Source: Methanothrix soehngenii GP6 (GTDB taxonomy: Archaea > Halobacteriota > Methanosarcinia > Methanotrichales > Methanotrichaceae). From it: DNA of 64,000 nt. The stretch spans positions 620,001 to 684,000 of the forward strand of contig NC_015416.1 in assembly GCF_000204415.1 (NCBI RefSeq), in the 5' to 3' direction. A model generated the notes under the pieces. It ran no database searches and was not told the DNA's origin. It worked only from the letters and a program-made list of their open reading frames with translations. Positions 1 through 64,000 of the stretch are shown here, one piece after another. The stretch's first letter is position 1. The number at the start of each line of letters is the position of its first letter. A program made the position numbers and the translations under genes.

Positions 1-688
1 CTATGGCATCAAGAGGGCATTCATAGATAAAGAAAAGTGCATTCAATGCGGGATCTGCCAGGATTCCTGCAGGTTTGGTGCTATCGCTGATTTTGAGGTT
101 GAAACTCCCCTCTGCGAGGGCTGTGGGGTATGCCAGCTGGTCTGTCCTGAGGATGCGGTCGATATGAGAGACGTCCAGGCCGGGGAGGCTTACATTTCCC
201 AGACCAGATTCGGTCCCATGGTCCATGCCGAGCTGTATCCAGGTGAGGAGGCATCGGGAAAGCTGGTGGCCATGGTCAGGGAGATGGCTCGCGACCTGGC
301 GGCAGAGAAGAATCTTGATCTAATCCTCATAGATGGCTCTCCGGGCATAGGCTGTCCGGTGATCGCATCATTGACCGGAGTCGACCTGGCGCTGGTGGTG
401 ACGGAGCCCACAGTCACTGGAGAGCACGATCTGGTGAGGCTCTTGGATGTGGCCGACCACTTCGGCATAAAGACGACCGTCTGCATCAACAAGTATGACC
501 TCAACCCTGAGGCGGCAAGAAAGATCGAGGAGCTGTGCGGTAAGAGAGGGGTGAAGATCGCGGGAAGGCTGCCCTATCATACCTCGGTCATCGAGGCAAT
601 GGTCAAGGCGCAGGCGGTGGTGGAGATCGGAGGACCGGTGGCTGAGGCTATAGAAGATATGTACAAGGGCCTGGAGGGGCAGCTTTAG
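1..688 (+). CDS. MinD/Mrp-family P-loop ATPase with inserted ferredoxin domain (5' end outside window)
   Basis: The reading frame is open from the first bases, so the gene begins upstream of the window. The visible part starts with two Cys clusters, CIQCGICQDSC and CEGCGVCQLVCP, typical of a 2[4Fe-4S] ferredoxin insert. An ATPase segment follows with LILIDGSPGIGCPV (Walker B-like switch) and a nucleotide-specificity stretch around TTVCINKYDLN. This is the known architecture of archaeal CooC/MinD-like ATPases with an internal ferredoxin, which often occur as pairs and are thought to act in Fe-S or metal-cofactor assembly. The N-terminal Walker A is not in view. Exact substrate unknown. Confidence 0.85.
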   Translation, partial: YGIKRAFIDKEKCIQCGICQDSCRFGAIADFEVETPLCEGCGVCQLVCPEDAVDMRDVQAGEAYISQTRFGPMVHAELYPGEEASGKLVAMVREMARDLAAEKNLDLILIDGSPGIGCPVIASLTGVDLALVVTEPTVTGEHDLVRLLDVADHFGIKTTVCINKYDLNPEAARKIEELCGKRGVKIAGRLPYHTSVIEAMVKAQAVVEIGGPVAEAIEDMYKGLEGQL

Positions 689-743
689 AAGGCGAATTTT
701 TTATTAATAAGACGACGAAGATGAATTGGGGGTTTTGATCAAG

Positions 744-1343
744 ATGAAAGCAAAATATCCTCTGGCCCGTGGGGCCTTGATGATCTGTCTGATGGCCAGC
801 CTCTTCATGCTGGCCCAGGCTTATGATCCACTGGGAAGCGATATCTTCCTCATGCCAGGCGAGTCGAGAGCAATCTCTGGCCAGGACAATATTAAGACCT
901 ATATCGATCCAAATGCCGATCCACTGAGCATTGACCCGTTGATGCGTCCGATCGATCCACAGCATTCGGCGGAGTACCTGGATAAGATCAGCGGCCGGGA
1001 GTATTTGAGTCCCTTCGTTCAGATCACTCAGGATCTGCGGGGCAACTGGAGGCTGAATCTATATGGCAGCTTGCCGGGCACGGTTGATCTTACGCTCGTG
1101 CAGAACAAGGATGCAGTCTTTGGCCGGGGCATGCTCACCTCGTTCGGAACGACAAAAGACCTGTCTGCCAGCGGATGGACGGCGAAGGATGTGCTCTATC
1201 TGGATATGGTCGATATGCAGAACATGATGCTCTACCGGTGCACTCTCACCATGAGCGAAGATAATCTCTCCGGCAGCTTCAATGCTTATGATGCTCAGGG
1301 AGGGGCCTGGTCGGGAACCATACAGGGAAGCCGCCAGGCATAG
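744..1343 (+). CDS. Secreted protein of unknown function
   Basis: About 199 residues. I start at the ATG at 744, preceded by a G-rich Shine-Dalgarno-like stretch; a TTG at 726 would add six residues. The N-terminus is a classic signal peptide (MKAK..., hydrophobic core LMICLMASLFMLAQA, cleavage near AQA-YD). The mature part has IFLMPGESRAISGQDN, then a beta-rich segment (DLRGNWRLNLYGSLPGTVDLTLVQNKDAVFGRGML) that resembles lipocalin/avidin-type strand patterns, but I do not recognise a family. It stands alone, about 55 bases after the preceding ATPase gene. Confidence 0.7.
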   Translation: MKAKYPLARGALMICLMASLFMLAQAYDPLGSDIFLMPGESRAISGQDNIKTYIDPNADPLSIDPLMRPIDPQHSAEYLDKISGREYLSPFVQITQDLRGNWRLNLYGSLPGTVDLTLVQNKDAVFGRGMLTSFGTTKDLSASGWTAKDVLYLDMVDMQNMMLYRCTLTMSEDNLSGSFNAYDAQGGAWSGTIQGSRQA

Positions 1344-1512
1344 ATCGAATAGGCCAAAAATTATGGGCAAGAAATTTGCCCAGATGGGATAAGACTGAAC
1401 AGAATTCCGCTCCCAAGATCACCGGTCAGGATCGCTTATCGAGATTCCTTGATCGGGATCTCACAGCGGATTTTGGGGCAGGATGGGCTTCGCAAAATAT
1501 CCCGCAACACTC

Positions 1513-2481
1513 TTATTCGGCTCCTATCTTATCCTGTCTCTCAGGGCGCCTTAAGTAGAAGCTATTGCCCTGGTATTCAATTCGGAGGAGCTCTTTTTTT
1601 TCCAGCAGCTCTTCTATTATATCCCAGCTATTTCCAGATTTTTCTAAAAATCTTCTCAAGGCAGCTTCTCTCATGGGGTGAACGGAGGCGATCGCCAGGA
1701 TATCCTCTTTAGCTTCGCCGGTGAAGTCGAAGCTGTCTCCCTCATATCCGACCAGGAGCTCGACCCTCTTCAGCCTCTGGCTGAATATCTGATAAGCCAG
1801 GCACAGGTTCTCCGGGGAGGGCATCTGTACCCATGATTCTGTTGGAGGACGGATGGGAACGGAGATATAGGATACTTCAGGATCGATCCCCTCCAGGAAC
1901 TCAGCTAGGGCCAGGAGGCTGGCATTACAATCGTTTATGCCGGCTAAGAGCATGCTCTCCGTGGCCAGGATGCCACTATATTCCCGGGCGAAATCTTTGA
2001 TTCCCTGAAGGATCGTATCGAGCCTGAGACTGCGGTGGGGCCGGTCTATTCGCCGCCAGGCTTTATCCTCCAGAGAATCCACCTTGACCGACACCCAGTC
2101 CGCTTTGAATAGATCCTCTCGAACCTTTTCATCCCAGATCAGGGAGGCATTGCTGATCACCGCTATTTTTATGCCGAGTGTTTTGAGCATATCGATCTCT
2201 TCGCCCAGGTTGCTGTCCAACGTGGGCTCGCCGTCAGGAACAAAAGATAAGTAATCTATAGTCAGGCCTAGATCTCTTGCCTCTGCCACCTTCTGGGCCA
2301 CCTGGTCGAAGATCTGCTGGGGTAGATAGTAGGAGCGGCGCTCTGCCGACATCTGCAGAGTCCTGCCCACCTGGCAGTAGGCGCAGGAATAGCTGCAGAT
2401 CTTGGCAGGAATGTTGTTGATCCCCAGGGATCGTCCCAGCCTGCGGGAAGGCACAGGCCCAAAAGCTATCAATCTCTCCAT
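1513..2481 (-). CDS. Radical SAM protein
   Basis: About 322 residues from the ATG at 2481, which has a GGAG site just upstream; the frame stays open further upstream, but that part overlaps the preceding gene. Cluster motif CSYSCAYC (CxxxCxxC) lies near residue 30 in the context GPVPSRRLGRSLGINNIPAKICSYSCAYCQVG, followed by the glycine motif region SFVPDGEPTLD. This pattern matches the archaeal/clostridial radical SAM group annotated only as 'radical SAM protein' (COG0731-like, distantly Wyosine/TYW1-like). The C-terminal 80 residues look like a winged helix (MREAALRRFLEKSGNSWDIIEELLEKKELLRIEYQ). It follows the MBL-fold gene with a 19-base gap and is probably cotranscribed with it. Confidence 0.85.
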   Translation of the reverse strand: MERLIAFGPVPSRRLGRSLGINNIPAKICSYSCAYCQVGRTLQMSAERRSYYLPQQIFDQVAQKVAEARDLGLTIDYLSFVPDGEPTLDSNLGEEIDMLKTLGIKIAVISNASLIWDEKVREDLFKADWVSVKVDSLEDKAWRRIDRPHRSLRLDTILQGIKDFAREYSGILATESMLLAGINDCNASLLALAEFLEGIDPEVSYISVPIRPPTESWVQMPSPENLCLAYQIFSQRLKRVELLVGYEGDSFDFTGEAKEDILAIASVHPMREAALRRFLEKSGNSWDIIEELLEKKELLRIEYQGNSFYLRRPERQDKIGAE

Positions 2482-2500
2482 CTCCCCATCTCCATTATCC

Positions 2501-3361
2501 TTAAAACTCGATTGAATCTCCCACCGCCAGAGGCTGGCAGCTTTCCCCCAGTATATCCTGTAGCCGGGAGAGGGCCTTCTGACCGGTGCAGTGACCCGGC
2601 CGGACAACTGCCGGGTCCAGGTCGAGCAGGGCGCGGGCGGTGGCATCTATGCGCTTATTGTCTGCACCCATGAGGTGGAATCCGCCTATCACCGCATACA
2701 GCCTTTCCTCTCCCGTTATCCTCTGGGCATATCTTATGGTGTTGATGATGCCGCTGTGGGCGCAGCCGCTGATCACAACCAGCCCCTTTCCAGGCAGATG
2801 TATGGCCAGTGATTGATCATCAGGCATGGCGTCGGGAGTATACTGGTCATTTTTCATGGTCCAGAATCCCTCAACCGTCTCCAAGGCCTCCATCCGGGGC
2901 ACCTCTCCGGTGGTCATGACCCCTGGAGCCAGCGTTACCGGGCCCCGGCAGGGAAGCATTATCCCTCCAGCAGCCTCCAGCTGGTCCCGGGTGAAGGGGG
3001 CGCCTATGTACTTTAAAAAGGGCCGGACCTTCAGCTTGGGGGCGAAGATATCAGGATGGGCAACGATCGGAACCGGTGCCCTCCTCCTCTGCAGCACGCC
3101 CATCAGTCCCCCAGTGTGATCGTAGTGGCCGTGGCTGAGGCAGATCAGATCGATCTCTTCTGGATCTATATGCAGAGCATCGAGATTATGGAGCATCACC
3201 TCCGGCGTGGCCCCGGTGTCCCAGAGAAGCTTCATGTTCTCTGATCCCAGATTCATATCCAGATCCAGCAGAATGGACAGGCCGTGCTGGGCCTGCAGAT
3301 GGTCGTTTTCAAGGGAAGAGGAGTTTTCAACCACAATGGTCAGACAAAGGTCCTGGAGCAT
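2501..3361 (-). CDS. MBL-fold metal-dependent hydrolase (COG1237-like)
   Basis: 286 residues. The metallo-beta-lactamase motif SHGHYDHTGG is clear near residue 76, preceded by LLWDTGATPEVMLHN, with later His ligands in VISGCAHSGIINT and GGFHLMG. This arrangement is that of the COG1237 group, often annotated as 7,8-dihydropterin-6-methyl-4-(beta-D-ribofuranosyl)aminobenzene-5'-phosphate synthase, an enzyme of the methanopterin pathway. That specific activity is inferred from family resemblance only. No strong ribosome-binding site is visible before the ATG. It is the first gene of a likely pair with the radical SAM gene downstream. Confidence 0.8.
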   Translation of the reverse strand: MLQDLCLTIVVENSSSLENDHLQAQHGLSILLDLDMNLGSENMKLLWDTGATPEVMLHNLDALHIDPEEIDLICLSHGHYDHTGGLMGVLQRRRAPVPIVAHPDIFAPKLKVRPFLKYIGAPFTRDQLEAAGGIMLPCRGPVTLAPGVMTTGEVPRMEALETVEGFWTMKNDQYTPDAMPDDQSLAIHLPGKGLVVISGCAHSGIINTIRYAQRITGEERLYAVIGGFHLMGADNKRIDATARALLDLDPAVVRPGHCTGQKALSRLQDILGESCQPLAVGDSIEF

Positions 3362-3531
3362 GGGTTACTATACGGCCGCTGGGTGCTTAAGGATGACGCG
3401 TCAGGGCCGCTTTTTATCTGCATTTCCAGTCTTTCCAGTATGGCAGTGATCGTGGCTTTCACAGAGAGATCTTTTGGTTTCTGCCATCTCTCTGTCAGAG
3501 GAGCTTTTTTCAAGACTCCTCTCCATCCCAT
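3340..3531 (-). CDS. Possible small protein of 63 residues, coupled to upstream lipoprotein gene
   Basis: The ATG at 3531 directly abuts the TAA of the DUF2202 lipoprotein gene, an arrangement that allows translational coupling, and the 3' end overlaps the start of the MBL-fold gene by 22 bases. The product is basic and helical (KAPLTERWQKPKDLSVKATITAILERLEMQIK). I recognise no family. It could equally be a chance frame; the main support is the exact stop/start junction. Confidence 0.3.
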   Translation of the reverse strand: MGWRGVLKKAPLTERWQKPKDLSVKATITAILERLEMQIKSGPDASSLSTQRPYSNPCSRTFV

Positions 3532-4677
3532 TTATACTCGTACGGTCTCTTCAAACTCGCTCCTCAGAAGATGGCGCGGCTCGTATTCTATTCCCTGCTC
3601 TTTTAGGTCGGCGACATAAGAGCGAAGGTGCTTTCTTGAGCCGGCCAGGAGTCCCTGATACATGGTCCTGACATCCTCGTTCTCCGCCGCCGCCAGCTCA
3701 GCCTCCAGGTCCATGATGCTTATCTCCTCGAATTCAGCCGCCACCTTCAGGGCCTGTTCATCGGACTCCAATCCCTCTGCCAGGAGGCGGTCGTGGATAT
3801 CCTGCAGTGTCTGGTTTTCGAACACTCCTGGCACATCCGCCGGAAGGACAAGGCCGTACTTATCGATCACTGCCTTTGCCTGGTCCATGTGGCTCTCCTC
3901 TGATCTGGTCAGATCCAGGAAGATGGTGAGATTGTTCTTTTCATATAGCGATGAGTAGATGTCTCGGGCTGCCTTCTCCTCCTCCCAGATGAAGATGAGA
4001 CCATCCTTCTCTATCGGGGTCAGCGATCCTGGGAGGGAAGCGGACGCCACACCCCCCGCTCGGGTCAAGGAGAGGATGCCCTCGCCGTAGGCCACATCGT
4101 GCTTCTGGCTGATGTCAGGATTGTCGGACAGCGCCCAGATGATGGAGACCGCCTGTCCAGGGGAGAAGGACTTGTCAAAACGGTCAGAGGACTGGAGCGA
4201 TCTCTTCAGCTCTATGGTGGTCCTGCCAGCTGATTCGCTTCCAGAAAACTCCTGGATGTCGTCTGTGCCACCCAACATGGTATCCTCGATATGGGGGCCG
4301 TAGTTGCCTGTGCAGTACTCATCTAATACTACAGCAGTGCCTTTGTCCACCGAGGCCAGGATTATATCGGAGTCCTTCATCCACTCCAGAGGCTCAAAGC
4401 CCAGCGCCAGCCAGCCAAGGGTGCTGCCGTTCAGGGCTAGATAGAGATCTTCTTCGTCATTCCTCCAGGAGATCTGCATGTCTCCGCCGCTGTAGCCCTG
4501 CCTGGTCGGGGCCTGAAGGAGCATGCTGCGGGTGTATTCCCCCTCGCTAACTATCCCATCGGCCTTCCATTCCTCTGTAGCCTGCTGCTCTGAGACCGCC
4601 GGGGCCTCTGGCCGCTCAACGCAGCCAGAAAAGGTCAGCAGCAGAGCCAGGAGCAAAACAGCATTGATCGCTCTCAT
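3532..4677 (-). CDS. Lipoprotein with DOMON-like and DUF2202 ferritin-like domains
   Basis: About 381 residues from the ATG at 4677, which has GGTG upstream; an ATG at 4695 lacks a site. The signal peptide ends in a lipobox (LLTFSGC), so the protein is probably membrane-anchored outside the cell. Residues 40-210 resemble a DOMON/CBM9-like beta domain (WKADGIVSEGEYTRS, ISWRNDEEDLYLALNG, WLALGFEP), a fold that can bind heme or sugars. Residues about 235-370 are a four-helix DUF2202 domain (IFIWEEEKAARDIYSSLYEK, EESHMDQAKAVIDKYG), with the Glu/His pattern of ferritin-like metal sites. A redox or metal role is an inference. Confidence 0.8.
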   Translation of the reverse strand: MRAINAVLLLALLLTFSGCVERPEAPAVSEQQATEEWKADGIVSEGEYTRSMLLQAPTRQGYSGGDMQISWRNDEEDLYLALNGSTLGWLALGFEPLEWMKDSDIILASVDKGTAVVLDEYCTGNYGPHIEDTMLGGTDDIQEFSGSESAGRTTIELKRSLQSSDRFDKSFSPGQAVSIIWALSDNPDISQKHDVAYGEGILSLTRAGGVASASLPGSLTPIEKDGLIFIWEEEKAARDIYSSLYEKNNLTIFLDLTRSEESHMDQAKAVIDKYGLVLPADVPGVFENQTLQDIHDRLLAEGLESDEQALKVAAEFEEISIMDLEAELAAAENEDVRTMYQGLLAGSRKHLRSYVADLKEQGIEYEPRHLLRSEFEETVRV

Positions 4678-4822
4678 ATCCAAACACCATTTCAAGATAT
4701 TTGGGCTGCAACATATATCAGGCTATGCCATTTGCAGCTTATTTTCTCCAATCCCTCATCTAGCTTCGACTGAGGAAAACATAGATATACCAAAACATAA
4801 CTATTAATGATTGTGATTGATC

Positions 4823-4909
4823 ATGATAAGGCTCGTCATTGCATTCCTTCTCTTGTGGCTGCTGGCGGCTTGGATTCTTGCCTGGCCAAGAAGAACGACC
4901 AGAGCATAA
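4823..4909 (+). CDS. Possible 28-residue single-pass membrane peptide
   Basis: The ATG at 4823 opens a short frame ending at TAA 4907-4909. The product is MIRLVIAFLLLWLLAAWI followed by LAWPRRTTRA, a hydrophobic helix with a basic tail, as in small membrane peptides. A GTGA lies about 8 bases upstream. It sits alone in the roughly 300-base gap between the DUF2202 gene and the regulator gene. The composition is suggestive, but nothing shows that it is expressed. Confidence 0.25.
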   Translation: MIRLVIAFLLLWLLAAWILAWPRRTTRA

Positions 4910-4988
4910 ATCCTAAAGGTCGGGCTTTGAGATGAGATCTTAATCGACGATAGCTGGCCGGCTAGAGAGCGACAGAGAGATTGCTCTT

Positions 4989-5573
4989 TTATCTATCATG
5001 TTCTTCCAGAATCTCTATCAGCTCCTTTGAGGTGAACCGGCTTATCAGATCCAGCGTCCTTTTCATCTCCTCATAAAACTGCAAGGATTCCGCTAAAAGG
5101 GCTTTTAGCTTATCGTCTCTCCTGTACCCTTCATCCTTCTCTGGCTTGTACCCTTTATCCCTTGCTCTATTACAACCTTCATCCTCTTCTCTTTCCAGGT
5201 TATCTCTCACCTGAAGAAGGGCTTGCAGAATCAGATCAACCTCCTCTTTGGCTGCTGAGAGAATGACCTGCCTTTTTGCCTCGGCATCGTTCACCAGGGC
5301 GTAGCGATGCTGCTTGATGTTATGATGCACATCCTGGGGGTCGACCACTCGGCGAGCTATCCCCAGGCTCTCCAGCAGGTTCATGCTGGAACGGACGGTG
5401 GTTTTGCTGTAGCCGGTCCTCTCTGCTAGCATATCCAGGGACATGGGTTCACTCTCTAGGAAGAGGGTGCCTCGCAGAAGTCCTATTGCATCGCTCTTTC
5501 CATATTTCCGAGCTGATTTGATGCACGCCTCTATTACTGGCTTTTTCAGTTTCAGTGCTTCCCCGTCCTTCAC
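4989..5573 (-). CDS. GbsR/MarR-like winged-helix transcriptional regulator
   Basis: From the GTG at 5573 the protein is about 195 residues. The frame is open further, to an ATG at 5738, but that would overlap the divergent hsp20 gene. Residues 10-75 are a winged helix (KYGKSDAIGLLRGTLFLESEPMSLDMLAERTGYSKTTVRSSMNLLESLGIARRV) typical of the GbsR family. The C-terminal half is charged and coiled-coil-like (EEVDLILQALLQVRDNLEREEDEG...). A short imperfect repeat, GYKPEKDEGYRRDD, lies in the linker. It is divergent from hsp20, so it may control that heat-shock gene or itself; this is inferred from position. Confidence 0.75.
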   Translation of the reverse strand: MKDGEALKLKKPVIEACIKSARKYGKSDAIGLLRGTLFLESEPMSLDMLAERTGYSKTTVRSSMNLLESLGIARRVVDPQDVHHNIKQHRYALVNDAEAKRQVILSAAKEEVDLILQALLQVRDNLEREEDEGCNRARDKGYKPEKDEGYRRDDKLKALLAESLQFYEEMKRTLDLISRFTSKELIEILEEHDR

Positions 5574-5664
5574 AGCATTCCACTCGAAAGAGGCGTTTAA
5601 GTAATTTGCTCTCCCCGCGGCAAGGAAGCAAAGGATTTTATGATACAACGACCTATTTTTGTAT

Positions 5665-6114
5665 ATGAAATCATATCCATCTGGAAGCAGCGATCTGGAG
5701 CAGATGATAGGCAATGCAGCGGTTGAAGTTGCTCGCATATCAATTCAGGCGGCGAAGAAGATACTGGGTGACCTGCCAAGCGATATCTCTATGGAGAAGA
5801 GCCAGGATCAGCCTGCTATAGATCTCATGGACGGAAAGGACGAGCTGGTCGCTCTCGTATCCCTGCCGGGAAGGAGCAAGGATATGATCGATCTCCGAGT
5901 GACGGAGGACACCCTCACCATAAGCGCCAAAGCAGCGGCCCGTGAGGGAAAATACCTGCATCAGGAGATAGAGAACCGAAATGTAGAACGTGAGATCAAG
6001 CTGCCTCTTGAGGTCAAGCCGGAGCAGGTTAAAGCCAGCTTCAATAATGGCATCCTGGAGGTTCATCTTCCCAAGCTAATGGTAGTAGACTCCCAGAGAA
6101 TTCAGGTGGAATGA
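5665..6114 (+). CDS. hsp20: Hsp20/alpha-crystallin small heat-shock protein
   Basis: 149 residues. The alpha-crystallin domain runs from about residue 50 to the end: DELVALVSLPGRSKDMIDLRVTEDTLTISAKA, REIKLPLEVKPEQVKASFNNGILEVHLPK, ending with the short tail SQRIQVE that carries the I-x-V assembly motif. ATG 5665 would suit a leaderless transcript, because an A/T-rich TATA-like stretch (TTTATGATA) lies about 25 bases upstream. The alternative ATG at 5704 has GGAG immediately before it. It is an ATP-independent holdase that keeps unfolding proteins soluble. Confidence 0.88.
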   Translation: MKSYPSGSSDLEQMIGNAAVEVARISIQAAKKILGDLPSDISMEKSQDQPAIDLMDGKDELVALVSLPGRSKDMIDLRVTEDTLTISAKAAAREGKYLHQEIENRNVEREIKLPLEVKPEQVKASFNNGILEVHLPKLMVVDSQRIQVE

Positions 6115-6173
6115 TATCGAGACCCATTTTTTTCACTAAAAAAGCAAAAAAGCCAAGCCCAAAGAAGAACTAA

Positions 6174-7388
6174 ATGGCGACTCCTGCCACAGGCCCAAAG
6201 CCCGATCAGCGGACGGATGCAAAGACGAGGATGAACGTCCTCTTGCTGGGCGTTGTCAGCTTTCTCAACGACATCAGCAGCGAGATCATCCAGCCCATCC
6301 TCCCTCTTTTCATCGCTCAACTTGGTGGAGGCAGCATGGCGGTGGGCCTCATCGGCGGGGTGAGCGACGGCCTGCCCAGCATCCTCAAGGTCCTCTCGGG
6401 ATGCTGGTCTGATCGCCTGGGCAGGAGAAAGCCGCTGGTGGTGGCCGGATATGCCATATCGGCAATGGGCAAGCTCTTCCTGCCTTTTGCCTCTGCCTGG
6501 CAGCATGTCTTCCTCCTCAAGACCCTGGAGAGAAGCGGCAAAGGAGTGAGGTCCGCTCCCAGAGACGCCATGATATCCGAGTCCACTGATCAGGGCCACA
6601 GAGGACGGGGGTTTGGCCTGCACCGGGCCATGGACTCAGCGGGTGCGGTCGTCGGCTCGATGCTGGCCTATCTCCTCTGGCAGGGCGGCTTTGGCTACCC
6701 TTCCATTCTGATGCTGGCGGGGATCCTCTCAGTGGCGGCGTTGCTTCCCTTCTACTGGGTAAAAGAGAGCTCTCGCGCTCCAGATTGCTGCACTAGCAGC
6801 ATCAGATTGAATCTCTCCTCTCTATCGCCGGAGCTGAAGCGCTTTCTATTCATCGCTTGCCTCTTCGCCCTGGGCAACTTCAGCTATATGTTCTTCATCC
6901 TCCGCGCCCAGGACCATTTCTCCGGATCGATGGCAGTGGCAGCGCCCCTTCTTCTCTATCTGCTCTTCAATCTGGTCTATGCCCTCCTGGCCATGCCGGT
7001 GGGCATTTGGTCTGACCGGGTGGGAAGAAAGAGGGTTCTCTTCCTGGGATATTCTCTTTTTGCCCTGACGGCAGTTGGATTTGCCGCCGTCTCCAGCCTC
7101 TGGGGCTTGATTGCCCTTTTTGCTATGTACGGCCTGGTCTATGCCCTGGTGGACGGCTCGGAGAGGGCTTATGTCTCCGACCTCTGTCCGGCCGGACTTC
7201 GGGGCAGCTCTCTGGGCATATACTACGGGGCAGTGGGAGTGGCCTCCATCATCTCCAGCCTAGTTGCTGGAGCCATATGGTCTCTGTGGGGGGCAGAGGC
7301 TTCGTTTCTATATGGTGCTGCAGCTGCGGCTTTAGCAGCAGTGGGGCTATTGGTGATGATGAGTGGTGGTGATGAAAAAGCGATATAG
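6174..7388 (+). CDS. MFS transporter
   Basis: 404 residues with about 11-12 hydrophobic segments. The MFS motif A between helices 2 and 3 is GCWSDRLGRRKPLV (about residues 76-90), with a second copy in the C-terminal half, GIWSDRVGRKRVLFLG. The stretch KTLERSGKGVRSAPRDAMISE is characteristic of one MFS branch common in archaea and bacteria whose substrate is unknown. It begins 59 bases after hsp20 on the same strand, so the two may be cotranscribed. Confidence 0.88.
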   Translation: MATPATGPKPDQRTDAKTRMNVLLLGVVSFLNDISSEIIQPILPLFIAQLGGGSMAVGLIGGVSDGLPSILKVLSGCWSDRLGRRKPLVVAGYAISAMGKLFLPFASAWQHVFLLKTLERSGKGVRSAPRDAMISESTDQGHRGRGFGLHRAMDSAGAVVGSMLAYLLWQGGFGYPSILMLAGILSVAALLPFYWVKESSRAPDCCTSSIRLNLSSLSPELKRFLFIACLFALGNFSYMFFILRAQDHFSGSMAVAAPLLLYLLFNLVYALLAMPVGIWSDRVGRKRVLFLGYSLFALTAVGFAAVSSLWGLIALFAMYGLVYALVDGSERAYVSDLCPAGLRGSSLGIYYGAVGVASIISSLVAGAIWSLWGAEASFLYGAAAAALAAVGLLVMMSGGDEKAI

Positions 7389-7459
7389 ATGTTTTCCATT
7401 CATTTGACGTTTTTATCAGCTGGTTGCACCCGGAACCCGCCGCCCAAAAAGAGCGCGCG

Positions 7460-7600
7460 CATTTATAATTAGCAAAATATACACTGCGCGGGCCAGATGA
7501 CCGCTAGCCTCCTATGCCTCCACCAGCGCCCCCACCCGCAGCCTGCCGGCCATCAGCCCCTCTCGCATGACTCGGGAGAACTCACCTTGCAGGTTGGATC
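7460..7600 (-). pseudogene. hsdS 3'-end remnant 1
   Basis: On the minus strand this stretch reads NLQGEFSRVMREGLMAGRLRVG and on to ALVEA then a stop at 7512-7514. It matches the C-terminus of the intact HsdS (SLHDELFRAMLEELMNGRL) and remnants 2 and 3. Only the last 30 or so codons survive. Similarity to remnant 2 continues past the stop (shared CGGGCCAG-TGACCGC and CTATGCCTCCACCAG), so a longer unit was duplicated. It closes the HicAB block on the left. Confidence 0.7.
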
Positions 7601-7625
7601 AGTCGATTGTGACCTGCAATTTTCA

Positions 7626-7847
7626 CTAAGCTGAAAGCCATTCTTCTCGAGATATACCGACATCTTTCAGAATGGTCTTGATCAGGCGAACATCCACATC
7701 CCTGCCCTGATGAGGATTTGGCAATATGATAACCGTCTCTCCAATGATCATGTAAGGGTGCTTGTTGCCAGAGTGTGGTCCCTCCAGGCCCAGATTTTTG
7801 AGCTTTTTTATGAGGACGCGGTAAGGGACCGGAGTCAATTTACACAA
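7626..7847 (-). CDS. hicA: HicA-family mRNA interferase toxin
   Basis: 73 residues, starting at a TTG that overlaps the end of hicB by 8 bases; a second in-frame TTG lies at 7838. It has the short double-stranded-RNA-binding fold of HicA: a first helix (YRVLIKKLKNLGLEG), then the GNKHPYMIIGETVIILPNPHQGRDVDVRLIKTILKDVGIS pattern, with His34 in the position of the catalytic His. HicA cleaves mRNA when free of HicB. Overlapping gene order hicB-hicA supports a type II toxin-antitoxin pair. Confidence 0.85.
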   Translation of the reverse strand: MCKLTPVPYRVLIKKLKNLGLEGPHSGNKHPYMIIGETVIILPNPHQGRDVDVRLIKTILKDVGISREEWLSA

Positions 7848-8130
7848 TAGCCATCGGCTCCCCAGAGACGTCTATCGTATGACCATCGATGGCCGGTATA
7901 GCAAAGCCTCTTTGCAGGCGTATGGCAACCCACTCTTCAATTACTTCTATGAGATCGTCCCGACAAGTTTCGATCGTCTCTCCGGTAGCGATCACTCCCG
8001 GAAGGCCGGCTACCGTAGCCATGTAAGAGCCATCCTTCAGGGATTCGTATTTGGCCCGACTCAAAGCTGCTCTGATGTACTCTGAGAACATAATGGATTC
8101 TATTCCAGTATGGGATTTAACTGTTATCAT
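7840..8130 (-). CDS. hicB: HicB-family antitoxin
   Basis: 96 residues. The core KDGSYMATVAGLPGVIATGETIETCRDDLIEVIEEWVAIRLQRG is the HicB partial RNase H-like fold that binds HicA. ATG 8130 gives the N-terminus MITVKSHTG; an internal ATG at 8091 (MFSEYIRAAL) is the alternative. No C-terminal helix-turn-helix is present, so any autoregulation would come from another element. The pair lies between two hsdS 3' remnants in the accessory island. Confidence 0.82.
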   Translation of the reverse strand: MITVKSHTGIESIMFSEYIRAALSRAKYESLKDGSYMATVAGLPGVIATGETIETCRDDLIEVIEEWVAIRLQRGFAIPAIDGHTIDVSGEPMAIV

Positions 8131-8480
8131 GAGTTAGCTCAGAGACATCCTGGAATTATAATGATGATTTCATTATGATTGCGTTGTGGCTTCTTATGCC
8201 TCTTTTCAGTGGGGCGCAGCGCGCGGTTGTTGCGCGTGATAGAGGCCGGCGACTATCAGAGCCAGGAAATACATGTGGGCTGTCGATTGTTCTTGATATA
8301 TTGAGGTTAATATTAATCCTTCAAATCTGTTTTTTTAGTGGGCGACGCGCGCGGTTAAACGCGCGGAAGTGCCCTGCCCCCCCTCAGCGCCGGGGAGGCT
8401 TGGATACAGTGGCGGCAAAGGTTGCTGGATAGTGCAGCACCTGCAATATCGATTTTTTCGAAATGAGAATTGAGCGAAGC
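8131..8480. other. Non-coding stretch with two related GC-rich hairpin repeats
   Basis: No gene is supported here. Two similar segments at about 8203-8236 and 8333-8366 share TTTT-AGTGGG followed by GC-rich inverted repeats: CGCGC with GCGCG around GGTTGTT, and CGCGCG with CGCGCG around GTTAAA. The alternating CG tracts contrast with the A/T-rich surroundings. They may be terminators or leftover ends of a mobile or recombining unit; nothing decides this. Confidence 0.4.
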
Positions 8481-8489
8481 CCTAAATAT

Positions 8490-8665
8490 TATAATTATAA
8501 GAATATGTCTACGTCGGGCCAGCTGACCGCCTGCCTCCAACCACCATCTCCAACAGGATCTCTATGCCTCCACCAGTGCCTCCCGCTCGCAGCCCGTCGG
8601 TCATCAGCTCCTCTGTCATGGCCAGGAAAAGCTCGTCGTGCAGGCGGGCCAGTGATCGAAGCAAC
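8490..8665 (-). pseudogene. hsdS 3'-end remnant 2
   Basis: The minus-strand reading LRSLARLHDELFLAMTEELM, then TDGLRAGG, matches the C-terminus of intact HsdS. The frame is then lost through an insertion of about 30 bases relative to remnant 1, after which the shared tail (CGGGCCAGCTGACCGC) resumes. It is non-functional and lies between hicAB and the 8785-10130 module. Confidence 0.7.
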
Positions 8666-8784
8666 GGGAAAGCGCATCTCTTGTTTATCTGAGAAAATCG
8701 AAGTCAAGGCTCCAAAGATAATATTTGATGTTAGTGTCCAAATCCAGTTAAATTGAAATAGAATGGGAAAGAAAATTAATCATA

Positions 8785-9831
8785 ATGGATTCAGGGCAAT
8801 CGACTTTGATATTAAGATTATGCACCTCTGAGGGGGAAAAAGTCGGATTGGAGGATGCTGGAAAATTGTTGATATCCCTGCAAGAGATTGCCTGGCACAT
8901 GGGCAGTTTTCTGGAAGGCCAACCATTCAGTGAGGGCGGCCGACTTAAAAAGCAGATTTTGGATGACTATTGTCTTCTAATTAAATCAATCAGTTCAGGC
9001 AGCGTCGTAGTTGAAGTTGAGTCGGCAGTTAAATATGGACAGCCCGAGATCGATAATTTTCAAAAGTATCAACCGCCCGGGCCGAGAGTGATCACTAAAA
9101 TCACAGATTTTATTGCTTCAGTTGAGGGCGAAGAGGGTCGAGAAGTGGACGATGTTGTCCCCGATCATGCTTACAGATCGCGTTTGCTCCTGGATCTACT
9201 TAATCTATACCCGAAGAAGCCCAATTATGCATTGCACTTTGAGGGCCAGGGCGGCAGAAGCTTTGAAATGAAAGCCGCTAATCGGGGCCGCATTGAAGGA
9301 TTAATTTCTCAACGTCAGCGACATTTGGGCCAGGAAGTCCGAATAGGGCTCTTAGCAGACTTGCGAGTTGACCCTGAGAAGGTAATGAAGATCGAAAGAA
9401 TAGGCGAGAAATTCCAGGCGGTATACCCCGGCGATTTGGAGGCCAGTGCCAGGGATCTACTGGGACATCCGGTTAAATTAACCGGACGTGCCGAGCGCAT
9501 TAGCGGCAGTCCAAAGATCAAGAATTTTTATGTGGATAAAATTGAGCCTTATGAGAGCTATCAGCTGGAAGAATTTGAGGCAGGAGATCGTATCTTTGTC
9601 CCCCGAATTCCCATTGAAGTGAGCGTTGAATACGATGAAGGTCTCTGGGTTCTGAGCATACCCTACGTCGACGCCGTTGGGTATTCCACAGATTATTACG
9701 AGGCAGAAAATCAACTCCATGACTTCATAGATGAACTATGGACGGAATATGCACTCTGTCCCGAGGATGATCTAGGTGAGACCGGAAAGCTGTTGCGAGA
9801 AGTCCTGTTAGGACTCTTTGAGGTGAATTAA
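8785..9831 (+). CDS. Large protein with C-terminal HicB-like domain, putative antitoxin or sensor of a two-gene module
   Basis: 348 residues. The last 75 residues (IPIEVSVEYDEGLWVLSIPYVDAVGYSTDYYEAENQLHDFIDELWTEYALCPEDD) have the strand-helix pattern of a HicB-like fold. The first 270 residues match nothing I recognise: an alpha/beta start (LILRLCTSEGEKVGLEDAGKLLISLQEIAWHMGSFLEG), then SISSGSVVVEVES and a basic middle (RGRIEGLISQRQRHLGQEVRIG). Its TAA overlaps the next ATG by one base, so the two are translationally coupled. Codon use is more A/T-rich than in core genes. A toxin-antitoxin or defence role is inferred from the partner gene and location. Confidence 0.6.
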   Translation: MDSGQSTLILRLCTSEGEKVGLEDAGKLLISLQEIAWHMGSFLEGQPFSEGGRLKKQILDDYCLLIKSISSGSVVVEVESAVKYGQPEIDNFQKYQPPGPRVITKITDFIASVEGEEGREVDDVVPDHAYRSRLLLDLLNLYPKKPNYALHFEGQGGRSFEMKAANRGRIEGLISQRQRHLGQEVRIGLLADLRVDPEKVMKIERIGEKFQAVYPGDLEASARDLLGHPVKLTGRAERISGSPKIKNFYVDKIEPYESYQLEEFEAGDRIFVPRIPIEVSVEYDEGLWVLSIPYVDAVGYSTDYYEAENQLHDFIDELWTEYALCPEDDLGETGKLLREVLLGLFEVN

Positions 9832-10130
9832 TGACCTCGCTCAACCAGGATGAGGTCGAAGCAGGACTAAAACGAAAGGGCTTTCAGCAAAGTAATAATA
9901 AACATAAATACTATCATTTATATATCAATGGGAAAAAGGAAGCTGGGACTCATGTAAGTCATGGGAAGAATCAAGAGATCGGTCCCAGATTGTTAGGTCC
10001 AATGGCAAAAGAGCTGGGAATAAACATAAAAGACTTTGTGGATTTAGTGAGGTGCCCTCTTACTATTGAGGAATACCTCAACAAGAGGAAAGAGAGGTTT
10101 GTGGAAGGGATTAAGATAATAAAAAGATAA
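9831..10130 (+). CDS. HicA-like small protein, putative toxin of a two-gene module
   Basis: 99 residues starting at the ATG that overlaps the previous stop. The pattern EVEAGLKRKGFQQSNNKHKYYHLYINGKKEAGTHVSHGKNQEIGPRLLGPMAKELGIN follows the HicA fold: first helix, GF turn, two strands, a His-bearing strand (HVSHG), then a helix. The extra C-terminal helix (FVDLVRCPLTIEEYLNKRKERF) exceeds the usual HicA length of 60-80. Together with the upstream HicB-like tail this suggests an expanded HicBA-type module. Catalytic activity cannot be judged from sequence alone. Confidence 0.6.
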   Translation: MTSLNQDEVEAGLKRKGFQQSNNKHKYYHLYINGKKEAGTHVSHGKNQEIGPRLLGPMAKELGINIKDFVDLVRCPLTIEEYLNKRKERFVEGIKIIKR

Positions 10131-10164
10131 AATCCGTAATAAATAGATTGACCTATGACTTATC

Positions 10165-10275
10165 AGACACAAGCGCCCCCGCCCGCAGCCTGCCCGTCAT
10201 CAGCTCCTTTTGCCTGGCCCGGAAGAGAAGAGCTCGTCGTGCAGGCGGGCCTCGTGATCGAAGCGAAGATCCTGG
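10165..10275 (-). pseudogene. hsdS 3'-end remnant 3
   Basis: The minus strand reads LRFDHEARLHDELF, then loses frame by a small indel, and resumes in another frame as RQKELMTGRLRAGALV. Both halves match the HsdS C-terminus and the GRLR-GALVE tail of remnant 1. It lies just past the stop of the GajB-like gene and marks the left edge of the Gabija block. Confidence 0.7.
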
Positions 10276-10299
10276 AATGTTTGATTTCAAAAATTCATA

Positions 10300-12096
10300 T
10301 CATAAAAATTCCATCAATGAATGTTGTCTCTCGAATAGAAAAATTTGCTCAAAATTGTCGACAAAATCTGATCTCAATGTTCTTAAAGCGTTATATGTGT
10401 CGCGATGAATGCAAAGAATTAGAGTCTTCTTAGCTCTAGATGCGGCCACAAAGGCAACGCGGCGTTCTTCTGAAGGACCATCTGGCCACCATTCAACAGA
10501 AGGACAAGGCGAATTATTAGGGCTGGGTTTAGGGACCAATATAACGACGCATTCAAACTCGTCGCCTTTAACTTGGTGAATGGTTTTTATGGTTGCCCTT
10601 TCAATTAAACTATCACTTGATTCCAGGTGTTCAGCCATCTTTCGAAGTACATTACCTTTTAGATTTTGCTTCAAATTATCCGAAATCCTTCTTTTATCAA
10701 ATTCGCAATTGAGATCGAGCGCGGAATCTAGAATTAGCTTCCTTATTCTCAACAGCCACTCATTCCATGTCTCATCTTTCTTATCGATGCTGGCTTCTTT
10801 AAGTATTTGATAAATGATCCTTCGCCATTTAATTAGATCAACATCAAGATCACGAAGGTCGTTCATGGAAGGTGAATCATTTTTAAACAGAATCCAAGCG
10901 AGTTCTCTTTCCACTATATGCGAAGCGACTTTTGATTGGTCAGAACGAAGCATTTGCACAGCGTTTTCGATATTCTTTCCTGAATGAGAAACCCCTCTAA
11001 AGCTAGAGATTGATTCACCCAAAAAAGTTCTTAAGGTTAATTCGCGTCTCGATATGATAGCCAGCTGATCTTCTTCTTCACAAAATTTGCTTATATTCGC
11101 TATAACTTTTTTGTTTCTATCTATTTTTTCCATATCGTGCACCAAAATTATTGCCGATCCTTGATCTGCGTTATCTCTTGGCAAGACTTGTTTGCCGGTA
11201 TCGGAAAGTGCAGTTGCGATAGCAGCAATCTTCTTCGGGCAACGATGTGTTTGATTCAAAGGCAAAGACTTGGCACCAGGTAAATTTTCAATATCTTTAA
11301 ATAGATCAGGATTGGCACCTCCGAATTCAAAAATTGCTTGATCTGGATCTCCCACAACTAATCCAGACTCCAGGAAAGGAGAACGCAATAATTCTATTAA
11401 AGCAAGTCCAAGAAACCAATTAGTGTCCTGAAATTCATCAACAAGTATCATAGGAAATCTACGAGTAACCAGTTCCGAGACTTTTTTCCCGAATTCCGGA
11501 TGACACAAAATTAAGGAAGATATATATTGGCAGTCTGAGTGAGTAATTCTGCCTCGCTTTCTCCATTCTGCTTTCTTCTTCTTTAAAATATTCGATGTAT
11601 AATCAGGCTCAATATCAATCTGACCTCGAAATGTCTTTGCTTTCATGTTTGGTTTATGGAGTGGGCCATCTGCAAATCTGATGCTGAATAAACTAATTTT
11701 TTGACCACTGGAGTCAATCTCTACTTCCGGATATTCAATTGCTTCATCCAAAGGAGACGGTATGAGACGATGGCCTTCTTTAGGTAATCCTACAAGGTGA
11801 CCAAATGGACGAACGACGTATCTTAACGCAAACGCATCAAGTGTTCCGATAAAGTGAGGGTAAGGCAGGTGTTTGCCGATGCCTTCAGCAATTTGCTCCT
11901 GAGCCACATTCGTAAAAGAAATTGAAGCTATGCCAGCATTTTTCTTTGTCCACGAATCGATACGCATTTTCAAGGACTCTACAAATACACGTGTTTTGCC
12001 GCTACCGGGACACGCACGAACAACTGTTATGCGTGAATTGCTGTCAATTACAGCTTTTTGCTCCGGCGTTGGAAAATTATCGGCACAGGTCTTCAT
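10300..12096 (-). CDS. gajB: Gabija-type UvrD/Rep-like helicase (GajB)
   Basis: About 598 residues from the ATG at 12096, which has GGTG upstream and overlaps the end of gajA by 20 bases. Superfamily 1 helicase motifs are in order: Q-motif-like NFPTPEQKAVID, Walker A ACPGSGKTR, ISFTNVAQEQI (Ia), ILVDEFQDTN (II), VVGDPDQAIFEFGGA (III), TIHQVKGDEFECVVIL (V) and FVAASRAKKTLILC (VI). In Gabija defence, GajB works with the OLD-family nuclease GajA against phage. The adjacency, overlap and order here match that system. Codon use is A/T-rich, consistent with transfer. Confidence 0.85.
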   Translation of the reverse strand: MKTCADNFPTPEQKAVIDSNSRITVVRACPGSGKTRVFVESLKMRIDSWTKKNAGIASISFTNVAQEQIAEGIGKHLPYPHFIGTLDAFALRYVVRPFGHLVGLPKEGHRLIPSPLDEAIEYPEVEIDSSGQKISLFSIRFADGPLHKPNMKAKTFRGQIDIEPDYTSNILKKKKAEWRKRGRITHSDCQYISSLILCHPEFGKKVSELVTRRFPMILVDEFQDTNWFLGLALIELLRSPFLESGLVVGDPDQAIFEFGGANPDLFKDIENLPGAKSLPLNQTHRCPKKIAAIATALSDTGKQVLPRDNADQGSAIILVHDMEKIDRNKKVIANISKFCEEEDQLAIISRRELTLRTFLGESISSFRGVSHSGKNIENAVQMLRSDQSKVASHIVERELAWILFKNDSPSMNDLRDLDVDLIKWRRIIYQILKEASIDKKDETWNEWLLRIRKLILDSALDLNCEFDKRRISDNLKQNLKGNVLRKMAEHLESSDSLIERATIKTIHQVKGDEFECVVILVPKPSPNNSPCPSVEWWPDGPSEERRVAFVAASRAKKTLILCIHRDTYNALRTLRSDFVDNFEQIFLFERQHSLMEFL

Positions 12097-13918
12097 GGGG
12101 ACACCCGGTTGCGTGATAGATGGCGCGTTTAATATAATCAGGAACAATGAAATACTCATCATTGGATTCAAGCATTTCTGCTAGCTCTTGAGCCAGATCG
12201 CCTTTCCCACTGCTTGGATTAGCCCGACAGATCCCGCGCCAAACTGCAAGTACACGCTTCTCATGATCATTACCACATGCCTTAAGTCTGTCTAGATTAA
12301 AAGTTCTCGGCCGATTCGAACAACTTTCCCAGGCCCGACATATCATCTCGGGGTTTTTCTCACCGGCATCAGCCAAATCATATTCCAATGTAACTTTTGA
12401 AGGAAATACGCTTGCAACTGGGTTGTCTATAAATTCGGCTAAGAGCTTGATTACCCTATCGCAGACTTCTATATTCCCTTCATCGTCTTTTTTTGGAATC
12501 TCATTGGTCCAATTTTTTTCGCCATCATTTTCGTATTGAATACTAGGATCTCCGTCAGTTATAATTGAAAGAGGTATTTTTAATTTATTTTCTCCAAATA
12601 GTTTAGCAATAGTTGAAAATTGTACACCGCAAATAGGGATTACGGAAATCCCTTTCTCCTCAAGTTTAATGTCTAATCTCCTGGATAGCGCGGGAATAAG
12701 AATAGCCTCTGTAACGCCTTCGACTAAAATTATTCCCCGTGCAAATAGAAGTGTAGCTCTCGTAACATCGAACATTCTTCTGAGCTGGTAAGCCTCTTTT
12801 TTCGTTAATCCGCATTCACGTAGGCACATACAACGGAGCTTTCCAGAAGGATCTCTATGGAGAACTCTGAGTATTTCGATGGGAACGTATGACGCTATTG
12901 TTGGAGAGTGAGCAGTTACAATTACCTGGACGCCATGAGTCTCACTGCTTCCTGCACCGCGTTTCAGAAGGAAATTTATAAGCAAGATCTGTAATTGTGG
13001 ATGTAAATGCGCCTCGGGCTCTTCGACAAGTAGAAGTGGAAGTGCAGCCTGTGCTACAGTTTCAAGTTCGCTGAGCACAGTAGCAATATAAATTAGATTA
13101 TTATATCCCAACCCATTTGATCTTAGTTCCCGAGTTATCGGCTTACCTGTGGCCAAATCCAAATCGCTAATCTTCAGCACTAGGCGTAAATTATTAGCAA
13201 TTCGGTCAAATTCTGGCTCGGATGATCTGATAATTGCTTCTTGTTTGAACTCCGGCCCAGAAGCACCTTCTAGAGCCATGCTTATTTTTTCCTCAGCACT
13301 TCTTACAAATGGATTCTGTTCTAAATCGTTGTTGGCTTTAGAGATTACTTCCTCCAATTGAGCTTTATCGTGTGCATTTGCAGATACTCTTAAAAGACGT
13401 CCTAAACGATTTTGTCTACCGGGCGCTAGACCGCTGGACGCATCTCTCAATGCACCGAGTAGTGTTATTGAGAGCATTTGTAGTATATCCTCTGAGATCG
13501 ATGTTTCTGAATTTGACCTTTCGCCCCCCCAACGTCGATAATATCCACGGTCATTAGTTTCATTCCATGACCACTCAAAGTGGATGCTAGCGGTTGATTT
13601 TTCGGGAAATTTAGGATTATAATTCAGTATTTCTAAAAACTGAGCTTGTTCTTCTTCTGAAAGCTCTGAAAATATTAAATCTACTATTATCGATTTATCT
13701 ATCATATTGCCATCAGAGCTACGATGAAGATCTTCTTTTGAAAGATGAATCGGCTCCGAATTATTCCATGCAGAACCTAATGCAACACGTAGTGCATCCA
13801 AGAGATTTGTCTTCCCAACATTATTTTCTCCTACTATAACATTGAGGCCTGGAGAAAGATTTGCTTCCAGCGACTCTAAATTTCGAAAGTTGTGCACGCT
13901 GATTTTGCTTAAATACAT
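12077..13918 (-). CDS. gajA: Gabija-type OLD-family ATPase/TOPRIM nuclease (GajA)
   Basis: 613 residues. N-terminal ABC-type ATPase: SVHNFRNLESLEANLSPG, Walker A VGENNVGKTN, Walker B LLLVEEPEAHLHPQ and H-loop VTAHSPTIASYVP. The C-terminal TOPRIM domain has the catalytic Glu in GIILVEGVTEAILIPAL and the D-x-D-like element SIITDGDPS. This is the class 2 OLD layout, whose neighbour is a UvrD-like helicase, as here. GajA nicks DNA and is released from inhibition when nucleotides are depleted during infection (family knowledge). It follows hsdS by 24 bases. Confidence 0.87.
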   Translation of the reverse strand: MYLSKISVHNFRNLESLEANLSPGLNVIVGENNVGKTNLLDALRVALGSAWNNSEPIHLSKEDLHRSSDGNMIDKSIIVDLIFSELSEEEQAQFLEILNYNPKFPEKSTASIHFEWSWNETNDRGYYRRWGGERSNSETSISEDILQMLSITLLGALRDASSGLAPGRQNRLGRLLRVSANAHDKAQLEEVISKANNDLEQNPFVRSAEEKISMALEGASGPEFKQEAIIRSSEPEFDRIANNLRLVLKISDLDLATGKPITRELRSNGLGYNNLIYIATVLSELETVAQAALPLLLVEEPEAHLHPQLQILLINFLLKRGAGSSETHGVQVIVTAHSPTIASYVPIEILRVLHRDPSGKLRCMCLRECGLTKKEAYQLRRMFDVTRATLLFARGIILVEGVTEAILIPALSRRLDIKLEEKGISVIPICGVQFSTIAKLFGENKLKIPLSIITDGDPSIQYENDGEKNWTNEIPKKDDEGNIEVCDRVIKLLAEFIDNPVASVFPSKVTLEYDLADAGEKNPEMICRAWESCSNRPRTFNLDRLKACGNDHEKRVLAVWRGICRANPSSGKGDLAQELAEMLESNDEYFIVPDYIKRAIYHATGCPHEDLCR

Positions 13919-13942
13919 ATTTATCTCCCTCCTTCATCCAAA

Positions 13943-15199
13943 TTAGATATCGTTGAGTACGGAAGAATCTGATCCGGATTCGATCAAATATCTGGTCAAG
14001 AGTCTCCCATTCATCAGCTCCTCCAGCATAGCTCGGAAAAGCTCATCATGCAGACTGGCCTCATGCTCCAAGGCGGTGATCTTTGAATCGCAGGCGCTTA
14101 GAATATCACTAATTTGTTTCTGTTCTTCCATCGATGAAAACGGAATTCTAAGTCTTTTAACATCTGCCACGTTTAAATGTTTGGCTGTTACACCGCTTGA
14201 GATTGCCATCATGATGGATCTTATTGCATTGGAATAAAACACCTGAACCAAGAAAAATCTATTCAATTTTGAGGTGTCAACTCTTAGCAGCATCATCCTC
14301 TGTCCTAAGCACAATCTTACATCTGGAGGAACAAGACATGCTTCTCCAACTGGTGCTTCTCGACTGAATAAAACATCGCCTTCAGTAGGTTCACAACGTT
14401 TGACCCTCTCAGAATATTCTTCTTCTGTTGTATAAGAGGGAAACTTTAAATCCAATCGTCCATTTCTGATATTGAAATTTCTTACAACAAGAACTCCTGC
14501 AGGCGAAAAGTGAGGCGTACTATGGGGGCAATCGACAATTTTTATACATGCCTCCTCTAATTGAATCATGGACCAGCTCTCCGGCATCTCCCCGATCTCC
14601 GTCATCTTGGTCGGCTCGCCTCTGGTTCCATGCGTGAAGAGGTGCTCCATCAATGCCGCCTTTCGCTCCCTCTCCAGCGCAATCTCCCGCAACCGGGCCT
14701 CCCGCGCCGCCTGCACCGCGCGCATGGCACGGGCGATGGCGCGCTGCTCGGGAAGAGGTGGGAGCAGAAACTTAAACGCAGATATAGAAGACCAAGAAGT
14801 TCTAGGATGATTCAAGCCCTTAGATGAATTTACAGCATAATTTATGAATTGGCTGGTATGAATAATATTAACCAAGAATTGAGGGACAATTGATTCTTTG
14901 GTCTTCAAAACGAGAATATCGGTAGAGCACATACCATCAAAATCAACTAACACCGATTTATCAAGGTATGGTCTCAGTTTTCCGTAAAGAATATCTCCTG
15001 AATGAAACTTTGATTTAGAGCTGTTTACCTCAAAGCTGCTCCCACTCCTTTTTAGTATTGAATTGCTAGAATCAATATGTTCTAAACCAACATAAGGCAG
15101 ATCAGGGTATTTGTTGGGATGTATTGCTTCTTTACGTAATTCACACACTTCATCCAGTGATATCATTTTCCAACTAGAAGGGGTGTCCACATAATCCAT
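13943..15199 (-). CDS. hsdS: Type I restriction-modification specificity subunit HsdS
   Basis: About 418 residues from the ATG at 15199, one base after the hsdM stop. Two target-recognition domains: the first about residues 5-160 (SWKMISLDEVCELRKEAIHPNKY), the second about 205-365 (SWSMIQLEEACIKIVDCPHSTPHF). Each is followed by a conserved helical spacer: LPEQRAIARAMRAVQAAREARLREIALERERKAALMEHLF and MEEQKQISDILSACDSKITALEHEASLHDELFRAMLEELM. The tail after GRL (LTRYLIESGSDSS...) differs from that predicted for three decayed copies downstream, which end GRLR-GALVEA. Confidence 0.9.
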   Translation of the reverse strand: MDYVDTPSSWKMISLDEVCELRKEAIHPNKYPDLPYVGLEHIDSSNSILKRSGSSFEVNSSKSKFHSGDILYGKLRPYLDKSVLVDFDGMCSTDILVLKTKESIVPQFLVNIIHTSQFINYAVNSSKGLNHPRTSWSSISAFKFLLPPLPEQRAIARAMRAVQAAREARLREIALERERKAALMEHLFTHGTRGEPTKMTEIGEMPESWSMIQLEEACIKIVDCPHSTPHFSPAGVLVVRNFNIRNGRLDLKFPSYTTEEEYSERVKRCEPTEGDVLFSREAPVGEACLVPPDVRLCLGQRMMLLRVDTSKLNRFFLVQVFYSNAIRSIMMAISSGVTAKHLNVADVKRLRIPFSSMEEQKQISDILSACDSKITALEHEASLHDELFRAMLEELMNGRLLTRYLIESGSDSSVLNDI

Positions 15200-15200
15200 T

Positions 15201-16841
15201 TTAATACGCCTCAAGCTTGAGCGTATTAAGAATTTCCGCCAGCTCCCCATCCGCCCTCTCCCTCTCCGCCCTTGCCTCTTCCAAATCCGCCAGAATCTCC
15301 GCAATGGGCCGATGCTTCTCCCGCTCGTTTATCTCCACAAACTGCGACGGGCTGAGGTTGTAGTCCGCCTCCCTCACCTCGTCCAGGGTGATCACCCGGC
15401 TGAGCTTCTCTCGCGTCTCCCATTTCTGGTAGACCTCCGCCACCGCTGCAATTCCCTCCGGGGTGAGAGCGTTCTTGGGCTTCTCCTTCACAAAGTAGTT
15501 GGAGGCATTGACCAGCAAAATCTGCCCGGCTCGCTCCTCTGGCTTGCCCTTTCTCAAAAGCAATATGATTCCGGGTGCGGTGGTGTTGTAGAACAGGTTC
15601 TCAGGCAGGAGCACCACCCCCTCGATGGCGTCCGCTTCGACAAAAGCCTGCCGGATGGCCTTCTCCCGGTTCGAGGACCTAGACCCCGAACCACGGGAGA
15701 CGGCACCCGTGTCCAGGACCACAGCCGCCCTCCCGCCCTCTTTCAGGGAGGCGAACATGTGCTGCACCCATCCCCAGTCTGCCGAGGAGCGGGGCGGTAT
15801 GCCGAAGTTGAAGCGGTTGAAGGAGTCGTTCTCGTAAAATGCATCATCATAGTTGTCCTGGTTCCACATCGGATTGGCGACCACGTAATCGAACTGCATG
15901 AGCGAGCCCTCCGGGCCGAATCCCGGCTTTCTGAAGGTGTCTCCAATGGCAAAGCTCGAATCGGTGTAGTCATGCAGGAACATGTTCATCTTGGCCATGG
16001 CGAAGGTGACCGGATTCAGCTCCTGGCCCCACAGCCTTGGCGCCCGCGACCGCTCATCCGGATGACGACGCTCATACAGCAGCCGGGCCTTGATCAAGAG
16101 GCCACCCGAGCCGCAGGCCGGATCGTAAATGGTGCTGTAGGGCACGGGATCGATCAGCTCGGCAATGAGGTCCCCTACCTCTTTCGGGGTGTAAAACTCC
16201 CCCGCAGACTGCCCCTGCCCCTCGGCGAACTTGCGCAGCAGATACTCATATGCCCTTCCTAAGATATCGGGCTCTGCATTCTCCAGCCCAAGCCTATGCC
16301 GGCTCAAGACCTCGATTAGTGCCCCCAGCCGGTCGTCGTCTAAAGTGCGCTGCCCTGACTGGCGCTCATTGTAGTCCTTGATATCCAGGACGCCCTGCAG
16401 GTCGGGATTAAGCCTGGCAACCTCCCGCAGGGATTCCGTCACGAACTCCCCCAGCCGGCCATCTGCACCGTGATTGCGAATGGCCCTCCAGTTATAGTCC
16501 CCGGGAACGTAGAATCTGATTATGGGAGTGCTCCCCGTCTTCAGAGAGTGGGCCAGGTCCTCTTCAACAATAGTCCTGGCTAGCTCTTCGTCCCCGTATT
16601 CCCGGACGTGAGCGGCAAACTCATCCTCGAAGACGTCGGAGAGGCGCTTGAAGAAGACCAAAGGCAGGATGAAGTCCTTGAACTTGGGCGCGTCCGTTGC
16701 CCCCCGGATAGCGCAGGCCGCATCCCACAGCCATGTCTCGAGCATTGAAATATCCAGATGGGCGTCCTCCGCCAGGGCGGGGGCCACCTGCCCTGTTGAA
16801 TTCAGTCCAATGGTATTGTTGTTCCTTTTTCTCCTCGCCAC
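15201..16841 (-). CDS. hsdM: Type I N6-adenine DNA methyltransferase HsdM
   Basis: 546 residues. The N-terminal HsdM helical domain (WLWDAACAIRGATDAPKFKDFILPLVFFKRLSDVFEDE) is followed by the methylase core with SAM motif I, YDPACGSGGLLI, near residue 247, and the catalytic motif IV as NPMW (YVVANPMWNQDNYDD) instead of the usual NPPW/F. GQSAGEFYTPKEV is typical of the family. With HsdS it forms the M2S methylase. No HsdR nuclease is found on either side in this window, so restriction is either encoded elsewhere or lost. Confidence 0.92.
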   Translation of the reverse strand: MARRKRNNNTIGLNSTGQVAPALAEDAHLDISMLETWLWDAACAIRGATDAPKFKDFILPLVFFKRLSDVFEDEFAAHVREYGDEELARTIVEEDLAHSLKTGSTPIIRFYVPGDYNWRAIRNHGADGRLGEFVTESLREVARLNPDLQGVLDIKDYNERQSGQRTLDDDRLGALIEVLSRHRLGLENAEPDILGRAYEYLLRKFAEGQGQSAGEFYTPKEVGDLIAELIDPVPYSTIYDPACGSGGLLIKARLLYERRHPDERSRAPRLWGQELNPVTFAMAKMNMFLHDYTDSSFAIGDTFRKPGFGPEGSLMQFDYVVANPMWNQDNYDDAFYENDSFNRFNFGIPPRSSADWGWVQHMFASLKEGGRAAVVLDTGAVSRGSGSRSSNREKAIRQAFVEADAIEGVVLLPENLFYNTTAPGIILLLRKGKPEERAGQILLVNASNYFVKEKPKNALTPEGIAAVAEVYQKWETREKLSRVITLDEVREADYNLSPSQFVEINEREKHRPIAEILADLEEARAERERADGELAEILNTLKLEAY

Positions 16842-16985
16842 TTTCCTGCCATCCCCTCAAATCCAAGAGAGACTTATGCGGATAGGTCTTTAATTATTTG
16901 GTGGCATTCGATCAAAATTGAAAACAAGCTGAAAGAGGATCGTAGCGGTGGGAAATCCGGCTCGAAATAGCCAGATGCCGATATC

Positions 16986-18446
16986 CTAGACCACTCCTTT
17001 GCACAGCTCCCCGCTCTCTAAATCCTCCTGGAAGAAATCACGGGGCGTCTTCCTCCCAGTGGCCAGGTCCAGCTTTCTTTTAGCATAAAAGGGAACCAGC
17101 CTCTTGATCTCTCCCGCAAACCACTTGGGGTAGATCTTCTTGACTTTATTATACCTGATCCAGTCCAGGTCATAGTAGCGGGCATTCATCTCCCAGGTGA
17201 TGTACTGCACCTCTTCGTCTGAGAGGTGCTTCGTCTTCAGGTTGGCATGCATGCCATCGTACTTGTTGAAGTCGTTCCTGGTCACAAGGCCCATCTCCTC
17301 CAGCTCCGCTCTCATCTGGGTCTTCGGATAGGGAGTGGAGATATAGAAGATGGGAAAGTCCACCTTCAGCCTGCGGGCCAGATGGAAGTTCTCCCACAGG
17401 TCCTCCTCATCGTCATCCGGGTTCCCGCCGATGAGGCCAGTGGAGACGATGATGTTGTTGTCATGCAGGTACTGCACCGCGATCTCGGCATCATTTGACA
17501 TCTTGCCCTTGCCCAAGAACTCCAGGTTCCTCTTATTGATGCTCTCCACCCCCAAAAAGACGCCGTCAAAACCCGCCTCGCCCATCTTGTCGACAAGCCT
17601 CTTGCTCGAGGCAATGCCGGAAGCGGAGGCCTGGGTCTTGTAACGGAGGTGAGTGAGCCCGGCATCGATTATCGCCTGGCAGAGCCTCTCCAGCCTCTTG
17701 GGGTTCAATGTGATGTTGTCATCTGGGAAAAAAATCGAGCCGGCACCATGCTCCTCCGCATCCCGGATATCCTCGACTACTCTCTCGATGGGGAAGGTAC
17801 GGAAGTGGCGGCCGTACATGAGATTGATGGAACAGAACTTGCAGCCCTGAGTGCATCCCCGGCTGGTCTCCACTGAATCGATGGGCACATCAAAGGTCAG
17901 AAAGCCGCGGGTGATGAGCCGGGCGTCTCTGTTGGGCATCCTGATATCCGATACATCCAAGAGAGGCCTGGCCGGATTGTGAACCATTCTATTGCTGCCC
18001 GGATCATGGTAGGACAGGCCCAGGACCTCCTTCAGCTCTTTTCCTGCCAGCAGGGACTCAGTGAGCTCCCGGAAGGTGGCCTCGCCTTCACCCCGCACGA
18101 TATAGTCGATGAGCTGGCTGTCATCGCTCTGGCCGATCTCCTCTGCCGCGAGAGTGGGATGATAGCCGCCAAAGACCGTCTGAGCCCCTGCCTCTTTGGC
18201 AATCCTGGCCAGAGCTAGTGCCTCTTGATACTGGAAGCTCATAGCGGTCAGGCCGACGAGATCGTAATCTTGAACCTGTTTTTTCACATATTCTCGATGG
18301 TCTTTCAGTCCGTGAATGTCTGCCACATGAACTGTGCACAGGTCATCCACATGCGCCGCCAGGCTGGCCAGCCCCAGATTGGGCAGGCGGGCTATGCGGT
18401 CGAAGTCCAGCTGAACCACAGGGGAGGATAGGAGGAGTATCTTCAT
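16986..18446 (-). CDS. B12-binding-domain radical SAM protein
   Basis: About 486 residues from the ATG at 18446 (MKILLLSSPVVQLDF). The N-terminal 150 residues follow the cobalamin-binding Rossmann pattern (LGLASLAAHVDDLCTVHVADI, DLVGLTAMSFQYQEALALARIAKEAGAQTVFGGYHPTL). The radical SAM cluster CTQGCKFC is near residue 220, with FPDDNITLNPKRLERLCQAI and FLGVESINKRNLEFLGKG after it. It lies 37 bases after a second enzyme of the same class and is probably in its operon. Substrate unknown; members act as methylases or in lipid and cofactor synthesis. Confidence 0.85.
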   Translation of the reverse strand: MKILLLSSPVVQLDFDRIARLPNLGLASLAAHVDDLCTVHVADIHGLKDHREYVKKQVQDYDLVGLTAMSFQYQEALALARIAKEAGAQTVFGGYHPTLAAEEIGQSDDSQLIDYIVRGEGEATFRELTESLLAGKELKEVLGLSYHDPGSNRMVHNPARPLLDVSDIRMPNRDARLITRGFLTFDVPIDSVETSRGCTQGCKFCSINLMYGRHFRTFPIERVVEDIRDAEEHGAGSIFFPDDNITLNPKRLERLCQAIIDAGLTHLRYKTQASASGIASSKRLVDKMGEAGFDGVFLGVESINKRNLEFLGKGKMSNDAEIAVQYLHDNNIIVSTGLIGGNPDDDEEDLWENFHLARRLKVDFPIFYISTPYPKTQMRAELEEMGLVTRNDFNKYDGMHANLKTKHLSDEEVQYITWEMNARYYDLDWIRYNKVKKIYPKWFAGEIKRLVPFYAKRKLDLATGRKTPRDFFQEDLESGELCKGVV

Positions 18447-18483
18447 CCAGAGCCTTCGTTTATTCAGGTTTTTGCGTTCATAT

Positions 18484-19848
18484 TCATGCGGATGATCCTT
18501 TATTTCCCGGCAAGGGGAGGAACCTGGGCCCCTGATTCCAGTCGAACTTGTTTGCCCGGGAGATGTAACCGGCAACCTCTTTTATCCCATCCCATCCTCC
18601 ATAGCGATAAGCATTGTACCACACCCTTCCAGAGATGCGCAGGGGCACATACCAGGAATGGACCTGGCGGAGCGACCGGTCTAATATCTCCTGCATCTCA
18701 TCCGGTTTTATATGGGGGTGGTTCCAGACCAGATGCTTTCCATCATAATGATGATAGTCCTGGTCGAATATGCCATACTTCTCCTCGATCTCTCTCCACA
18801 ATGGGGTCTGGGGCAAAGGAGTAATGACGCATATCTGAGTTATGTCCAGCTTGAGGGCAGCCAGCTTCTTTATGTCCACCTTTAGCGACTCTTTTGTATC
18901 CTCCTCAAATCCGATCATATAGTAGCCAATCGTCCCCAGGCCTCGAGCCTGCAGCATTCTCAGCGTCTCCAGAATATCCTCGGTGCCTTCCTTCTTCTTG
19001 ATTTCGTCCAGACGCTCTTGATGCAGGTTCTCAATGCCGATAGCCGCCCCGGCAAAGCCGGATACCTGTTTGCCGTTCTTCATCCGGGCGTCAGCCCAAT
19101 CATCGATCTTCTTTCTCAGATAATCAGCCCGGGCCATGCACCCCCAGACCATCCCATACTTGTCCAGGAGCTTCACAACCTCATCCGCATGGCGGCGGTT
19201 GCAACCGAAGTTCTCATCCTCGATTATCACCACATTTATTCCCATTTTTTTGTAGTAGGCAAGAACCCTCTCGATGCTCTCCAGGGAGATTATATTGGGT
19301 TTATTGCAGAAAACCGGAGTCTGGCAGAACTTGCATCCCACTGGGCAGCCCCGGGTAGTGAAAAGGACCCCATAGATGTTCACCTTGATATTGAAGGGCG
19401 TATTCAGATACTCGATAAGCGGCGGATGGATGACATCCTTTATCTGCCTGCCGAAATAGGGCGCCAGTTGATGCTCTGCATATCCCACAAAGACCTTGTC
19501 GAACCTGTCCTGCACGGCGGTGGTTAGGGCTCCATAGTTTCCTGCCCAGACCTCTCCTGCCCCCGCACTGCGTGCCGCCTCTGCCATCTCTACTGCTTCG
19601 TGGGTCTCGCTAAGGTAAAAGGAGAGGCCAACAACATCCCAGCCCTCTTGGAGCTTCTTTTCATATTCATCCCAGGTGGGGAACTCCAGTATCTCAATCT
19701 CCGGAATGTTCTGCTTCAGGAATCTCAGGCCGAAGGATTGAATGCGCGGCCAGTAAAATCTGAACCATGACCGGGTGTTGGCCCCGATGTAGTCGTATGG
19801 CTCAGAGCTATTTCGGTAAGCGGTTGTAAAGAGGACTCGATGAGTCAT
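18484..19848 (-). CDS. B12-binding-domain radical SAM protein
   Basis: About 454 residues from the ATG at 19848 (MTHRVLFTTAYRNSSEPYDYIGANTRS). The N-terminal region has a cobalamin-domain-like segment (GWDVVGLSFYLSETHEAVEMAEAARSAGAGEVWAGNYGAL), but the N-terminus is unusual for the class. The cluster motif is CPVGCKFC, within TTRGCPVGCKFCQTPVFC, near residue 175. The later IIEDENFGCNRRHADEVVKLL, AAIGIENLHQERLDEIKKKEG and YYMIGFEEDTKESL are typical of the fold. It is first of a two-gene set with the similar enzyme downstream. Function unknown. Confidence 0.83.
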   Translation of the reverse strand: MTHRVLFTTAYRNSSEPYDYIGANTRSWFRFYWPRIQSFGLRFLKQNIPEIEILEFPTWDEYEKKLQEGWDVVGLSFYLSETHEAVEMAEAARSAGAGEVWAGNYGALTTAVQDRFDKVFVGYAEHQLAPYFGRQIKDVIHPPLIEYLNTPFNIKVNIYGVLFTTRGCPVGCKFCQTPVFCNKPNIISLESIERVLAYYKKMGINVVIIEDENFGCNRRHADEVVKLLDKYGMVWGCMARADYLRKKIDDWADARMKNGKQVSGFAGAAIGIENLHQERLDEIKKKEGTEDILETLRMLQARGLGTIGYYMIGFEEDTKESLKVDIKKLAALKLDITQICVITPLPQTPLWREIEEKYGIFDQDYHHYDGKHLVWNHPHIKPDEMQEILDRSLRQVHSWYVPLRISGRVWYNAYRYGGWDGIKEVAGYISRANKFDWNQGPRFLPLPGNKGSSA

Positions 19849-19962
19849 AACTCCCAAGATCGCTCCCATGGAAGATTAAGGTTACGATTACTGATTGCAC
19901 TTGTTAATTCCATATAAATTCCAACAGAATTTTGCCGCTCAGAATAAAATGATACTGGCAGC

Positions 19963-20271
19963 CTAAGCATATCCATTCTGTCCAGGATGTCGGCTCTCCA
20001 GTTCTCGCTTTTCTGCTTTATCCTTCTCCATGCTGTCCATCTCATTTTGCACCACATTGAAGACCTCTGAAACTCCGGCGTACTTTCCGGCAAACCACCC
20101 GCAGGCAAAGATATCCGCATTACTCCTGTCCACTCCAGACTCCTCTATCAGCCTTCCAATCCATTCCTCGGGAGTATCCGATTGCGCAAAGGAGTCTCTC
20201 ACCTTCCTGGCGATTTCATCGGCCCGCTCCTTGGTAATTCCCAACAGCTCATAGAGCGCTATTCTCGCCAT
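19963..20271 (-). CDS. Conserved-looking hypothetical protein, 102 residues
   Basis: Helical protein: ALYELLGITKERADEIARKVRDSFAQSDTPEEWIGRLIEESGVDRSNADIFACGWFAGKYAGV. The charged C-terminal tail (MEKDKAEKRELESRHPGQNG) is probably disordered. It starts 33 bases downstream of the DUF2240 gene on the same strand and likely forms an operon with it. I do not recognise the family. Confidence 0.6.
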   Translation of the reverse strand: MARIALYELLGITKERADEIARKVRDSFAQSDTPEEWIGRLIEESGVDRSNADIFACGWFAGKYAGVSEVFNVVQNEMDSMEKDKAEKRELESRHPGQNGYA

Positions 20272-20304
20272 ATCGTCCTGCCTTTTTTCCGATTCCGCCT
20301 CTCT

Positions 20305-20754
20305 TCAGCTCGGCTGAACTTCCCGGGCGCGGGCAAGGAGATTCTCATAGGCCTTTGCTGCCAGATCATGAACATCTAGCCCCATCTCTCTCGCTAGCAG
20401 GAGTACCACTGCATCCATCTCCACCAGCTTTTTCAGCGAATCCTGCTTATCATTAGCGAGGGCTATGACCTCCTTTCTGCTCATGCCCGTCTGGGAGGTG
20501 ATCAGCCTAATTCCCTGGTCAAGTATGGCCTCTTCCGTCGAGGGTTTAAATCCCAGGGGTACATCCACCGCATCGATATCAAACGCCGCTGACACTATCT
20601 CTCCATCCATCTTCACCATCCCCTCAGCTTCCGCTTCTCTGAGTAGAGCGCGCACCTTCTCTGGAGATCCCCATTTCAGGTCTAAAGAGAGGGCAAATAT
20701 GAAATCGCTGATCTTCAGGCTTTTCTTGCCCCGCTTCTTAAAGGGCGTGGCCAC
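20305..20754 (-). CDS. DUF2240 family archaeal protein
   Basis: About 149 residues from a GTG at 20754. The frame is open up to 20841, but the stretch ATPFKKRGKKSLKISDFIFALSLDLKWGSPEKVRALLREAEAEGMVKMDGEIV matches my recollection of the DUF2240 N-terminus, a winged-helix-like archaeal domain. The remainder is helical (IRLITSQTGMSRKEVIALANDKQDSLKKLVEMDAVVLLLAREMGLDVHDLAAKAYENL). It is divergent from the large secreted gene pair. Function unknown; DNA or RNA binding is possible by fold. The start codon is uncertain. Confidence 0.65.
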   Translation of the reverse strand: MATPFKKRGKKSLKISDFIFALSLDLKWGSPEKVRALLREAEAEGMVKMDGEIVSAAFDIDAVDVPLGFKPSTEEAILDQGIRLITSQTGMSRKEVIALANDKQDSLKKLVEMDAVVLLLAREMGLDVHDLAAKAYENLLARAREVQPS

Positions 20755-20950
20755 GAGGATTTCTTTCTCACGGTCCAAAGAAACACACCAGATCTGTTCT
20801 CGCACATAACAGATATAAACCAGTCTGTCCAGAAAGACCAATCAAATTAGAGGGTGAATGAATTCCCGCAATCCTCTGGGCAAAGGATTTAAAGCGAGCA
20901 GATGTGATATTTCACTGTGCAAAGATCCAGTATATGACAAGTGGGGCAAG

Positions 20951-22531
20951 ATGAGGCTGATATACCCGATTATAATACTGTTCCTGCTGATCGGCGCCGG
21001 CGCCGCCCAGCTGGCACCAGACAAGGAAAGATTTGACATCGTTCTTCATCCAGGGGATGGAGATGAGAGGATTCTTAAGGTGATGAATAATGGGGACTCA
21101 ACCATCTTCAATATCGCTAAAACCGAAATGATCGGAAATGCCAGGGATTTTATCTTCATCGACGTTCCAGAGGATAAGCCTCTTTCTCCTGGAGAGGAGG
21201 CGGAGATCAAGATCTATATCGGTATACCCCCGGAGACCAAGCCTGGAGTCTACACCGGATTCGTATACTTGATGGAGAGCGCTCCTCCCTCCATTCCGGT
21301 GCGAATAGACTTTCATATTAATGTCGTTGTGCAGGAGAGCTACGGCATTGCTATGACCGTGGATGATGCCAAATCAGCCTATCTCCGGGCAAGCGCTAAA
21401 GATATTGCCCAGTTCAATCTGGCAGTCAAGAATCTGGGCTCATTCAGAGATATCGCCTCGATTGACGCGGGAGCTGTGCCCGAGGGCTGGAGCGTCGTGC
21501 TGATGGACGATGACGAGCCCATGAGCATGCCCTATGACCTGCCCCTGAATCCCGGGGCAACTCATGAGATCAAACTGCAGATACAGACAGACAAGCCCGG
21601 ATCTCGGGAGAATGTCACCATCACTGCCACATCCCTGGGCAACCGGTCCATGAACTCCTCAATCCAGGCAGAGGTCGAGTTCGGAATGGTGGTCAGAGGC
21701 TACGATACCGATATCCTGGTCCCGGAGAAGATCGCCACCAATAAGAGCTATGAGGGCAAATTCAAGGTAATTCTGGACGTCAAAGAGGACATATGGGTCT
21801 CGATGCAATCTCCGGATGAGCTTATAGTCATCCCCCAGTCACAAATGGTAACGGTCACACCAGAGGTGCCTGGGTTGGCCAACTTCACCTTCCTGGCATC
21901 AAAAGGGGGCGAGTATCCGCTTACCTTCCAGCTATTGGATTCCCACGGCATTCCCATGCCTGAGGAGACCGTCACTATTGTGGCTGCGCCTCCAGAGGGA
22001 TTGGCGGTGCTCACCGGAGATGACATCATCTATGGCACTATTGGTACCCTGGCCTTATTTGGCAATAGGAGCCCATCCATATTTATGGTTCCTGCGGATG
22101 AGATCTCCGATGATTACCTGCAGAAGCTGCAGAGCTATCTGGAAATCGTGATCCTGGGCAATGATTCTGTGATCCCCTCTGGTGTTGAGGAGAAACTGAA
22201 AGATATTGAACTCAAGCGCATTCAAAGCGATAGCCTCTTTGAAGAGTGCTGGCTGTTCACGAAACTGATGTGGGATAATGGCACATCCGAGGTTGTCTTG
22301 ACCACCCCCAGGGAGGCAGACATATTCAGAGCCTATAAGATAGCGATGAACGAGGGATTACCGATGGTGGTGTGCAGAGGCAACGTCACTGGTGCCTCCA
22401 TAGAAGCTATTGAGGATATGACCAGACGCAATACAACCCTCTCTCGGGCGATGGTCGTGGGCAGAGTGGGAGAGGATTATACAGAGGCACTTAGCGAAGC
22501 GGGTGTCTTATTAGAGGAGGTGAGCGCTTGA
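20951..22531 (+). CDS. Secreted protein with NEW3-like Ig domains, partner of a C25-peptidase-like protein
   Basis: 526 residues from the ATG at 20951, which has GTGGGG upstream. A signal peptide (MRLIYPIIILFLLIGAGAAQ) is followed by beta-sandwich repeats with alternating charge: LHPGDGDERILKVMNNGDSTIFNI, LNPGATHEIKLQIQTDKPGSRENVTITATS, the NEW3/CARDB style common in archaeal surface proteins. The C-terminal 170 residues (LTGDDIIYGTIGTLALFGNRSPSIFMVPADEIS) resemble the alternating alpha/beta pattern of cell-wall-binding-repeat-2 domains. Its TGA overlaps the TTG start of the next gene, so the two are coupled. Confidence 0.75.
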   Translation: MRLIYPIIILFLLIGAGAAQLAPDKERFDIVLHPGDGDERILKVMNNGDSTIFNIAKTEMIGNARDFIFIDVPEDKPLSPGEEAEIKIYIGIPPETKPGVYTGFVYLMESAPPSIPVRIDFHINVVVQESYGIAMTVDDAKSAYLRASAKDIAQFNLAVKNLGSFRDIASIDAGAVPEGWSVVLMDDDEPMSMPYDLPLNPGATHEIKLQIQTDKPGSRENVTITATSLGNRSMNSSIQAEVEFGMVVRGYDTDILVPEKIATNKSYEGKFKVILDVKEDIWVSMQSPDELIVIPQSQMVTVTPEVPGLANFTFLASKGGEYPLTFQLLDSHGIPMPEETVTIVAAPPEGLAVLTGDDIIYGTIGTLALFGNRSPSIFMVPADEISDDYLQKLQSYLEIVILGNDSVIPSGVEEKLKDIELKRIQSDSLFEECWLFTKLMWDNGTSEVVLTTPREADIFRAYKIAMNEGLPMVVCRGNVTGASIEAIEDMTRRNTTLSRAMVVGRVGEDYTEALSEAGVLLEEVSA

Positions 22532-25500
22532 GACGTCTTTATTTATTATTATTCGTGGCAATACTGTCCGCCACTCTGCTCTCCGCCGCAGACGATAAAC
22601 CACTGGCGAGAGGAGTGAAAGGCGAGGTCGAGGATATCATCCTGGTGGGAGCAGACGACTGGCATGCATCTGTTGCTGCTACTCCCCTCGCCATCTATTC
22701 TCAGGAGAACGAGACCGTCATCAAGCCTATGCTAATCCTCCCCAAAGAGGTGCATGCTGGAGAGAGAAATGGCTGGATTGAGGAGAGCGATCTGGAGCGA
22801 TACGGTGCTTCGGCAATCCTGGATACCCTCAAAGGAGCAAACGTCAGCGCTATAACCATACATGGTTCCGGCGAGAAGGTCGGTGCGCTGGTGAAGGCGG
22901 CTCAAAAGGACGGAATCGAAGCTTATGTTGCCGTCACTTTAGAGATTCCTGAATCCCAGGCTTCATCGGAGGCGCTGGAAGGTCTGGACAGCAAAGAGAT
23001 GGCAATGATGGCTGAGGTTGGCCTCGCCACAACAGAGCCGGATCGGTCCACCATCGATCGCTCTATGCTGCAGGAGCCAAATCCAGAGATCGGGGGAAAC
23101 AGCAGCTATTACTGCCCGATGAACCCAGAGGTAAAAGACCGTCTTTATAACCAAATTGAGATGCTGATCGATGACTATCATGTCGATGGAGTCGTCCTAT
23201 ATCGGTTCGGATTCCAGGATGAGAATCACTGCTACTGCGATGTATGCAAAGAGAAGTTCTATCAGGACACGGGAATAGATATCAGCAAGGTCAATGCCAA
23301 TAGCTACAACCGGGAGAAGTGGGCTGAATGGAAGCAGGACCAGCTCATGGATATCGTAATGGATGCCCGGAACATCACATCTGACCTGGGCCCTGTGCTG
23401 CTCGGAGTGGCACTGGACAGCCCATTTGACCGAAGCAAGGGATACAACTTTGCCCGGATGACTGGGGTGGCAGACTTTGCCTTTATATCTCCTGTTTCTC
23501 CCCAGGATGTCAAGCTGGCCAGCAGAGAGAGCACGAATCCCGTTTATGTTCGCCTTAATGATGATTATGTGGGCTATGTCCTCTCCACCCAGAATGTGAA
23601 GGGAGCTGTAAGCTATATCGAGGATCTGGTGGGATCAGGTGCCTCGGGAGTCGTCTTCGAGTACGATGTGGTCCATACACCCCTCTGGTCTGAGCTTGAG
23701 CCTCCCTCCTCGGCGGCCAGTTGGCTGCTGCGGCAGCTTAATGGAGAGGTTCTTGCGGTGGGAAATATCTCCTGGAGGAGCGACTCGAACATAAGGGTCA
23801 ACAACAGCTTTGATCTGAGTGAGCAGATAAGTCGCCGCTGGGCGAGCTCTCCAGGAGCAGTAATTGTGGGTGAGAATTATACTGCTGCTCTCCAGGCGGC
23901 CACTATTGCATCCTATCTGAACTGGCCGCTGTTGTTTGTGAATGAGGCGCTGCCGGAGGAGACCCGATCGGCTCTCGTCCGGCTGGGGGCAAAGGATGTG
24001 ATCTTGGCAGGTCCGACAGGGGAGAGGGTGAGACAAAACCTGAGCCAGATGAATATCACCCTTATCGAGGGCAGCGGTGATCTGCTGGTCGAGGAGATGG
24101 AAAGAAGGAACGAGAGTCCATCAATGGTTGTCTTGACCAACTCCCATGATCTATCCCTCCTGCCGCCGGCGTCGAGCAAGGCGGTTGAGCGTTCGTTGGT
24201 TGGAGATCTGCTGGTGAGAACGGAGCTATCCCCTGACCAGGTTCCTGCAGAGGAAGATGGAGAGGTGGTCAGGCTCAATTTTACCCTCACCAATAGTGGA
24301 GATGAGGTGCTCAGGGGGGTGCAGCTACGAGATATCTTTCCCATGGGGCGGCTCATAAGGCTGGCGAGCACCGCATACGGGGAGGTCAATGTGACCGACC
24401 CCTACAGCAGAAAGCCGGTTACAGAGACCTCCGCTTTTCTTAATGGATCTCTGATCCGCTGGGATTTCGGCCGGCTCGAGCCTGGAGAGTCCGCCAGCCT
24501 GAATGTTGAGGTAGAGCTGCTATATCCCATGGATGCCGGCTGGTCGCAGCGCCTGGACACTGGAGCTACTGCCGCCTATGAAGGCTTCTCTTACAACCAT
24601 ACTCTCAGAAATGTGGACGATCCGCCTATAATCAATCTAACCTATCCCAAATGGATCTACTCAGGCAGCACCAATATCTCCTGGAACATTGAGCGGAACA
24701 GCAGTTATCTCGCTTTAAACCTTTACAGCCCGGACGAGAGATCTGGCCGCCTGAAGCTGACAAACATAACCAGGGATGGGCTCTATGATGTGAGAGTCTC
24801 CCTTCAAACTCCAGGCAACTGGCTCTTCAATATCGAGACGGATGAGGCCCGGACTGAAAACTACACCATAGAGGTTCGCTCCAATGTCAAGGTCTTGAAT
24901 ATCACAGCATTCAGCCATACCAAGGTCCCCAGGCTCTCTATGGTGGCAGCGGGGGCGGCATCATCTCATAAAGCCATCCTGATTGACGTGGCCTGTGATC
25001 CCCAAAAGATCGATCCCCTGGTGGTGGAGGAGACGCTAAATCAAAAGGTAGCGGAGCTTAACCTGGATCCGGAGTATCTCATGGTGGTGGGCGATCCCGG
25101 CTCTATTCCTTTCATATCCACCGGGCTCATCCAGAAGCTTTCGGAGGTTATGGAATATGAGGTCTACAGAGACTATCAGATCAAGCCGGATTTGAACAAC
25201 TACAGCACGGTGGCTGTGGGAAGGATCATGGGGCTATCGGTTTACGATGCCTCCCAGCTCATGGCCCGCACAATGGCTTATGATCGGCTAAATGGAAGCT
25301 GGAAGAATAATGGGCTGGTTGTATCCTCTCCTGCTCTCTCATTTCCTCAGGCTCCTGTGGGAATACGCATAAAGGAGTATCTGGAGGAGGCAGGTCTCAT
25401 GGTCAAGGATCTGCGTCATGAAGAGGCTACTTATCAGCAGACGATATCGCAATTGAACAACGGCCAGAATATCGCTCATTTCGATCATCACGGAAGCGAG

Positions 25501-26868
25501 GATTCATGGGGGCTGTCTGCCTGGTCAATGACGGATTCAGCTCTTACCGGGTCGCAGGTAAAAGAGCTGAGTTTGCCTCCTCAGACAACCACTGCTTCTG
25601 CCTGTGTTACCACCAACCTGAAGGGATACTATCTGAATGTGACCGGCACGAGGATGTATGTCCCCGGAAACCTGGAGGATTCCATCGCTCTGGCATTCAT
25701 AAGGGCGGGAGCGGTAAACTACATTGGAGGCTCAGCCTTATCCTATATCTTCCTCTCAGACGACTACTACAAGAGCTTCTATCAGTCCCTGATCTTCAGG
25801 AATTCCACAGTGGGTCAGGCCCAGCTGGATGCGGACAACCTCTTTCGGCTGAAGTCCAGAGGCACTGAAAGCCTAAAGCCGAACTCAGATTACGATGAGG
25901 TCCTGCCTGCCTGGGATATCTCCGTTCATGAGATGCTCAACCAGACCTCTTACATGAACGTAATCCTGGGCGATCCGAGCTTCAAGCCCGCTTTGCCAAA
26001 ATCTCCTTCTCTTCCTTATGCCACCGTTCTCTCGGCGGAGAACGAAACCGATCTGAATCAGACGATTTTAAATGTGGCAGTGATTCCGCTTAACGAGAGC
26101 GCTACCGATTGGGTATACTGGATTGAGTCAAAGAGCTCCAGCGGACTTCTAAACCTCGATGCCACTCCCGCCATCATAGGTGAGGTGCTCTTGCCCAAGG
26201 ACGCAGAGAAGATCGTGGTAAAGGAGGAGGGGTTATCCCTCTGGCATGATGAATATTCCCGGGGCTTGGAGAAGAGGGTGATGTGGCCCATCATCAGGCC
26301 GAAGCTTGGGGAGAAGAGGAGCTTTATTGTCGAGTACGAGCTGATACCCGGTCAGGTTCAAAGGATCAATGTCACTGCCGGCTGGAATGCTGTGTCCATC
26401 TATCTGAACCCGCGGGATGCATCTGCGGAGAGATACCTGAAGAACAAACCCTACAGGAGCATATTCACCATTGCCGAAGATGGATGGAATTTCGGCATGA
26501 AAGAGGCAGGCAAGCTCAATGTGACTCAATTCAAAGCAGGTGAGGGATATCTCATAGACAGCACCGGGAACTTCACAATGGAGATACCGGGAAAGCCGGT
26601 CGACCTCCCCTGCCGACTGGATCTGCATGTGGGCTGGAATATGATCGGACTGCCGGTGAATCAGACCGTTGATCTGGCTAACATCACCATCAATGCCGAG
26701 CATAAGAGGTACAGGTACCCGGAGGCAGTAGAAAAGGGCCTGGTCTCAGCATTCGTCTGGAAGCATGAGGGCGGGGACTGGACCAATCTAGGAGAGAACG
26801 AGACTCTGGAGCCAGGAAGGGCATATCTCTTCGAGGCGAAGAGGGAGGCCAAGCTCGAGTTCCGCTAA
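22528..26868 (+). CDS. Giant secreted protein with gingipain-like (C25) peptidase core
   Basis: 1446 residues with a TTG start behind a strong GGAGGTGA. The order of parts is: signal peptide (LYLLLFVAILSATLLSA); a glycosidase-like region with a Cys pair (HCYCDVCKEKFYQDTGI) about residues 190-330; a cell-wall-binding-repeat-like segment (VIVGENYTAALQAATIASYLNWPLLFVNEALP) near 450-530; an Ig-like repeat region; then a C25-type core with the His in IAHFDHHGSEDSWG near residue 983 and the Cys in TTTASACVTTNL near 1026. The C-terminus has two GWN-type modules (VTAGWNAVSIYL, LHVGWNMIGLPV). The His/Cys pair suggests an active extracellular protease, not proven. Confidence 0.75.
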   Translation: MRRLYLLLFVAILSATLLSAADDKPLARGVKGEVEDIILVGADDWHASVAATPLAIYSQENETVIKPMLILPKEVHAGERNGWIEESDLERYGASAILDTLKGANVSAITIHGSGEKVGALVKAAQKDGIEAYVAVTLEIPESQASSEALEGLDSKEMAMMAEVGLATTEPDRSTIDRSMLQEPNPEIGGNSSYYCPMNPEVKDRLYNQIEMLIDDYHVDGVVLYRFGFQDENHCYCDVCKEKFYQDTGIDISKVNANSYNREKWAEWKQDQLMDIVMDARNITSDLGPVLLGVALDSPFDRSKGYNFARMTGVADFAFISPVSPQDVKLASRESTNPVYVRLNDDYVGYVLSTQNVKGAVSYIEDLVGSGASGVVFEYDVVHTPLWSELEPPSSAASWLLRQLNGEVLAVGNISWRSDSNIRVNNSFDLSEQISRRWASSPGAVIVGENYTAALQAATIASYLNWPLLFVNEALPEETRSALVRLGAKDVILAGPTGERVRQNLSQMNITLIEGSGDLLVEEMERRNESPSMVVLTNSHDLSLLPPASSKAVERSLVGDLLVRTELSPDQVPAEEDGEVVRLNFTLTNSGDEVLRGVQLRDIFPMGRLIRLASTAYGEVNVTDPYSRKPVTETSAFLNGSLIRWDFGRLEPGESASLNVEVELLYPMDAGWSQRLDTGATAAYEGFSYNHTLRNVDDPPIINLTYPKWIYSGSTNISWNIERNSSYLALNLYSPDERSGRLKLTNITRDGLYDVRVSLQTPGNWLFNIETDEARTENYTIEVRSNVKVLNITAFSHTKVPRLSMVAAGAASSHKAILIDVACDPQKIDPLVVEETLNQKVAELNLDPEYLMVVGDPGSIPFISTGLIQKLSEVMEYEVYRDYQIKPDLNNYSTVAVGRIMGLSVYDASQLMARTMAYDRLNGSWKNNGLVVSSPALSFPQAPVGIRIKEYLEEAGLMVKDLRHEEATYQQTISQLNNGQNIAHFDHHGSEDSWGLSAWSMTDSALTGSQVKELSLPPQTTTASACVTTNLKGYYLNVTGTRMYVPGNLEDSIALAFIRAGAVNYIGGSALSYIFLSDDYYKSFYQSLIFRNSTVGQAQLDADNLFRLKSRGTESLKPNSDYDEVLPAWDISVHEMLNQTSYMNVILGDPSFKPALPKSPSLPYATVLSAENETDLNQTILNVAVIPLNESATDWVYWIESKSSSGLLNLDATPAIIGEVLLPKDAEKIVVKEEGLSLWHDEYSRGLEKRVMWPIIRPKLGEKRSFIVEYELIPGQVQRINVTAGWNAVSIYLNPRDASAERYLKNKPYRSIFTIAEDGWNFGMKEAGKLNVTQFKAGEGYLIDSTGNFTMEIPGKPVDLPCRLDLHVGWNMIGLPVNQTVDLANITINAEHKRYRYPEAVEKGLVSAFVWKHEGGDWTNLGENETLEPGRAYLFEAKREAKLEFR

Positions 26869-26890
26869 TAAGAGCTTTTAGCGGAACGCC

Positions 26891-27802
26891 TTATCTTTTT
26901 TTCCGGTACAGCTCTCTCATCATCTCCCGGTGCATGGAGGCCATCATATCTCCCTGCATGCCGATCATGAACAATTGGATGCCGACTATGATCAGAATCG
27001 CCGTCAATATAGTTAAGGGAACATGCTCTATTCTCCACAATAACCAGTCTCTGGCCACATAGACCCCTACCAGAAAGCCGAGCAATCCCACGAATGAGCC
27101 CATCAGGCCAAAGTAGAACATGGGGTTCTCCGTCTTGGCCATGCGGAAGATGGTGAGAATGATCTTCAGACCGTCCCGGAACGGATGCAGCTTTGTCTTG
27201 GTTCCGGCGGACCGGGGCTGGTAGGTGATGGGAACCTCGATTATCCTCAGGCCTTTCTTTACGCTCTCAATGGTCATCTCCGACTCGATCTCAAAGCCAG
27301 GCATGGATAGATCGAGCATCCTTATTCCTTCCGTGGTGAAGGCTCTGTAGCCGGACAGGATATCGTGCAGCTGGACTCGGTAGATTGCCGCAAAGAAGCG
27401 GTTGATCATCTTATTGCCGAACATATTCAGCCTTTTGATGGCTCCTCCCTGAATGTTCTCCAGCCTGTTTCCCACCACGTGATCTGCCTGTCCCTCTAAG
27501 ATGGGCTCCATGATCCTGGCAGCATCGCGAGGAAGGTAGGTGCCGTCCCCGTCGATTAAGAGGATGTACCTCTCCTTTATATGGCCGAAGACCTCCTTTA
27601 GAGCCTGGCCTTTGCCCGATCCCGACTGAATGAAAACTTTTGCGCCGGACGCTCTGGCTTTCTCTACGGTCTTGTCGGTGCTATGGCCGTCCACGACCAG
27701 GATGTTATCATAGCCCAGCTCCTGGAATTCGCGGATGACGGGCTGGATGGATTTCTCTTCGTTGAGGGTCGGTATGAGAATGCAGATGTCTTTATGGCTC
27801 AC
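26891..27802 (-). CDS. Family 2 glycosyltransferase, AglJ/dolichol-phosphate-sugar synthase type
   Basis: 303 residues. The GT-A domain has ILIPTLNEEKSIQPVIREFQELGYDNILVVDGHSTDKT and LLIDGDGTYLPRDA (D-x-D-type metal site), then DILSGYRAFTTEGIRML and EIESEMTIESVKKGLRIIEVPITYQPR. Two C-terminal transmembrane helices (FYFGLMGSFVGLLGFLVGVYVA; LTILTAILIIVGIQLFMIGM) anchor it. This is the layout of AglJ-like enzymes that charge dolichyl phosphate for N-glycosylation of surface proteins. It converges with the giant secreted gene and is followed upstream by a phosphomannomutase, fitting sugar-nucleotide supply. Confidence 0.85.
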   Translation of the reverse strand: MSHKDICILIPTLNEEKSIQPVIREFQELGYDNILVVDGHSTDKTVEKARASGAKVFIQSGSGKGQALKEVFGHIKERYILLIDGDGTYLPRDAARIMEPILEGQADHVVGNRLENIQGGAIKRLNMFGNKMINRFFAAIYRVQLHDILSGYRAFTTEGIRMLDLSMPGFEIESEMTIESVKKGLRIIEVPITYQPRSAGTKTKLHPFRDGLKIILTIFRMAKTENPMFYFGLMGSFVGLLGFLVGVYVARDWLLWRIEHVPLTILTAILIIVGIQLFMIGMQGDMMASMHREMMRELYRKKR

Positions 27803-27827
27803 GCTTAAATCAGCTCTGGCGAAATTT

Positions 27828-29147
27828 TCAGGCTTTCATCGCCTGGTGGATGATCTTTTTGTATTGCTCCTCCAGCTCTTTCATATCCCCTCTGGTGGTC
27901 TCGATATACAGCCGGATGATGGGCTCGGTGTTGCTCGGCCGGATGAGAACGCTGTAGCTTTCGGTGGTGATCTTCAAGCCATCTGTTGTGTCCGGCTCAA
28001 AGAAAGCCAGTGAATCGGCCAGGCGGAGCATAACCGCTGCCGGGTCTTCATTGAGGTGGACGCTCATCTGTTTATAGGGATAATCAGGTATCATGCCCGC
28101 CAGATCTGAGAGCTTCTCTCCACTGGACACGATCTCAGCCAGGGCGAGGCTCATGGCGAAGGGATCATCAGAATACTGGAACTCGGGCAGGAAGAAGTGG
28201 CCGCTTCGTTCTACGCCCAGAACCGCTTTTGAGTTTTTCACCCGGTTTGCCACGAAGACATCGCCCACCCTCTCTCGCAGAACCTTTATGCCATCCTTTT
28301 CCAGCTCTCGCTCCAGGATCATTGAACAGTCGAAGCCGGATATGACCAGGTCACCGGGCTTGTACCTTGCCCGGGTGATGATGATCGCCACCTTCTCCGG
28401 GGGCAGGACAGCTCCTTTATCATCGATGACGATTCCCCTGTCAGCATCCGGATCAAATCCCACGCCGAAATCTGCCTCTTTTTTCTTTAGCATCTGGCAG
28501 GCAGGGCGCAAAGATTCCTCATTGGGAGCGGGACCTCGGCCGGGAAACAGGCCGTCCGTGGTTCCGTTTAAAATCAAAGGATTAAAACCCAGCTGCTGGT
28601 AGAAGGAGGCCATTGTGCAGGCTGCACCATTTCCCATGTCTAAAACCAGCTTGAGGGGACGCTTGAGGTTCAGCTTCCCTTGCACATACTCCCTGTATCT
28701 CTCGATCGCCTCCCCTGGATCGCGATCGGTCTTGATCCCCTGGCCAGCGAGAAAGCCCCCCTCCCGATAGTACTTCATTATGGAGGACTCCTGATAGAGC
28801 AGGCCATAACCGTCACAGGTTCTGAATCGCACGCCGTTGTACTCCGGCGGATTATGAGAGGCGGATATGTAGGCTGCGGCCTTGAGCTCCTCTTTCCAGG
28901 TGATAAAGCTGATTATGGCAATGGGGATGATGCCAAAGCTGTTAACCTGGCAGCCTGTGCTCAGTACTCCATCCAGGAACGCCTTCTGGAGGCTTGGGCC
29001 ACTGATCCGGGTATCTCTTCCCAGGGAGACTGAACCACCTTCAGCATAAGATCCAAAGGATTCACCAACTCTCTTCACCAACTGCTCTGTGAGATCGGTG
29101 CCGTAGACACCTCTGACATCATAAGCTCTGAATACTGTCACATGCAT
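27828..29147 (-). CDS. Phosphomannomutase/phosphoglucomutase
   Basis: About 439 residues from the ATG at 29147 (MHVTVFRAYDVRGVYG); an ATG at 29165 is possible. Alpha-D-phosphohexomutase motifs are present: substrate loop FRAYDVRG, catalytic serine loop AAAYISASHNPPEYNG near residue 95, metal loop GFDPDADRG, sugar-binding VERSGHFF and phosphate-binding RPSNTEPIIRLYIE. It interconverts hexose 1- and 6-phosphates. It is upstream of the glycosyltransferase on the same strand with a 25-base gap, so the two likely cooperate in glycan synthesis. Confidence 0.92.
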   Translation of the reverse strand: MHVTVFRAYDVRGVYGTDLTEQLVKRVGESFGSYAEGGSVSLGRDTRISGPSLQKAFLDGVLSTGCQVNSFGIIPIAIISFITWKEELKAAAYISASHNPPEYNGVRFRTCDGYGLLYQESSIMKYYREGGFLAGQGIKTDRDPGEAIERYREYVQGKLNLKRPLKLVLDMGNGAACTMASFYQQLGFNPLILNGTTDGLFPGRGPAPNEESLRPACQMLKKKEADFGVGFDPDADRGIVIDDKGAVLPPEKVAIIITRARYKPGDLVISGFDCSMILERELEKDGIKVLRERVGDVFVANRVKNSKAVLGVERSGHFFLPEFQYSDDPFAMSLALAEIVSSGEKLSDLAGMIPDYPYKQMSVHLNEDPAAVMLRLADSLAFFEPDTTDGLKITTESYSVLIRPSNTEPIIRLYIETTRGDMKELEEQYKKIIHQAMKA

Positions 29148-29349
29148 CCGTTGTGTCTCGGGCATTTAAATTATTTTCTGCCAGGAAAAAAGAAGTTGGA
29201 GAAAAGATAGGAGAGGATCATCGGATAAAAAATCGATACGATCTCATGGATCGATGGTTTGCGGCCGATTTTGCCACAAAAAGTAGCGCCAATCGTTATA
29301 ATATTTTCCTTTCCTCGATCTTGCTACCGCTTCTTCTCATGTAGCCCAT

Positions 29350-29631
29350 CTATGATTCCTGTTTTGTGAGGATTATCTCCATCGAAGAGACATTCACCAT
29401 CTTTCCTTCCTCGTTGGGAATGGATTCCGTGCCGATGATTATGTTCTTGACTGTGAGATTGGGCATGAACCTGTTTCTTGTTATCTCTGCCGTATCCACA
29501 GCGCGGGAGATGGCACGCCCTCTTGCTTTCAATATCACACTGGCAATAGGCTTGTTAAACTGGGTCATAACTGCCAGGACGTAGTTCATGACTGGTTTGT
29601 CTCCAATGAAAATCACTGCATCGTCTTCCAT
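29350..29631 (-). CDS. albA: DNA/RNA-binding protein Alba
   Basis: 93 residues. Typical Alba: [21 protein letters not shown], then the basic [20 protein letters not shown], and [33 protein letters not shown]. The usual N-terminal acetylated or basic SK-x-x-N motif is replaced by MEDDA, so the N-terminal lysine pair at positions 16-17 is not obvious. It coats DNA and RNA in archaea. It starts 37 bases after rlmE and is likely in its operon. Confidence 0.93.
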
Positions 29632-29668
29632 GGTTTAGCCCCTCCGTTCACTTTTCTTGGGCAGGTTA

Positions 29669-30439
29669 TTAACTCTTTCTCTCTACGATTTCGGCAAAGG
29701 CGAAGTTGGTCAAAACGGCATCCACCTTAACTAGAAGCTCTTCTTTCAGCTTCGATCCTCGGACAATAATCGCGAAGCCCTCCACCATGGCCACGCCGTC
29801 TCCAGATTTGCCCACAGATTCTATCCGAACATTGAGCATGTCCCCTTTGCGGACCGGGGCAGAAAGGAGCTTCTTTCCCACTACATAGGTCTCTGCGCTC
29901 TCCTTTCTTGAGGCCGCAGGCGAATGGGCATGAACAACGGCAAACTCCCGTCTGACATCATTGAGAAAATCTATGAACATATCTCCCTGAAACACCTTGA
30001 CCACGAAGTTGCCCCGCGGCCGGAGGAGCTTTTTGGCCATTTCAAGAGCGGACCGGGCCAGGTCTATGGAGATGGCATGGTCCCTGTCCCAGGCCCCGGA
30101 GAGATTGGGGGCGGCGTCGCATATCACCACATCTGCATCCCCACCAAGGGCATCTTTTACCTGGTCCACTGTGCTCAGGGCGGTGATGTCCGCCCTGAAG
30201 GTGACCACTCCTGGGATGGGGGTGATGCCCTCCAGGTCCACTCCCACGATCTTTCCTCCGGAGAGCTTCTGGGCTACCTGCAGCCAGCCGCCTGGCGCCG
30301 CCCCCAGGTCGACCACGGAGTCGCCTTTTTTTATGACATGGAACTTCTCATTTATCTGCAGGAGCTTGTAGGCCGATCGGGCCCTGTAGCCTTCCTCTTT
30401 CGCCTTGCGGTAGTAGTGATCCTTCTGGTCTCGGGCCAT
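29669..30439 (-). CDS. rlmE: 23S rRNA 2'-O-methyltransferase RlmE/FtsJ with C-terminal TRAM domain
   Basis: About 256 residues from the ATG at 30439 (MARDQKDHYYRKAKEEGYRARSAYKLLQINEK). FtsJ signature: SVVDLGAAPGGWLQVAQKL (SAM site) and the K-D-K-E tetrad through Y-R-ARSAYK, VICDAAPNLSG, FVVKVFQG and SRKESAETYVVGK. The last 65 residues (LSAPVRKGDMLNVRIESVGKSGDGVAMVEGFAIIVRG) are a TRAM RNA-binding domain, a fusion seen in archaeal RlmE. The frame is open far upstream, but that part runs over the RNase P RNA gene and is not coding. Confidence 0.9.
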   Translation of the reverse strand: MARDQKDHYYRKAKEEGYRARSAYKLLQINEKFHVIKKGDSVVDLGAAPGGWLQVAQKLSGGKIVGVDLEGITPIPGVVTFRADITALSTVDQVKDALGGDADVVICDAAPNLSGAWDRDHAISIDLARSALEMAKKLLRPRGNFVVKVFQGDMFIDFLNDVRREFAVVHAHSPAASRKESAETYVVGKKLLSAPVRKGDMLNVRIESVGKSGDGVAMVEGFAIIVRGSKLKEELLVKVDAVLTNFAFAEIVERKS

Positions 30440-30544
30440 CTGCGGGATAGAATGGCTGTCATAGGATATAGACTTGCCCGAGGGTGGCATATGGGGTTGG
30501 CCAGGCCAGGTTAAGCCTGGCGGTTTATGACCGGCAAGCGAAGC

Positions 30545-30556
30545 CATTATAAACCT
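30545..30556 (+). promoter_or_regulatory. TATA box of the RNase P RNA gene
   Basis: CATTATAAACC lies about 24 bases before the P1 stem of rnpB, the usual archaeal spacing. Confidence 0.5.
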
Positions 30557-30572
30557 AAACCGGCGTCTTGAA

Positions 30573-30886
30573 TGATGCGAGAGAGGAAGGACGGCTGCCG
30601 CTGGCCAGCTCCGGCCGGTGTGGAAAGTCCCTCCACCACTGGACACACAGACATCCCAAAGGATGTGGGGCGAGAGCTCCGGCTCTGGCACAGAAACGAT
30701 ACCGCGCAGCGTTAAAGCTATGATGCCGAAAGGCTGAGGTCGCGCTGAATGCGGATGAAACGGCGAAACCCTGTGGGTGCAAGCCAAAATAGAGCTGCTA
30801 ACATGGACGTCCAGCCAAGCTCGGGTATGGCGCTAAGCTGAATGCCGTCATAGAACAGAAGGGGGCTTACTCTCCTCACTCGTATA
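30573..30886 (+). ncRNA. rnpB: RNase P RNA (archaeal type A)
   Basis: The catalytic RNA of RNase P, which trims tRNA 5' ends. Conserved pieces appear in order: GAGGAAGGACGGC near the 5' end, GGAAAGTCCCTCCACC, ACAGAAACGATACC, GATGAAACGGCGAAACCC, GTGCAAGCCAAAATAG and, at the 3' end, AGAACAGAAGGGGGCTTAC. The ends pair to form P1 (ATGCGAGAGAGG with TCTCCTCACTCGTAT). A TATA-like TTATAAA lies at about 30548, roughly 24 bases upstream. It is divergent from rlmE. Ends are accurate to a few bases. Confidence 0.92.
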
Positions 30887-31213
30887 TCAAATCTTATGAT
30901 TTCTCAATTCTTCTGCGCTCCTCTGAAATCCTGCCAATTTTTCTCAAATAGGTCCATATATCCATTCATTAGCAGTTATTTCATAGTGATGCAGGATGCT
31001 CACCATGTGAGGGTTTCGGTTTAGCACCAATTAGAAGAGATTTAAATTCTTGCGTTAATATTTTCAATCTGTATGGTCGTTTTTAAGTCAATTCATCCAT
31101 TATGTAGCCTCTTTTTCAGCATTTCGCCTTGCTTTTTCTCTGGCTCAAACAACAGACCAAGGATGATACATCAGCGGCATGAAAAACCAGTATGCCTTAA
31201 GAGTTTTTCATGT
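30887..31213. other. Intergenic stretch without recognised gene
   Basis: I see no supported coding region. Near the right end there is an inverted repeat, CATGAAAAAC ... GTTTTTCATG, at about 31178-31210, abutting a partial MITE. Similar GTTTTTCATG words occur near the IS110 element at 40.5 kb, so this may be debris of such an element. Confidence 0.4.
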
Positions 31214-31279
31214 TGAGACGCAGAGAAACAAAGGCTATAATCGCTGCTGTGCCTCACCCACATAATTTAGCGAAGAGCC
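31214..31279 (-). mobile_element. Partial MITE copy
   Basis: Read on the minus strand it begins GGCTCTTCGCTAAATTATGT and continues GGGTGAGG, then GCCTTTGTTTCTCTGCGTCTC: the left third of the 160-bp MITE found complete at 50668-50827 and 53658-53815. The remaining two thirds are missing. It abuts an IS110 transposase remnant on its right. Confidence 0.6.
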
Positions 31280-31367
31280 TGGAATTCTAACCATCGAAGA
31301 CATGATTCAATGCATAGCACAGGCAGGATACGACGTTAAAAGGAAAAAATCTGGGGTAAATGGATAA
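31279..31367 (+). pseudogene. IS110-family transposase C-terminal remnant
   Basis: The plus strand reads EPGILTIEDMIQCIAQAGYD and then VKRKKSGVNG before a stop. It aligns with the last residues of the intact IS110 transposase at 39070-40323 (MDIDEMIKIISQAGYLVEKDL). Only about 28 codons remain. Confidence 0.65.
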
Positions 31368-31979
31368 TGCCACTAACATTTGGTTTTTTTGTTTTTCACC
31401 GGAAACAGCGAATAGCCCTTTTTTTTCATTTTTCAGGCAAAGTAAATTGAGATCAATTATGTTCAATATAGATATAAATATAAAATAACCAGTGAATTGA
31501 AAGAGGGCACCTTTCGACCTTCTGTGGAGCGCCTAAACATACGCCATCACATAACCTATAAATAAAGGCGTGGAATATGTATAAAAAATAGATGTAGGAT
31601 GTAGGAGGTAGCATATTGATATACAGACAGCGGAAAGCATTGCTGGCCCTATGGGCCTTATGCATAGGGATATCGCTCTTTGGATTAGCCATAGGGCAGA
31701 ATACATACGATGCATACCCTGGAGCGCCCACACCAGTGACCACTCAGATCCCCACACCGGCACCAACGGCCGAGACCCAAACGACTATCCCTTCACAGGT
31801 ACAGACGACAGTGCCTGCCTCGAATCAGATGCAACCCACTTCCATTGTGGCACCATCGGCAGCGCAACAGCAGCAAACGGCAGTCATGACCACACCGGTT
31901 GTATCATCTAGCTCAGCCACCGCCACTGCTGTTTACTCTGCTCAGGCACCTCCTGCAACACAGCAGAATGTACTGCTGA

Positions 31980-33852
31980 CCTGATCAGCGATGACTTCCT
32001 CCCTACATCTCTCGTTAGCCGACGAGTCGAGTCTCCTCTTTGAATAACGCACTCATTCCGATCTCCTTTAATCTTGCAGAAACAGAATCGGTCATATTGA
32101 GATACCATGTTTTGACCTCGTTGCCAAATCGAACCTCGACTCTTTGCACCACGGCCAGATCCCGCAAAAACATATCCGCGCTCTCCCAAGATCCTTCTTT
32201 GCCAGAAGCCTCTTTGAGCTTCCATTGAAGCACAGCCAACAATCGATATGCAAGCATGCAGACGAAAAGGTAAGCTTTCACACGATGCTCCAATCTGTGT
32301 CGAACAGGTTCGACCTCTTCATGTGTTTTCAAAACACGAAAGACTTTCTCTATGAAGTCCTTTTCCAGATACATGTTCACAGCATTATTTGCATTTAATG
32401 AGTAATCAGTAGATAATATGAGCCATTTTCCATCATATTTTTCCGCAGATCGGAGTCTCTGTCGATCATAACTCCATTCAATCCTAGGCCCGTCTTTTTT
32501 TCTGCGCACGCTGGCATCAATAAAGCCAGACCACTGTCCGACTATGTTTTTTATTCGATCATGGAGTCGTTTTTCGGACCAGTCTTTTCCAGTCTGGCTT
32601 AGCTCGTTGAGGCTTTCTCCGATTACGGAAAGCGCTTCATTTCTTGCATCAGCATCCTTCACGCTTCTTTCGCGATTGGCATAAACGATTGTAGAGCGTT
32701 CTTTTCCGAAAAGTTCATTTTCTGTCTTTATCGCATAGATATGCCCCGCATGACTGCTGCGGACAAGCGAATCAGGGCTAATTGGGATTTTGGTTTTGCC
32801 GATGATTTCTTTTGCTTCTTTCGATGTTTTAGGTACGCCGCATATCAGTTTCCACCCAGACTCATCTACCATTTGCACATGTTTTTTTGATACGTTTCCG
32901 CGATCCCATATTAGAGTTCCAGGTTCAATGGCCATTTTAGATAAGCGATTCAGCAGGTTTTTCACTGTGGATATGCTGTGACGGCTTCCGTTGTACACAA
33001 AATGCGAAAGAGGATATCGATCTCGTTTTGACACAAGAATCGCGAGGTTAGCTTGACGCCGACGAATTCTATCAGGATTATATCCAAGCTCAGCAAGAGG
33101 GCAACTAACTCCGAAAAACAGCAAAGTTGTAAGGTCGTAAGCTAATGTCTCTTTTTCATCGGCAGGGAGTGGATGGCTTTTTCGCCATCTATGGTACAGA
33201 GCGTCATCTATCCTCGAACTCAAATCGGTAATAGAAGCTGCGGTCTTGTCTTCCTTGCATACGAAATCAAGTGCAAAAAGGAATGCATCCTTTGTGAAGA
33301 CATCTGCGGGAAGACCTGCAAGATGCGGGAGATCTGTAGTTTGCACCCATCGCTCAAGCATAGTAGCACTATCTGGGTCGATCGCACGGTTTATTGCCCA
33401 AACAGTCAGCAATTTCCCTGGAGAGACGCCGTTTAAGCCTGAATCGGAGCAGCAGATTCCGTCGATTATCTGGATAAAACCAAGATCCTCGGCAATCGAC
33501 CAGAGCAATTGAACGTCACCTGCTCGATATGATCTGGACAAATCAAGTCGATCTATGACCTTCTTACGAGGTTTATAGGTATCGGATTTGGCATCTTCTC
33601 GTCCAATATAGCGCACGAACTTACTGACTACTTTTCCCTCTTCCCTTGTGGTTTTGTATTCCTCAAGGTAAACATGACCTCCTCGCTTGCGCCTTTTGAT
33701 AGCCATGTGGGGAGTATACTCCCTACAAGCATAAGTATATTTCGGTACGAGGATAATTTAATATAGTGGCTTATTTTGGAAAATCAGTTTCAGAAATGGC
33801 TCATTAACAGAAGGATAAATTCTAGTGGGGAGTAAGTGCCACGCTGTTCAGG
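31980..33852 (-). mobile_element. IS1634-like (IS4 superfamily) insertion sequence
   Basis: About 1873 bp. The ends form imperfect terminal inverted repeats: CCTGATCAGCGATGACTTCC on the left and, reading inward from the right, CCTGAACAGCGTGGCACTTA. Both continue into CTCCC. The target duplication TGCTGA flanks the element at 31974-31979 and 33853-33858. It carries one transposase gene on the minus strand and splits the secreted protein gene 31616-34226. Confidence 0.85.
32015..33706 (-). CDS. IS1634-family DDE transposase
   Basis: 563 residues, apparently intact. The N-terminus MAIKRRKRGGHVYLEEYKTTREEGKVVSKFVRYIGRE is typical of the IS1634/ISH-like group. Candidate catalytic residues: Asp in ETLAYDLTTLLFFG, Asp in GTLIWDRGNVSKK, and Glu in MYLEKDFIEKVFRVLKTHEEVEPVRHR, the insertion-bearing DDE fold of the IS4 superfamily. 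The start lies about 145 bases inside the right end of the element. Confidence 0.88.
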   Translation of the reverse strand: MAIKRRKRGGHVYLEEYKTTREEGKVVSKFVRYIGREDAKSDTYKPRKKVIDRLDLSRSYRAGDVQLLWSIAEDLGFIQIIDGICCSDSGLNGVSPGKLLTVWAINRAIDPDSATMLERWVQTTDLPHLAGLPADVFTKDAFLFALDFVCKEDKTAASITDLSSRIDDALYHRWRKSHPLPADEKETLAYDLTTLLFFGVSCPLAELGYNPDRIRRRQANLAILVSKRDRYPLSHFVYNGSRHSISTVKNLLNRLSKMAIEPGTLIWDRGNVSKKHVQMVDESGWKLICGVPKTSKEAKEIIGKTKIPISPDSLVRSSHAGHIYAIKTENELFGKERSTIVYANRERSVKDADARNEALSVIGESLNELSQTGKDWSEKRLHDRIKNIVGQWSGFIDASVRRKKDGPRIEWSYDRQRLRSAEKYDGKWLILSTDYSLNANNAVNMYLEKDFIEKVFRVLKTHEEVEPVRHRLEHRVKAYLFVCMLAYRLLAVLQWKLKEASGKEGSWESADMFLRDLAVVQRVEVRFGNEVKTWYLNMTDSVSARLKEIGMSALFKEETRLVG

Positions 33853-34283
33853 TGCTGACATACGATGTTCAGACCGCTCCTCCCTCGGCGGTATACTACA
33901 GCGGATCATATTTGCCCTGGACATCTTTCTATCAGGTATTCTCAGCAAACGCCCCAGCACTCTGGATCTCATCATCCCTGGGATGGGCCTGGTATGCCAC
34001 CAGTCCTGCGGGGAGCTGGGTGCAGGAGCTGATGTATGTCCCGGTCACGGGAAGCATGAAGGTGTATGACCTGTACCCCGACGGCACAACAAGATACGTC
34101 AACTACGGATTTGCCACTCCGGGCTATAAGCTCAGGTGGTTCCGCGCCGATACGCCCGGCAGGTACATGACCATGGTTACTATAGCCGACATTCCGAGCA
34201 ACTACATCATCGTCGACGCGGCATAGCTCAACCGATCTCATTTCAAGCTGTGGAAAATTGAATGATCAAGAAAGGATGATGAT

Positions 34284-35021
34284 ATGATATTCAACTTAGC
34301 TAAAAGGTCGCTGGTGAGCCTTCTTTGCCTGGGCATTGCATTGGCCGGGATCGTTTTAGTCGGATTTGCTTTGGCCGCAGACAATCAGGGTGATGGGACA
34401 TATGACGCATATCCTGGGGGACCACAGCCCGTCACCGGGCAGCAGGCGCAGGCGACTATAGTCAGCACCACTACGCCTGGCCAGACAGCCACCACCGTGG
34501 TTCAGGAATCAGTTACATCCACGGTAAAGACAGGAAAGCCGTTGATTCAGATTGGCTCAGTGGGCAGAGCGGAGAGCGTAACGACCAATAGCAAAATAAC
34601 CGCGACCTATACCACCCAGGCCCCGCCGGTCACTGAACAGAAGGTTCTGCTGAACTACAATGTCCAGACTGCCCCACCAACGGCGGTGTATTACAGCGGC
34701 ACTTTCATGCCCTGGGCATCGTTCTCGCAAACATTCCAGGCGAATTCGCCCTTGCTGTGGGTGGCATCGTCTGCTGGCTGGTCCTGGCAAGCGACTTGTC
34801 CTGTTGGCGGCTGGATCCAGAATCTAATGTATGTGCCCTACACCGGAACCATGAAGATGTATGAGTTCTATCCTGACGGGACTGTCAAGCTCTACAGCTA
34901 TGGATTCAACAATCCGGGCTACAAGTACATCTGGTTCTATGCAGATACACCGGGAAGGCATGTATCGCTGTTCACCATATTCGATAAGCCAAGCAACTAC
35001 ATAACCATCGATGTGGTATAG
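34284..35021 (+). CDS. Secreted protein with YYSG...PSNYI-type beta domain
   Basis: 245 residues. Signal peptide (RSLVSLLCLGIALAGIVLVGFALA), the motif TYDAYPGGPQPVTG shared with the split paralog upstream, a Thr/Ser/Val-rich low-complexity region about residues 50-115, then a folded domain: NVQTAPPTAVYYSGTFMPWASFSQTF, LLWVASSAGWSWQATCPVGGWIQNLMYVPYTGTMKMYEFYPDG, GRHVSLFTIFDKPSNYITIDVV. The same domain ends the protein at 52931-53638. The family is not one I recognise; an extracellular structural or binding role is inferred from the signal peptide and Trp/Tyr-rich beta pattern. Confidence 0.75.
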   Translation: MIFNLAKRSLVSLLCLGIALAGIVLVGFALAADNQGDGTYDAYPGGPQPVTGQQAQATIVSTTTPGQTATTVVQESVTSTVKTGKPLIQIGSVGRAESVTTNSKITATYTTQAPPVTEQKVLLNYNVQTAPPTAVYYSGTFMPWASFSQTFQANSPLLWVASSAGWSWQATCPVGGWIQNLMYVPYTGTMKMYEFYPDGTVKLYSYGFNNPGYKYIWFYADTPGRHVSLFTIFDKPSNYITIDVV

Positions 35022-35297
35022 AGTTCTGGGATTATGCTCATTACTCTATCCCCTTTTTTGGTTAATTTTTGGAGGTTTGGCTGGGCAATAGGTAGATTAT
35101 AGCAAAAAATCTGCAACAATAGCATGATAAAAATAACAATCACTATTAAAAAATGAGCATTGGTAGCTATGTCTCATCGAGCATTGTGGTTGGCGGCGCC
35201 AGAGCCTGAGGATGCGCAGAAAAGCGGATACAGGTTCATGGATGCCATAAGCTCGTGGGATGTCGTATGGATTAAATAATTAATAGCGGATAATGAA

Positions 35298-37439
35298 ATG
35301 CAGATCACTATGGCTCACGGGGCAATCTGGCTGTGCATGGTACTTCTCGTTGGATTGGGGTCAGCTGCAGATGTGCCCTTCGTCTTTGACCAGAGCACAT
35401 CGGGCGTAGCTGGCTATACTTCAGCCCAAATCGAGCAGGACCATACCACCTCTCCCGATCTGGCTGGAGTGCCCATCGTCTCTTCGCCGTCTGATAACGA
35501 GTCCCTGGAGATCCCGATTACAGGCGGAGGCAGTGGTTCAGGGACACAGGAGAAGAACATCGGAGAGCTCAAGAGGACCCTGGATGCCAGGGTGGAGCCA
35601 GATAACCCACGGGTACGAGATGAGGCAGTGGTCCTGGCGCTCAAGTATCCCGGCGAGAAGACCATCGATCAGATAGTCTCCATCTATGACTACCTGAAGA
35701 ATGGTGATGAATCCAAGAAAGGGTGGGGATACGTATCTGATCCCAGGGGCATAGACGATTTCATGTTCGCCAACCAGACTCTCAGGAATGGCGAGAGAGC
35801 GAACTGTGTGGGCGGTGGCGATTGCGATGACTTTGCCATACTCATGTCCGCACTGGTGGAGTCAATCGGCGGAACGACAAGGATCATACTCGCACGAAAC
35901 AACAGCACCGGGGGGCATGCTTATACCGAGGTCTATCTGGGGAGGATCAATAATAGTGATAGCGGCGGCCAGGTGGAGGCAATCGTCGATTGGCTGAAAG
36001 AGAAGCTTGATGCGGATAAGATCTATACCCATATCGATACTGACACTAAAGACGTATGGCTGAACCTGGACTGGGGGCCGGACGAGAAGGGGGCCGCTCA
36101 CCCCGGTGGACCGTTCTATCAAGGAGACAAGCACATAGTGCTATGCATAAGAGACGCCTTTAGCAGGACCCCGCTAAGGCTGCCGGAGGCACCAGAAGAT
36201 GAAGCTGAACAAAGCACGCCTGAGCGGCAGGAGGCTGGCAACAAATCTATTGGCCAAACGGTCACTGAATCAATTCAAGAAGCGGTTAGTATCGACCAAT
36301 CGCGCGTAAGGCAACAGACAACCAGCACCTCAGGCATAGAAGTCCAGTCCTGGTACAAGACATTCGGCGGAGCAAAAGATGATATAGGCTTTTCGGTCCA
36401 GCAGACCCTCGATGGCGGGTATATAATTACTGGCTTTACAGAATCCTTCGGGGCAGGCGAAAAAGATCTGTGGCTGATCAAGACCGATGACCAGGGAAAC
36501 AAGATCTGGGATAAGACCTTTGGCGGAGCAAAAGATGATATAGGCTATTCAGTCCAGCAGACCACCGATGGCGGGTATATGATTATGGGCGACACAGCCT
36601 CCTTCGGGGTAATCTACGGCAATTTATGGCTGATAAAAACCGATGAACAGGGAAACAAGCTATGGGAGAGAAGGTTTGTCGGACAAGGTCATGGATTTGA
36701 TTCAGTCCAGCAGCCCCTCGATGGTGGGTATATCATTACGGGCTGGACATCCTCCTTCGGGGTACACGGTATCGATTTATGGCTGATCAAGACCGATGAC
36801 CAGGGAAACGTTCTCTTGAATAGAAGCATTGACAAATCTGGATATAGTGGTCAGGGCAACTCAGTCCAGCAGACCCTCGACGGCGGTTATATCATTACTG
36901 GCCGTATAAGATCCGCAGAGGGTAGCGGTACCGATTTATGGCTGATCAAGACCGATGACCAGGGAAACATGCTCTGGGATAGGACTTATGGAGAAAGAGG
37001 CTTTGATGAGGGCGCGTCAGTCCAGCAGACCAGTGATGGTGGGTATATCATTACTGGCGAAAAACGCTCCTTCGAGGCAGTCAATTCCGATCTGTGGCTG
37101 ATAAAGACCGATGACCAGGGAAACAAGCTATGGGATAGAACCTTTAGCGGAGATGGGTATGGTGGTGAGGGCCGTTCAGTCCAGCAGACTCTCGACGGCG
37201 GATATATCATTATGGGCAAAAGCTACGTGGAAGACACTGATGATCTGTGGCTGATCAAGACCGATGCCAACGGCAATAAGCTATGGGATAGGACCTTTTC
37301 CACTGCAAATTTTTATCAGTTCAGTTCAGTCCAACAGACCCACGATGGCGGCTATATCATTACTGGCATAACAGGCTTCTCCGAGGGATATGATTGGGAT
37401 CTGTGTCTGATCAAGACCGATGCCGAAGGTAATGTATGA
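35298..37439 (+). CDS. Secreted transglutaminase-like protein with seven DGGYIITG repeats
   Basis: 713 residues. A signal peptide (MAHGAIWLCMVLLVGLGSAA) is followed by a transglutaminase-like domain about residues 90-265 with the Cys in NCVGGGDCDDFAILMSALVE, His in STGGHAYTEVYLG and Asp in VWLNLDWGP. From about residue 350 there are seven repeats of about 50 residues built on SVQQTxDGGYIITG...DLWLIKTDDQGNKLWDRTF, probably a seven-bladed beta-propeller-like array. The N-terminal 350 residues are almost identical to the next gene, so the two arose by recent duplication. The last repeat ends abruptly at DAEGNV. Confidence 0.85.
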   Translation: MQITMAHGAIWLCMVLLVGLGSAADVPFVFDQSTSGVAGYTSAQIEQDHTTSPDLAGVPIVSSPSDNESLEIPITGGGSGSGTQEKNIGELKRTLDARVEPDNPRVRDEAVVLALKYPGEKTIDQIVSIYDYLKNGDESKKGWGYVSDPRGIDDFMFANQTLRNGERANCVGGGDCDDFAILMSALVESIGGTTRIILARNNSTGGHAYTEVYLGRINNSDSGGQVEAIVDWLKEKLDADKIYTHIDTDTKDVWLNLDWGPDEKGAAHPGGPFYQGDKHIVLCIRDAFSRTPLRLPEAPEDEAEQSTPERQEAGNKSIGQTVTESIQEAVSIDQSRVRQQTTSTSGIEVQSWYKTFGGAKDDIGFSVQQTLDGGYIITGFTESFGAGEKDLWLIKTDDQGNKIWDKTFGGAKDDIGYSVQQTTDGGYMIMGDTASFGVIYGNLWLIKTDEQGNKLWERRFVGQGHGFDSVQQPLDGGYIITGWTSSFGVHGIDLWLIKTDDQGNVLLNRSIDKSGYSGQGNSVQQTLDGGYIITGRIRSAEGSGTDLWLIKTDDQGNMLWDRTYGERGFDEGASVQQTSDGGYIITGEKRSFEAVNSDLWLIKTDDQGNKLWDRTFSGDGYGGEGRSVQQTLDGGYIIMGKSYVEDTDDLWLIKTDANGNKLWDRTFSTANFYQFSSVQQTHDGGYIITGITGFSEGYDWDLCLIKTDAEGNV

Positions 37440-37542
37440 TGCCAGTGTCATCCATGAGCTGCTTGTGACAGGACTGTGTGGTGCCAAGAGGAGCAGAGAA
37501 GCATCACACGTATGAATTAGATAATTTATAGCGGATAAGCAA

Positions 37543-38934
37543 ATGCAGATCACTATGGCTCACGGGGCAATCTGGCTGTGCATGGTTCTTCTAATCGGTT
37601 CAGGGTCAGCGGCAGATGTGCCCTTCGTCTTTAACCAGAGCACTTCGGGCGTAGCTGGCTACACTTCCGCCCAGATTGAGCAGGACCATACCACCTCTCC
37701 CGATCTGGCCGGAGTGCCCATCGTCTCTTCGCCGTCTGATAACGAGTCCCTGGAGATCCCAATCACAGGCGGAGGCAGTGGTTCAGGGACACAGGAGAAG
37801 AACATCGGAGAGCTCAAGAGGACCCTGGATGCCAGGGTAGAGCCTGATAATCCGCGGGTGCGAGATGAGGCGGTGGTTCTGGCGCTCAAGTATCCCGGCG
37901 AGAAGACCATCGATCAGATAGTCTCCATCTATGACTACCTGAAGAATGGTGATGAATCCAAAAAAGGGTGGGGATACGTATCCGATCCCAGGGGCATAGA
38001 CGATTTCATGTTCGCCAACCAGACTCTCAGGAATGGCGAGAGAGCGAACTGTGTGGGCGGTGGCGATTGCGATGATTTTGCCATACTCATGTCCGCATTA
38101 GTGGAGTCCATCGGCGGGACGACAAGGATCATACTCGCACGAAACAACAGCACCGGGGGACATGCTTATACCGAAGTCTATCTGGGGAGGATCAATAATA
38201 GTGATAGCGGCGGCCAGGTGGAAGCAATCATCGATTGGCTGAAAGAGAAGCTTGATGCGGATAAGATCTACACCCATATCGATACTGACACTAAAGACGT
38301 ATGGCTGAACCTGGACTGAGGGCCGGACGAGAAGGGGGCCACTCACCCGGGTGGACCATTCTATCAGGGAGACAAGCACATAGTGCTATGCATAAGAGAC
38401 GCCTTTAGCAGGACCCCGCTAAGGCTGCCGGAGGCACCAGAAGATGAAGCTGAACAAGGCACGTCTGAGCGGCTGGAGGCTGGCAACAAAACTATTGGCC
38501 AAACGGTCACTGAATCAATTCAAGAAGCGGTTAGTATCGACCAATCGCGCGTAGGGCAACAGACAACCAGCACTACTGGCATAGAAGCCCAGTCCTGGTC
38601 CAAGACTCTTGGCAGCAGCGTATGTGACAATGCTCCCTGTGAGCCGGTGATCAATGCCACGATGGGTGAGGAGTTTAACATCACCATCCCCTCTAATCCC
38701 TCAACTGGATTTGAGTGGTGGACTGAATTCGATCCCCAATTCCTGACCCTGGTGGGAGCGAGATCAACCCAGGACAATGTCAGTTTGGAGATGGTCGGAG
38801 TGCCGGAGAACGAGATCTTCACCTACCGGGCAGTAATCCCTGGAGAGACGGAGGTTTATCTTCTTCTCCTTCAGCCTTGGGAAAACGGCACCATCGCTGA
38901 GAGGCTCATCTATCCAGTGAATATAGCAGAATAA
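37543..38934 (+). pseudogene. Secreted transglutaminase-like/chagasin-like gene with an in-frame TGA
   Basis: The N-terminal part repeats the preceding gene nearly word for word. A TGG to TGA change at 38317-38319 (LNLD-stop instead of LNLDWGP) stops the protein after 258 residues. The same frame continues to 38934 with a different C-terminus: GEEFNITIPSNPSTGFEWW and the strand pattern EIFTYRAVIPGETEVYLLLLQPWENG, matching the chagasin/I42 family of cysteine-protease inhibitors. The truncated product still holds the Cys-His-Asp triad, so it may remain active. UGA is a normal stop here; no recoding element is apparent. Confidence 0.8.
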
Positions 38935-38977
38935 AACGCAGGCTGATCCGGTGCCATCCGGATCTATTGATCTTTTT

Positions 38978-39036
38978 GGCTCTTCGCTGAATTATGTGGG
39001 TGAGGTCAGGCATAGAATATGGCCTCTGTGTCTCCA
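38978..39036 (+). mobile_element. Partial MITE copy
   Basis: It starts GGCTCTTCGCTGAATTATGT and continues GGGTGAGG...GCCTCTGTGTCTCC, the left third of the complete MITE copies. As in the partial copy at 31.2 kb, the similarity to MITEs ends at ACATGAAAAACT, after which IS110-associated sequence follows. Confidence 0.55.
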
Positions 39037-40740
39037 CATGAAAAACTTAAAAAAACAAGATGCTGCGGATCATCCGCATCCCTCCTTCAAATCTTTCTCC
39101 ACCAAGTATCCTGCCTGACTGATGATCTTTATCATCTCGTCGATATCCATCATTCTTATGGGCGAAACAGAGCTGGGAATTTTTGGTTTGGTTTTCGTGA
39201 CCTCTGGTTCTTGATAATTCTCGTGATTCATAAGCAAATGATAGATGATGCAGAGCACTTTTCTGGCGAGCGCAACGGTTGCAATATTCTTCTTTCCGCA
39301 CCTTGCCAATATCCTCTGGAAGAATCTCATTAACCTTGAATTCTTCTTGGTCCTGGATATGGCTTTTGCAGCTTCCACCAAGATCCTTCGCATATGCTTA
39401 GATCCCGTCTTAGTGATCTTCCCAGTTCGCAGCTTCCCTGCCGATTGGTAGACCGAAGGCACAATACCGAAGTACTTTGCCATCTTATCCGCACTCGGAA
39501 AGTCCCTGTAATCTCCCATTTCTGCAATAATGGTAGCTGCCGAAATGAATCCAACACCTGGAACAGACAAAATAATTTTCAAATCATCCTCGAAGGGTTT
39601 GACTTTTTCGGCGATCTCAGCTTCCAGAATTTTTATCTTCTTGCTAATATCATCTATGACATCAAGATTTGCCTTGATCAAAAATACCTGAACGGGATCT
39701 AATCCATTCTTGATGGCTTCTCTGAGTTCGTCTTCCTTTTTCCGAATCCTCTTCGAAGGTATTCCAGATATGATCTGATCGATCGTCTTTCCTTCCAGAA
39801 GCCTATCAATGATATATCTTCCAGATTTGCCAAAAGAGTCGGATATGACAGAGGAGAGCTTGATGCAGCAGGCCGAAAGTGATTGATGAATCTGGTTCTT
39901 GATTTTGGACCTTGCATTGACCAGTGTCTCACGAGCACGAGTTATGCTTCTTAGATCTCGGTAGTCTTTTGGATAGATTCTGGAGGGCGTGATGAGATTA
40001 TTGAGACAATATATCGCGATTCGTTCCGAATCAAGTTTATCGGTTTTCTTGTGCTCAATATTCCGGATCTGATATGCATTGGCCAGGATAAATTCGACAT
40101 GACCTTCTAGAATGGTGAAGATAGGATACCAAAAACCTCCCGTGGATTCTACAGCCAGCCTCTGGCATCTGTGATTTATTATCCAGGATCTGAATGCCAA
40201 GAGGCCATCTTGGTTCATATTAAAACGTTCTTGGAGCTTCAATCCACTTCGGGATATCATTGTAGCAATAAGAAAATCCTTGTGGATATCTGCTCCGCAA
40301 ACTATTTCCTTATCTGAGTCCATCGTCTCACTTGCCTGATATGGGCAGATGATGATCACTCGTGCGTGCAACTTCACATACGCGTTCAAAGACGCATTTG
40401 GGCATCCACGAGATCATGGTTGTCTTTGTGTCGAGATCATGTCTCAGGTCACAGATCAACCTTCACTGCCCATATCAGCCTTGCCTATGGCTCTATGGGT
40501 TTTTCATGCTTTGGGCATGATCCCCGCCTGAGGATCATGGGCTCTTTGTGGGATAAAGCCTGAACTTGTAAGCCTTAAGCATGTACAGTTCTAAGCTGTT
40601 ATAGTATATTAAGGTTCATAGCGTAGGGCGGGGTACGATTCATCTCCGGCCTAAAGACCGGAGCCCTCTCTACCCCTGCGCCCCAGCACTGTAGTCCTAT
40701 AAGATGGAATTAAAAAAGCAAGGAGGTCATCTGACGGAAA
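39037..40740 (-). mobile_element. IS110-family element (boundaries approximate)
   Basis: The element consists of one transposase gene and non-coding flanks. IS110 elements generally lack clear terminal inverted repeats, and none is obvious, so the limits given are the neighbouring features. The 40324-40690 flank, upstream of the transposase, is rich in short palindromes (GGGCATGATCCCCGCC, GGCCTAAAGACCGGAGCC). This is where IS110 elements encode their bridge RNA. Confidence 0.5.
39070..40323 (-). CDS. IS110-family DEDD transposase
   Basis: About 417 residues from the ATG at 40323 (MDSDKEIVCGADIHKDFL); the open frame extends to 40389. The N-terminal RuvC-like DEDD domain shows CGADIHKDF, LAVESTGGFWYPI and TDKLDSERIAIY. 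The C-terminal transposase_20 part has ILSVPGVGFISAATIIAEMGDYRDFPSADKMAKYFGIVPSVYQSAGK, with the conserved Ser used in recombination in this family. It seems intact. A C-terminal remnant of a relative lies at 31.3 kb. Confidence 0.9.
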   Translation of the reverse strand: MDSDKEIVCGADIHKDFLIATMISRSGLKLQERFNMNQDGLLAFRSWIINHRCQRLAVESTGGFWYPIFTILEGHVEFILANAYQIRNIEHKKTDKLDSERIAIYCLNNLITPSRIYPKDYRDLRSITRARETLVNARSKIKNQIHQSLSACCIKLSSVISDSFGKSGRYIIDRLLEGKTIDQIISGIPSKRIRKKEDELREAIKNGLDPVQVFLIKANLDVIDDISKKIKILEAEIAEKVKPFEDDLKIILSVPGVGFISAATIIAEMGDYRDFPSADKMAKYFGIVPSVYQSAGKLRTGKITKTGSKHMRRILVEAAKAISRTKKNSRLMRFFQRILARCGKKNIATVALARKVLCIIYHLLMNHENYQEPEVTKTKPKIPSSVSPIRMMDIDEMIKIISQAGYLVEKDLKEGCG

Positions 40741-40748
40741 CTTGCATT

Positions 40749-41018
40749 TTATCTGTTCGTCCCTCCACCCGTATTCATGATCTGATTCATGGAATCAACC
40801 GGGTAACCCATAGACCTGGAGAAGTTGAACAGCTGTAGGGCAAGGTTGGTGAACTCCTGGCCCAGCGACTGAGAAAGGAGCGACTGCGCCCCGCTGGAGA
40901 TGTCCATCTCAATTTCTATGTCGCCCTCCAGGATGACCCCCTCCAGGCTCTGAACCTGGTAATCGGATAACGCCTCGTTTATGTCTTTCATTTTCATGGA
41001 ACTTTTCTCATCTGCCAT
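40749..41018 (-). CDS. Small hypothetical protein, 89 residues
   Basis: Starts at an ATG with a strong AGAGGAGG site. The protein is acidic: SMKMKDINEALSDYQVQSLEGVILEGDIEIEMDISSGAQSLLSQSLGQEFTNLALQLFNFSRSMGYPVDSMNQIMNTGGGTNR. No signal peptide, no Cys. I do not recognise it. The region before it contains TTAATTTTACTTAAA (41156-41170), close to the paired repeat before the binding-protein gene at 42661, so shared metal-dependent control is possible. Confidence 0.6.
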   Translation of the reverse strand: MADEKSSMKMKDINEALSDYQVQSLEGVILEGDIEIEMDISSGAQSLLSQSLGQEFTNLALQLFNFSRSMGYPVDSMNQIMNTGGGTNR

Positions 41019-41256
41019 TTTGTCCTCCTCTTTTGACCATTTCAGCCCTTTTTAAGTGGGAGATGGAGGTGGTGACAAACCGCAGGTTAGCCCCAACCTC
41101 CTGATTTGAATGGTTGTGTGGAATTCTTAATCCACTAAGTTTGAGTTAATACAAATTAATTTTACTTAAAGTTTGCGGTTAAAAGATCTATAAACGCTTA
41201 AAATAATTTTTATAAAAAATTGGTATGGAGCTGAGACTCTCTCCCCAAGAGCATCT

Positions 41257-42489
41257 TCAGGGTTTGGGGAAAACAAATACCAAATCAGGAAATTCCATAC
41301 CTAAATAATCGGTCATATACTCTTTATACGCCTCTGTCGGATCTGCAGCGAACTCCGGATGGAGCAGCTTGGCCCAGTATAGGTATCCTACCACGCTATC
41401 CAGCCCCGTCATCAGCTCGTTGCTGATCAAGTATACCCGTTGGTTTTTCACCGCATCTATGCTCTCCCATCCATCGCGGCTTGAGATCTCTTCGATCAAC
41501 GCCTCGGGCTCATCAGTGCTGTTCCAGCCCCAGTCCAACTCTGAGCTGTAAACGTACTTCATCAAGACCTCTGGATTCTCGGTGATGATCCACTCGCTAT
41601 CCACATGCGGATAAGCTTCCGACATATTGGCAGCAATGTTCCTGCCGCCGGTCAGTTCAAGCACCAGGCTTCCCTTTGCCCCTTCTCCATATGTCCCAAC
41701 ATCATTTAGACCCTTAAAGCCCGTCTCCAAAAAGACGCTGGGCCGCTCATCCCGGCTCAAATTGTTCACATAATCATCTATCTGCCTTTCATATCCGGAG
41801 CGCCATTGAATATACCGGTCCTCTGCCCCATTCGTGCCCAGAATGTAGCTGAGCTTGACCAGCTCCTCCGTCACGAAGTTCGGATCTGTGAACTCCAGGA
41901 CGACTACGGGTATTCCTGCGGGATCAAGCTTCTCCTCTGCTTCGGATATGGGCGGCCATTTTTCGTAGCTGATTACCAGATCCGGATCAAGGGAGATGGC
42001 CGCCTCATAATCCTCTATCTTCCAGCCGCCGACTGATGGCAGATCGGCAAACTCGGGGAAGAAGTAAGTCTTTTCATGAATGGCATTGGAGACGCCGACG
42101 ACCTTCTCCGTCGCCTTCAAAACCTTGAATGCCTCAGCGGTAAGGCCGCTGGGAACGATGACTCTTTCCACAGGTATATCGATTGACACCGTCCGGTTGG
42201 CAGTATCCTTCAAGATGAGATTCGTTTCTCTGCCTGCTACGATGTCCTCGATCTGCGCGATGTCCTCCTGGCCGATATTGCCATCGTTATTGGCATCGGC
42301 CAGCTCGCTATATTCCTGTGTGCCATTGATGATCCCTTCAACATAATCGACGTCCCTTTGATCTATGGTATCATCCAGGTTTGCATTGCCATAGATCTTC
42401 AGGGTGAGATGAGATCCGCATGCCAGGATCGGCAGTGAGCACAGCATTAACCATGCCAATAGTATCCATATTCGCGTCTTACTAAGCAT
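41257..42489 (-). CDS. Periplasmic-type binding protein with N-terminal dockerin-like EF-hand repeats
   Basis: About 410 residues from the ATG at 42489. After a signal peptide (IWILLAWLMLCSLPILACG) come two dockerin-like Ca-binding repeats (GNANLDDTIDQRDVDYVEGIING and ADANNDGNIGQEDIAQIEDIV). The rest is a BtuF/FecB-type class III binding protein: DIPVERVIVPSGLTAEAFKVLKATEKVVGVSNAI, AAISLDPDLVISYEKWPP, GGRNIAANMSEAYPHVDSEWIITENPEVLMKYVY. The ligand would be a corrinoid, siderophore-type or metal complex. It is divergent from two other binding-protein genes. Confidence 0.85.
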   Translation of the reverse strand: MLSKTRIWILLAWLMLCSLPILACGSHLTLKIYGNANLDDTIDQRDVDYVEGIINGTQEYSELADANNDGNIGQEDIAQIEDIVAGRETNLILKDTANRTVSIDIPVERVIVPSGLTAEAFKVLKATEKVVGVSNAIHEKTYFFPEFADLPSVGGWKIEDYEAAISLDPDLVISYEKWPPISEAEEKLDPAGIPVVVLEFTDPNFVTEELVKLSYILGTNGAEDRYIQWRSGYERQIDDYVNNLSRDERPSVFLETGFKGLNDVGTYGEGAKGSLVLELTGGRNIAANMSEAYPHVDSEWIITENPEVLMKYVYSSELDWGWNSTDEPEALIEEISSRDGWESIDAVKNQRVYLISNELMTGLDSVVGYLYWAKLLHPEFAADPTEAYKEYMTDYLGMEFPDLVFVFPKP

Positions 42490-42597
42490 TTCGATCACCA
42501 TTTTTTGATTAAAGGAAAGATTAATTGATTTAAGTCTTTCTCATCCGGACGAGGCTGCATTTGATTCATTGCCTCTCAGTATGACGCACCGGCCCAA

Positions 42598-42652
42598 GAT
42601 TTATATACAACTTAATTTGTCTAAAAGCCAATTAATTTGACTAAATGGGAGG
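42598..42652 (+). promoter_or_regulatory. Promoter with paired operator-like repeats before binding-protein gene
   Basis: A TATA-like TTTATATA at about 42599-42606 is followed by two near-identical 14-mers, TTAATTTGTCTAAA (42612-42625) and TTAATTTGACTAAA (42632-42645), exactly 20 bases apart, so on the same face of the helix. The Shine-Dalgarno GGGAGGT (42647-42653) comes next. The position over the expected start of transcription suits a repressor site, plausibly for a metal-responsive regulator. Confidence 0.5.
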
Positions 42653-42660
42653 TAGTAACG

Positions 42661-43662
42661 TTGAGAAAAAAGGCTTTGCAGATCCTGATCTCTCTTTTAT
42701 TGCTCATATCAGTATGCTGTGGAGAGACGGTAACCCTGATCGATTTTACTGGGCATCAGGTCGAGCTGTCCGCTCCCGTAACCAAGACAGTATCTCTCTC
42801 AGCCGCTGCTTCTGAGATCCTCTGGGCTCTGGATGAGGGAAAAAGCATGGTCGGACGCAGCACCAGCTCCAACTTTCCCCCAATGATCGAGAGCTTAACC
42901 GTCGCGGGAAAGCACTCCAACTCACCGGATTTAGAGCTCATCATGGAGCTTGAACCCGAGCTGGTAATTGCCGATACCATGCTCTCGGAGGAGGACCGGA
43001 AGGTGCTCGAGGAGGACGGAATTGCCGTTGTCGTGGAAAGGTTCATAGATCCCAATAGGACGCTCCTGGTCATCGAGAACCTGGGAAGGGCTCTTGGAAA
43101 AGAGGAGCGCGCTTCTGAGCTGGCGGGCCAGCTGAAAGGTTATCATGATCTCATAAAGGAGAGAATCTCGGGCACAAATTCGGAGGAGAGACCAACCGTG
43201 TTCTTCGAGTGGCTGGGAAAGCCGTATCATTCGGCATCTAACGGCACATCCTATGACAACTTCATCGACTTTGCCGGCGGAGTCAACATCGCAGCCAATG
43301 AATCGGTCGATTATCCCGATGTCAGCCCGGAATGGGTGATAGAGAAAGATCCTGATGTCATACTTCACATTCTGGGAAGCTCGAAGGACTATACAGAGGA
43401 GGAACTAGAGCAGTGGAGGGATGAGATCATATCTCGGCCGGAGCTGCAGAATTCAAGGGCGGTCAAAGAGGGACGGGTCTACGTTTTAAGCGGTACGGTG
43501 GCCACGGGAGTCCGCTCTGCGATCGGCGAGCTTTACCTGGCCAAGTGGTTCTATCCCGAATTATTCGAGGACATAGATCCGGGTGTCGAGCATGAGAAGC
43601 TCATAAAGGAGTTCTACAACATGAAGCTGGAGGGAGGATATGCTTATCCCTCCAATGCCTGA
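42661..43662 (+). CDS. FecB/BtuF-like substrate-binding protein
   Basis: 333 residues from a TTG 8 bases after GGGAGGT. Signal peptide (KKALQILISLLLLISVCCGE), then VTLIDFTGHQVELSAPVTKTVSLSAAASEILWALDEGKSMVGRSTSSNFPP, LIMELEPELVIADTMLSEEDRKVLEEDGIAVVVERFIDPN and YPDVSPEWVIEKDPDVILHI, the class III binding-protein fold. It is the first of a chain of three coupled genes. A close paralog follows. Ligand unknown; corrinoid or chelated metal is likely from context. Confidence 0.87.
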   Translation: MRKKALQILISLLLLISVCCGETVTLIDFTGHQVELSAPVTKTVSLSAAASEILWALDEGKSMVGRSTSSNFPPMIESLTVAGKHSNSPDLELIMELEPELVIADTMLSEEDRKVLEEDGIAVVVERFIDPNRTLLVIENLGRALGKEERASELAGQLKGYHDLIKERISGTNSEERPTVFFEWLGKPYHSASNGTSYDNFIDFAGGVNIAANESVDYPDVSPEWVIEKDPDVILHILGSSKDYTEEELEQWRDEIISRPELQNSRAVKEGRVYVLSGTVATGVRSAIGELYLAKWFYPELFEDIDPGVEHEKLIKEFYNMKLEGGYAYPSNA

Positions 43663-43669
43663 GATAGCA

Positions 43670-44731
43670 ATGGTAGCACGAAAACAATGTGTGGTGGCAT
43701 TAATGAGGACAGCCTTTCTAGTTATTATCTGTATCGGCCTCCTTTCCATTACTGGAAGCGGAGAAATGGTCACAGTAGTCGATTTTACCGGACACTCTGT
43801 GAGCGTGGATGCGCCGATAAAAAGCATCGTCTCTCTCGCAGGAGGAGCTTCAGAGATCATCTGTGCACTGGACGGGGGAGCGAGCCTGGTGGGACGTTCG
43901 ACCAACTCCGACTTTCCTCCCTATCTGGCCACGGTTGCAGAGGTGGGGAAGAACTCCTATTCGCCTGATATTGAGCTGATATTGGAGCTGGACCCTGATC
44001 TGGTAGTTGCCGACACAATGATCTCCGACGGAGATAAGAAGACCCTGGAGGATGCGGGAATACCGGTAATGGAGGAGAAATTCATAGATCCCTCCAGGAC
44101 GATCCTGGTTATGGAGAACCTGGGCCAGGTTTTAGGAAAAGAAAAGCGAGCTCAAGAGCTCGTAGAATTTATCAAGAATTACCAGGATAAAATCCAGAAT
44201 CAAGTTGCTGATCTGCCGGAAGAGGACGTGCCAAGAGTCTTCTTCGAGTGGTATGGAACGCCCTATCATACCGTTTCATCCAGCGGTTCTTATCAGAATT
44301 TCATAACATTTGCCGGAGGATTGAATGTTGCCGCTGACCTGGGAAATGAATCGAATTCGTATCCTGACGTGAGCCCCGAGTGGGTAGTACAGATCGACCC
44401 AGATGTAATCCTTCAGTCGGAGCCCAGCACCAAGAACTACACTGAGGATGAGCTGGCCCAGTTGAGGGATGAGATAATGAGCCGGCCGGAGCTGCAGAGC
44501 ATAAAGGCGGTAGAAGACGGACGGGTCTTTGTGATGAGCGGCAAGATCACATCGGGAATACGGGCCATAGTTGGTGAGCTTTATCTAGCTAAATGGCTTC
44601 ATCCACAACGGTTCGAAGATGTGGACCCTGATGTTGTGCACCGGGAGCTCATAGATAAGTTCTATGGTCTTGATCTAGAGGGGGCTTACGCCTTTCCCTC
44701 ATCTTCCTTTCTAGAGATGGAGATCGAATGA
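43670..44731 (+). CDS. FecB/BtuF-like substrate-binding protein, paralog
   Basis: About 353 residues from the ATG at 43670, 8 bases after the previous stop (start approximate; other ATG/GTG codons lie nearby). Signal peptide (TAFLVIICIGLLSITGSGE) and the same layout as its neighbour: VTVVDFTGHSVSVDAPIKSIVSLAGGASEIICALDGGASLVGRSTNSDFPP, LILELDPDLVVADTMISDGDKKTLEDAGIPVMEEKFIDPSRT, YPDVSPEWVVQIDPDVILQ. The stop overlaps the next ATG (ATGA). Confidence 0.86.
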   Translation: MVARKQCVVALMRTAFLVIICIGLLSITGSGEMVTVVDFTGHSVSVDAPIKSIVSLAGGASEIICALDGGASLVGRSTNSDFPPYLATVAEVGKNSYSPDIELILELDPDLVVADTMISDGDKKTLEDAGIPVMEEKFIDPSRTILVMENLGQVLGKEKRAQELVEFIKNYQDKIQNQVADLPEEDVPRVFFEWYGTPYHTVSSSGSYQNFITFAGGLNVAADLGNESNSYPDVSPEWVVQIDPDVILQSEPSTKNYTEDELAQLRDEIMSRPELQSIKAVEDGRVFVMSGKITSGIRAIVGELYLAKWLHPQRFEDVDPDVVHRELIDKFYGLDLEGAYAFPSSSFLEMEIE

Positions 44732-44856
44732 GAACAACCACACTGTTGATCGTCCTTGCTCTTCTTCTAGCCCCTGCCTTAGCAGAGGAAGAAGAGAAGG
44801 TCACGGACGAAGACGGCCGGAATGTGGCCGTGCCCCTGGACCCCAAAGTCGTCGAT
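44728..44856 (+). pseudogene. Truncated binding-protein gene, N-terminal fragment
   Basis: It starts by ATGA overlap with the gene before. The first 40 residues are a signal peptide (LLIVLALLLAPALA) and the opening strand of a binding protein (EEEEKVTDEDGRNVAVPLDPKVV). After about 44850 the sequence is the reverse complement of another binding-protein gene, so the frame to 44946 is meaningless. The gene lost all but its 5' end in a rearrangement. Confidence 0.65.
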
Positions 44857-45300
44857 CATCGGCAGTATCCTATCCACATGCAAAGCCCAGTACTGAAGGA
44901 CGGGAATGCCTGCCTCATCCAGCTGCTGTCTCACATCCTCTTTTAGTGGAGGCACTCCTTCTACTACCAGATCAGGCTTTAGGGCGATGATAGGCTCAGC
45001 CTCCAGGCTCAGGGCCGACCTGCCTAAGACCTCCTTTTCCAGGAGAACAGGAGGCATTGTGCATGCAGAGGTAACAGCTACTATGCGGTCCGAACAACCA
45101 AGGGCGCATATCAACTCTGCTGCAGCTGAATTCACGCAGACAATTCTATCCGGGCACAGCGGAACCTCGACCTTCTTTCCCATCCCATCAGAGATCATCA
45201 CCGACCTATCATTATCCGCCGTACTTGCCGGATGAACCTGGCAGCAGCCAAGAGAGATTGACAAGATCAGCGATGCTAGGAGAATGATGTCTTTTACCAA
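44846..45300 (-). pseudogene. Truncated binding-protein gene, N-terminal half
   Basis: It starts 7 bases inside the end of the FecCD permease gene. The N-terminus has a lipoprotein-like signal (LLASLILSISLGCCQ), then VMISDGMGKKVEVPLCPDRIVCVNSAAAELICALGCSDRIVAVTSACTMPP, ALKPDLVVEGVPPLKEDVRQQLDEAGIPVLQYWALHVDRILPMIDDFG, the first lobe of a BtuF-like protein. The second lobe is missing: past about 44850 the sequence belongs to the opposite-strand fragment. It was presumably the partner of the permease. Confidence 0.7.
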
Positions 45301-46376
45301 AAGGCCTTCCTCCTTTTCATGAACAGATACAGAAAGAATGGCACTCCCATAAAGGCGGTCATGATCCCCACCGGCAAAATGACCGGAGCCATGATGGTCC
45401 TGGCCACCGTGTCCGCACCCAATAGCAGCAGGGCACCGAAAAGCCCTGATGCCGGAAGCAGGAACCTGTGATCTCCCGACACAACCATCCTGGTAATATG
45501 AGGAGCCACCAGGCCGATGAAGCCGATGGTGCCGGTAAAGCAGATCACGCTGGCGGTGATCAGAGCGGCCAGCATCATTCCCGAGACCCTTACCAGCTCT
45601 ACGTTGACCCCCAGGCTCTTGGCGGTCTCGTCTCCGGCTCCCAGGGTGTTGATGTCCCAGGAGAGCCGCATCAAAATCAACGAGCAGAGCACCGTCACCA
45701 GGGCGATTATGCCCACCTTGTCCCAGGAGGAGCGACCGAGGCTGCCCATCATCCAGAAGACCACCTCGTGAACCTGCTCTGCATGGCCCACATACTGCAG
45801 AAATGAGGTCATGGCGCTGAAGAGGTACATGATGGCGATGCCAGCTAGGACCATGGTCTCCGGGCTGATCCCACGGTACTTGGCCAGGCCGTAGACCGCT
45901 AAAGAGGCCATTATGGTGAAGATGAAGGCATTGCCGACGATCAGATACTCGCCGCCGATGAAACCTGCTCCGAGAATTATCGCCAGCGATGCCCCAAAGG
46001 AAGCAGCAGAAGCGATTCCCAGAGTAAAAGGACTGGCCAGAGGATTTTTGAGAATGCCCTGCATGGCTGCTCCTGCAATGGCCAGCCCCATCCCTGCAAA
46101 AATGGCCAAGATCACCCGGTGCAGCCTCAGCTTCCAGACGATGGTATCCAAGAAGTCTGTGGTTTGAAAGTAGTCAGGAAAGAACCTGGCCAGTATGCAG
46201 GAGTAAACCTGAAACGGTGTTATATGGGCCGAGCCAAGCGTCACTGCGACTCCTGCCAGAGCCACTATTCCCAGCAGCGCAGCGACCAAGACCAGGAATT
46301 TGCGTTTCAGGAATCTAGCGTACTCCTCCTTAAGATCCATTTCCGGCAAGGCTATGGCAGCATGAGATCTCTCCAT
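45294..46376 (-). CDS. FecCD/BtuC-family ABC transporter permease
   Basis: 360 residues with about ten transmembrane helices. Family landmarks: FLDTIVWKLRLHRVILAIFAGMGLAIAGAAMQGILKNPLASPFTLGIASAASFGASLAI and GTIGFIGLVAPHITRMVVSGDHRFLLPASGLFGALLLLGADTVART, including the coupling segment to the ATPase. It moves corrinoids or chelated metals across the membrane. A truncated binding protein follows; no matching ATPase gene is in this window. Confidence 0.9.
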   Translation of the reverse strand: MERSHAAIALPEMDLKEEYARFLKRKFLVLVAALLGIVALAGVAVTLGSAHITPFQVYSCILARFFPDYFQTTDFLDTIVWKLRLHRVILAIFAGMGLAIAGAAMQGILKNPLASPFTLGIASAASFGASLAIILGAGFIGGEYLIVGNAFIFTIMASLAVYGLAKYRGISPETMVLAGIAIMYLFSAMTSFLQYVGHAEQVHEVVFWMMGSLGRSSWDKVGIIALVTVLCSLILMRLSWDINTLGAGDETAKSLGVNVELVRVSGMMLAALITASVICFTGTIGFIGLVAPHITRMVVSGDHRFLLPASGLFGALLLLGADTVARTIMAPVILPVGIMTAFMGVPFFLYLFMKRRKAFW

Positions 46377-46398
46377 TTAAAGCACCACATCTTGCTCT

Positions 46399-46878
46399 CT
46401 AGGAAGCTGCCTCTTGGTTTGGCTTGCCAGGCGATGGAGCGGTGCTGTTGCGCCATTCCCCTCCATCCGGGATCCGGGCAAAAGAGACATCCTCTGTTGC
46501 GGCATCATACTCTTTTTCGTCCACCAGGTCTCCAGTGGGATCATACAGCATTATAGCGTCACCCTCATTTCCCTGATATACGCCGCTCTCAGAGACGAAT
46601 ATGACCAGGAATTCTCCAGGGCCTATCACAGTCCCATTGGGAATCGAGTACTCTGTGGGCGTCGACCGGAATACCTTATCTTTAAGAGAGTATCCGCTGA
46701 CATCCACGGACTCGTTTCCGGAATTGTAAAGCTCTATGAATTCATCATCCATTCCCCCAACCTGTCCGTTGTCGTTCCAATCCGTGGCTGGATTGGCCAG
46801 CATCTCATTGATCAGCACATCAGCACCAGCCAGGTTTACCAGCAGGAGCATCGATAGCAGATAGATTGAATATCTCAA
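46399..46878 (-). CDS. Secreted lamin-tail-domain protein
   Basis: 159 residues from a TTG behind AGGAGG. Signal peptide (YSIYLLSMLLLVNLAGA), then the LTD fold: VLINEMLANPATDWNDNGQVGGMDDEFIELYNSGNESVDVSGYSLKD, VIGPGEFLVIFVSESGVYQGNEGDAIMLYDPTGDLVDEKEY, FARIPDGGEWRNSTAPSPGKPN. Such domains occur on extracellular microbial proteins, often with nucleases or as adhesins; here it stands alone. Confidence 0.85.
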   Translation of the reverse strand: MRYSIYLLSMLLLVNLAGADVLINEMLANPATDWNDNGQVGGMDDEFIELYNSGNESVDVSGYSLKDKVFRSTPTEYSIPNGTVIGPGEFLVIFVSESGVYQGNEGDAIMLYDPTGDLVDEKEYDAATEDVSFARIPDGGEWRNSTAPSPGKPNQEAAS

Positions 46879-46907
46879 TTTAAAGCCTCCTAAAATATAT
46901 TTTATAA

Positions 46908-47837
46908 TTAATTATTAAATTTGGCAAAGGCTTCCTTGGTATGCCCAACGAATATCTCGACTATGCCGTCGTTCTCACCCATTCCCAAGAGATTGTAGTC
47001 GATCTCGAATCCTCCTTCCTTCTCCAGCATGCTCTTCCAGGATTCGGACTCATTGCCGGTGAGATCGTTTAAAGCATGATCTCCTGCCACGACCATGAAG
47101 GGGATCAATCTCGCTTTCTTCACGCCCGATTCATTCAGGCGGGCCAGCACCTCATCGTAGCCCGGATATCCCTCCACTGTGCCCAGGAAGACGTTCTCGT
47201 GATCCTCTGCCAGTATGTTGGCCATCTGGGAGTAGGCGCTGTTTGCCGAATGCTCGGTTCCATGCCCCATATAGATCACTGCCATCTGCCCGGCATCTCT
47301 GGGGCTGGAATGAGGAGTTCTCTCCGTTCCAGTGGTATTCTGCTCAAACTGGCTGGCAAGAGCTCTGGAGACGTTGCGATAATCCACGAAATTCATGAGC
47401 AGGGGCTCGCCAAGGACCAGATTCCGAAAGCCGAACTTTCCCTCAATCCCCCTTACGCTCTCTACGATGTTGGCCAGGTCGTGGAACTCCTCGCCAGGTA
47501 TCACATGCAGCGACTGGACTACAACATCAGTATAACCTTCATCGTTGAGATGAGCAAGGGCGGTGAGAGGGTTATCTATGGTGACATTATCCCTATCCAG
47601 CAGCTTTCTCCGGATATAGTCTGAGGTGAAAGCGATCCTTACCTCCGCCTGGGGAAATTCCTCCCGATAGACTCTCTCTATGTTCTCGTAGGCTGCCTGG
47701 GCCTCAGGATAGCTGGTGCCGAATACCACCAGAAGTATGGCCGGATCTTCCTTGGCAGGCCTGTCCATGGCCCCGTATGAAGGAACCACAAACGCCACGG
47801 CGATCAATGCCGCCAGTCCTAATGCTATCTTTCTCAT
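46908..47837 (-). CDS. cbiK: Exported CbiK-like anaerobic cobaltochelatase
   Basis: About 309 residues from the ATG at 47837, with AGGTG upstream. A signal peptide (MRKIALGLAALIAVAFVVPSYGA) precedes the chelatase. CbiK features: ILLVVFGTSYPEAQAAYENIERVYREEFPQAEVRIAFTS, VVVQSLHVIPGEEFHDL, MAVIYMGHGTEHSANSAY (metal His), NVFLGTVEGYPGYDEVLARL, FMVVAGDHALNDLTG. Known CbiK inserts cobalt into sirohydrochlorin in cytoplasm; exported forms exist in Desulfovibrio. Export beside corrinoid/metal uptake genes suggests extracytoplasmic metal or tetrapyrrole handling. Cobalt, iron or nickel cannot be told apart here. Confidence 0.82.
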   Translation of the reverse strand: MRKIALGLAALIAVAFVVPSYGAMDRPAKEDPAILLVVFGTSYPEAQAAYENIERVYREEFPQAEVRIAFTSDYIRRKLLDRDNVTIDNPLTALAHLNDEGYTDVVVQSLHVIPGEEFHDLANIVESVRGIEGKFGFRNLVLGEPLLMNFVDYRNVSRALASQFEQNTTGTERTPHSSPRDAGQMAVIYMGHGTEHSANSAYSQMANILAEDHENVFLGTVEGYPGYDEVLARLNESGVKKARLIPFMVVAGDHALNDLTGNESESWKSMLEKEGGFEIDYNLLGMGENDGIVEIFVGHTKEAFAKFNN

Positions 47838-48016
47838 ATGACGCACCTATTCAAATAAAGTTTATTTAAAACAAGAGAATTAGTTATAACATAAAAGAGT
47901 TGCGCTGAATTGATCTGATATAAAATTTTTCAAATTGTGAAAAAACGTTGTTCATCGAATAGGGCTGGAAAATAGAATAGAGACCGACTACCGGCAGGAG
48001 AGCGGCCAGATGGTCT

Positions 48017-48277
48017 CTAAGGCTTGGACTGCAATCTCTCGATCTGAGCACGAACCGCTTTGAGCTCTTCCTCCAGATTCCTAACTACTGCCTCCAGATA
48101 GTCTCTCTCTTCCTCCGGGGTGGTCTGGCGAAAAGGCTCTGCTGGGATGTATCCATAACCCCTACCATAGCCCATGCCGAAACCGGCTGCCCGGCGACAC
48201 CAGGGATTGTAATATCCTGCTGCTCTATTCCCACGAGAGCCCATCCACCAGGGCCCCGTACAATCTCCCCATGGCAT
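48017..48277 (-). CDS. DUF5320-like small protein
   Basis: 86 residues with GAGGTG upstream. A Gly/Trp/Arg/Tyr-rich N-terminus with Cys (MPWGDCTGPWWMGSRGNRAAGYYNPWCRRAAGFGMGYGRG) and a C-terminal coiled coil (EEERDYLEAVVRNLEEELKAVRAQIERLQS) are the hallmarks of DUF5320. These proteins sit beside Mrp ATPases and DUF134 regulators, as here. Function unknown. Confidence 0.75.
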   Translation of the reverse strand: MPWGDCTGPWWMGSRGNRAAGYYNPWCRRAAGFGMGYGRGYGYIPAEPFRQTTPEEERDYLEAVVRNLEEELKAVRAQIERLQSKP

Positions 48278-48371
48278 ATATTTTACACCTCAATAGTAAC
48301 TTATGAGATAATATATTTAAAGCTTTCTGTTTCGCAAGGTTGAAATACCGCGCCATGCATAACAGACGAGC

Positions 48372-48863
48372 ATGTCTCCCTGTCGAGGAAGAAGAAGGGG
48401 CCGGCGCTGGATATCAGAGGTCCCTCAGGTAAGGAGCTTTTTGCCTGAGGGCTGCCCCAGAGTGGAGGCCGTATCCATAACCTTAGAGGAGCTGGAAGCG
48501 GTGCGACTGGTGGACCTCCTGGACCTGGACCAGGAGGAAGCAGCATTCTACATGGGAATATCCAGGAAAGCCTTCTGGAATGACCTGATGAACGCCAGAA
48601 GGAAGATAGCTGCGGCCCTGGTCTACGGCATGGGCCTGAGAATTGAAGGAGGCAGCTTTGCCCTGCGAGGAGAGGAGGCATCAACGACCGCAGACTCCCA
48701 GGAACACCACACGGAGATGGCGCTGATGGAAAGGGAGATCGCCCTCCTTGGGTCGAGGCTGGAACACCTCAGCAGCAGAGTGGCCTCCCTGAAGGGCGAA
48801 GAGATGGCCGATTCTGGGCCAGCGTCGAAGCCGAGATCGGTCTCGAAAGAGGCCGATCAATGA
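48372..48863 (+). CDS. DUF134 (UPF0251) DNA-binding protein
   Basis: 163 residues. The DUF134 core, RRGRRWISEVPQVRSFLPEGCPRVEAVSITLEELEAVRLVDLLDLDQEEAAFYMGISRKAFWNDLMNARRKIAAALVYGMGLRIEGG, contains a sigma-70-region-4-like helix-turn-helix. The C-terminal extension is a coiled coil (EMALMEREIALLGSRLEHLSSRVASLKGEE). It is divergent from the DUF5320 gene and close to the Mrp ATPase gene, so it may regulate them. Confidence 0.85.
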   Translation: MSPCRGRRRGRRWISEVPQVRSFLPEGCPRVEAVSITLEELEAVRLVDLLDLDQEEAAFYMGISRKAFWNDLMNARRKIAAALVYGMGLRIEGGSFALRGEEASTTADSQEHHTEMALMEREIALLGSRLEHLSSRVASLKGEEMADSGPASKPRSVSKEADQ

Positions 48864-48909
48864 ATAGCTCATCCTTTCTAAGGCAGTCATCCTGCCTTTT
48901 TCACCTCTA

Positions 48910-49347
48910 TCACAAAGCCGTCTTCCACTCCCCGCCCTGATTCACTCGCAGAGAGGAGTATTGTTGAGCATAGCTCACGGTCTCAGTCCAGTTCTTATGG
49001 AAGGGCGTCCACTGCATTGCAGCCAGAGAGCTTACTCTGAACTCAGAGCTGCGGGGCTCCTCGCTGGGCGGATATCCTCCCCGGGGATAGACCGCTAAGG
49101 AACCCAGGTATGGATTCTTGCCCAGATGAATCACATCGGGGCGTGAATAATTCAAATAAGGATAGCTCTGGCTATGGGAAGGAACGGGCATATAGAATAT
49201 CGGATCTGAGAAATAGGGTAATATCGAGCTGCGGTCGATCGGTCCCACATATCCGCCCTCCAGCCAATCGGCTGATGATGAGCCGACCAGGAGGGAAAGA
49301 GCAGCAAGCACCGTTAAAGGAAAAAGAATTCCGCCATTCATAATCAT
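48910..49347 (-). CDS. Small secreted protein with LEGGYV-DRS N-terminal motif
   Basis: About 145 residues from the ATG at 49347 behind AGAGGTGA. Signal peptide (LTVLAALSLLVGSSSA), then DWLEGGYVGPIDRSSILPYFSDPIFYMP, closely resembling the mature start of the protein at 52931-53638 (DFLEGGYVASGDRSMADPG). The rest is Pro/Ser/Tyr-rich. Function unknown; a cell-surface role is likely. Confidence 0.65.
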   Translation of the reverse strand: MIMNGGILFPLTVLAALSLLVGSSSADWLEGGYVGPIDRSSILPYFSDPIFYMPVPSHSQSYPYLNYSRPDVIHLGKNPYLGSLAVYPRGGYPPSEEPRSSEFRVSSLAAMQWTPFHKNWTETVSYAQQYSSLRVNQGGEWKTAL

Positions 49348-49472
49348 TCTCACCTCTGGCCATTAACGCGCCTATTAGATTTAATCCTATTTCTCCAAAG
49401 AATTAAATAGAAGCTCTCATAGGCTCTTTATTCTGCTGATGAGAAAGAGATCGAGAATAACCTGGTGTTGAC

Positions 49473-50363
49473 ATGAATCCATCCCCCTCAAATAAAAACA
49501 GCAATGATAGCTGTGACGGCGTTTGCAGCTCATGCGCCGAGAAAGAAAAGTGCGATGACCCAAAAGCCCAGCAAAATAAGATCAATGACCGACTGAGCAG
49601 GATCGGGTACAAGATCGCGATTGCCAGCGGAAAAGGCGGCGTGGGCAAGAGCACAGTTACTGTGAACCTGGCTGCCGCCCTAAGAAGCCTGGGCTATAAG
49701 GTGGGAATCCTTGACGGCGATATCACCGGCCCGGATATACCCAAGCTCCTGGGAATCGAAGACCAGAAGCTAGTGGCCGGCCCGTCAGGCCTTGAGCCTG
49801 CGGATGCCGGGGGCATCAAGGCCATCTCCATGGCCCTGCTCCTGAAGAGCCGGGACTCGCCCGTGGTCTGGCGGGGCCCCATGAAGATGGCGGCCTTAAA
49901 GCAGTTCATAGAAGAGGTCAACTGGGGAGAGCTGGACTTCCTTTTGGTGGACCTGCCCCCAGGAACCAGCGATGAGCCCATTAGCATTGCCCAGCTCATT
50001 CCGGGTCTTGACGGGGCGATCGTCGTCACCACCCCGCAAGAGGTAGCGCTCCTGGATTCTCGCAAAGCAGTCAACATGTTCCTGATGATGAATGTGCCCA
50101 TGCTGGGCATTGTGGAGAACATGAGCGGATTGATCTGCCCCCACTGCGGCCAGAGAATTGAGGTATTCAAGACGGGTGGAGGGGAAGAGGCAGCCAGGGA
50201 GTTGGGTGTGCCATTCCTGGGAGCCATCCCCCTGGACACGGAGATTGGAAGCCTGGGAGATATGGGAAAGACCTTCGCCAACAGCAAGACAGCTGCCGCC
50301 AAGGCATTCGAGGAGATCGTAAAGTCTATTCTGGACCGTCTGGAAGCCCAGCAAGCGAAGTGA
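49473..50363 (+). CDS. Mrp/NBP35-family Fe-S cluster carrier ATPase
   Basis: 296 residues. An N-terminal Cys cluster (CDGVCSSCAEKEKC, residues 14-27) as in NBP35 is followed by the deviant Walker A ASGKGGVGKSTVTVNLAAAL, LDGDITGPDIPKLLGI, VDLPPGTSDEP and the bridging cluster motif CPHC (in MSGLICPHCGQRIEVF) near residue 224. It holds and transfers [4Fe-4S] clusters to apoproteins. It is next to DUF5320 and DUF134 genes; an IS200/IS605 element begins right after its stop. Confidence 0.92.
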   Translation: MNPSPSNKNSNDSCDGVCSSCAEKEKCDDPKAQQNKINDRLSRIGYKIAIASGKGGVGKSTVTVNLAAALRSLGYKVGILDGDITGPDIPKLLGIEDQKLVAGPSGLEPADAGGIKAISMALLLKSRDSPVVWRGPMKMAALKQFIEEVNWGELDFLLVDLPPGTSDEPISIAQLIPGLDGAIVVTTPQEVALLDSRKAVNMFLMMNVPMLGIVENMSGLICPHCGQRIEVFKTGGGEEAARELGVPFLGAIPLDTEIGSLGDMGKTFANSKTAAAKAFEEIVKSILDRLEAQQAK

Positions 50364-50391
50364 CCACTCCCACCAATAAATTGGCGAGCAT

Positions 50392-51660
50392 CTAGGCTTT
50401 CGCCACAGACTGTAGCCCCAGTCTGAGAATGTTTATAGCGGCGTTATGGTCCCTGTCCAGAGTCAGACCACAGAAAGAACATCTGTGGACTCTTTCTGAT
50501 AGATCTTTTTGAACCACTTGACCGCAACCAGAGCATATTTGAGATGTGCCATTGGGATTCACTAGTTCGACACGTTTACCGGCCCATTCTGCCTTGTAAG
50601 ACGTGGTAGTTATCAGTTTGTTCCAAGCAGCATCTGTAATATGCTTTGCAAGACAATGATTCTTGACGGCTCCTCGCTATTTGGAATGGGTGAACTTGAA
50701 TCGGAAATTCCCTGTATCTTTTCGCCTCTGTGGTGAACCGCGATGCTCTGACCCAACCACAGAGGCGCAGAGGAACAAAAGACCATATTCCCTGCCTTAA
50801 CTCACCCACATATTTCAGCGAAGAGCCTTCTTGACCATGCCCTTGATATTCAAGTCTTCGAAGGCTATCAAGTCATAGGATTTAACCAGAGATATGGAGA
50901 GCTTTTGAACAAAATCATCCCTCTTGTTGGTAATTCTTTCATGAACCCTATGAACCACTTTTAAGGCTCTAGCCCTTTCCGGTGTTCCTTTTTCTGCATT
51001 TGATAGCTTTCTCTGAGCCTTTGCCAGAGCATTTTCTTCATGAACAAAGAATCTTGGATTATCTACCTGCTCGCCATTGGATAGGGTGATGAAGCTTTTT
51101 AAACCCACATCAACGCCTATTGATAATCCCGTCTTAGGAAGAGGTTCATCTGGTTCAACTTCAACCAGGAAGGATACAAACCATTTCCCAGTAGGCATTC
51201 TTCTGATATTAAGCCTCTGGATTTCTCCATCTACAGCTCTATGAAGCTTGATCTTGATATCTCCGATCTTGGATAACCATAGTTTGCCAGGCTTCAGGGA
51301 AAAGCCTGATTGAGTATAGGTGAAGCTATCGTACCTGCCATAGCCCTTGAACCTGGGATATCCTGGGTTTTCTCCTGCCTTGACTCTTCGGAAGAAGGCT
51401 TGATAGGCCAAATCAACTCTTTTGACGACTTCCTGTAGAACCTGAGAATGGACTTCCTTCAATTCGGGCTTTTCTTCTTTCCATCCTGGCAAAAGCTTCT
51501 TGGTATCGTAATAGGAGAGAGATTTGCTTTCTTGCTCGTAAGCGTTCATCCTGATGGCTATTACTTCGTTATAGGTCCATCTGCAAAGCTCCAAGGCGTC
51601 ATCCATCTTGGTTCTCTGAGATTTTGTAGGATAGATCCTATAGCGAAGCACCTTCAGCAA
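50392..51660 (-). pseudogene. tnpB: IS605-type tnpB split by a MITE
   Basis: The 5' part (51660 down to 50836) has MLKVLRYRIYPTKSQRTKMDDALELCRWTYNEV, the first RuvC Asp in SIGVDVGLKSFITLSNG and the Glu in LIAFEDLNIKGMVKK. The frame then runs into the MITE and stops within it at 50815. Beyond the MITE the same gene resumes (KNHCLAKHITDAAWNKL) with the zinc ribbon CSGCGQVV...CSFCG and the last Asp in LDRDHNAAINI, stopping at 50392. Without the MITE and one target copy the frame is whole, about 370 residues, so inactivation is recent. Confidence 0.9.
50668..50827 (-). mobile_element. MITE, complete copy with 8-bp target duplication
   Basis: 160 bp with imperfect terminal inverted repeats, GGCTCCTCGCTATTTGGAAT at one end and GGCTCTTCGCTGAAATATGT at the other (each read inward). 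The target TTCTTGAC is duplicated at 50660-50667 and 50828-50835. There is no coding capacity. It interrupts tnpB. Relatives lie at 53658-53815 (complete) and 31.2 and 39.0 kb (partial). Confidence 0.85.
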
Positions 51661-51661
51661 A

Positions 51662-52072
51662 TCACTTCACCTTTTGCATCTCTACATAGCGTTCTATTAC
51701 ATCTTTGGTCGCATCTCCACAGGTGCCAACATAATAAGACGGATTCCAGAGATGTCCATCCCAAAGCTGATCTCTTAGTTCAGGATGCTTTTCAAAGAGC
51801 TTCTTTGCCGTAATGCCTTTGAAGATCTTGGCAATGTTGGCAGGAGCAAATATAGGATGAGCCGTCACAAAGAGGTGAACGTGATCGGGCATAATCTCCT
51901 GATTGATCAATGTAATACCCTTCTGCTTTGCTATCAATTCATGCAACCAATGAAGGTCTTCGGCGATTGAGCCAATAAGAACCTTCCTTCGATACTTTGT
52001 TGACCATACGAAGTGGTAATACACATTATAGACGCATCCTCTTGCGCGTATCCAATGCCCTTGTTTATTCAT
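51662..52072 (-). CDS. tnpA: IS200/IS605 Y1 transposase TnpA
   Basis: 136 residues. Family motifs: YHFVWSTKYRRKVLIG, the HUH motif PDHVHLFVTAHP (His-x-His), and the catalytic Tyr helix in SYYVGTCGDATKDVIERYVEMQK. It seems intact, so the element may still be mobile. It excises and inserts single-stranded DNA at subterminal hairpins. Confidence 0.93.
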   Translation of the reverse strand: MNKQGHWIRARGCVYNVYYHFVWSTKYRRKVLIGSIAEDLHWLHELIAKQKGITLINQEIMPDHVHLFVTAHPIFAPANIAKIFKGITAKKLFEKHPELRDQLWDGHLWNPSYYVGTCGDATKDVIERYVEMQKVK

Positions 52073-52335
52073 ACTGAACTATACATATGGTGACCATATA
52101 CATATATATCTATCGGTAGGCACGGGCTGTATCCCGCCTTTGAAAAAGCGGGGATTAGCCCTGAGTTCGTCCTAAAAAAAAAAGGAGCTCGGATAGAGAG
52201 GGGGATGTGTCGGTCCATCCTCTTTTCTGGGGCAGCAACCCTTAATTTTCTTTCTGAGTCACAAGATATTTAATTGATAAAGCTAATTGTTATACTGTCA
52301 AAAAGCATAGATAATTTTCCAAGGAGGTTTCGAAA

Positions 52336-52611
52336 ATGGACAAATTTCTGGGCATAGTAGAGGGTGGCAGATTCTCGATTTTGTTGCCCCGCCCTCAATG
52401 CTGCACCGTCAGGCTTACACGAATAATGAAGCCGGCATCCATAGCTGAGGAGTTGGTAGCATCACATGAGATAAATCTGGCTGAATACGAAGGCAAAGCC
52501 ATTATGGTAACCGGTTCTCTCCCTGAGCACAAGGGATGGCTATACGAGGCCTCAGTGATAGACCAGTCCGGCCCTATATTGACCGAGGTCGTTAAAGAGC
52601 TGTTCAGATAG
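52336..52611 (+). CDS. Small hypothetical protein, 91 residues
   Basis: Starts with an ATG behind AAGGAGGT. DKFLGIVEGGRFSILLPRPQCCTVRLTRIMKPASIAEELVASHEINLAEYEGKAIMVTGSLPEHKGWLYEASVIDQSGPILTEVVKELF: the middle has an OB-fold-like pattern (YEGKAIMVTGSL...WLYEASVIDQSGPIL). There is no signal peptide. It is a single gene between the IS605 element and the next secreted protein. Function unknown. Confidence 0.65.
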   Translation: MDKFLGIVEGGRFSILLPRPQCCTVRLTRIMKPASIAEELVASHEINLAEYEGKAIMVTGSLPEHKGWLYEASVIDQSGPILTEVVKELFR

Positions 52612-52930
52612 AGCCCGCTTATTCTGGGCTCGCAATCGATATTTCCTATCTTTTTTGGCTTGACTGCAAGGCCCATCTCCAGCGCAGATCGACCAAAATC
52701 ATTAAATATTTAGTCGTATTAGCTCTTAATTAGGCCTCACGCAGGCGGTGTTGTAGCCAGACACAATCGAATAAAAGCCGGCACAATTTCAAATGCTGAA
52801 AGGATCATCCTCCCAGGACAAATGTGTCGGCCCACCCTCCTTAACTGCATCCGCCGTCTGGAAAAGAGCATATCAAGGCACGAGCGAAAATGATACGAAG
52901 GAGGGCGCATTTCTTGTCATAGGTGATTAT

Positions 52931-53638
52931 ATGCCATATGAAAAGAATAACGTAATTTTAATTTGCATGGCAGCGCTTGCCGCATGCCTGCTTCTCAGCA
53001 CTGCATCTGGACAGGCGGATTTCCTGGAAGGGGGATATGTCGCCAGCGGTGATCGTTCCATGGCCGACCCAGGTATATCCGGCATGCTTCAGTGGTTGGA
53101 TCGGCCAGTCAATCTGCCATGGTACAGCTCCGATTCCAGCTTTTATAAGCAAGCAGCACCAGCTACCACCTTCACTCCCTATAAGGAGTACTATACAGCC
53201 CTTGGCTCAGCCGTGGGGACTGCTGCCGGCAGCGGGATCATAAGCAATCCAGCAAGATATGATATCGCAGAGAAATCCCCTTCAAGCGTTTACTATGGTA
53301 GCGGTGCAGGATTGCCATTCTCTCAGTACTCAGCATCGGTGCAATCGCAGACCAACGACCTATGGATCCAGGGAGAGTCCAACTGGACCCAGTATGTGAT
53401 ATGCCCCACGGGAACCTGGTTGCAGCTGATCGCCCACGCCCCGGCTGCGGGAACCGCAGGCTTCTATGAGATGGTGCAGACGGATACCACCAGCTCGAAG
53501 TTCAGCACATATCAATTCGGCCAGGGCTACAACAGCATGAACTTCCAGGCAAATGAGATCGGAAGGCATATGCTCTACTTCATAATAGAAAGCCAGCCAA
53601 GCAATGTGCTCATCATAGATGTTCTGGCTCAGGCATAA
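52931..53638 (+). CDS. Secreted protein, third member of the YYSG...PSN family
   Basis: About 235 residues from the ATG at 52931 behind AGGTGA; the frame is open to 52793. Signal peptide (NNVILICMAALAACLLLSTASGQ), N-terminal motif DFLEGGYVASGDRSMADPG shared with the protein at 48910-49347, and a C-terminal domain (SPSSVYYGSGAGLPFSQYSASVQSQTNDLWIQGESNWTQYVICPTGTWLQLIAHAPAAGTAGFYEM...GRHMLYFIIESQPSNVLIIDV) aligned with those of the genes at 31.6-35.0 kb. It appears to join two surface-protein modules. Confidence 0.75.
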   Translation: MPYEKNNVILICMAALAACLLLSTASGQADFLEGGYVASGDRSMADPGISGMLQWLDRPVNLPWYSSDSSFYKQAAPATTFTPYKEYYTALGSAVGTAAGSGIISNPARYDIAEKSPSSVYYGSGAGLPFSQYSASVQSQTNDLWIQGESNWTQYVICPTGTWLQLIAHAPAAGTAGFYEMVQTDTTSSKFSTYQFGQGYNSMNFQANEIGRHMLYFIIESQPSNVLIIDVLAQA

Positions 53639-53657
53639 AGGCAGAGAATAAGGATAA

Positions 53658-53815
53658 GGCTCTTCGCTGAATTATTGGGTGAGGTCCGGCAGAGAATATA
53701 GCCTCTGTTCCTCTGTATCTTTGTGGTTAGGTCAGTGCATCGCGGTTCACCACGGAAGCATAGAGACACAGAGGATTTCCGATTCAAGTCCACCCATACC
53801 AAATAGCGAGGAGCC
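53658..53815 (+). mobile_element. MITE, complete copy
   Basis: About 158 bp from GGCTCTTCGCTGAATTATTG to TAGCGAGGAGCC, in opposite orientation to and closely similar to the copy inside tnpB. Its flanks (AAGGATAA and CTTTTTTT) do not match, so either the target copy has decayed or it moved by recombination. It lies 20 bases after the secreted-protein gene. Confidence 0.75.
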
Positions 53816-53903
53816 CTTTTTTTATTTGATATCGATTTGCTCATGACCTATCCATTCTCTCTGCCAGCCAGCTCTGGCAAGCGGATTTATATCTTGAGCG
53901 GGC

Positions 53904-55238
53904 ATGGTTTTTTCTGATTTGGCAGGCCAGCAGGGATTGCAGATGATGATAGACATTGTATCACCGGGAACATACACCTACGGCTCCCTGGTTTTGGGCG
54001 GGGTGCTGAGGGACAGAGGGCATGATATAAAGATCACCAGAAAGCTGGAGTCCCGAGGTGAATCAGTCCTCCTCAGCCTCTTCTCCACCCTTCAGCTCCT
54101 CGACCCAAAGATCCGAGATTTTGTGGCTGAAAGAGGGAATGTTTGCGTGGGAGGTCCGGTGAGCCTCTGCCCGGAGATGGTCTTGGGTGAGCTGAATCCC
54201 AAAGCGGTGGTCAGCGGTGAGGGTGAGGATATAGTGGCCCCGCTAGTAGAGAACGGGCCGGAGGGGCTGGCAGGCGTAGCCTATCGTCATCAGGGAGAGA
54301 TCATAAAGTCGCCCCCAGAGCCCGTCGGCTCCTTGGACCATATCCTTCCCCTGATTCCAGATGACCTGGGCCAGCAAAACGTCCGAGGAGCCAACGTCTA
54401 CATCGAGACCCACCGAGGATGCCTGGGAAGCTGCACCTTCTGCCAGGTCCCTCGCTTCTTCGGCCGGAGCATCAGAAGCCGGAGCATCGAGAATATCGTG
54501 GATGAGGTGAAGGAGATGAAGCGCCTGGGCGTGAAACGGGTAGCCATAAGCGGGGGCACGGGATCTCTCTTCGGCTATCGCAATAAGATCAATCGAGAGG
54601 CTTTTGTGGAGATGATCCGTTCCCTCTCCCAGATCCTGGGCAAGAGGAATTTATCCGTGCCGGACATGAGGGTGGATCTGGTGGACGAGACAGTGCTGGA
54701 GGCGGTTCGCGACTATACCATCGGCTGGGTATTCTTCGGCCTGGAGAGCGGGAGCGACAGGATCCTCAGGGCGATGAGAAAAGGGGTCACAGTGGAGGAT
54801 AACCTCCGGGCAGTGGAGCTTGCCAAGAGCCTGGGAGTGAAGGTAGGAGGCAGCTTCATTGTGGGCTATCCCGGGGAGACCCGGGAGGACTTTGAGGAGA
54901 CGATGAGCTTCGTAGAGGAGTCGATGCTGGATGATGTGTTTGTAAGCATAGCCGAGCCCATCCCCGGAACCCCACTGTCTGCGCAGGTCCTGGATATGCC
55001 AAAAGATGTGCTGGCACTCTACCAGGAGCATCAGGGAGAGTATCAGGCCCTCCGGCTCTCCGAGGCGGAAGCGCGCTGCTTTGAGCTGATGCTGCAAGGA
55101 GAGGGATGCAAGCCTGTTCCCAGAGCGCTGAGCCAGGATCTTTACAATGCCTATCTGGACGAGAGCCGGGGCCAGGGCAGGGATATCAAGAGGGTCATTG
55201 AGCTCCTGGAAAAATACCGGGATGTACTTCCCCATTAA
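53904..55238 (+). CDS. B12-binding-domain radical SAM protein beside mcr (MJ1487-like)
   Basis: 444 residues; an ATG pair at 53943 is an alternative start (MMIDIVSPGTYTYGSLVLGGVLRDRGHDIKITRKLE). The N-terminal domain is a cobalamin-type Rossmann fold (VGGPVSLCPEMVLGELNPKAVVSGEGEDIVAPLVENG). Radical SAM cluster CLGSCTFC near residue 174 (ETHRGCLGSCTFCQVPRFFGRS), then AISGGTGSLFGYR and FFGLESGSDRILRAMRKGV. It converges on mcrA, 69 bases away. In Methanosarcina, radical SAM methylases that modify McrA flank mcr, so a role in McrA methylation is plausible but unproven. Confidence 0.82.
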   Translation: MVFSDLAGQQGLQMMIDIVSPGTYTYGSLVLGGVLRDRGHDIKITRKLESRGESVLLSLFSTLQLLDPKIRDFVAERGNVCVGGPVSLCPEMVLGELNPKAVVSGEGEDIVAPLVENGPEGLAGVAYRHQGEIIKSPPEPVGSLDHILPLIPDDLGQQNVRGANVYIETHRGCLGSCTFCQVPRFFGRSIRSRSIENIVDEVKEMKRLGVKRVAISGGTGSLFGYRNKINREAFVEMIRSLSQILGKRNLSVPDMRVDLVDETVLEAVRDYTIGWVFFGLESGSDRILRAMRKGVTVEDNLRAVELAKSLGVKVGGSFIVGYPGETREDFEETMSFVEESMLDDVFVSIAEPIPGTPLSAQVLDMPKDVLALYQEHQGEYQALRLSEAEARCFELMLQGEGCKPVPRALSQDLYNAYLDESRGQGRDIKRVIELLEKYRDVLPH

Positions 55239-55244
55239 TCTTAT

Positions 55245-55300
55245 TATATATTAAAAGCTTTTTTTCGCGTGATAAAAAAAAGAAAAATGGTGCGTAGGTC
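55245..55300. terminator. Shared terminator region between the radical SAM gene and mcrA
   Basis: The convergent gap has a T-run on each strand: CTTTTTTTCGCG near 55258 for the plus strand, and the A-run of GATAAAAAAAAGAAAAATGG, which is T-rich on the minus strand, after mcrA. Oligo-T is the archaeal termination signal. Confidence 0.45.
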
Positions 55301-55307
55301 GATTGAC

Positions 55308-56987
55308 CTACACAGCGGGCATAACCAAGGATCTCTCGCCTGCAGCGCGGAACTCGCGTGCACCGCCCTTGCCGAAGCAATCGCGGACGTTGGCAAAGTC
55401 GAAGACCAATCCGGGGTTGGCGAAGGTGACCTTGATCAATGGGTTCACAGCGAAGGCGTCCATGCGGCCGGCATGTGCGGCGCTGGTGATGCCTGCGTAC
55501 TCGCCCTGGTGGCCCACGTTCATGGCGTAGTTCGGGTAGTTGGCGCCTCTCAGCTCCAATGGGTTGCCCTCGTCTGACTGGTAAGAGAACACATTGGTTG
55601 GACCGCACTGATCCTGCAGGTCGTAGCCGAAGAATCCCAGTCTGCCCCAGGCTTCCTTGTGCAGGAGCATGGAGAGATACCAGCCGGCCAGGCCGATCTG
55701 GGAGTGACCAGTGGCGATGGCGGAGGTGATACCGGAAGCGGCTGCCAGAACGGCTGCCCTCTGGGACCCGCCGAAGTGATCCTCAAGCAGGGTGGGGAAG
55801 GCCTCGTACTGCTCAATGCCGTACAGAGTGACCTCAGTGGCCAGCTCCTTGGCGACATCGATGGTCGCGGGTGCCTTGGCGAATCCGCCGAACTTGTCGT
55901 TGGCGTAGTCCACACCATAATAGGAGAAGTCATCCAGGACATCGTTGGTGTAGGCAGCAGTAGCGTACTGGGTGAAACCGACACCGCCGGACATGTAGCT
56001 TCCCAGCCAGATCTGATCATAGAACATGGAGCCTGCGGCGACCACGTTCAGGGATACATATACTGGATCCTGGGGCTTTACCCTGGAGGTCTGGACCATA
56101 TCGGACATGAAGCCGAAGGAAATGCCGCCGGGGTTGTTGGGTCCGCGAGCGCGCCTTGCGGGCAGCATATCGGACATCTGCAGGACTGCAGCATGCTTAG
56201 CAGCATAGGCCAGGTCGGCCACAGCGGCCTCACCGGCGCACATGTTGTAGGCATCGATGAAGGTCATACACAGCTGCATGGCGCTCCATCTGGATGTGGT
56301 GCCGCCGTCGCAGGTCCTGACGACGATTGTCGGGACGTGGATGGCCTGCCAGGTGGTCTTGCCGATAGCGGCCTTGAGGGTCTCAGCCTGATCCTCGGGG
56401 AACATCTTGTTGATGTCGATCTTGTACTGGTCATCGATCTCATCAGCCAGGGCATCGTCACCGGAGAAGACACGAACGTTGCAGTCATCTACCAGGCCGG
56501 GGTGGGTCTCCACCATGTGCTCCTGAACCACGGCTGCGCCGGGCATGGCGTGGTTGAGGATCTCCAGGTAGTTGTTGATGGTCTCGGGTGTGACTTCCTT
56601 GCCCAACCTCTTCTGCAGCACCTCATGGGCCATGTCCAGGCCGACCACAATGGTCCTCCTGATATCATCCCAGAACTGCTGCATGGCTGGATTGTTAACG
56701 AAGTGCAGGTCGTCGCCCTCTACCACATACTCAGTGGATGAGAGCTTGTAGGGCACGAGCTGCCTCTGTCCAAGAGGAATGCCGCCAGCGTGGACATAGG
56801 GGTTGTAGCCGGTCATGCCGCGCTTGCCCTCGAGCTTCTTGGCGTACTCCATGAACTCCCGCTTGCGGGCGTTCTGTTCAGGGCCTAGCCTCTTGTACTC
56901 GACCTTCTGGCTGGCCAGATCGAAATCCTTTCCGAACTTCTTGTTCAGAGCCTTAACGAATAGCTTCTTAGTGTGCTTAACTGCCAT
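55308..56987 (-). CDS. mcrA: Methyl-coenzyme M reductase subunit alpha
   Basis: 559 residues, full length. It catalyses methyl-CoM + CoB to methane + heterodisulfide, with F430 at the interface. Residues that are modified in studied McrA can be placed: His265 in [10 protein letters not shown], Arg279 in [13 protein letters not shown], Gly454 (thioglycine) in [13 protein letters not shown] and Cys461 in [21 protein letters not shown] and [21 protein letters not shown] are hallmark stretches. It is the last gene of mcrBDGA; the gap to mcrG is 14 bases. Confidence 0.98.
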
Positions 56988-57001
56988 TTAAATCACCCCT
57001 C

Positions 57002-57769
57002 TTACTCCGGCCTGTAGCCCCACTTGCTTCTGCGCTCCCACATGTGGTGGGTCATCTCGATGGCCTCGTCGAACTGTCTGGCGCCGACCTTTCCACCCAT
57101 GGGTACACCATCGAACCTGAAGATGGTGGTTCTCTTCTTGGCCTCGGCCTCGGACATGGGCTTGCCCAGGTTTACCTTCTTGTCCAGAGGGATACCTACC
57201 TGGTCCTTGACACCGTAGACGTTTCCATCGCTGCCCAGCTCGGTCCTGGCCAGCATATCGAACTGCATGCCGTTCTCTTCCAGCCTCAGGGAGTGGCCGT
57301 GCACAGTGCAGCCCCTCATGGAACAGAGGGCGACATCGGTCATCTCGCTATCGTACTGGGCCTTGGTGTAATCCTCAATATCTCTCTCCCTGGCCTCGAT
57401 GATCTGCCTGCCGGACAGGGTGCCTGGATCGCAGCCCTTGCAGTTGATTGCTCCCCAATAGGACCTGAAGTAGGGGATAGAGGGGGCGAAGTACATGGAG
57501 TCTGTCCACTGAGAGTACCTGACGCGGTCACCTGCGGCAGCACCTGCGGTGGGTGCCACGATCTGCCTTATGGGGCAGTCTGGCTCGCCCATCTCCTTGA
57601 GGGGTGGGTGAGTGCTGGAGTAATCTGCGCCGGGGGCTCTATGGCCCATGACGGCTACGACATCCGCCTCAGGGATATCTCTTAGCTTCTCGACATTGCC
57701 GGACATGTGCTTTCTTCTGTTGATGCCAACAGAGGTGCTTCCGGGATAAAATTGTGGTGTGTATGCCAT
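57002..57769 (-). CDS. mcrG: Methyl-coenzyme M reductase subunit gamma
   Basis: 255 residues. Characteristic McrG stretches: MAYTPQFYPGSTSVGINRRKHMSG, LRDIPEADVVAVMGHRAPGADYSSTHPPLKEMGEPDCPIR, RVRYSQWTDSMYFAPSIPYFRSYWGA and MRGCTVHGHSLRLEENGMQFDML. It forms the active site with alpha and beta. The ATG is 2 bases after the mcrD stop, so there is no room for mcrC, which stands between D and G in many methanogens. Confidence 0.98.
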   Translation of the reverse strand: MAYTPQFYPGSTSVGINRRKHMSGNVEKLRDIPEADVVAVMGHRAPGADYSSTHPPLKEMGEPDCPIRQIVAPTAGAAAGDRVRYSQWTDSMYFAPSIPYFRSYWGAINCKGCDPGTLSGRQIIEARERDIEDYTKAQYDSEMTDVALCSMRGCTVHGHSLRLEENGMQFDMLARTELGSDGNVYGVKDQVGIPLDKKVNLGKPMSEAEAKKRTTIFRFDGVPMGGKVGARQFDEAIEMTHHMWERRSKWGYRPE

Positions 57770-57771
57770 AA

Positions 57772-58275
57772 TTATCTCTCCTCATCTTCCATAGTCACTT
57801 TAACTTCAGACAGAATGGCCAGCTTTTCCTTCCTGGCCTTGGGATCGATCAGCCCCAGGAGTCTCTTGTCCTCCACATCGCCATATTTGGCATAGTCCGA
57901 AAGAGTGGGACTGTTGCGGAAGAACCTGCCGCGTTTGATCTGAAAGGAAAAGGGAAGCGCTCGCTCACACGCTGCCTCGAGGCCGGGCATGTATTTTTCG
58001 CTCTCCAGCTCCAGCCTCACCCTTCCAACCTTCACGCCTAACTCGAAAACCTGTCCAGCTACCTCTATCAGCAGATCTTTATGCTCATCGATGGGGGTGC
58101 CTTTGCCTGGACCGTAGGGAATTGTCCGGGGCAGGTTGGGACCATGGATCATTATCCTGGTTATCCCCCCATTCTCATAGATCGCGTTCAGCAGCTTCTG
58201 AGCCGTAGCAGGCATGAGATATCTCTGTGGTGTTATCTCGACCTGTATCGATTCCGTGCCTGATGGAGTGACCAT
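57772..58275 (-). CDS. mcrD: Methyl-coenzyme M reductase operon protein D
   Basis: 167 residues. McrD pattern: SIQVEITPQRYLMPATAQKLLNAIYENGGITRIMIHGPNLPRTIPYGPGKGTPIDEHKD, GQVFELGVKVGRVRLELE and PFSFQIKRGRFFRNSPTLSDYAKYG. It is not part of the mature enzyme and is thought to assist assembly of apo-MCR and F430 loading. It lies 9 bases after mcrB. Confidence 0.95.
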   Translation of the reverse strand: MVTPSGTESIQVEITPQRYLMPATAQKLLNAIYENGGITRIMIHGPNLPRTIPYGPGKGTPIDEHKDLLIEVAGQVFELGVKVGRVRLELESEKYMPGLEAACERALPFSFQIKRGRFFRNSPTLSDYAKYGDVEDKRLLGLIDPKARKEKLAILSEVKVTMEDEER

Positions 58276-58284
58276 TATTCCGCC

Positions 58285-59589
58285 TTATACAGCCTCCGCA
58301 ACCGATACGATCGGCTCACGGAATTCTTTGATCTCTCCGTATATGGCGCCTACCAGTCCGGATGTCATCTCAGGAGTGAACATCTGGGTGCCGGCATCTA
58401 GCGCTACTGCTGCAGCCACGCAGGGTATGGCAAATCCTCTGGAGTGCCTGGTTACCACGTGGTTGCCGTTGAACACACCGGGGCCGCCGCCGCCATAGAT
58501 GGAGTGGCTGAAGAACGAGAAGCCGACGGCAGTTCCCATTACCCTGCCGAAGTCGCATCCGGGCAAGGCGGTCTCCTTCTCGATGATATCGTTGAAGTAA
58601 AGCAGTGTTGAGGACACAGCCTGGGCGCCTCTGAGGGAGCCGCAGTTGACCATGGTGGCTGCCAGAACGCCTGCTGCGGCGTAGGCGTTCCACTTGGATA
58701 CATCGTTGGCCTCATACATGACATAGCCAGAGGGCAGCTTCTTGCCGGCCTTGATGACCTTGTCCTCAAGGGCCTTGCCCACTATGCTCTGCACTACAGT
58801 GCCGATGGTTCCAGTCTTGCCGTTCGCCTTGACGGTCTCATAGACCATGTTGTTGGCGTTCAGGCCCTGGTATGCCATGCCCAGGAGCTGATGGCGCTCG
58901 AATATGCCCATGGCATTGCCCATCTCCATCTCACCGATCTGCTCGTAGATAGAGGCAAGAGCAGCTGCGTTCATGGCGTTCCTCTTGGTGATCATTGCCA
59001 GGTGGTTGGCCATGACGTTCCTGAGTGCGAATCCCAGACCCTCATCGTTCTGGGGGATATTCAGAACAGAAGCTACATTTCCACCGTTCATGCCCACTGT
59101 CTGCGGGTACTCGCCCCAGACGGAGGCGTGGACCATTGGAGCCTCGACGATGCCTACCTTGAACTGCTGGATCAGAGCCTCAACCGTGGCCGATGCGGCG
59201 CCGGTCAGTCCCACGACGAACTCAGAGGCAGCGTTGACCCTGGCGGTGGGGACCTGGACGAGCAGCTGCTTGCCGCCGCCGAGGATCTGCACATTAGTAT
59301 CGTCGCCGGGGGCAACCTGGAGCAGAGTTTTGATCTTCTCAGCCAGGGCACCTGCATTGGCAACAACATCGTAATTGAGCTCCCGTCCCTTGATCTGCCT
59401 GCGGCCTCCGGCTACCTTTCCAGTCTTCAAGGCACCTTCGACGCCGGCCAGATTGACGGCTACAGTTCGCTTTGTGAGAGAAATAAGTCTCTGCATGGCC
59501 GCGTTCTTGAGAGGGCTGACGGCGCTCAGGTCGACGTCGCTCTTCAAAAGAACTCCGCGGTCGCTATATAGGTCTATCTTATCAGACAC
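58285..59589 (-). CDS. mcrB: Methyl-coenzyme M reductase subunit beta
   Basis: 434 residues from a GTG behind AAAGGAGG. McrB signatures: [58 protein letters not shown]-type start, [48 protein letters not shown] and [46 protein letters not shown] near the F430 and CoB pocket. First gene of the mcr operon. Confidence 0.98.
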   Translation of the reverse strand: [434 protein letters not shown]

Positions 59590-59714
59590 GTTCTTTATCC
59601 TCCTTTACCTTTTTAGCAGCAAGACCGAAACGAAGGATGATACTGGAGCGATGGCATGACCGCCAAGTCTAAAAGGTATCATACCCAGCATCCTCGCAGT
59701 TCGTTACAATCTCC

Positions 59715-59760
59715 CGCCTTTTTCCCCATTGCATCATTGATACTTAAAGGTTTTGCGTGG
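59715..59760 (-). promoter_or_regulatory. Probable mcr operon promoter
   Basis: On the minus strand, AAAACCTTTAAGTATC (about 59740-59755) resembles an archaeal BRE plus TATA box. Transcription would begin near 59715, leaving a leader of about 125 bases before the GTG of mcrB. No other strong candidate lies closer. Confidence 0.45.
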
Positions 59761-60270
59761 TATTATTATTACTTATTATATTATATGAATCTGTGGACTT
59801 TGAGTAGATATAAACGAAAATTTTTTTAAATTAATTTTTATTAAAATATATCTCTTTAATTGTGCAATTCTATGCTTCTTGACATGTGGCCCCTCCACGG
59901 CATTCAAAGGAAACCTTTCCTCTTTTCTTGTATCGCGATTGCTGGTAGTGGTGATCCGATGAAGGAATATTATTTCAGCTATCGATAAATAGATATATGC
60001 TTTTAAAATAATTGATCTAAGTTCAATTTCACATAGGTATTCGAATTGATCTTCATGAGAGAGTATACCGCCGGTCAAAAGCGATTTTATTGAGGTATAT
60101 CGAAATAATAAAAGTTAAAATTTGTAGAATAATCGTGTCAGTTGGACCAATAAACTTCATTATTAAATAATATACAGAATACCAGACTACGAAAATCTCA
60201 GATTCAGAATGATAGGAATAATAGCCCACCTGGTGAGAACGATTGACCGATCGGAGCGATTTTTTTTACA
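59760..60270. other. A/T-rich intergenic region between mcr and topA
   Basis: This divergent gap contains long A/T tracts (TTTTTTTAAATTAATTTTTATTAAAATATAT at 59820-59850, written in part) and no supportable gene. It probably holds upstream control elements of the strongly expressed mcr operon. A TATA-like AAATTTAAAT at about 60272-60282 suits topA. Confidence 0.4.
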
Positions 60271-60308
60271 GAAAAATTTAAATCGATGCCATGTTTTGCC
60301 TTTGAGGA

Positions 60309-62609
60309 ATGCATCTCATAATAGCGGAGAAGCACGATGCTGCAAAAAGGATTGCCCAAATCCTATCGGGCAATAAGCCCCGACCTTACCGGATAGGTGG
60401 GGTTGAGGCCTTCAAGTTCGATGATAAGGTGGTGATGGGCCTATCCGGCCACATCGTGGGAGTGGACTATCCTCCTGGATACAACAACTGGCAGAAGGTG
60501 GATTGCAAAGAACTGATCAGGGCGGAGATAGTCGTCCGTCCCATCAATGACAAGATCGTCAATGCCCTGCGCTCCCTGGGAAAGGAAGCCGATCGCATCA
60601 CTGTGGCCACGGACTACGATCGGGAGGGAGAGCTCATCGGAGTGGAAGCCCTGAAGATCGCAAAGGAGGCAAACCCTCGCCTTAGGGAGGACCGGGTCCG
60701 CTACAGCGCCATCGTCAAGGATGAGATCCTCAAGGCCTTCAAGAACGCCGGCAAGGTGGACTACGACCTGGCAGCCTCTGGAGAGGCCAGACAGATCATA
60801 GACCTAGTCTGGGGAGCAGCCTTAACCCGATATATATCTCTCACCTCCGGCCGTCTGGGCAAAGAGTTTCTCTCCGTGGGGAGGGTCCAATCACCCACCC
60901 TGGCCCTGATCGTCGATCGAGAGAAGGAGATCCAGTCCTTTGTCCCCAAGCCATACTGGGAGATATATGCTGACCTGGAACGTGATCTGCGCGTCCAGCA
61001 TGCCCGGGGCCGCATCTGGGAGAAGGATGAGGTTGATTCTATCGTGGCCCGTCTGGGCCCGGTGGGCATCATCCGCTCCATCCAGACAAAGCCGCGCGTC
61101 GAGAAGCCCCCAGCACCCTTTGACACCACCAGCTTCATCTCCGCAGCCAGTGGAATCGGCTTTTCAGCGGCCAACGCCATGCGGATAGCCGAATGGCTCT
61201 ACGTCAACGGATTCATATCCTACCCCAGGACGGACAATACCGTCTATCCCCCATCCATCGACCTGGTCGCCCTCACCCGTCTGTTCCTCAAGGGCGAATT
61301 CTCCAAAGAAGCGGAAAAGCTCCTCGGAGGAAAGATGGTGCCCACCCGGGGCAAGAGGTCGACCACAGATCATCCTCCTATCTACCCCACCGCTCCTGTC
61401 AATAAGAGCGAGCTGAAGGAGGAGCAGTGGAAGATATATGAGCTGGTGGTGCGCCGCTTCTTCGCCACCTTAGCCGAATCCTGTGTCTGGGATGCCACCA
61501 GCCTCAAGGTGGACATCGGCCCCGAGCCCTTCAGGGCGAGCGGTGCCCGGCTGGTGGAACCGGGATGGAGGTACTACTATCCCTACAGCAAAGCTGAAGA
61601 GCGCATCCTGCCCGCCCTGAAAGAGGGCGAACGCCTCCGGGTCTTGGGCCACAGCGTCGAGGCCAAAGAGACTCAGCCACCGGCCAGATACGGCCAGGGA
61701 AAGCTGATCAAGCTGATGGACGAGCTGGGCCTGGGGACCAAGTCCACCCGCCATGATATCATCAGCAAGCTCTATGCCCGCGCTTATGTGCAGGGCAATC
61801 CCATGCGGCCCACAAACACCGCTTATGCCGTGGTGGACACCCTGCAGAAGTACGCTCCCACCATCACCAAACCGGAGATGACCCAGACCCTGGAGAAGGA
61901 CATGACCCAGATCTCCGAGCAGAAGATCAAGGAGGATGAGGTGATAGAGGAGTCAAGGGTCATGCTCACCAGTGTCTTCGACGAGCTGAGCTGCAACCAA
62001 GAGGACATAGGCCAGTCGCTCAAGGACGGCCTGAGGACAGACAAGATCGTGGGGACCTGCGAGAAGTGCAATTCCGAGCTGATAATCAGGCGCGGCCACC
62101 GGGGATCGCGCTTTATCGGCTGCTCCGGCTATCCGGAATGCAGATTCACCCTCCCGCTCCCCAGGTCGGGGGCAGTAGTGGTAACGGATAAGGTCTGTGA
62201 GAAGCACGGCATGTTTCATATCCGCATCATAAACAAGGGCAAGAGGCCCTGGGATCTGGGCTGCCCCCACTGCAACTTCTTGGACTGGCAGGCGAAGAAG
62301 GCTCTGGAGTTGGCGGAGGGCAAGGAGAGCGGGGAAGGAAAAGGGGCAAAAGCGCGGCCGGCAAAGAAGACGGTCAGGGGATCAGGGGCCAAAGCTGCCA
62401 AGAAGGCCAGCGGGCCATCCAATGCAGATGGCGATGGGCTCGCCAGATTGCCGGGAATTGGCCCCAAGACCCTGGAAAAGCTGGCATCGGCAGGGATCAA
62501 GACATCTGGAGAGCTGGCAGGTGCCAATGCCAAGAGCCTCGCCGCCAAGACCGGCCTGTCCGAGAAGAAGATCGCCGCCTGGAAGAGCGCTGCCAAAGCC
62601 CTGAGCTGA
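60309..62609 (+). CDS. topA: DNA topoisomerase I (type IA), archaeal, with C-terminal HhH repeat domain
   Basis: 766 residues. N-terminal TOPRIM (MHLIIAEKHDAAKRIAQILSG, ITVATDYDREGELIGVEAL), type IA core with catalytic Tyr in YVNGFISYPRTDNTVYPPS, GRVQSPTLALIVDREKEI and GLGTKSTRHDIISKLYARAYV. A zinc-ribbon segment follows (CEKCNSELIIRRGHRGSRFIGCSGYPECRFT, CEKHGMFHIR...CPHCNF). The last 60 residues, after a Lys/Ala-rich linker, are a helix-hairpin-helix (LARLPGIGPKTLEKLASAGIKTSGELAGANAKSLAAKTGLSEKKIAAW). It relaxes negative supercoils. Possibly leaderless. Confidence 0.96.
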   Translation: MHLIIAEKHDAAKRIAQILSGNKPRPYRIGGVEAFKFDDKVVMGLSGHIVGVDYPPGYNNWQKVDCKELIRAEIVVRPINDKIVNALRSLGKEADRITVATDYDREGELIGVEALKIAKEANPRLREDRVRYSAIVKDEILKAFKNAGKVDYDLAASGEARQIIDLVWGAALTRYISLTSGRLGKEFLSVGRVQSPTLALIVDREKEIQSFVPKPYWEIYADLERDLRVQHARGRIWEKDEVDSIVARLGPVGIIRSIQTKPRVEKPPAPFDTTSFISAASGIGFSAANAMRIAEWLYVNGFISYPRTDNTVYPPSIDLVALTRLFLKGEFSKEAEKLLGGKMVPTRGKRSTTDHPPIYPTAPVNKSELKEEQWKIYELVVRRFFATLAESCVWDATSLKVDIGPEPFRASGARLVEPGWRYYYPYSKAEERILPALKEGERLRVLGHSVEAKETQPPARYGQGKLIKLMDELGLGTKSTRHDIISKLYARAYVQGNPMRPTNTAYAVVDTLQKYAPTITKPEMTQTLEKDMTQISEQKIKEDEVIEESRVMLTSVFDELSCNQEDIGQSLKDGLRTDKIVGTCEKCNSELIIRRGHRGSRFIGCSGYPECRFTLPLPRSGAVVVTDKVCEKHGMFHIRIINKGKRPWDLGCPHCNFLDWQAKKALELAEGKESGEGKGAKARPAKKTVRGSGAKAAKKASGPSNADGDGLARLPGIGPKTLEKLASAGIKTSGELAGANAKSLAAKTGLSEKKIAAWKSAAKALS

Positions 62610-62696
62610 GACGCGCTATATCCCTCATCACCAATTTTTTCGGCTTTTCAAAGATATGAAATTCAGGAAAGGCCAAGATGGCTATAGTTGCCAGCA

Positions 62697-62771
62697 TGGG
62701 CCTGGCCGGATTTGAACCGGCGGCCACTCGGTTATGAGCCGAGCGCTCTAACCGGACTAAGCTACAGGCCC
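62697..62771 (-). tRNA. tRNA with CAU anticodon (Met elongator or Ile2)
   Basis: 75 bases, no intron. Acceptor GGGCCTG pairs with CAGGCCC, discriminator A; anticodon stem CTCGG/CCGAG around CTCATAA gives CAU; T arm GCCGGTTCAAATCCGGC. CCA is not encoded. In archaea a CAU tRNA can be elongator Met or the agmatidine-modified Ile2 reading AUA; the sequence alone does not let me decide. Confidence 0.9.
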
Positions 62772-62780
62772 AGAGGAATG

Positions 62781-62868
62781 CGCCGCCAACAGGGCTCGAA
62801 CCTGTGACATTCTGGTTGCTGCTTATTCAATTAACAGCCAGACACTCTACCATCTGAGTTATGGCGGC
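62781..62868 (-). tRNA. tRNA-Asn (GUU) with a 15-base intron
   Basis: Mature part 73 bases: acceptor GCCGCCA with GGCGGC plus G73, D arm ACTCAGATGGTAGAGT, anticodon stem TCTGG/CCAGA, loop CTGTTA-A, T arm ACAGGTTCGAGCCCTGT. The loop is interrupted between positions 37 and 38, the canonical archaeal site, by ATTGAATAAGCAGCA (plus-strand 62817-62831). CCA is not encoded. Removal would need the tRNA splicing endonuclease. Confidence 0.9.
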
Positions 62869-62925
62869 TCGACCACCACCCTGGATGCACAATGATTTAA
62901 GCCTTTTGATTAGAGAGGATATCCT

Positions 62926-63963
62926 ATGCGCGTCCTGAAGAAAGATCTGCGTGGCGAGGAGGGCGAGATCGCCCTTCTTCCCGAGTCCCTGGATGACCTG
63001 TGGCACCTGCGCCACTTAGTGGAGAGGGGAGACCTGGTATTCGCCCTGAGCCAGAGAAAGGTTCCAGCGATTGCTGACAAGGCCAGGCCGGAGAAGATGG
63101 AGAGAAAGACGGTACGCCTGGGCGTCAAGATAGAAGATGTAGAGTTTCACATGTACTCCAACTGGCTGCGGCTGCATGGACGCATAGTATCGGGCATGGA
63201 TGTGGGATCGTACCACACCCTTAATATCGAGGTGGGAACGGACCTGTCCATACTCAAATATCACTGGAGGCCAGACCTCCTGGCGCGCATAGATGATGCG
63301 GTGAAAGAATCGCAACGGCCCAAGGTGGTGCTGGCCCTGGTGGAGGAGGGAGAGGCCACTATAGGCCTTCTCCGCCAGTTCGGGGTGCAGATGGCAGCAG
63401 AGATTCGCATGAGCAGCGGCAAAGGGAGCGGCGAGGACACCCGGGCCTCGTTTATGAGAGGGGTGGCCGAGGCCATAGATAACGCCGCCGGAGGGGGAGC
63501 AGACGTGATCCTCGCTGGCCCGGGATTTGCCAAGGACGACCTGAAGAAGGTGATAGACTCCTCTTACCCCGACCTGGCGGGGAGGATCGCCATGGACGAT
63601 GCCTCCTCAATTGGCAGATCGGGCTTCCAGGAGGTGCTCCGCCGGGGAGCGGTGAAAAGCGTCCTTGAGTCCAGCCGCATAGCCAGGGAGGCAAAGCTGA
63701 TCGAGGAGCTATTCAGGGAGATCGCTACGGGCGGCAAAGCGGCCTACGGCATCGCCGAGGTGCAGAAGGCGATGAATTACGGAGCCATAGAGAGCCTGCT
63801 GGTCTTGGACGAATTCGCCCGCCGGGGTGATGTGGACGATATCATGCGACAGGTAGGCAATTCCCGCGGCAAGGTGATCGTATTCAGCTCTGAGTTTGAG
63901 CCCGGGGATAGGCTGGCCTCTTTGGGCGGAGTGGCGGCATTGCTCAGGTTCAAGATAGCATGA
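62926..63963 (+). CDS. pelA: Archaeal Pelota (Dom34) ribosome-rescue factor
   Basis: 345 residues. Domain A is Sm-like (MRVLKKDLRGEEGEIALLPESLDDLWHLRHLVERGDLVFALSQRK, LGVKIEDVEFHMYSNWLRLHGRIV), the middle domain has VVLALVEEGEATIGLLRQFGVQMAAEI and ADVILAGPGFAKDDLKK, and domain C is eRF1-like (AAYGIAEVQKAMNYGAIESLLVLDE, GKVIVFSSEFEPGDRLASLGGVAALLRF). It has no GGQ motif, as expected for Pelota. With aEF1A and ABCE1 it rescues stalled ribosomes. Confidence 0.95.
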   Translation: MRVLKKDLRGEEGEIALLPESLDDLWHLRHLVERGDLVFALSQRKVPAIADKARPEKMERKTVRLGVKIEDVEFHMYSNWLRLHGRIVSGMDVGSYHTLNIEVGTDLSILKYHWRPDLLARIDDAVKESQRPKVVLALVEEGEATIGLLRQFGVQMAAEIRMSSGKGSGEDTRASFMRGVAEAIDNAAGGGADVILAGPGFAKDDLKKVIDSSYPDLAGRIAMDDASSIGRSGFQEVLRRGAVKSVLESSRIAREAKLIEELFREIATGGKAAYGIAEVQKAMNYGAIESLLVLDEFARRGDVDDIMRQVGNSRGKVIVFSSEFEPGDRLASLGGVAALLRFKIA

Positions 63964-63978
63964 TCAAAGGGGGATGAA

Positions 63979-64000
63979 ATGACCAGATGCTGCAAGTGTC
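63979..64000 (+). CDS. Start of a Cys-rich ORF, truncated by the window edge
   Basis: An ATG at 63979 behind GGGGGATG opens MTRCCKC before the window ends. Three Cys in seven residues suggest a metal-binding N-terminus. Nothing more can be said. Confidence 0.4.

Follow-up and report, generated by a model that had tools for sequence, protein, structure and literature searches.

Short repeats derived from the 3' end of hsdS, about 60-110 bp long, now non-coding and lying in a single orientation, bound toxin-antitoxin (TA) and defence cassettes in the genus Methanothrix, and comparison of their sequences makes it moderately probable that these cassettes have been shuffled by recombination at the repeats. 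The window, that is, the whole 64,000-bp stretch analyzed here (bases 620001-684000 of contig 1 in a 3.0-Mb genome of 2 contigs), contains three such remnants, R1 to R3, besides an intact hsdS gene.

Genes and Tail Repeats of the Locus

On the minus strand, the locus runs from hsdM and hsdS through gajA, gajB, R3, two plus-strand genes, R2, hicB and hicA to R1, after which a convergent MFS gene follows. Its features, in that order, are:

15201..16841, minus strand: hsdM, type I DNA methyltransferase subunit (Pfam N6_Mtase and HsdM_N; 86% identical relative in G024)
13943..15304, minus strand: intact hsdS (Pfam Methylase_S twice; PADLOC Specificity_I; ORF start perhaps called too early)
13985..14073, minus strand: 3' end of the intact hsdS, a homologue of the remnants from another lineage (68.9 bits to profile R1; codon-position test)
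12077..13918, minus strand: gajA, Gabija ATPase/TOPRIM (PADLOC GajA, E=3e-197; Pfam AAA_15 and OLD-like_TOPRIM)
10300..12171, minus strand: gajB, Gabija UvrD-like helicase (PADLOC GajB, E=5e-71; Pfam UvrD-helicase)
10168..10263, minus strand: hsdS-tail repeat R3 (84.6 bits to profile R1; 37 bp after gajB and 38 bp from the 99-aa gene)
9831..10130, plus strand: 99-aa weakly HicA-like protein (Pfam HicA_toxin, E=0.033, below cut-off; 75% identical in L105)
8785..9831, plus strand: 348-aa protein, partner of the 99-aa gene (no Pfam match; 72% identical in L105)
8570..8661, minus strand: hsdS-tail repeat R2 (76.9 bits to the profile; sequence common with R1 extends to ~8489)
7840..8130, minus strand: hicB antitoxin (Pfam UPF0150, E=1e-25; 80% identical hicB in L104, 83 bp downstream of a tail)
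7626..7847, minus strand: hicA toxin (Pfam HicA_toxin, E=1e-5; 25.9 bits, cut-off 27)
7520..7603, minus strand: hsdS-tail repeat R1 (68.5 bits to the profile; sequence common with R2 extends to ~7463)

The earlier note on this DNA had read three decayed hsdS 3' ends beside the intact one, all in a single orientation, and both pairwise alignment and the limits of the profile matches bore this out. Similarity among the four tail segments is far above chance, with pairwise local alignment scores of 34-95 against maxima of 24-29 for 300 random window segments, and an unsupervised repeat search grouped the same four segments. When the whole genome was searched with the DNA of R3, copies were found at this locus only, the next match elsewhere reaching E=0.02 over 18 bp. 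The likeness of R1 and R2 was found to run on past the stop, as had been noticed before, and R1 retains mainly the 3' half of the tail. The remnants end in GRLRAGALVEA, the native type of end in this HsdS family (a bacterial relative has GRLAALALVEGE, for example), whereas the resident HsdS, in agreement with the earlier observation, ends differently and is ~10 aa longer.

Each interval between copies had also been taken to contain one complete cargo, and this was confirmed with corrections to one pair. GajA, with ATPase and TOPRIM domains, is followed by the UvrD-like GajB according to both Pfam and PADLOC, as expected of a Gabija system, and at 7626-8130 a clear UPF0150 match in hicB stands with a hicA match just under the Pfam cut-off. 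The pair at 8785-10130 did not qualify as HicAB in Pfam, since the 99-aa match stays below the cut-off and the 348-aa protein, formerly called HicB-like, has no match at all; a single-sequence structure model of the latter (pLDDT 45) was too poor for use, and the protein was absent from the viral contigs and plasmids searched. This pair is conserved in at least four genomes (window, 8785-10130; L105, 641-1995; L189; L190) and is a candidate new TA type judging from these sequences. hsdM and hsdS (13943-16841) look intact, and the window gave no match to hsdR or DUF45, so that hsdM, hsdS and hsdR of a type I restriction-modification system do not stand together at one locus; Gabija occupies the place where hsdR would be, and hsdR genes lie far from the locus at C1:79719 and 855339. 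The hsdM-hsdS pair is possibly an orphan methyltransferase.

Origin of the Tails

When the resident hsdS was compared with the three remnants of the window, to which it is 66, 64 and 57% identical, 38 of 72 third positions differed against 25 of 138 first and second positions (p=5e-7, an indicative value because the pairs are not independent). Among the remnants themselves, differences were found at 12 of 69 third positions and 36 of 132 first and second positions, with no third-position bias. The former pattern implies that the resident hsdS and the ancestor of the remnants diverged as working genes, and the latter that the remnants drifted apart when already non-coding. Together, these patterns indicate that the remnants multiplied from one other hsdS tail and then decayed as non-coding DNA, and that the resident hsdS end was not their source. 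The coding-type divergence argues against the simple form of the suggestion that every event had added another copy of the resident end.

Outside the genus, the nearest full-length HsdS tails, identified by peptide-pattern search, belong to bacterial operons of the hsdM-hsdS-hsdR type, DUF45 being present in most, and the same gene order recurs in a more distant archaeal operon. hsdS and hsdR overlap in some related operons, and extra genes, including HicB-like ones, lie between them in L177, L180 and L182 as judged from ORFs. Such genes at the hsdS/hsdR junction make a recombination hub of hsdS origin reasonable, as had been suggested of homologous recombination, and we infer that the arrays began at this junction. 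In another archaeal family, a recombinase-looking ORF (judged by eye only) was noticed at a contig end beside a complete hsdM-hsdS-hsdR-DUF45 operon (L144, 2-988).

Tails in Other Genomes

A 32-aa tail query recovered fragments in four other members of the genus. With a sequence-only profile run over 50 genomes of the family, where matches below about 23 bits occurred in nearly all genomes and were counted as noise, 12 clear copies were identified beyond those of the window, spread over six other genomes of the genus. The total is 15 remnants in seven genomes at eight loci, of which several lie at contig ends and not all are independent, and MAG assemblies may misjoin repeats. All 12 outside copies adjoin TA genes, and at several sites no hsd gene is nearby and the cargo is flanked by two direct tail copies. 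Read in the direction of the tails, the layouts are:

Window: hsdM, hsdS with its tail, gajAB, tail, 99-aa and 348-aa genes (inverted), tail, hicBA, tail
G021: tail, 99-aa and 348-aa genes (inverted), tail, hicB remnant
G020: HicB (inverted), tail, hicBA, hicB, DUF104 remnant, hicB, hsdR, DUF45
G027: tail, HicB (inverted), tail, DUF104 remnant; at another place, tail, DUF104-PIN
G039: DUF3786, tail, DUF104-PIN, tail, hicB
G030: tail, DUF104-PIN, tail
G022: tail, DUF262 fragment (tail end), DUF104-PIN, tail

At L103, the tail is thus followed by hicBA/hicB and then by hsdR-DUF45. Where these PIN or 348-aa proteins have homologues at other loci, the homologues carry no tail; the tail therefore does not belong inherently to the cargo. 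The tails are 55-88% alike, those of the same locus being hardly closer (73%) than others (71%), and their tree is star-like, with the G030/G022 group alone well supported. A more conserved core within the tails, AGGAGCTGATGA, was considered and was not significant (p=0.06). No tail was found in viral contigs, and in plasmids only the HsdS genes of two Firmicutes matched, at 35-42%. Beside one tail (L102, 108-3136), a second, GC-rich repeat of about 150-430 bp, 79-91% identical, is present in three copies around hicB and cupin genes and possibly represents another family of cassette borders.

Cassette Borders and the gsh/PNPOx Site

At most junctions the cargo ends 14-38 bp from the tail, and the next gene usually follows 43-124 bp beyond it. 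The window and G021 (L105) have the order hicB, tail, 348-aa/99-aa pair, tail in common, with different flanks. The DUF104-PIN cassettes of G039 (L104) and G030 (L141), at different loci, are 83% identical from the tail 3' end to the PIN end; the HicB-tail blocks of G027 (L140) and G020 (L103) are 78% identical, and this identity stops at the tail end, the cargo beyond being different. Furthermore, the orthologous loci of the close relatives G022 (L142) and G030 (L141) differ on the left side of a breakpoint that falls within the final tail bases. The earlier proposal of cassette insertion or exchange at the hsdS 3' end therefore stands insofar as the copies bound cassettes, relatives show similar arrangements and tails form the breakpoints between loci; it fails insofar as it took each event to leave a copy of this particular hsdS end, and a site-specific target is unproven.

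Between gsh and PNPOx, the orthologous spot at which G022 and G030 carry their cassettes, relatives that have no cassette showed 53 bp (G024) or 105 bp (G003) and no tail, which indicates that a unit with two tails entered a place without one. The two tails around DUF104-PIN at this site have a 2-bp insertion in common and group with 94% bootstrap. The site of G027 was considered as a further empty example and rejected, since the left flank and 20 bp of a tail are kept, the trace of a later deletion. The same intergenic spot contains a fragment that we take to be DUF262-like in two genomes (L142, 3737-3922; L152, ~2750-2880), which suggests a small insertion hot spot. As to an empty counterpart of the window site, the MFS gene is kept in 42 of 50 family genomes and the other window flanks were not near it in the six relatives inspected; in G024, the contig that carries the hsdM relative ends inside hsdS.

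Proposed Recombination at the Tails and Alternative Explanations

The tails would go back to the 3' end of a single ancestral hsdS in an hsdM-hsdS-hsdR-DUF45 operon, where the first cargo may have been taken up at the hsdS/hsdR junction, and later cassettes would have been added, lost and moved through tail-tail recombination. Most simply, one crossover could integrate an excised circle with one tail, so that N cargos come to lie among N+1 direct copies. In the present genome, hsdR would have disappeared from the locus, leaving Gabija directly behind a now different hsdS. We infer this order of events, the circle and crossover, and a benefit to the host. Tail-tail recombination explains the breakpoints at the tails. 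It does not explain the entry at gsh/PNPOx, where both tails came to a previously tail-less place and another route is needed, for example an illegitimate insertion, or a larger island that has since decayed. Further observations count against this explanation, namely that excision products, circles and within-species polymorphism were not seen, that tails 55-88% alike are now marginal for homologous recombination, and that the 348-aa/99-aa pair and one HicB are opposite in direction to the tails.

Alternatively, the hsdS 3' end might have served a mobile element as its attB site, so that with each insertion the gene was made whole again and a copy of its end was pushed downstream, the integrase having since been lost or acting in trans. 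The fixed 5' limit of the remnants, their direct orientation and the N+1 copies would all be expected of such integration, as would a resident hsdS that differs at its extreme 3' end while R1 retains the 3' half, and direct repeats of the gene end do bound the inserts in the window. No displaced copy matching the 3' end of the resident gene was found there, however, and the gsh/PNPOx cassette sits where no tail existed. No integrase gene was recognized among the window ORFs at 1-24000, and the nearest tyrosine-recombinase matches in the genome, searched with the PF00589 profile only, lie >600 kb from the locus, with no integron integrase linked to the array; the viral contigs also lack the tail. 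Single-strand folds of the attC kind were not significant in the tails (DNA fold z-scores -1.6 to +2.3; consensus fold weak), and none of the 15 tails has an R'/R'' box pair. The site-specific target suggested earlier thus remained unproven, and we consider it unlikely.

Plain decay of several former hsdS genes alternating with TA genes, or of segmental duplications, would leave the tails without a role in cassette movement. The tails are clearly dead hsdS DNA, and the hicB-tail-348aa-99aa-tail order recurring in L105 would fit inheritance of one old array. Yet none of the 15 remnants extends clearly upstream of HsdS residue ~396 of 453, all lying within about the last 40-60 codons with upstream hsdS pieces absent, and this fixed limit argues against full genes having decayed at random. 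Nor do the remnants show the third-position bias that separate former genes would be expected to leave; cassettes are present where no hsd gene lies, and the remnant sites yielded no full-length hsdS. Such decay, which the earlier note had kept as an alternative, is in our judgment distinctly unlikely. Spread of TA cassettes by illegitimate insertion into repeat-rich intergenic DNA, dragging the hsdS end of the original operon along as a passenger, is very improbable, because it does not by itself explain copies on both sides of the cargo or differing cargo types between copies, even though the DUF104 leader runs directly on from an hsdS-like end (GGTGGAACCAGAAG and variants) at three loci and other repeats crowd the same loci (L102).

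Comparison With Known Systems

Recombination at hsdS-derived repeats would bear on the way in which defence islands of archaea acquire small TA and anti-virus modules and change their order although no recombinase is visible, and since a marker that keeps its orientation lies at each cassette junction, the question can be tested by strain comparison. For annotation, a short hsdS tail next to TA genes need not be just a broken gene but can mark the border of a cassette. No published description of hsdS-tail arrays was found in the open-licence literature.

Genomic islands integrate at gene 3' ends and leave displaced 3'-end copies. Likewise, direct gene-end copies with a fixed inner boundary bound the cargo here; unlike such islands, the locus has no integrase, the copies mismatch the resident gene end, and cassettes also occur at a formerly tail-less site. 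In rhs/CDI loci, which contain orphan C-terminal modules, the displaced ends encode toxins. In both cases an intact gene is followed downstream by a row of displaced gene ends with adjoining cargo, but the tail here is dead and the cargo separate. The several partial hsdS copies next to an intact one also resemble hsdS shufflons, for example of Streptococcus pneumoniae, which recombine by inversion and switch specificity (PMC4948785), although the present tails are direct, short and without a target-recognition domain.

Among Campylobacter hsd loci, the R-linked ORFs (rlo) are genes located between hsdR and hsdS (Miller et al., 2005, as cited in PMC5183652). Intervening genes between hsdR and hsdS are likewise present in L103 and several bacterial relatives, and the window locus departs from this arrangement in lacking hsdR. 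We know of no repeated hsdS tails in rlo loci.

Integron gene-cassette arrays include archaeal integrons (PMC9668308) and arrays without an integrase. A Methanothrix cassette system, in which TA and anti-virus genes would be captured and exchanged with the ~100-bp hsdS-derived repeat as the recombination site, might be an integron-like platform without an integron integrase, working through homologous recombination or a recombinase novel to us, a reading to which we give little credence. The window locus differs from integron arrays in having no nearby integrase, in tails without significant single-strand folds or R'/R'' boxes (0/15), and in a repeat that derives from a protein gene. Like integron arrays, it presents a row of small genes, often TA, each beside a repeat of ~100 bp, in one orientation.
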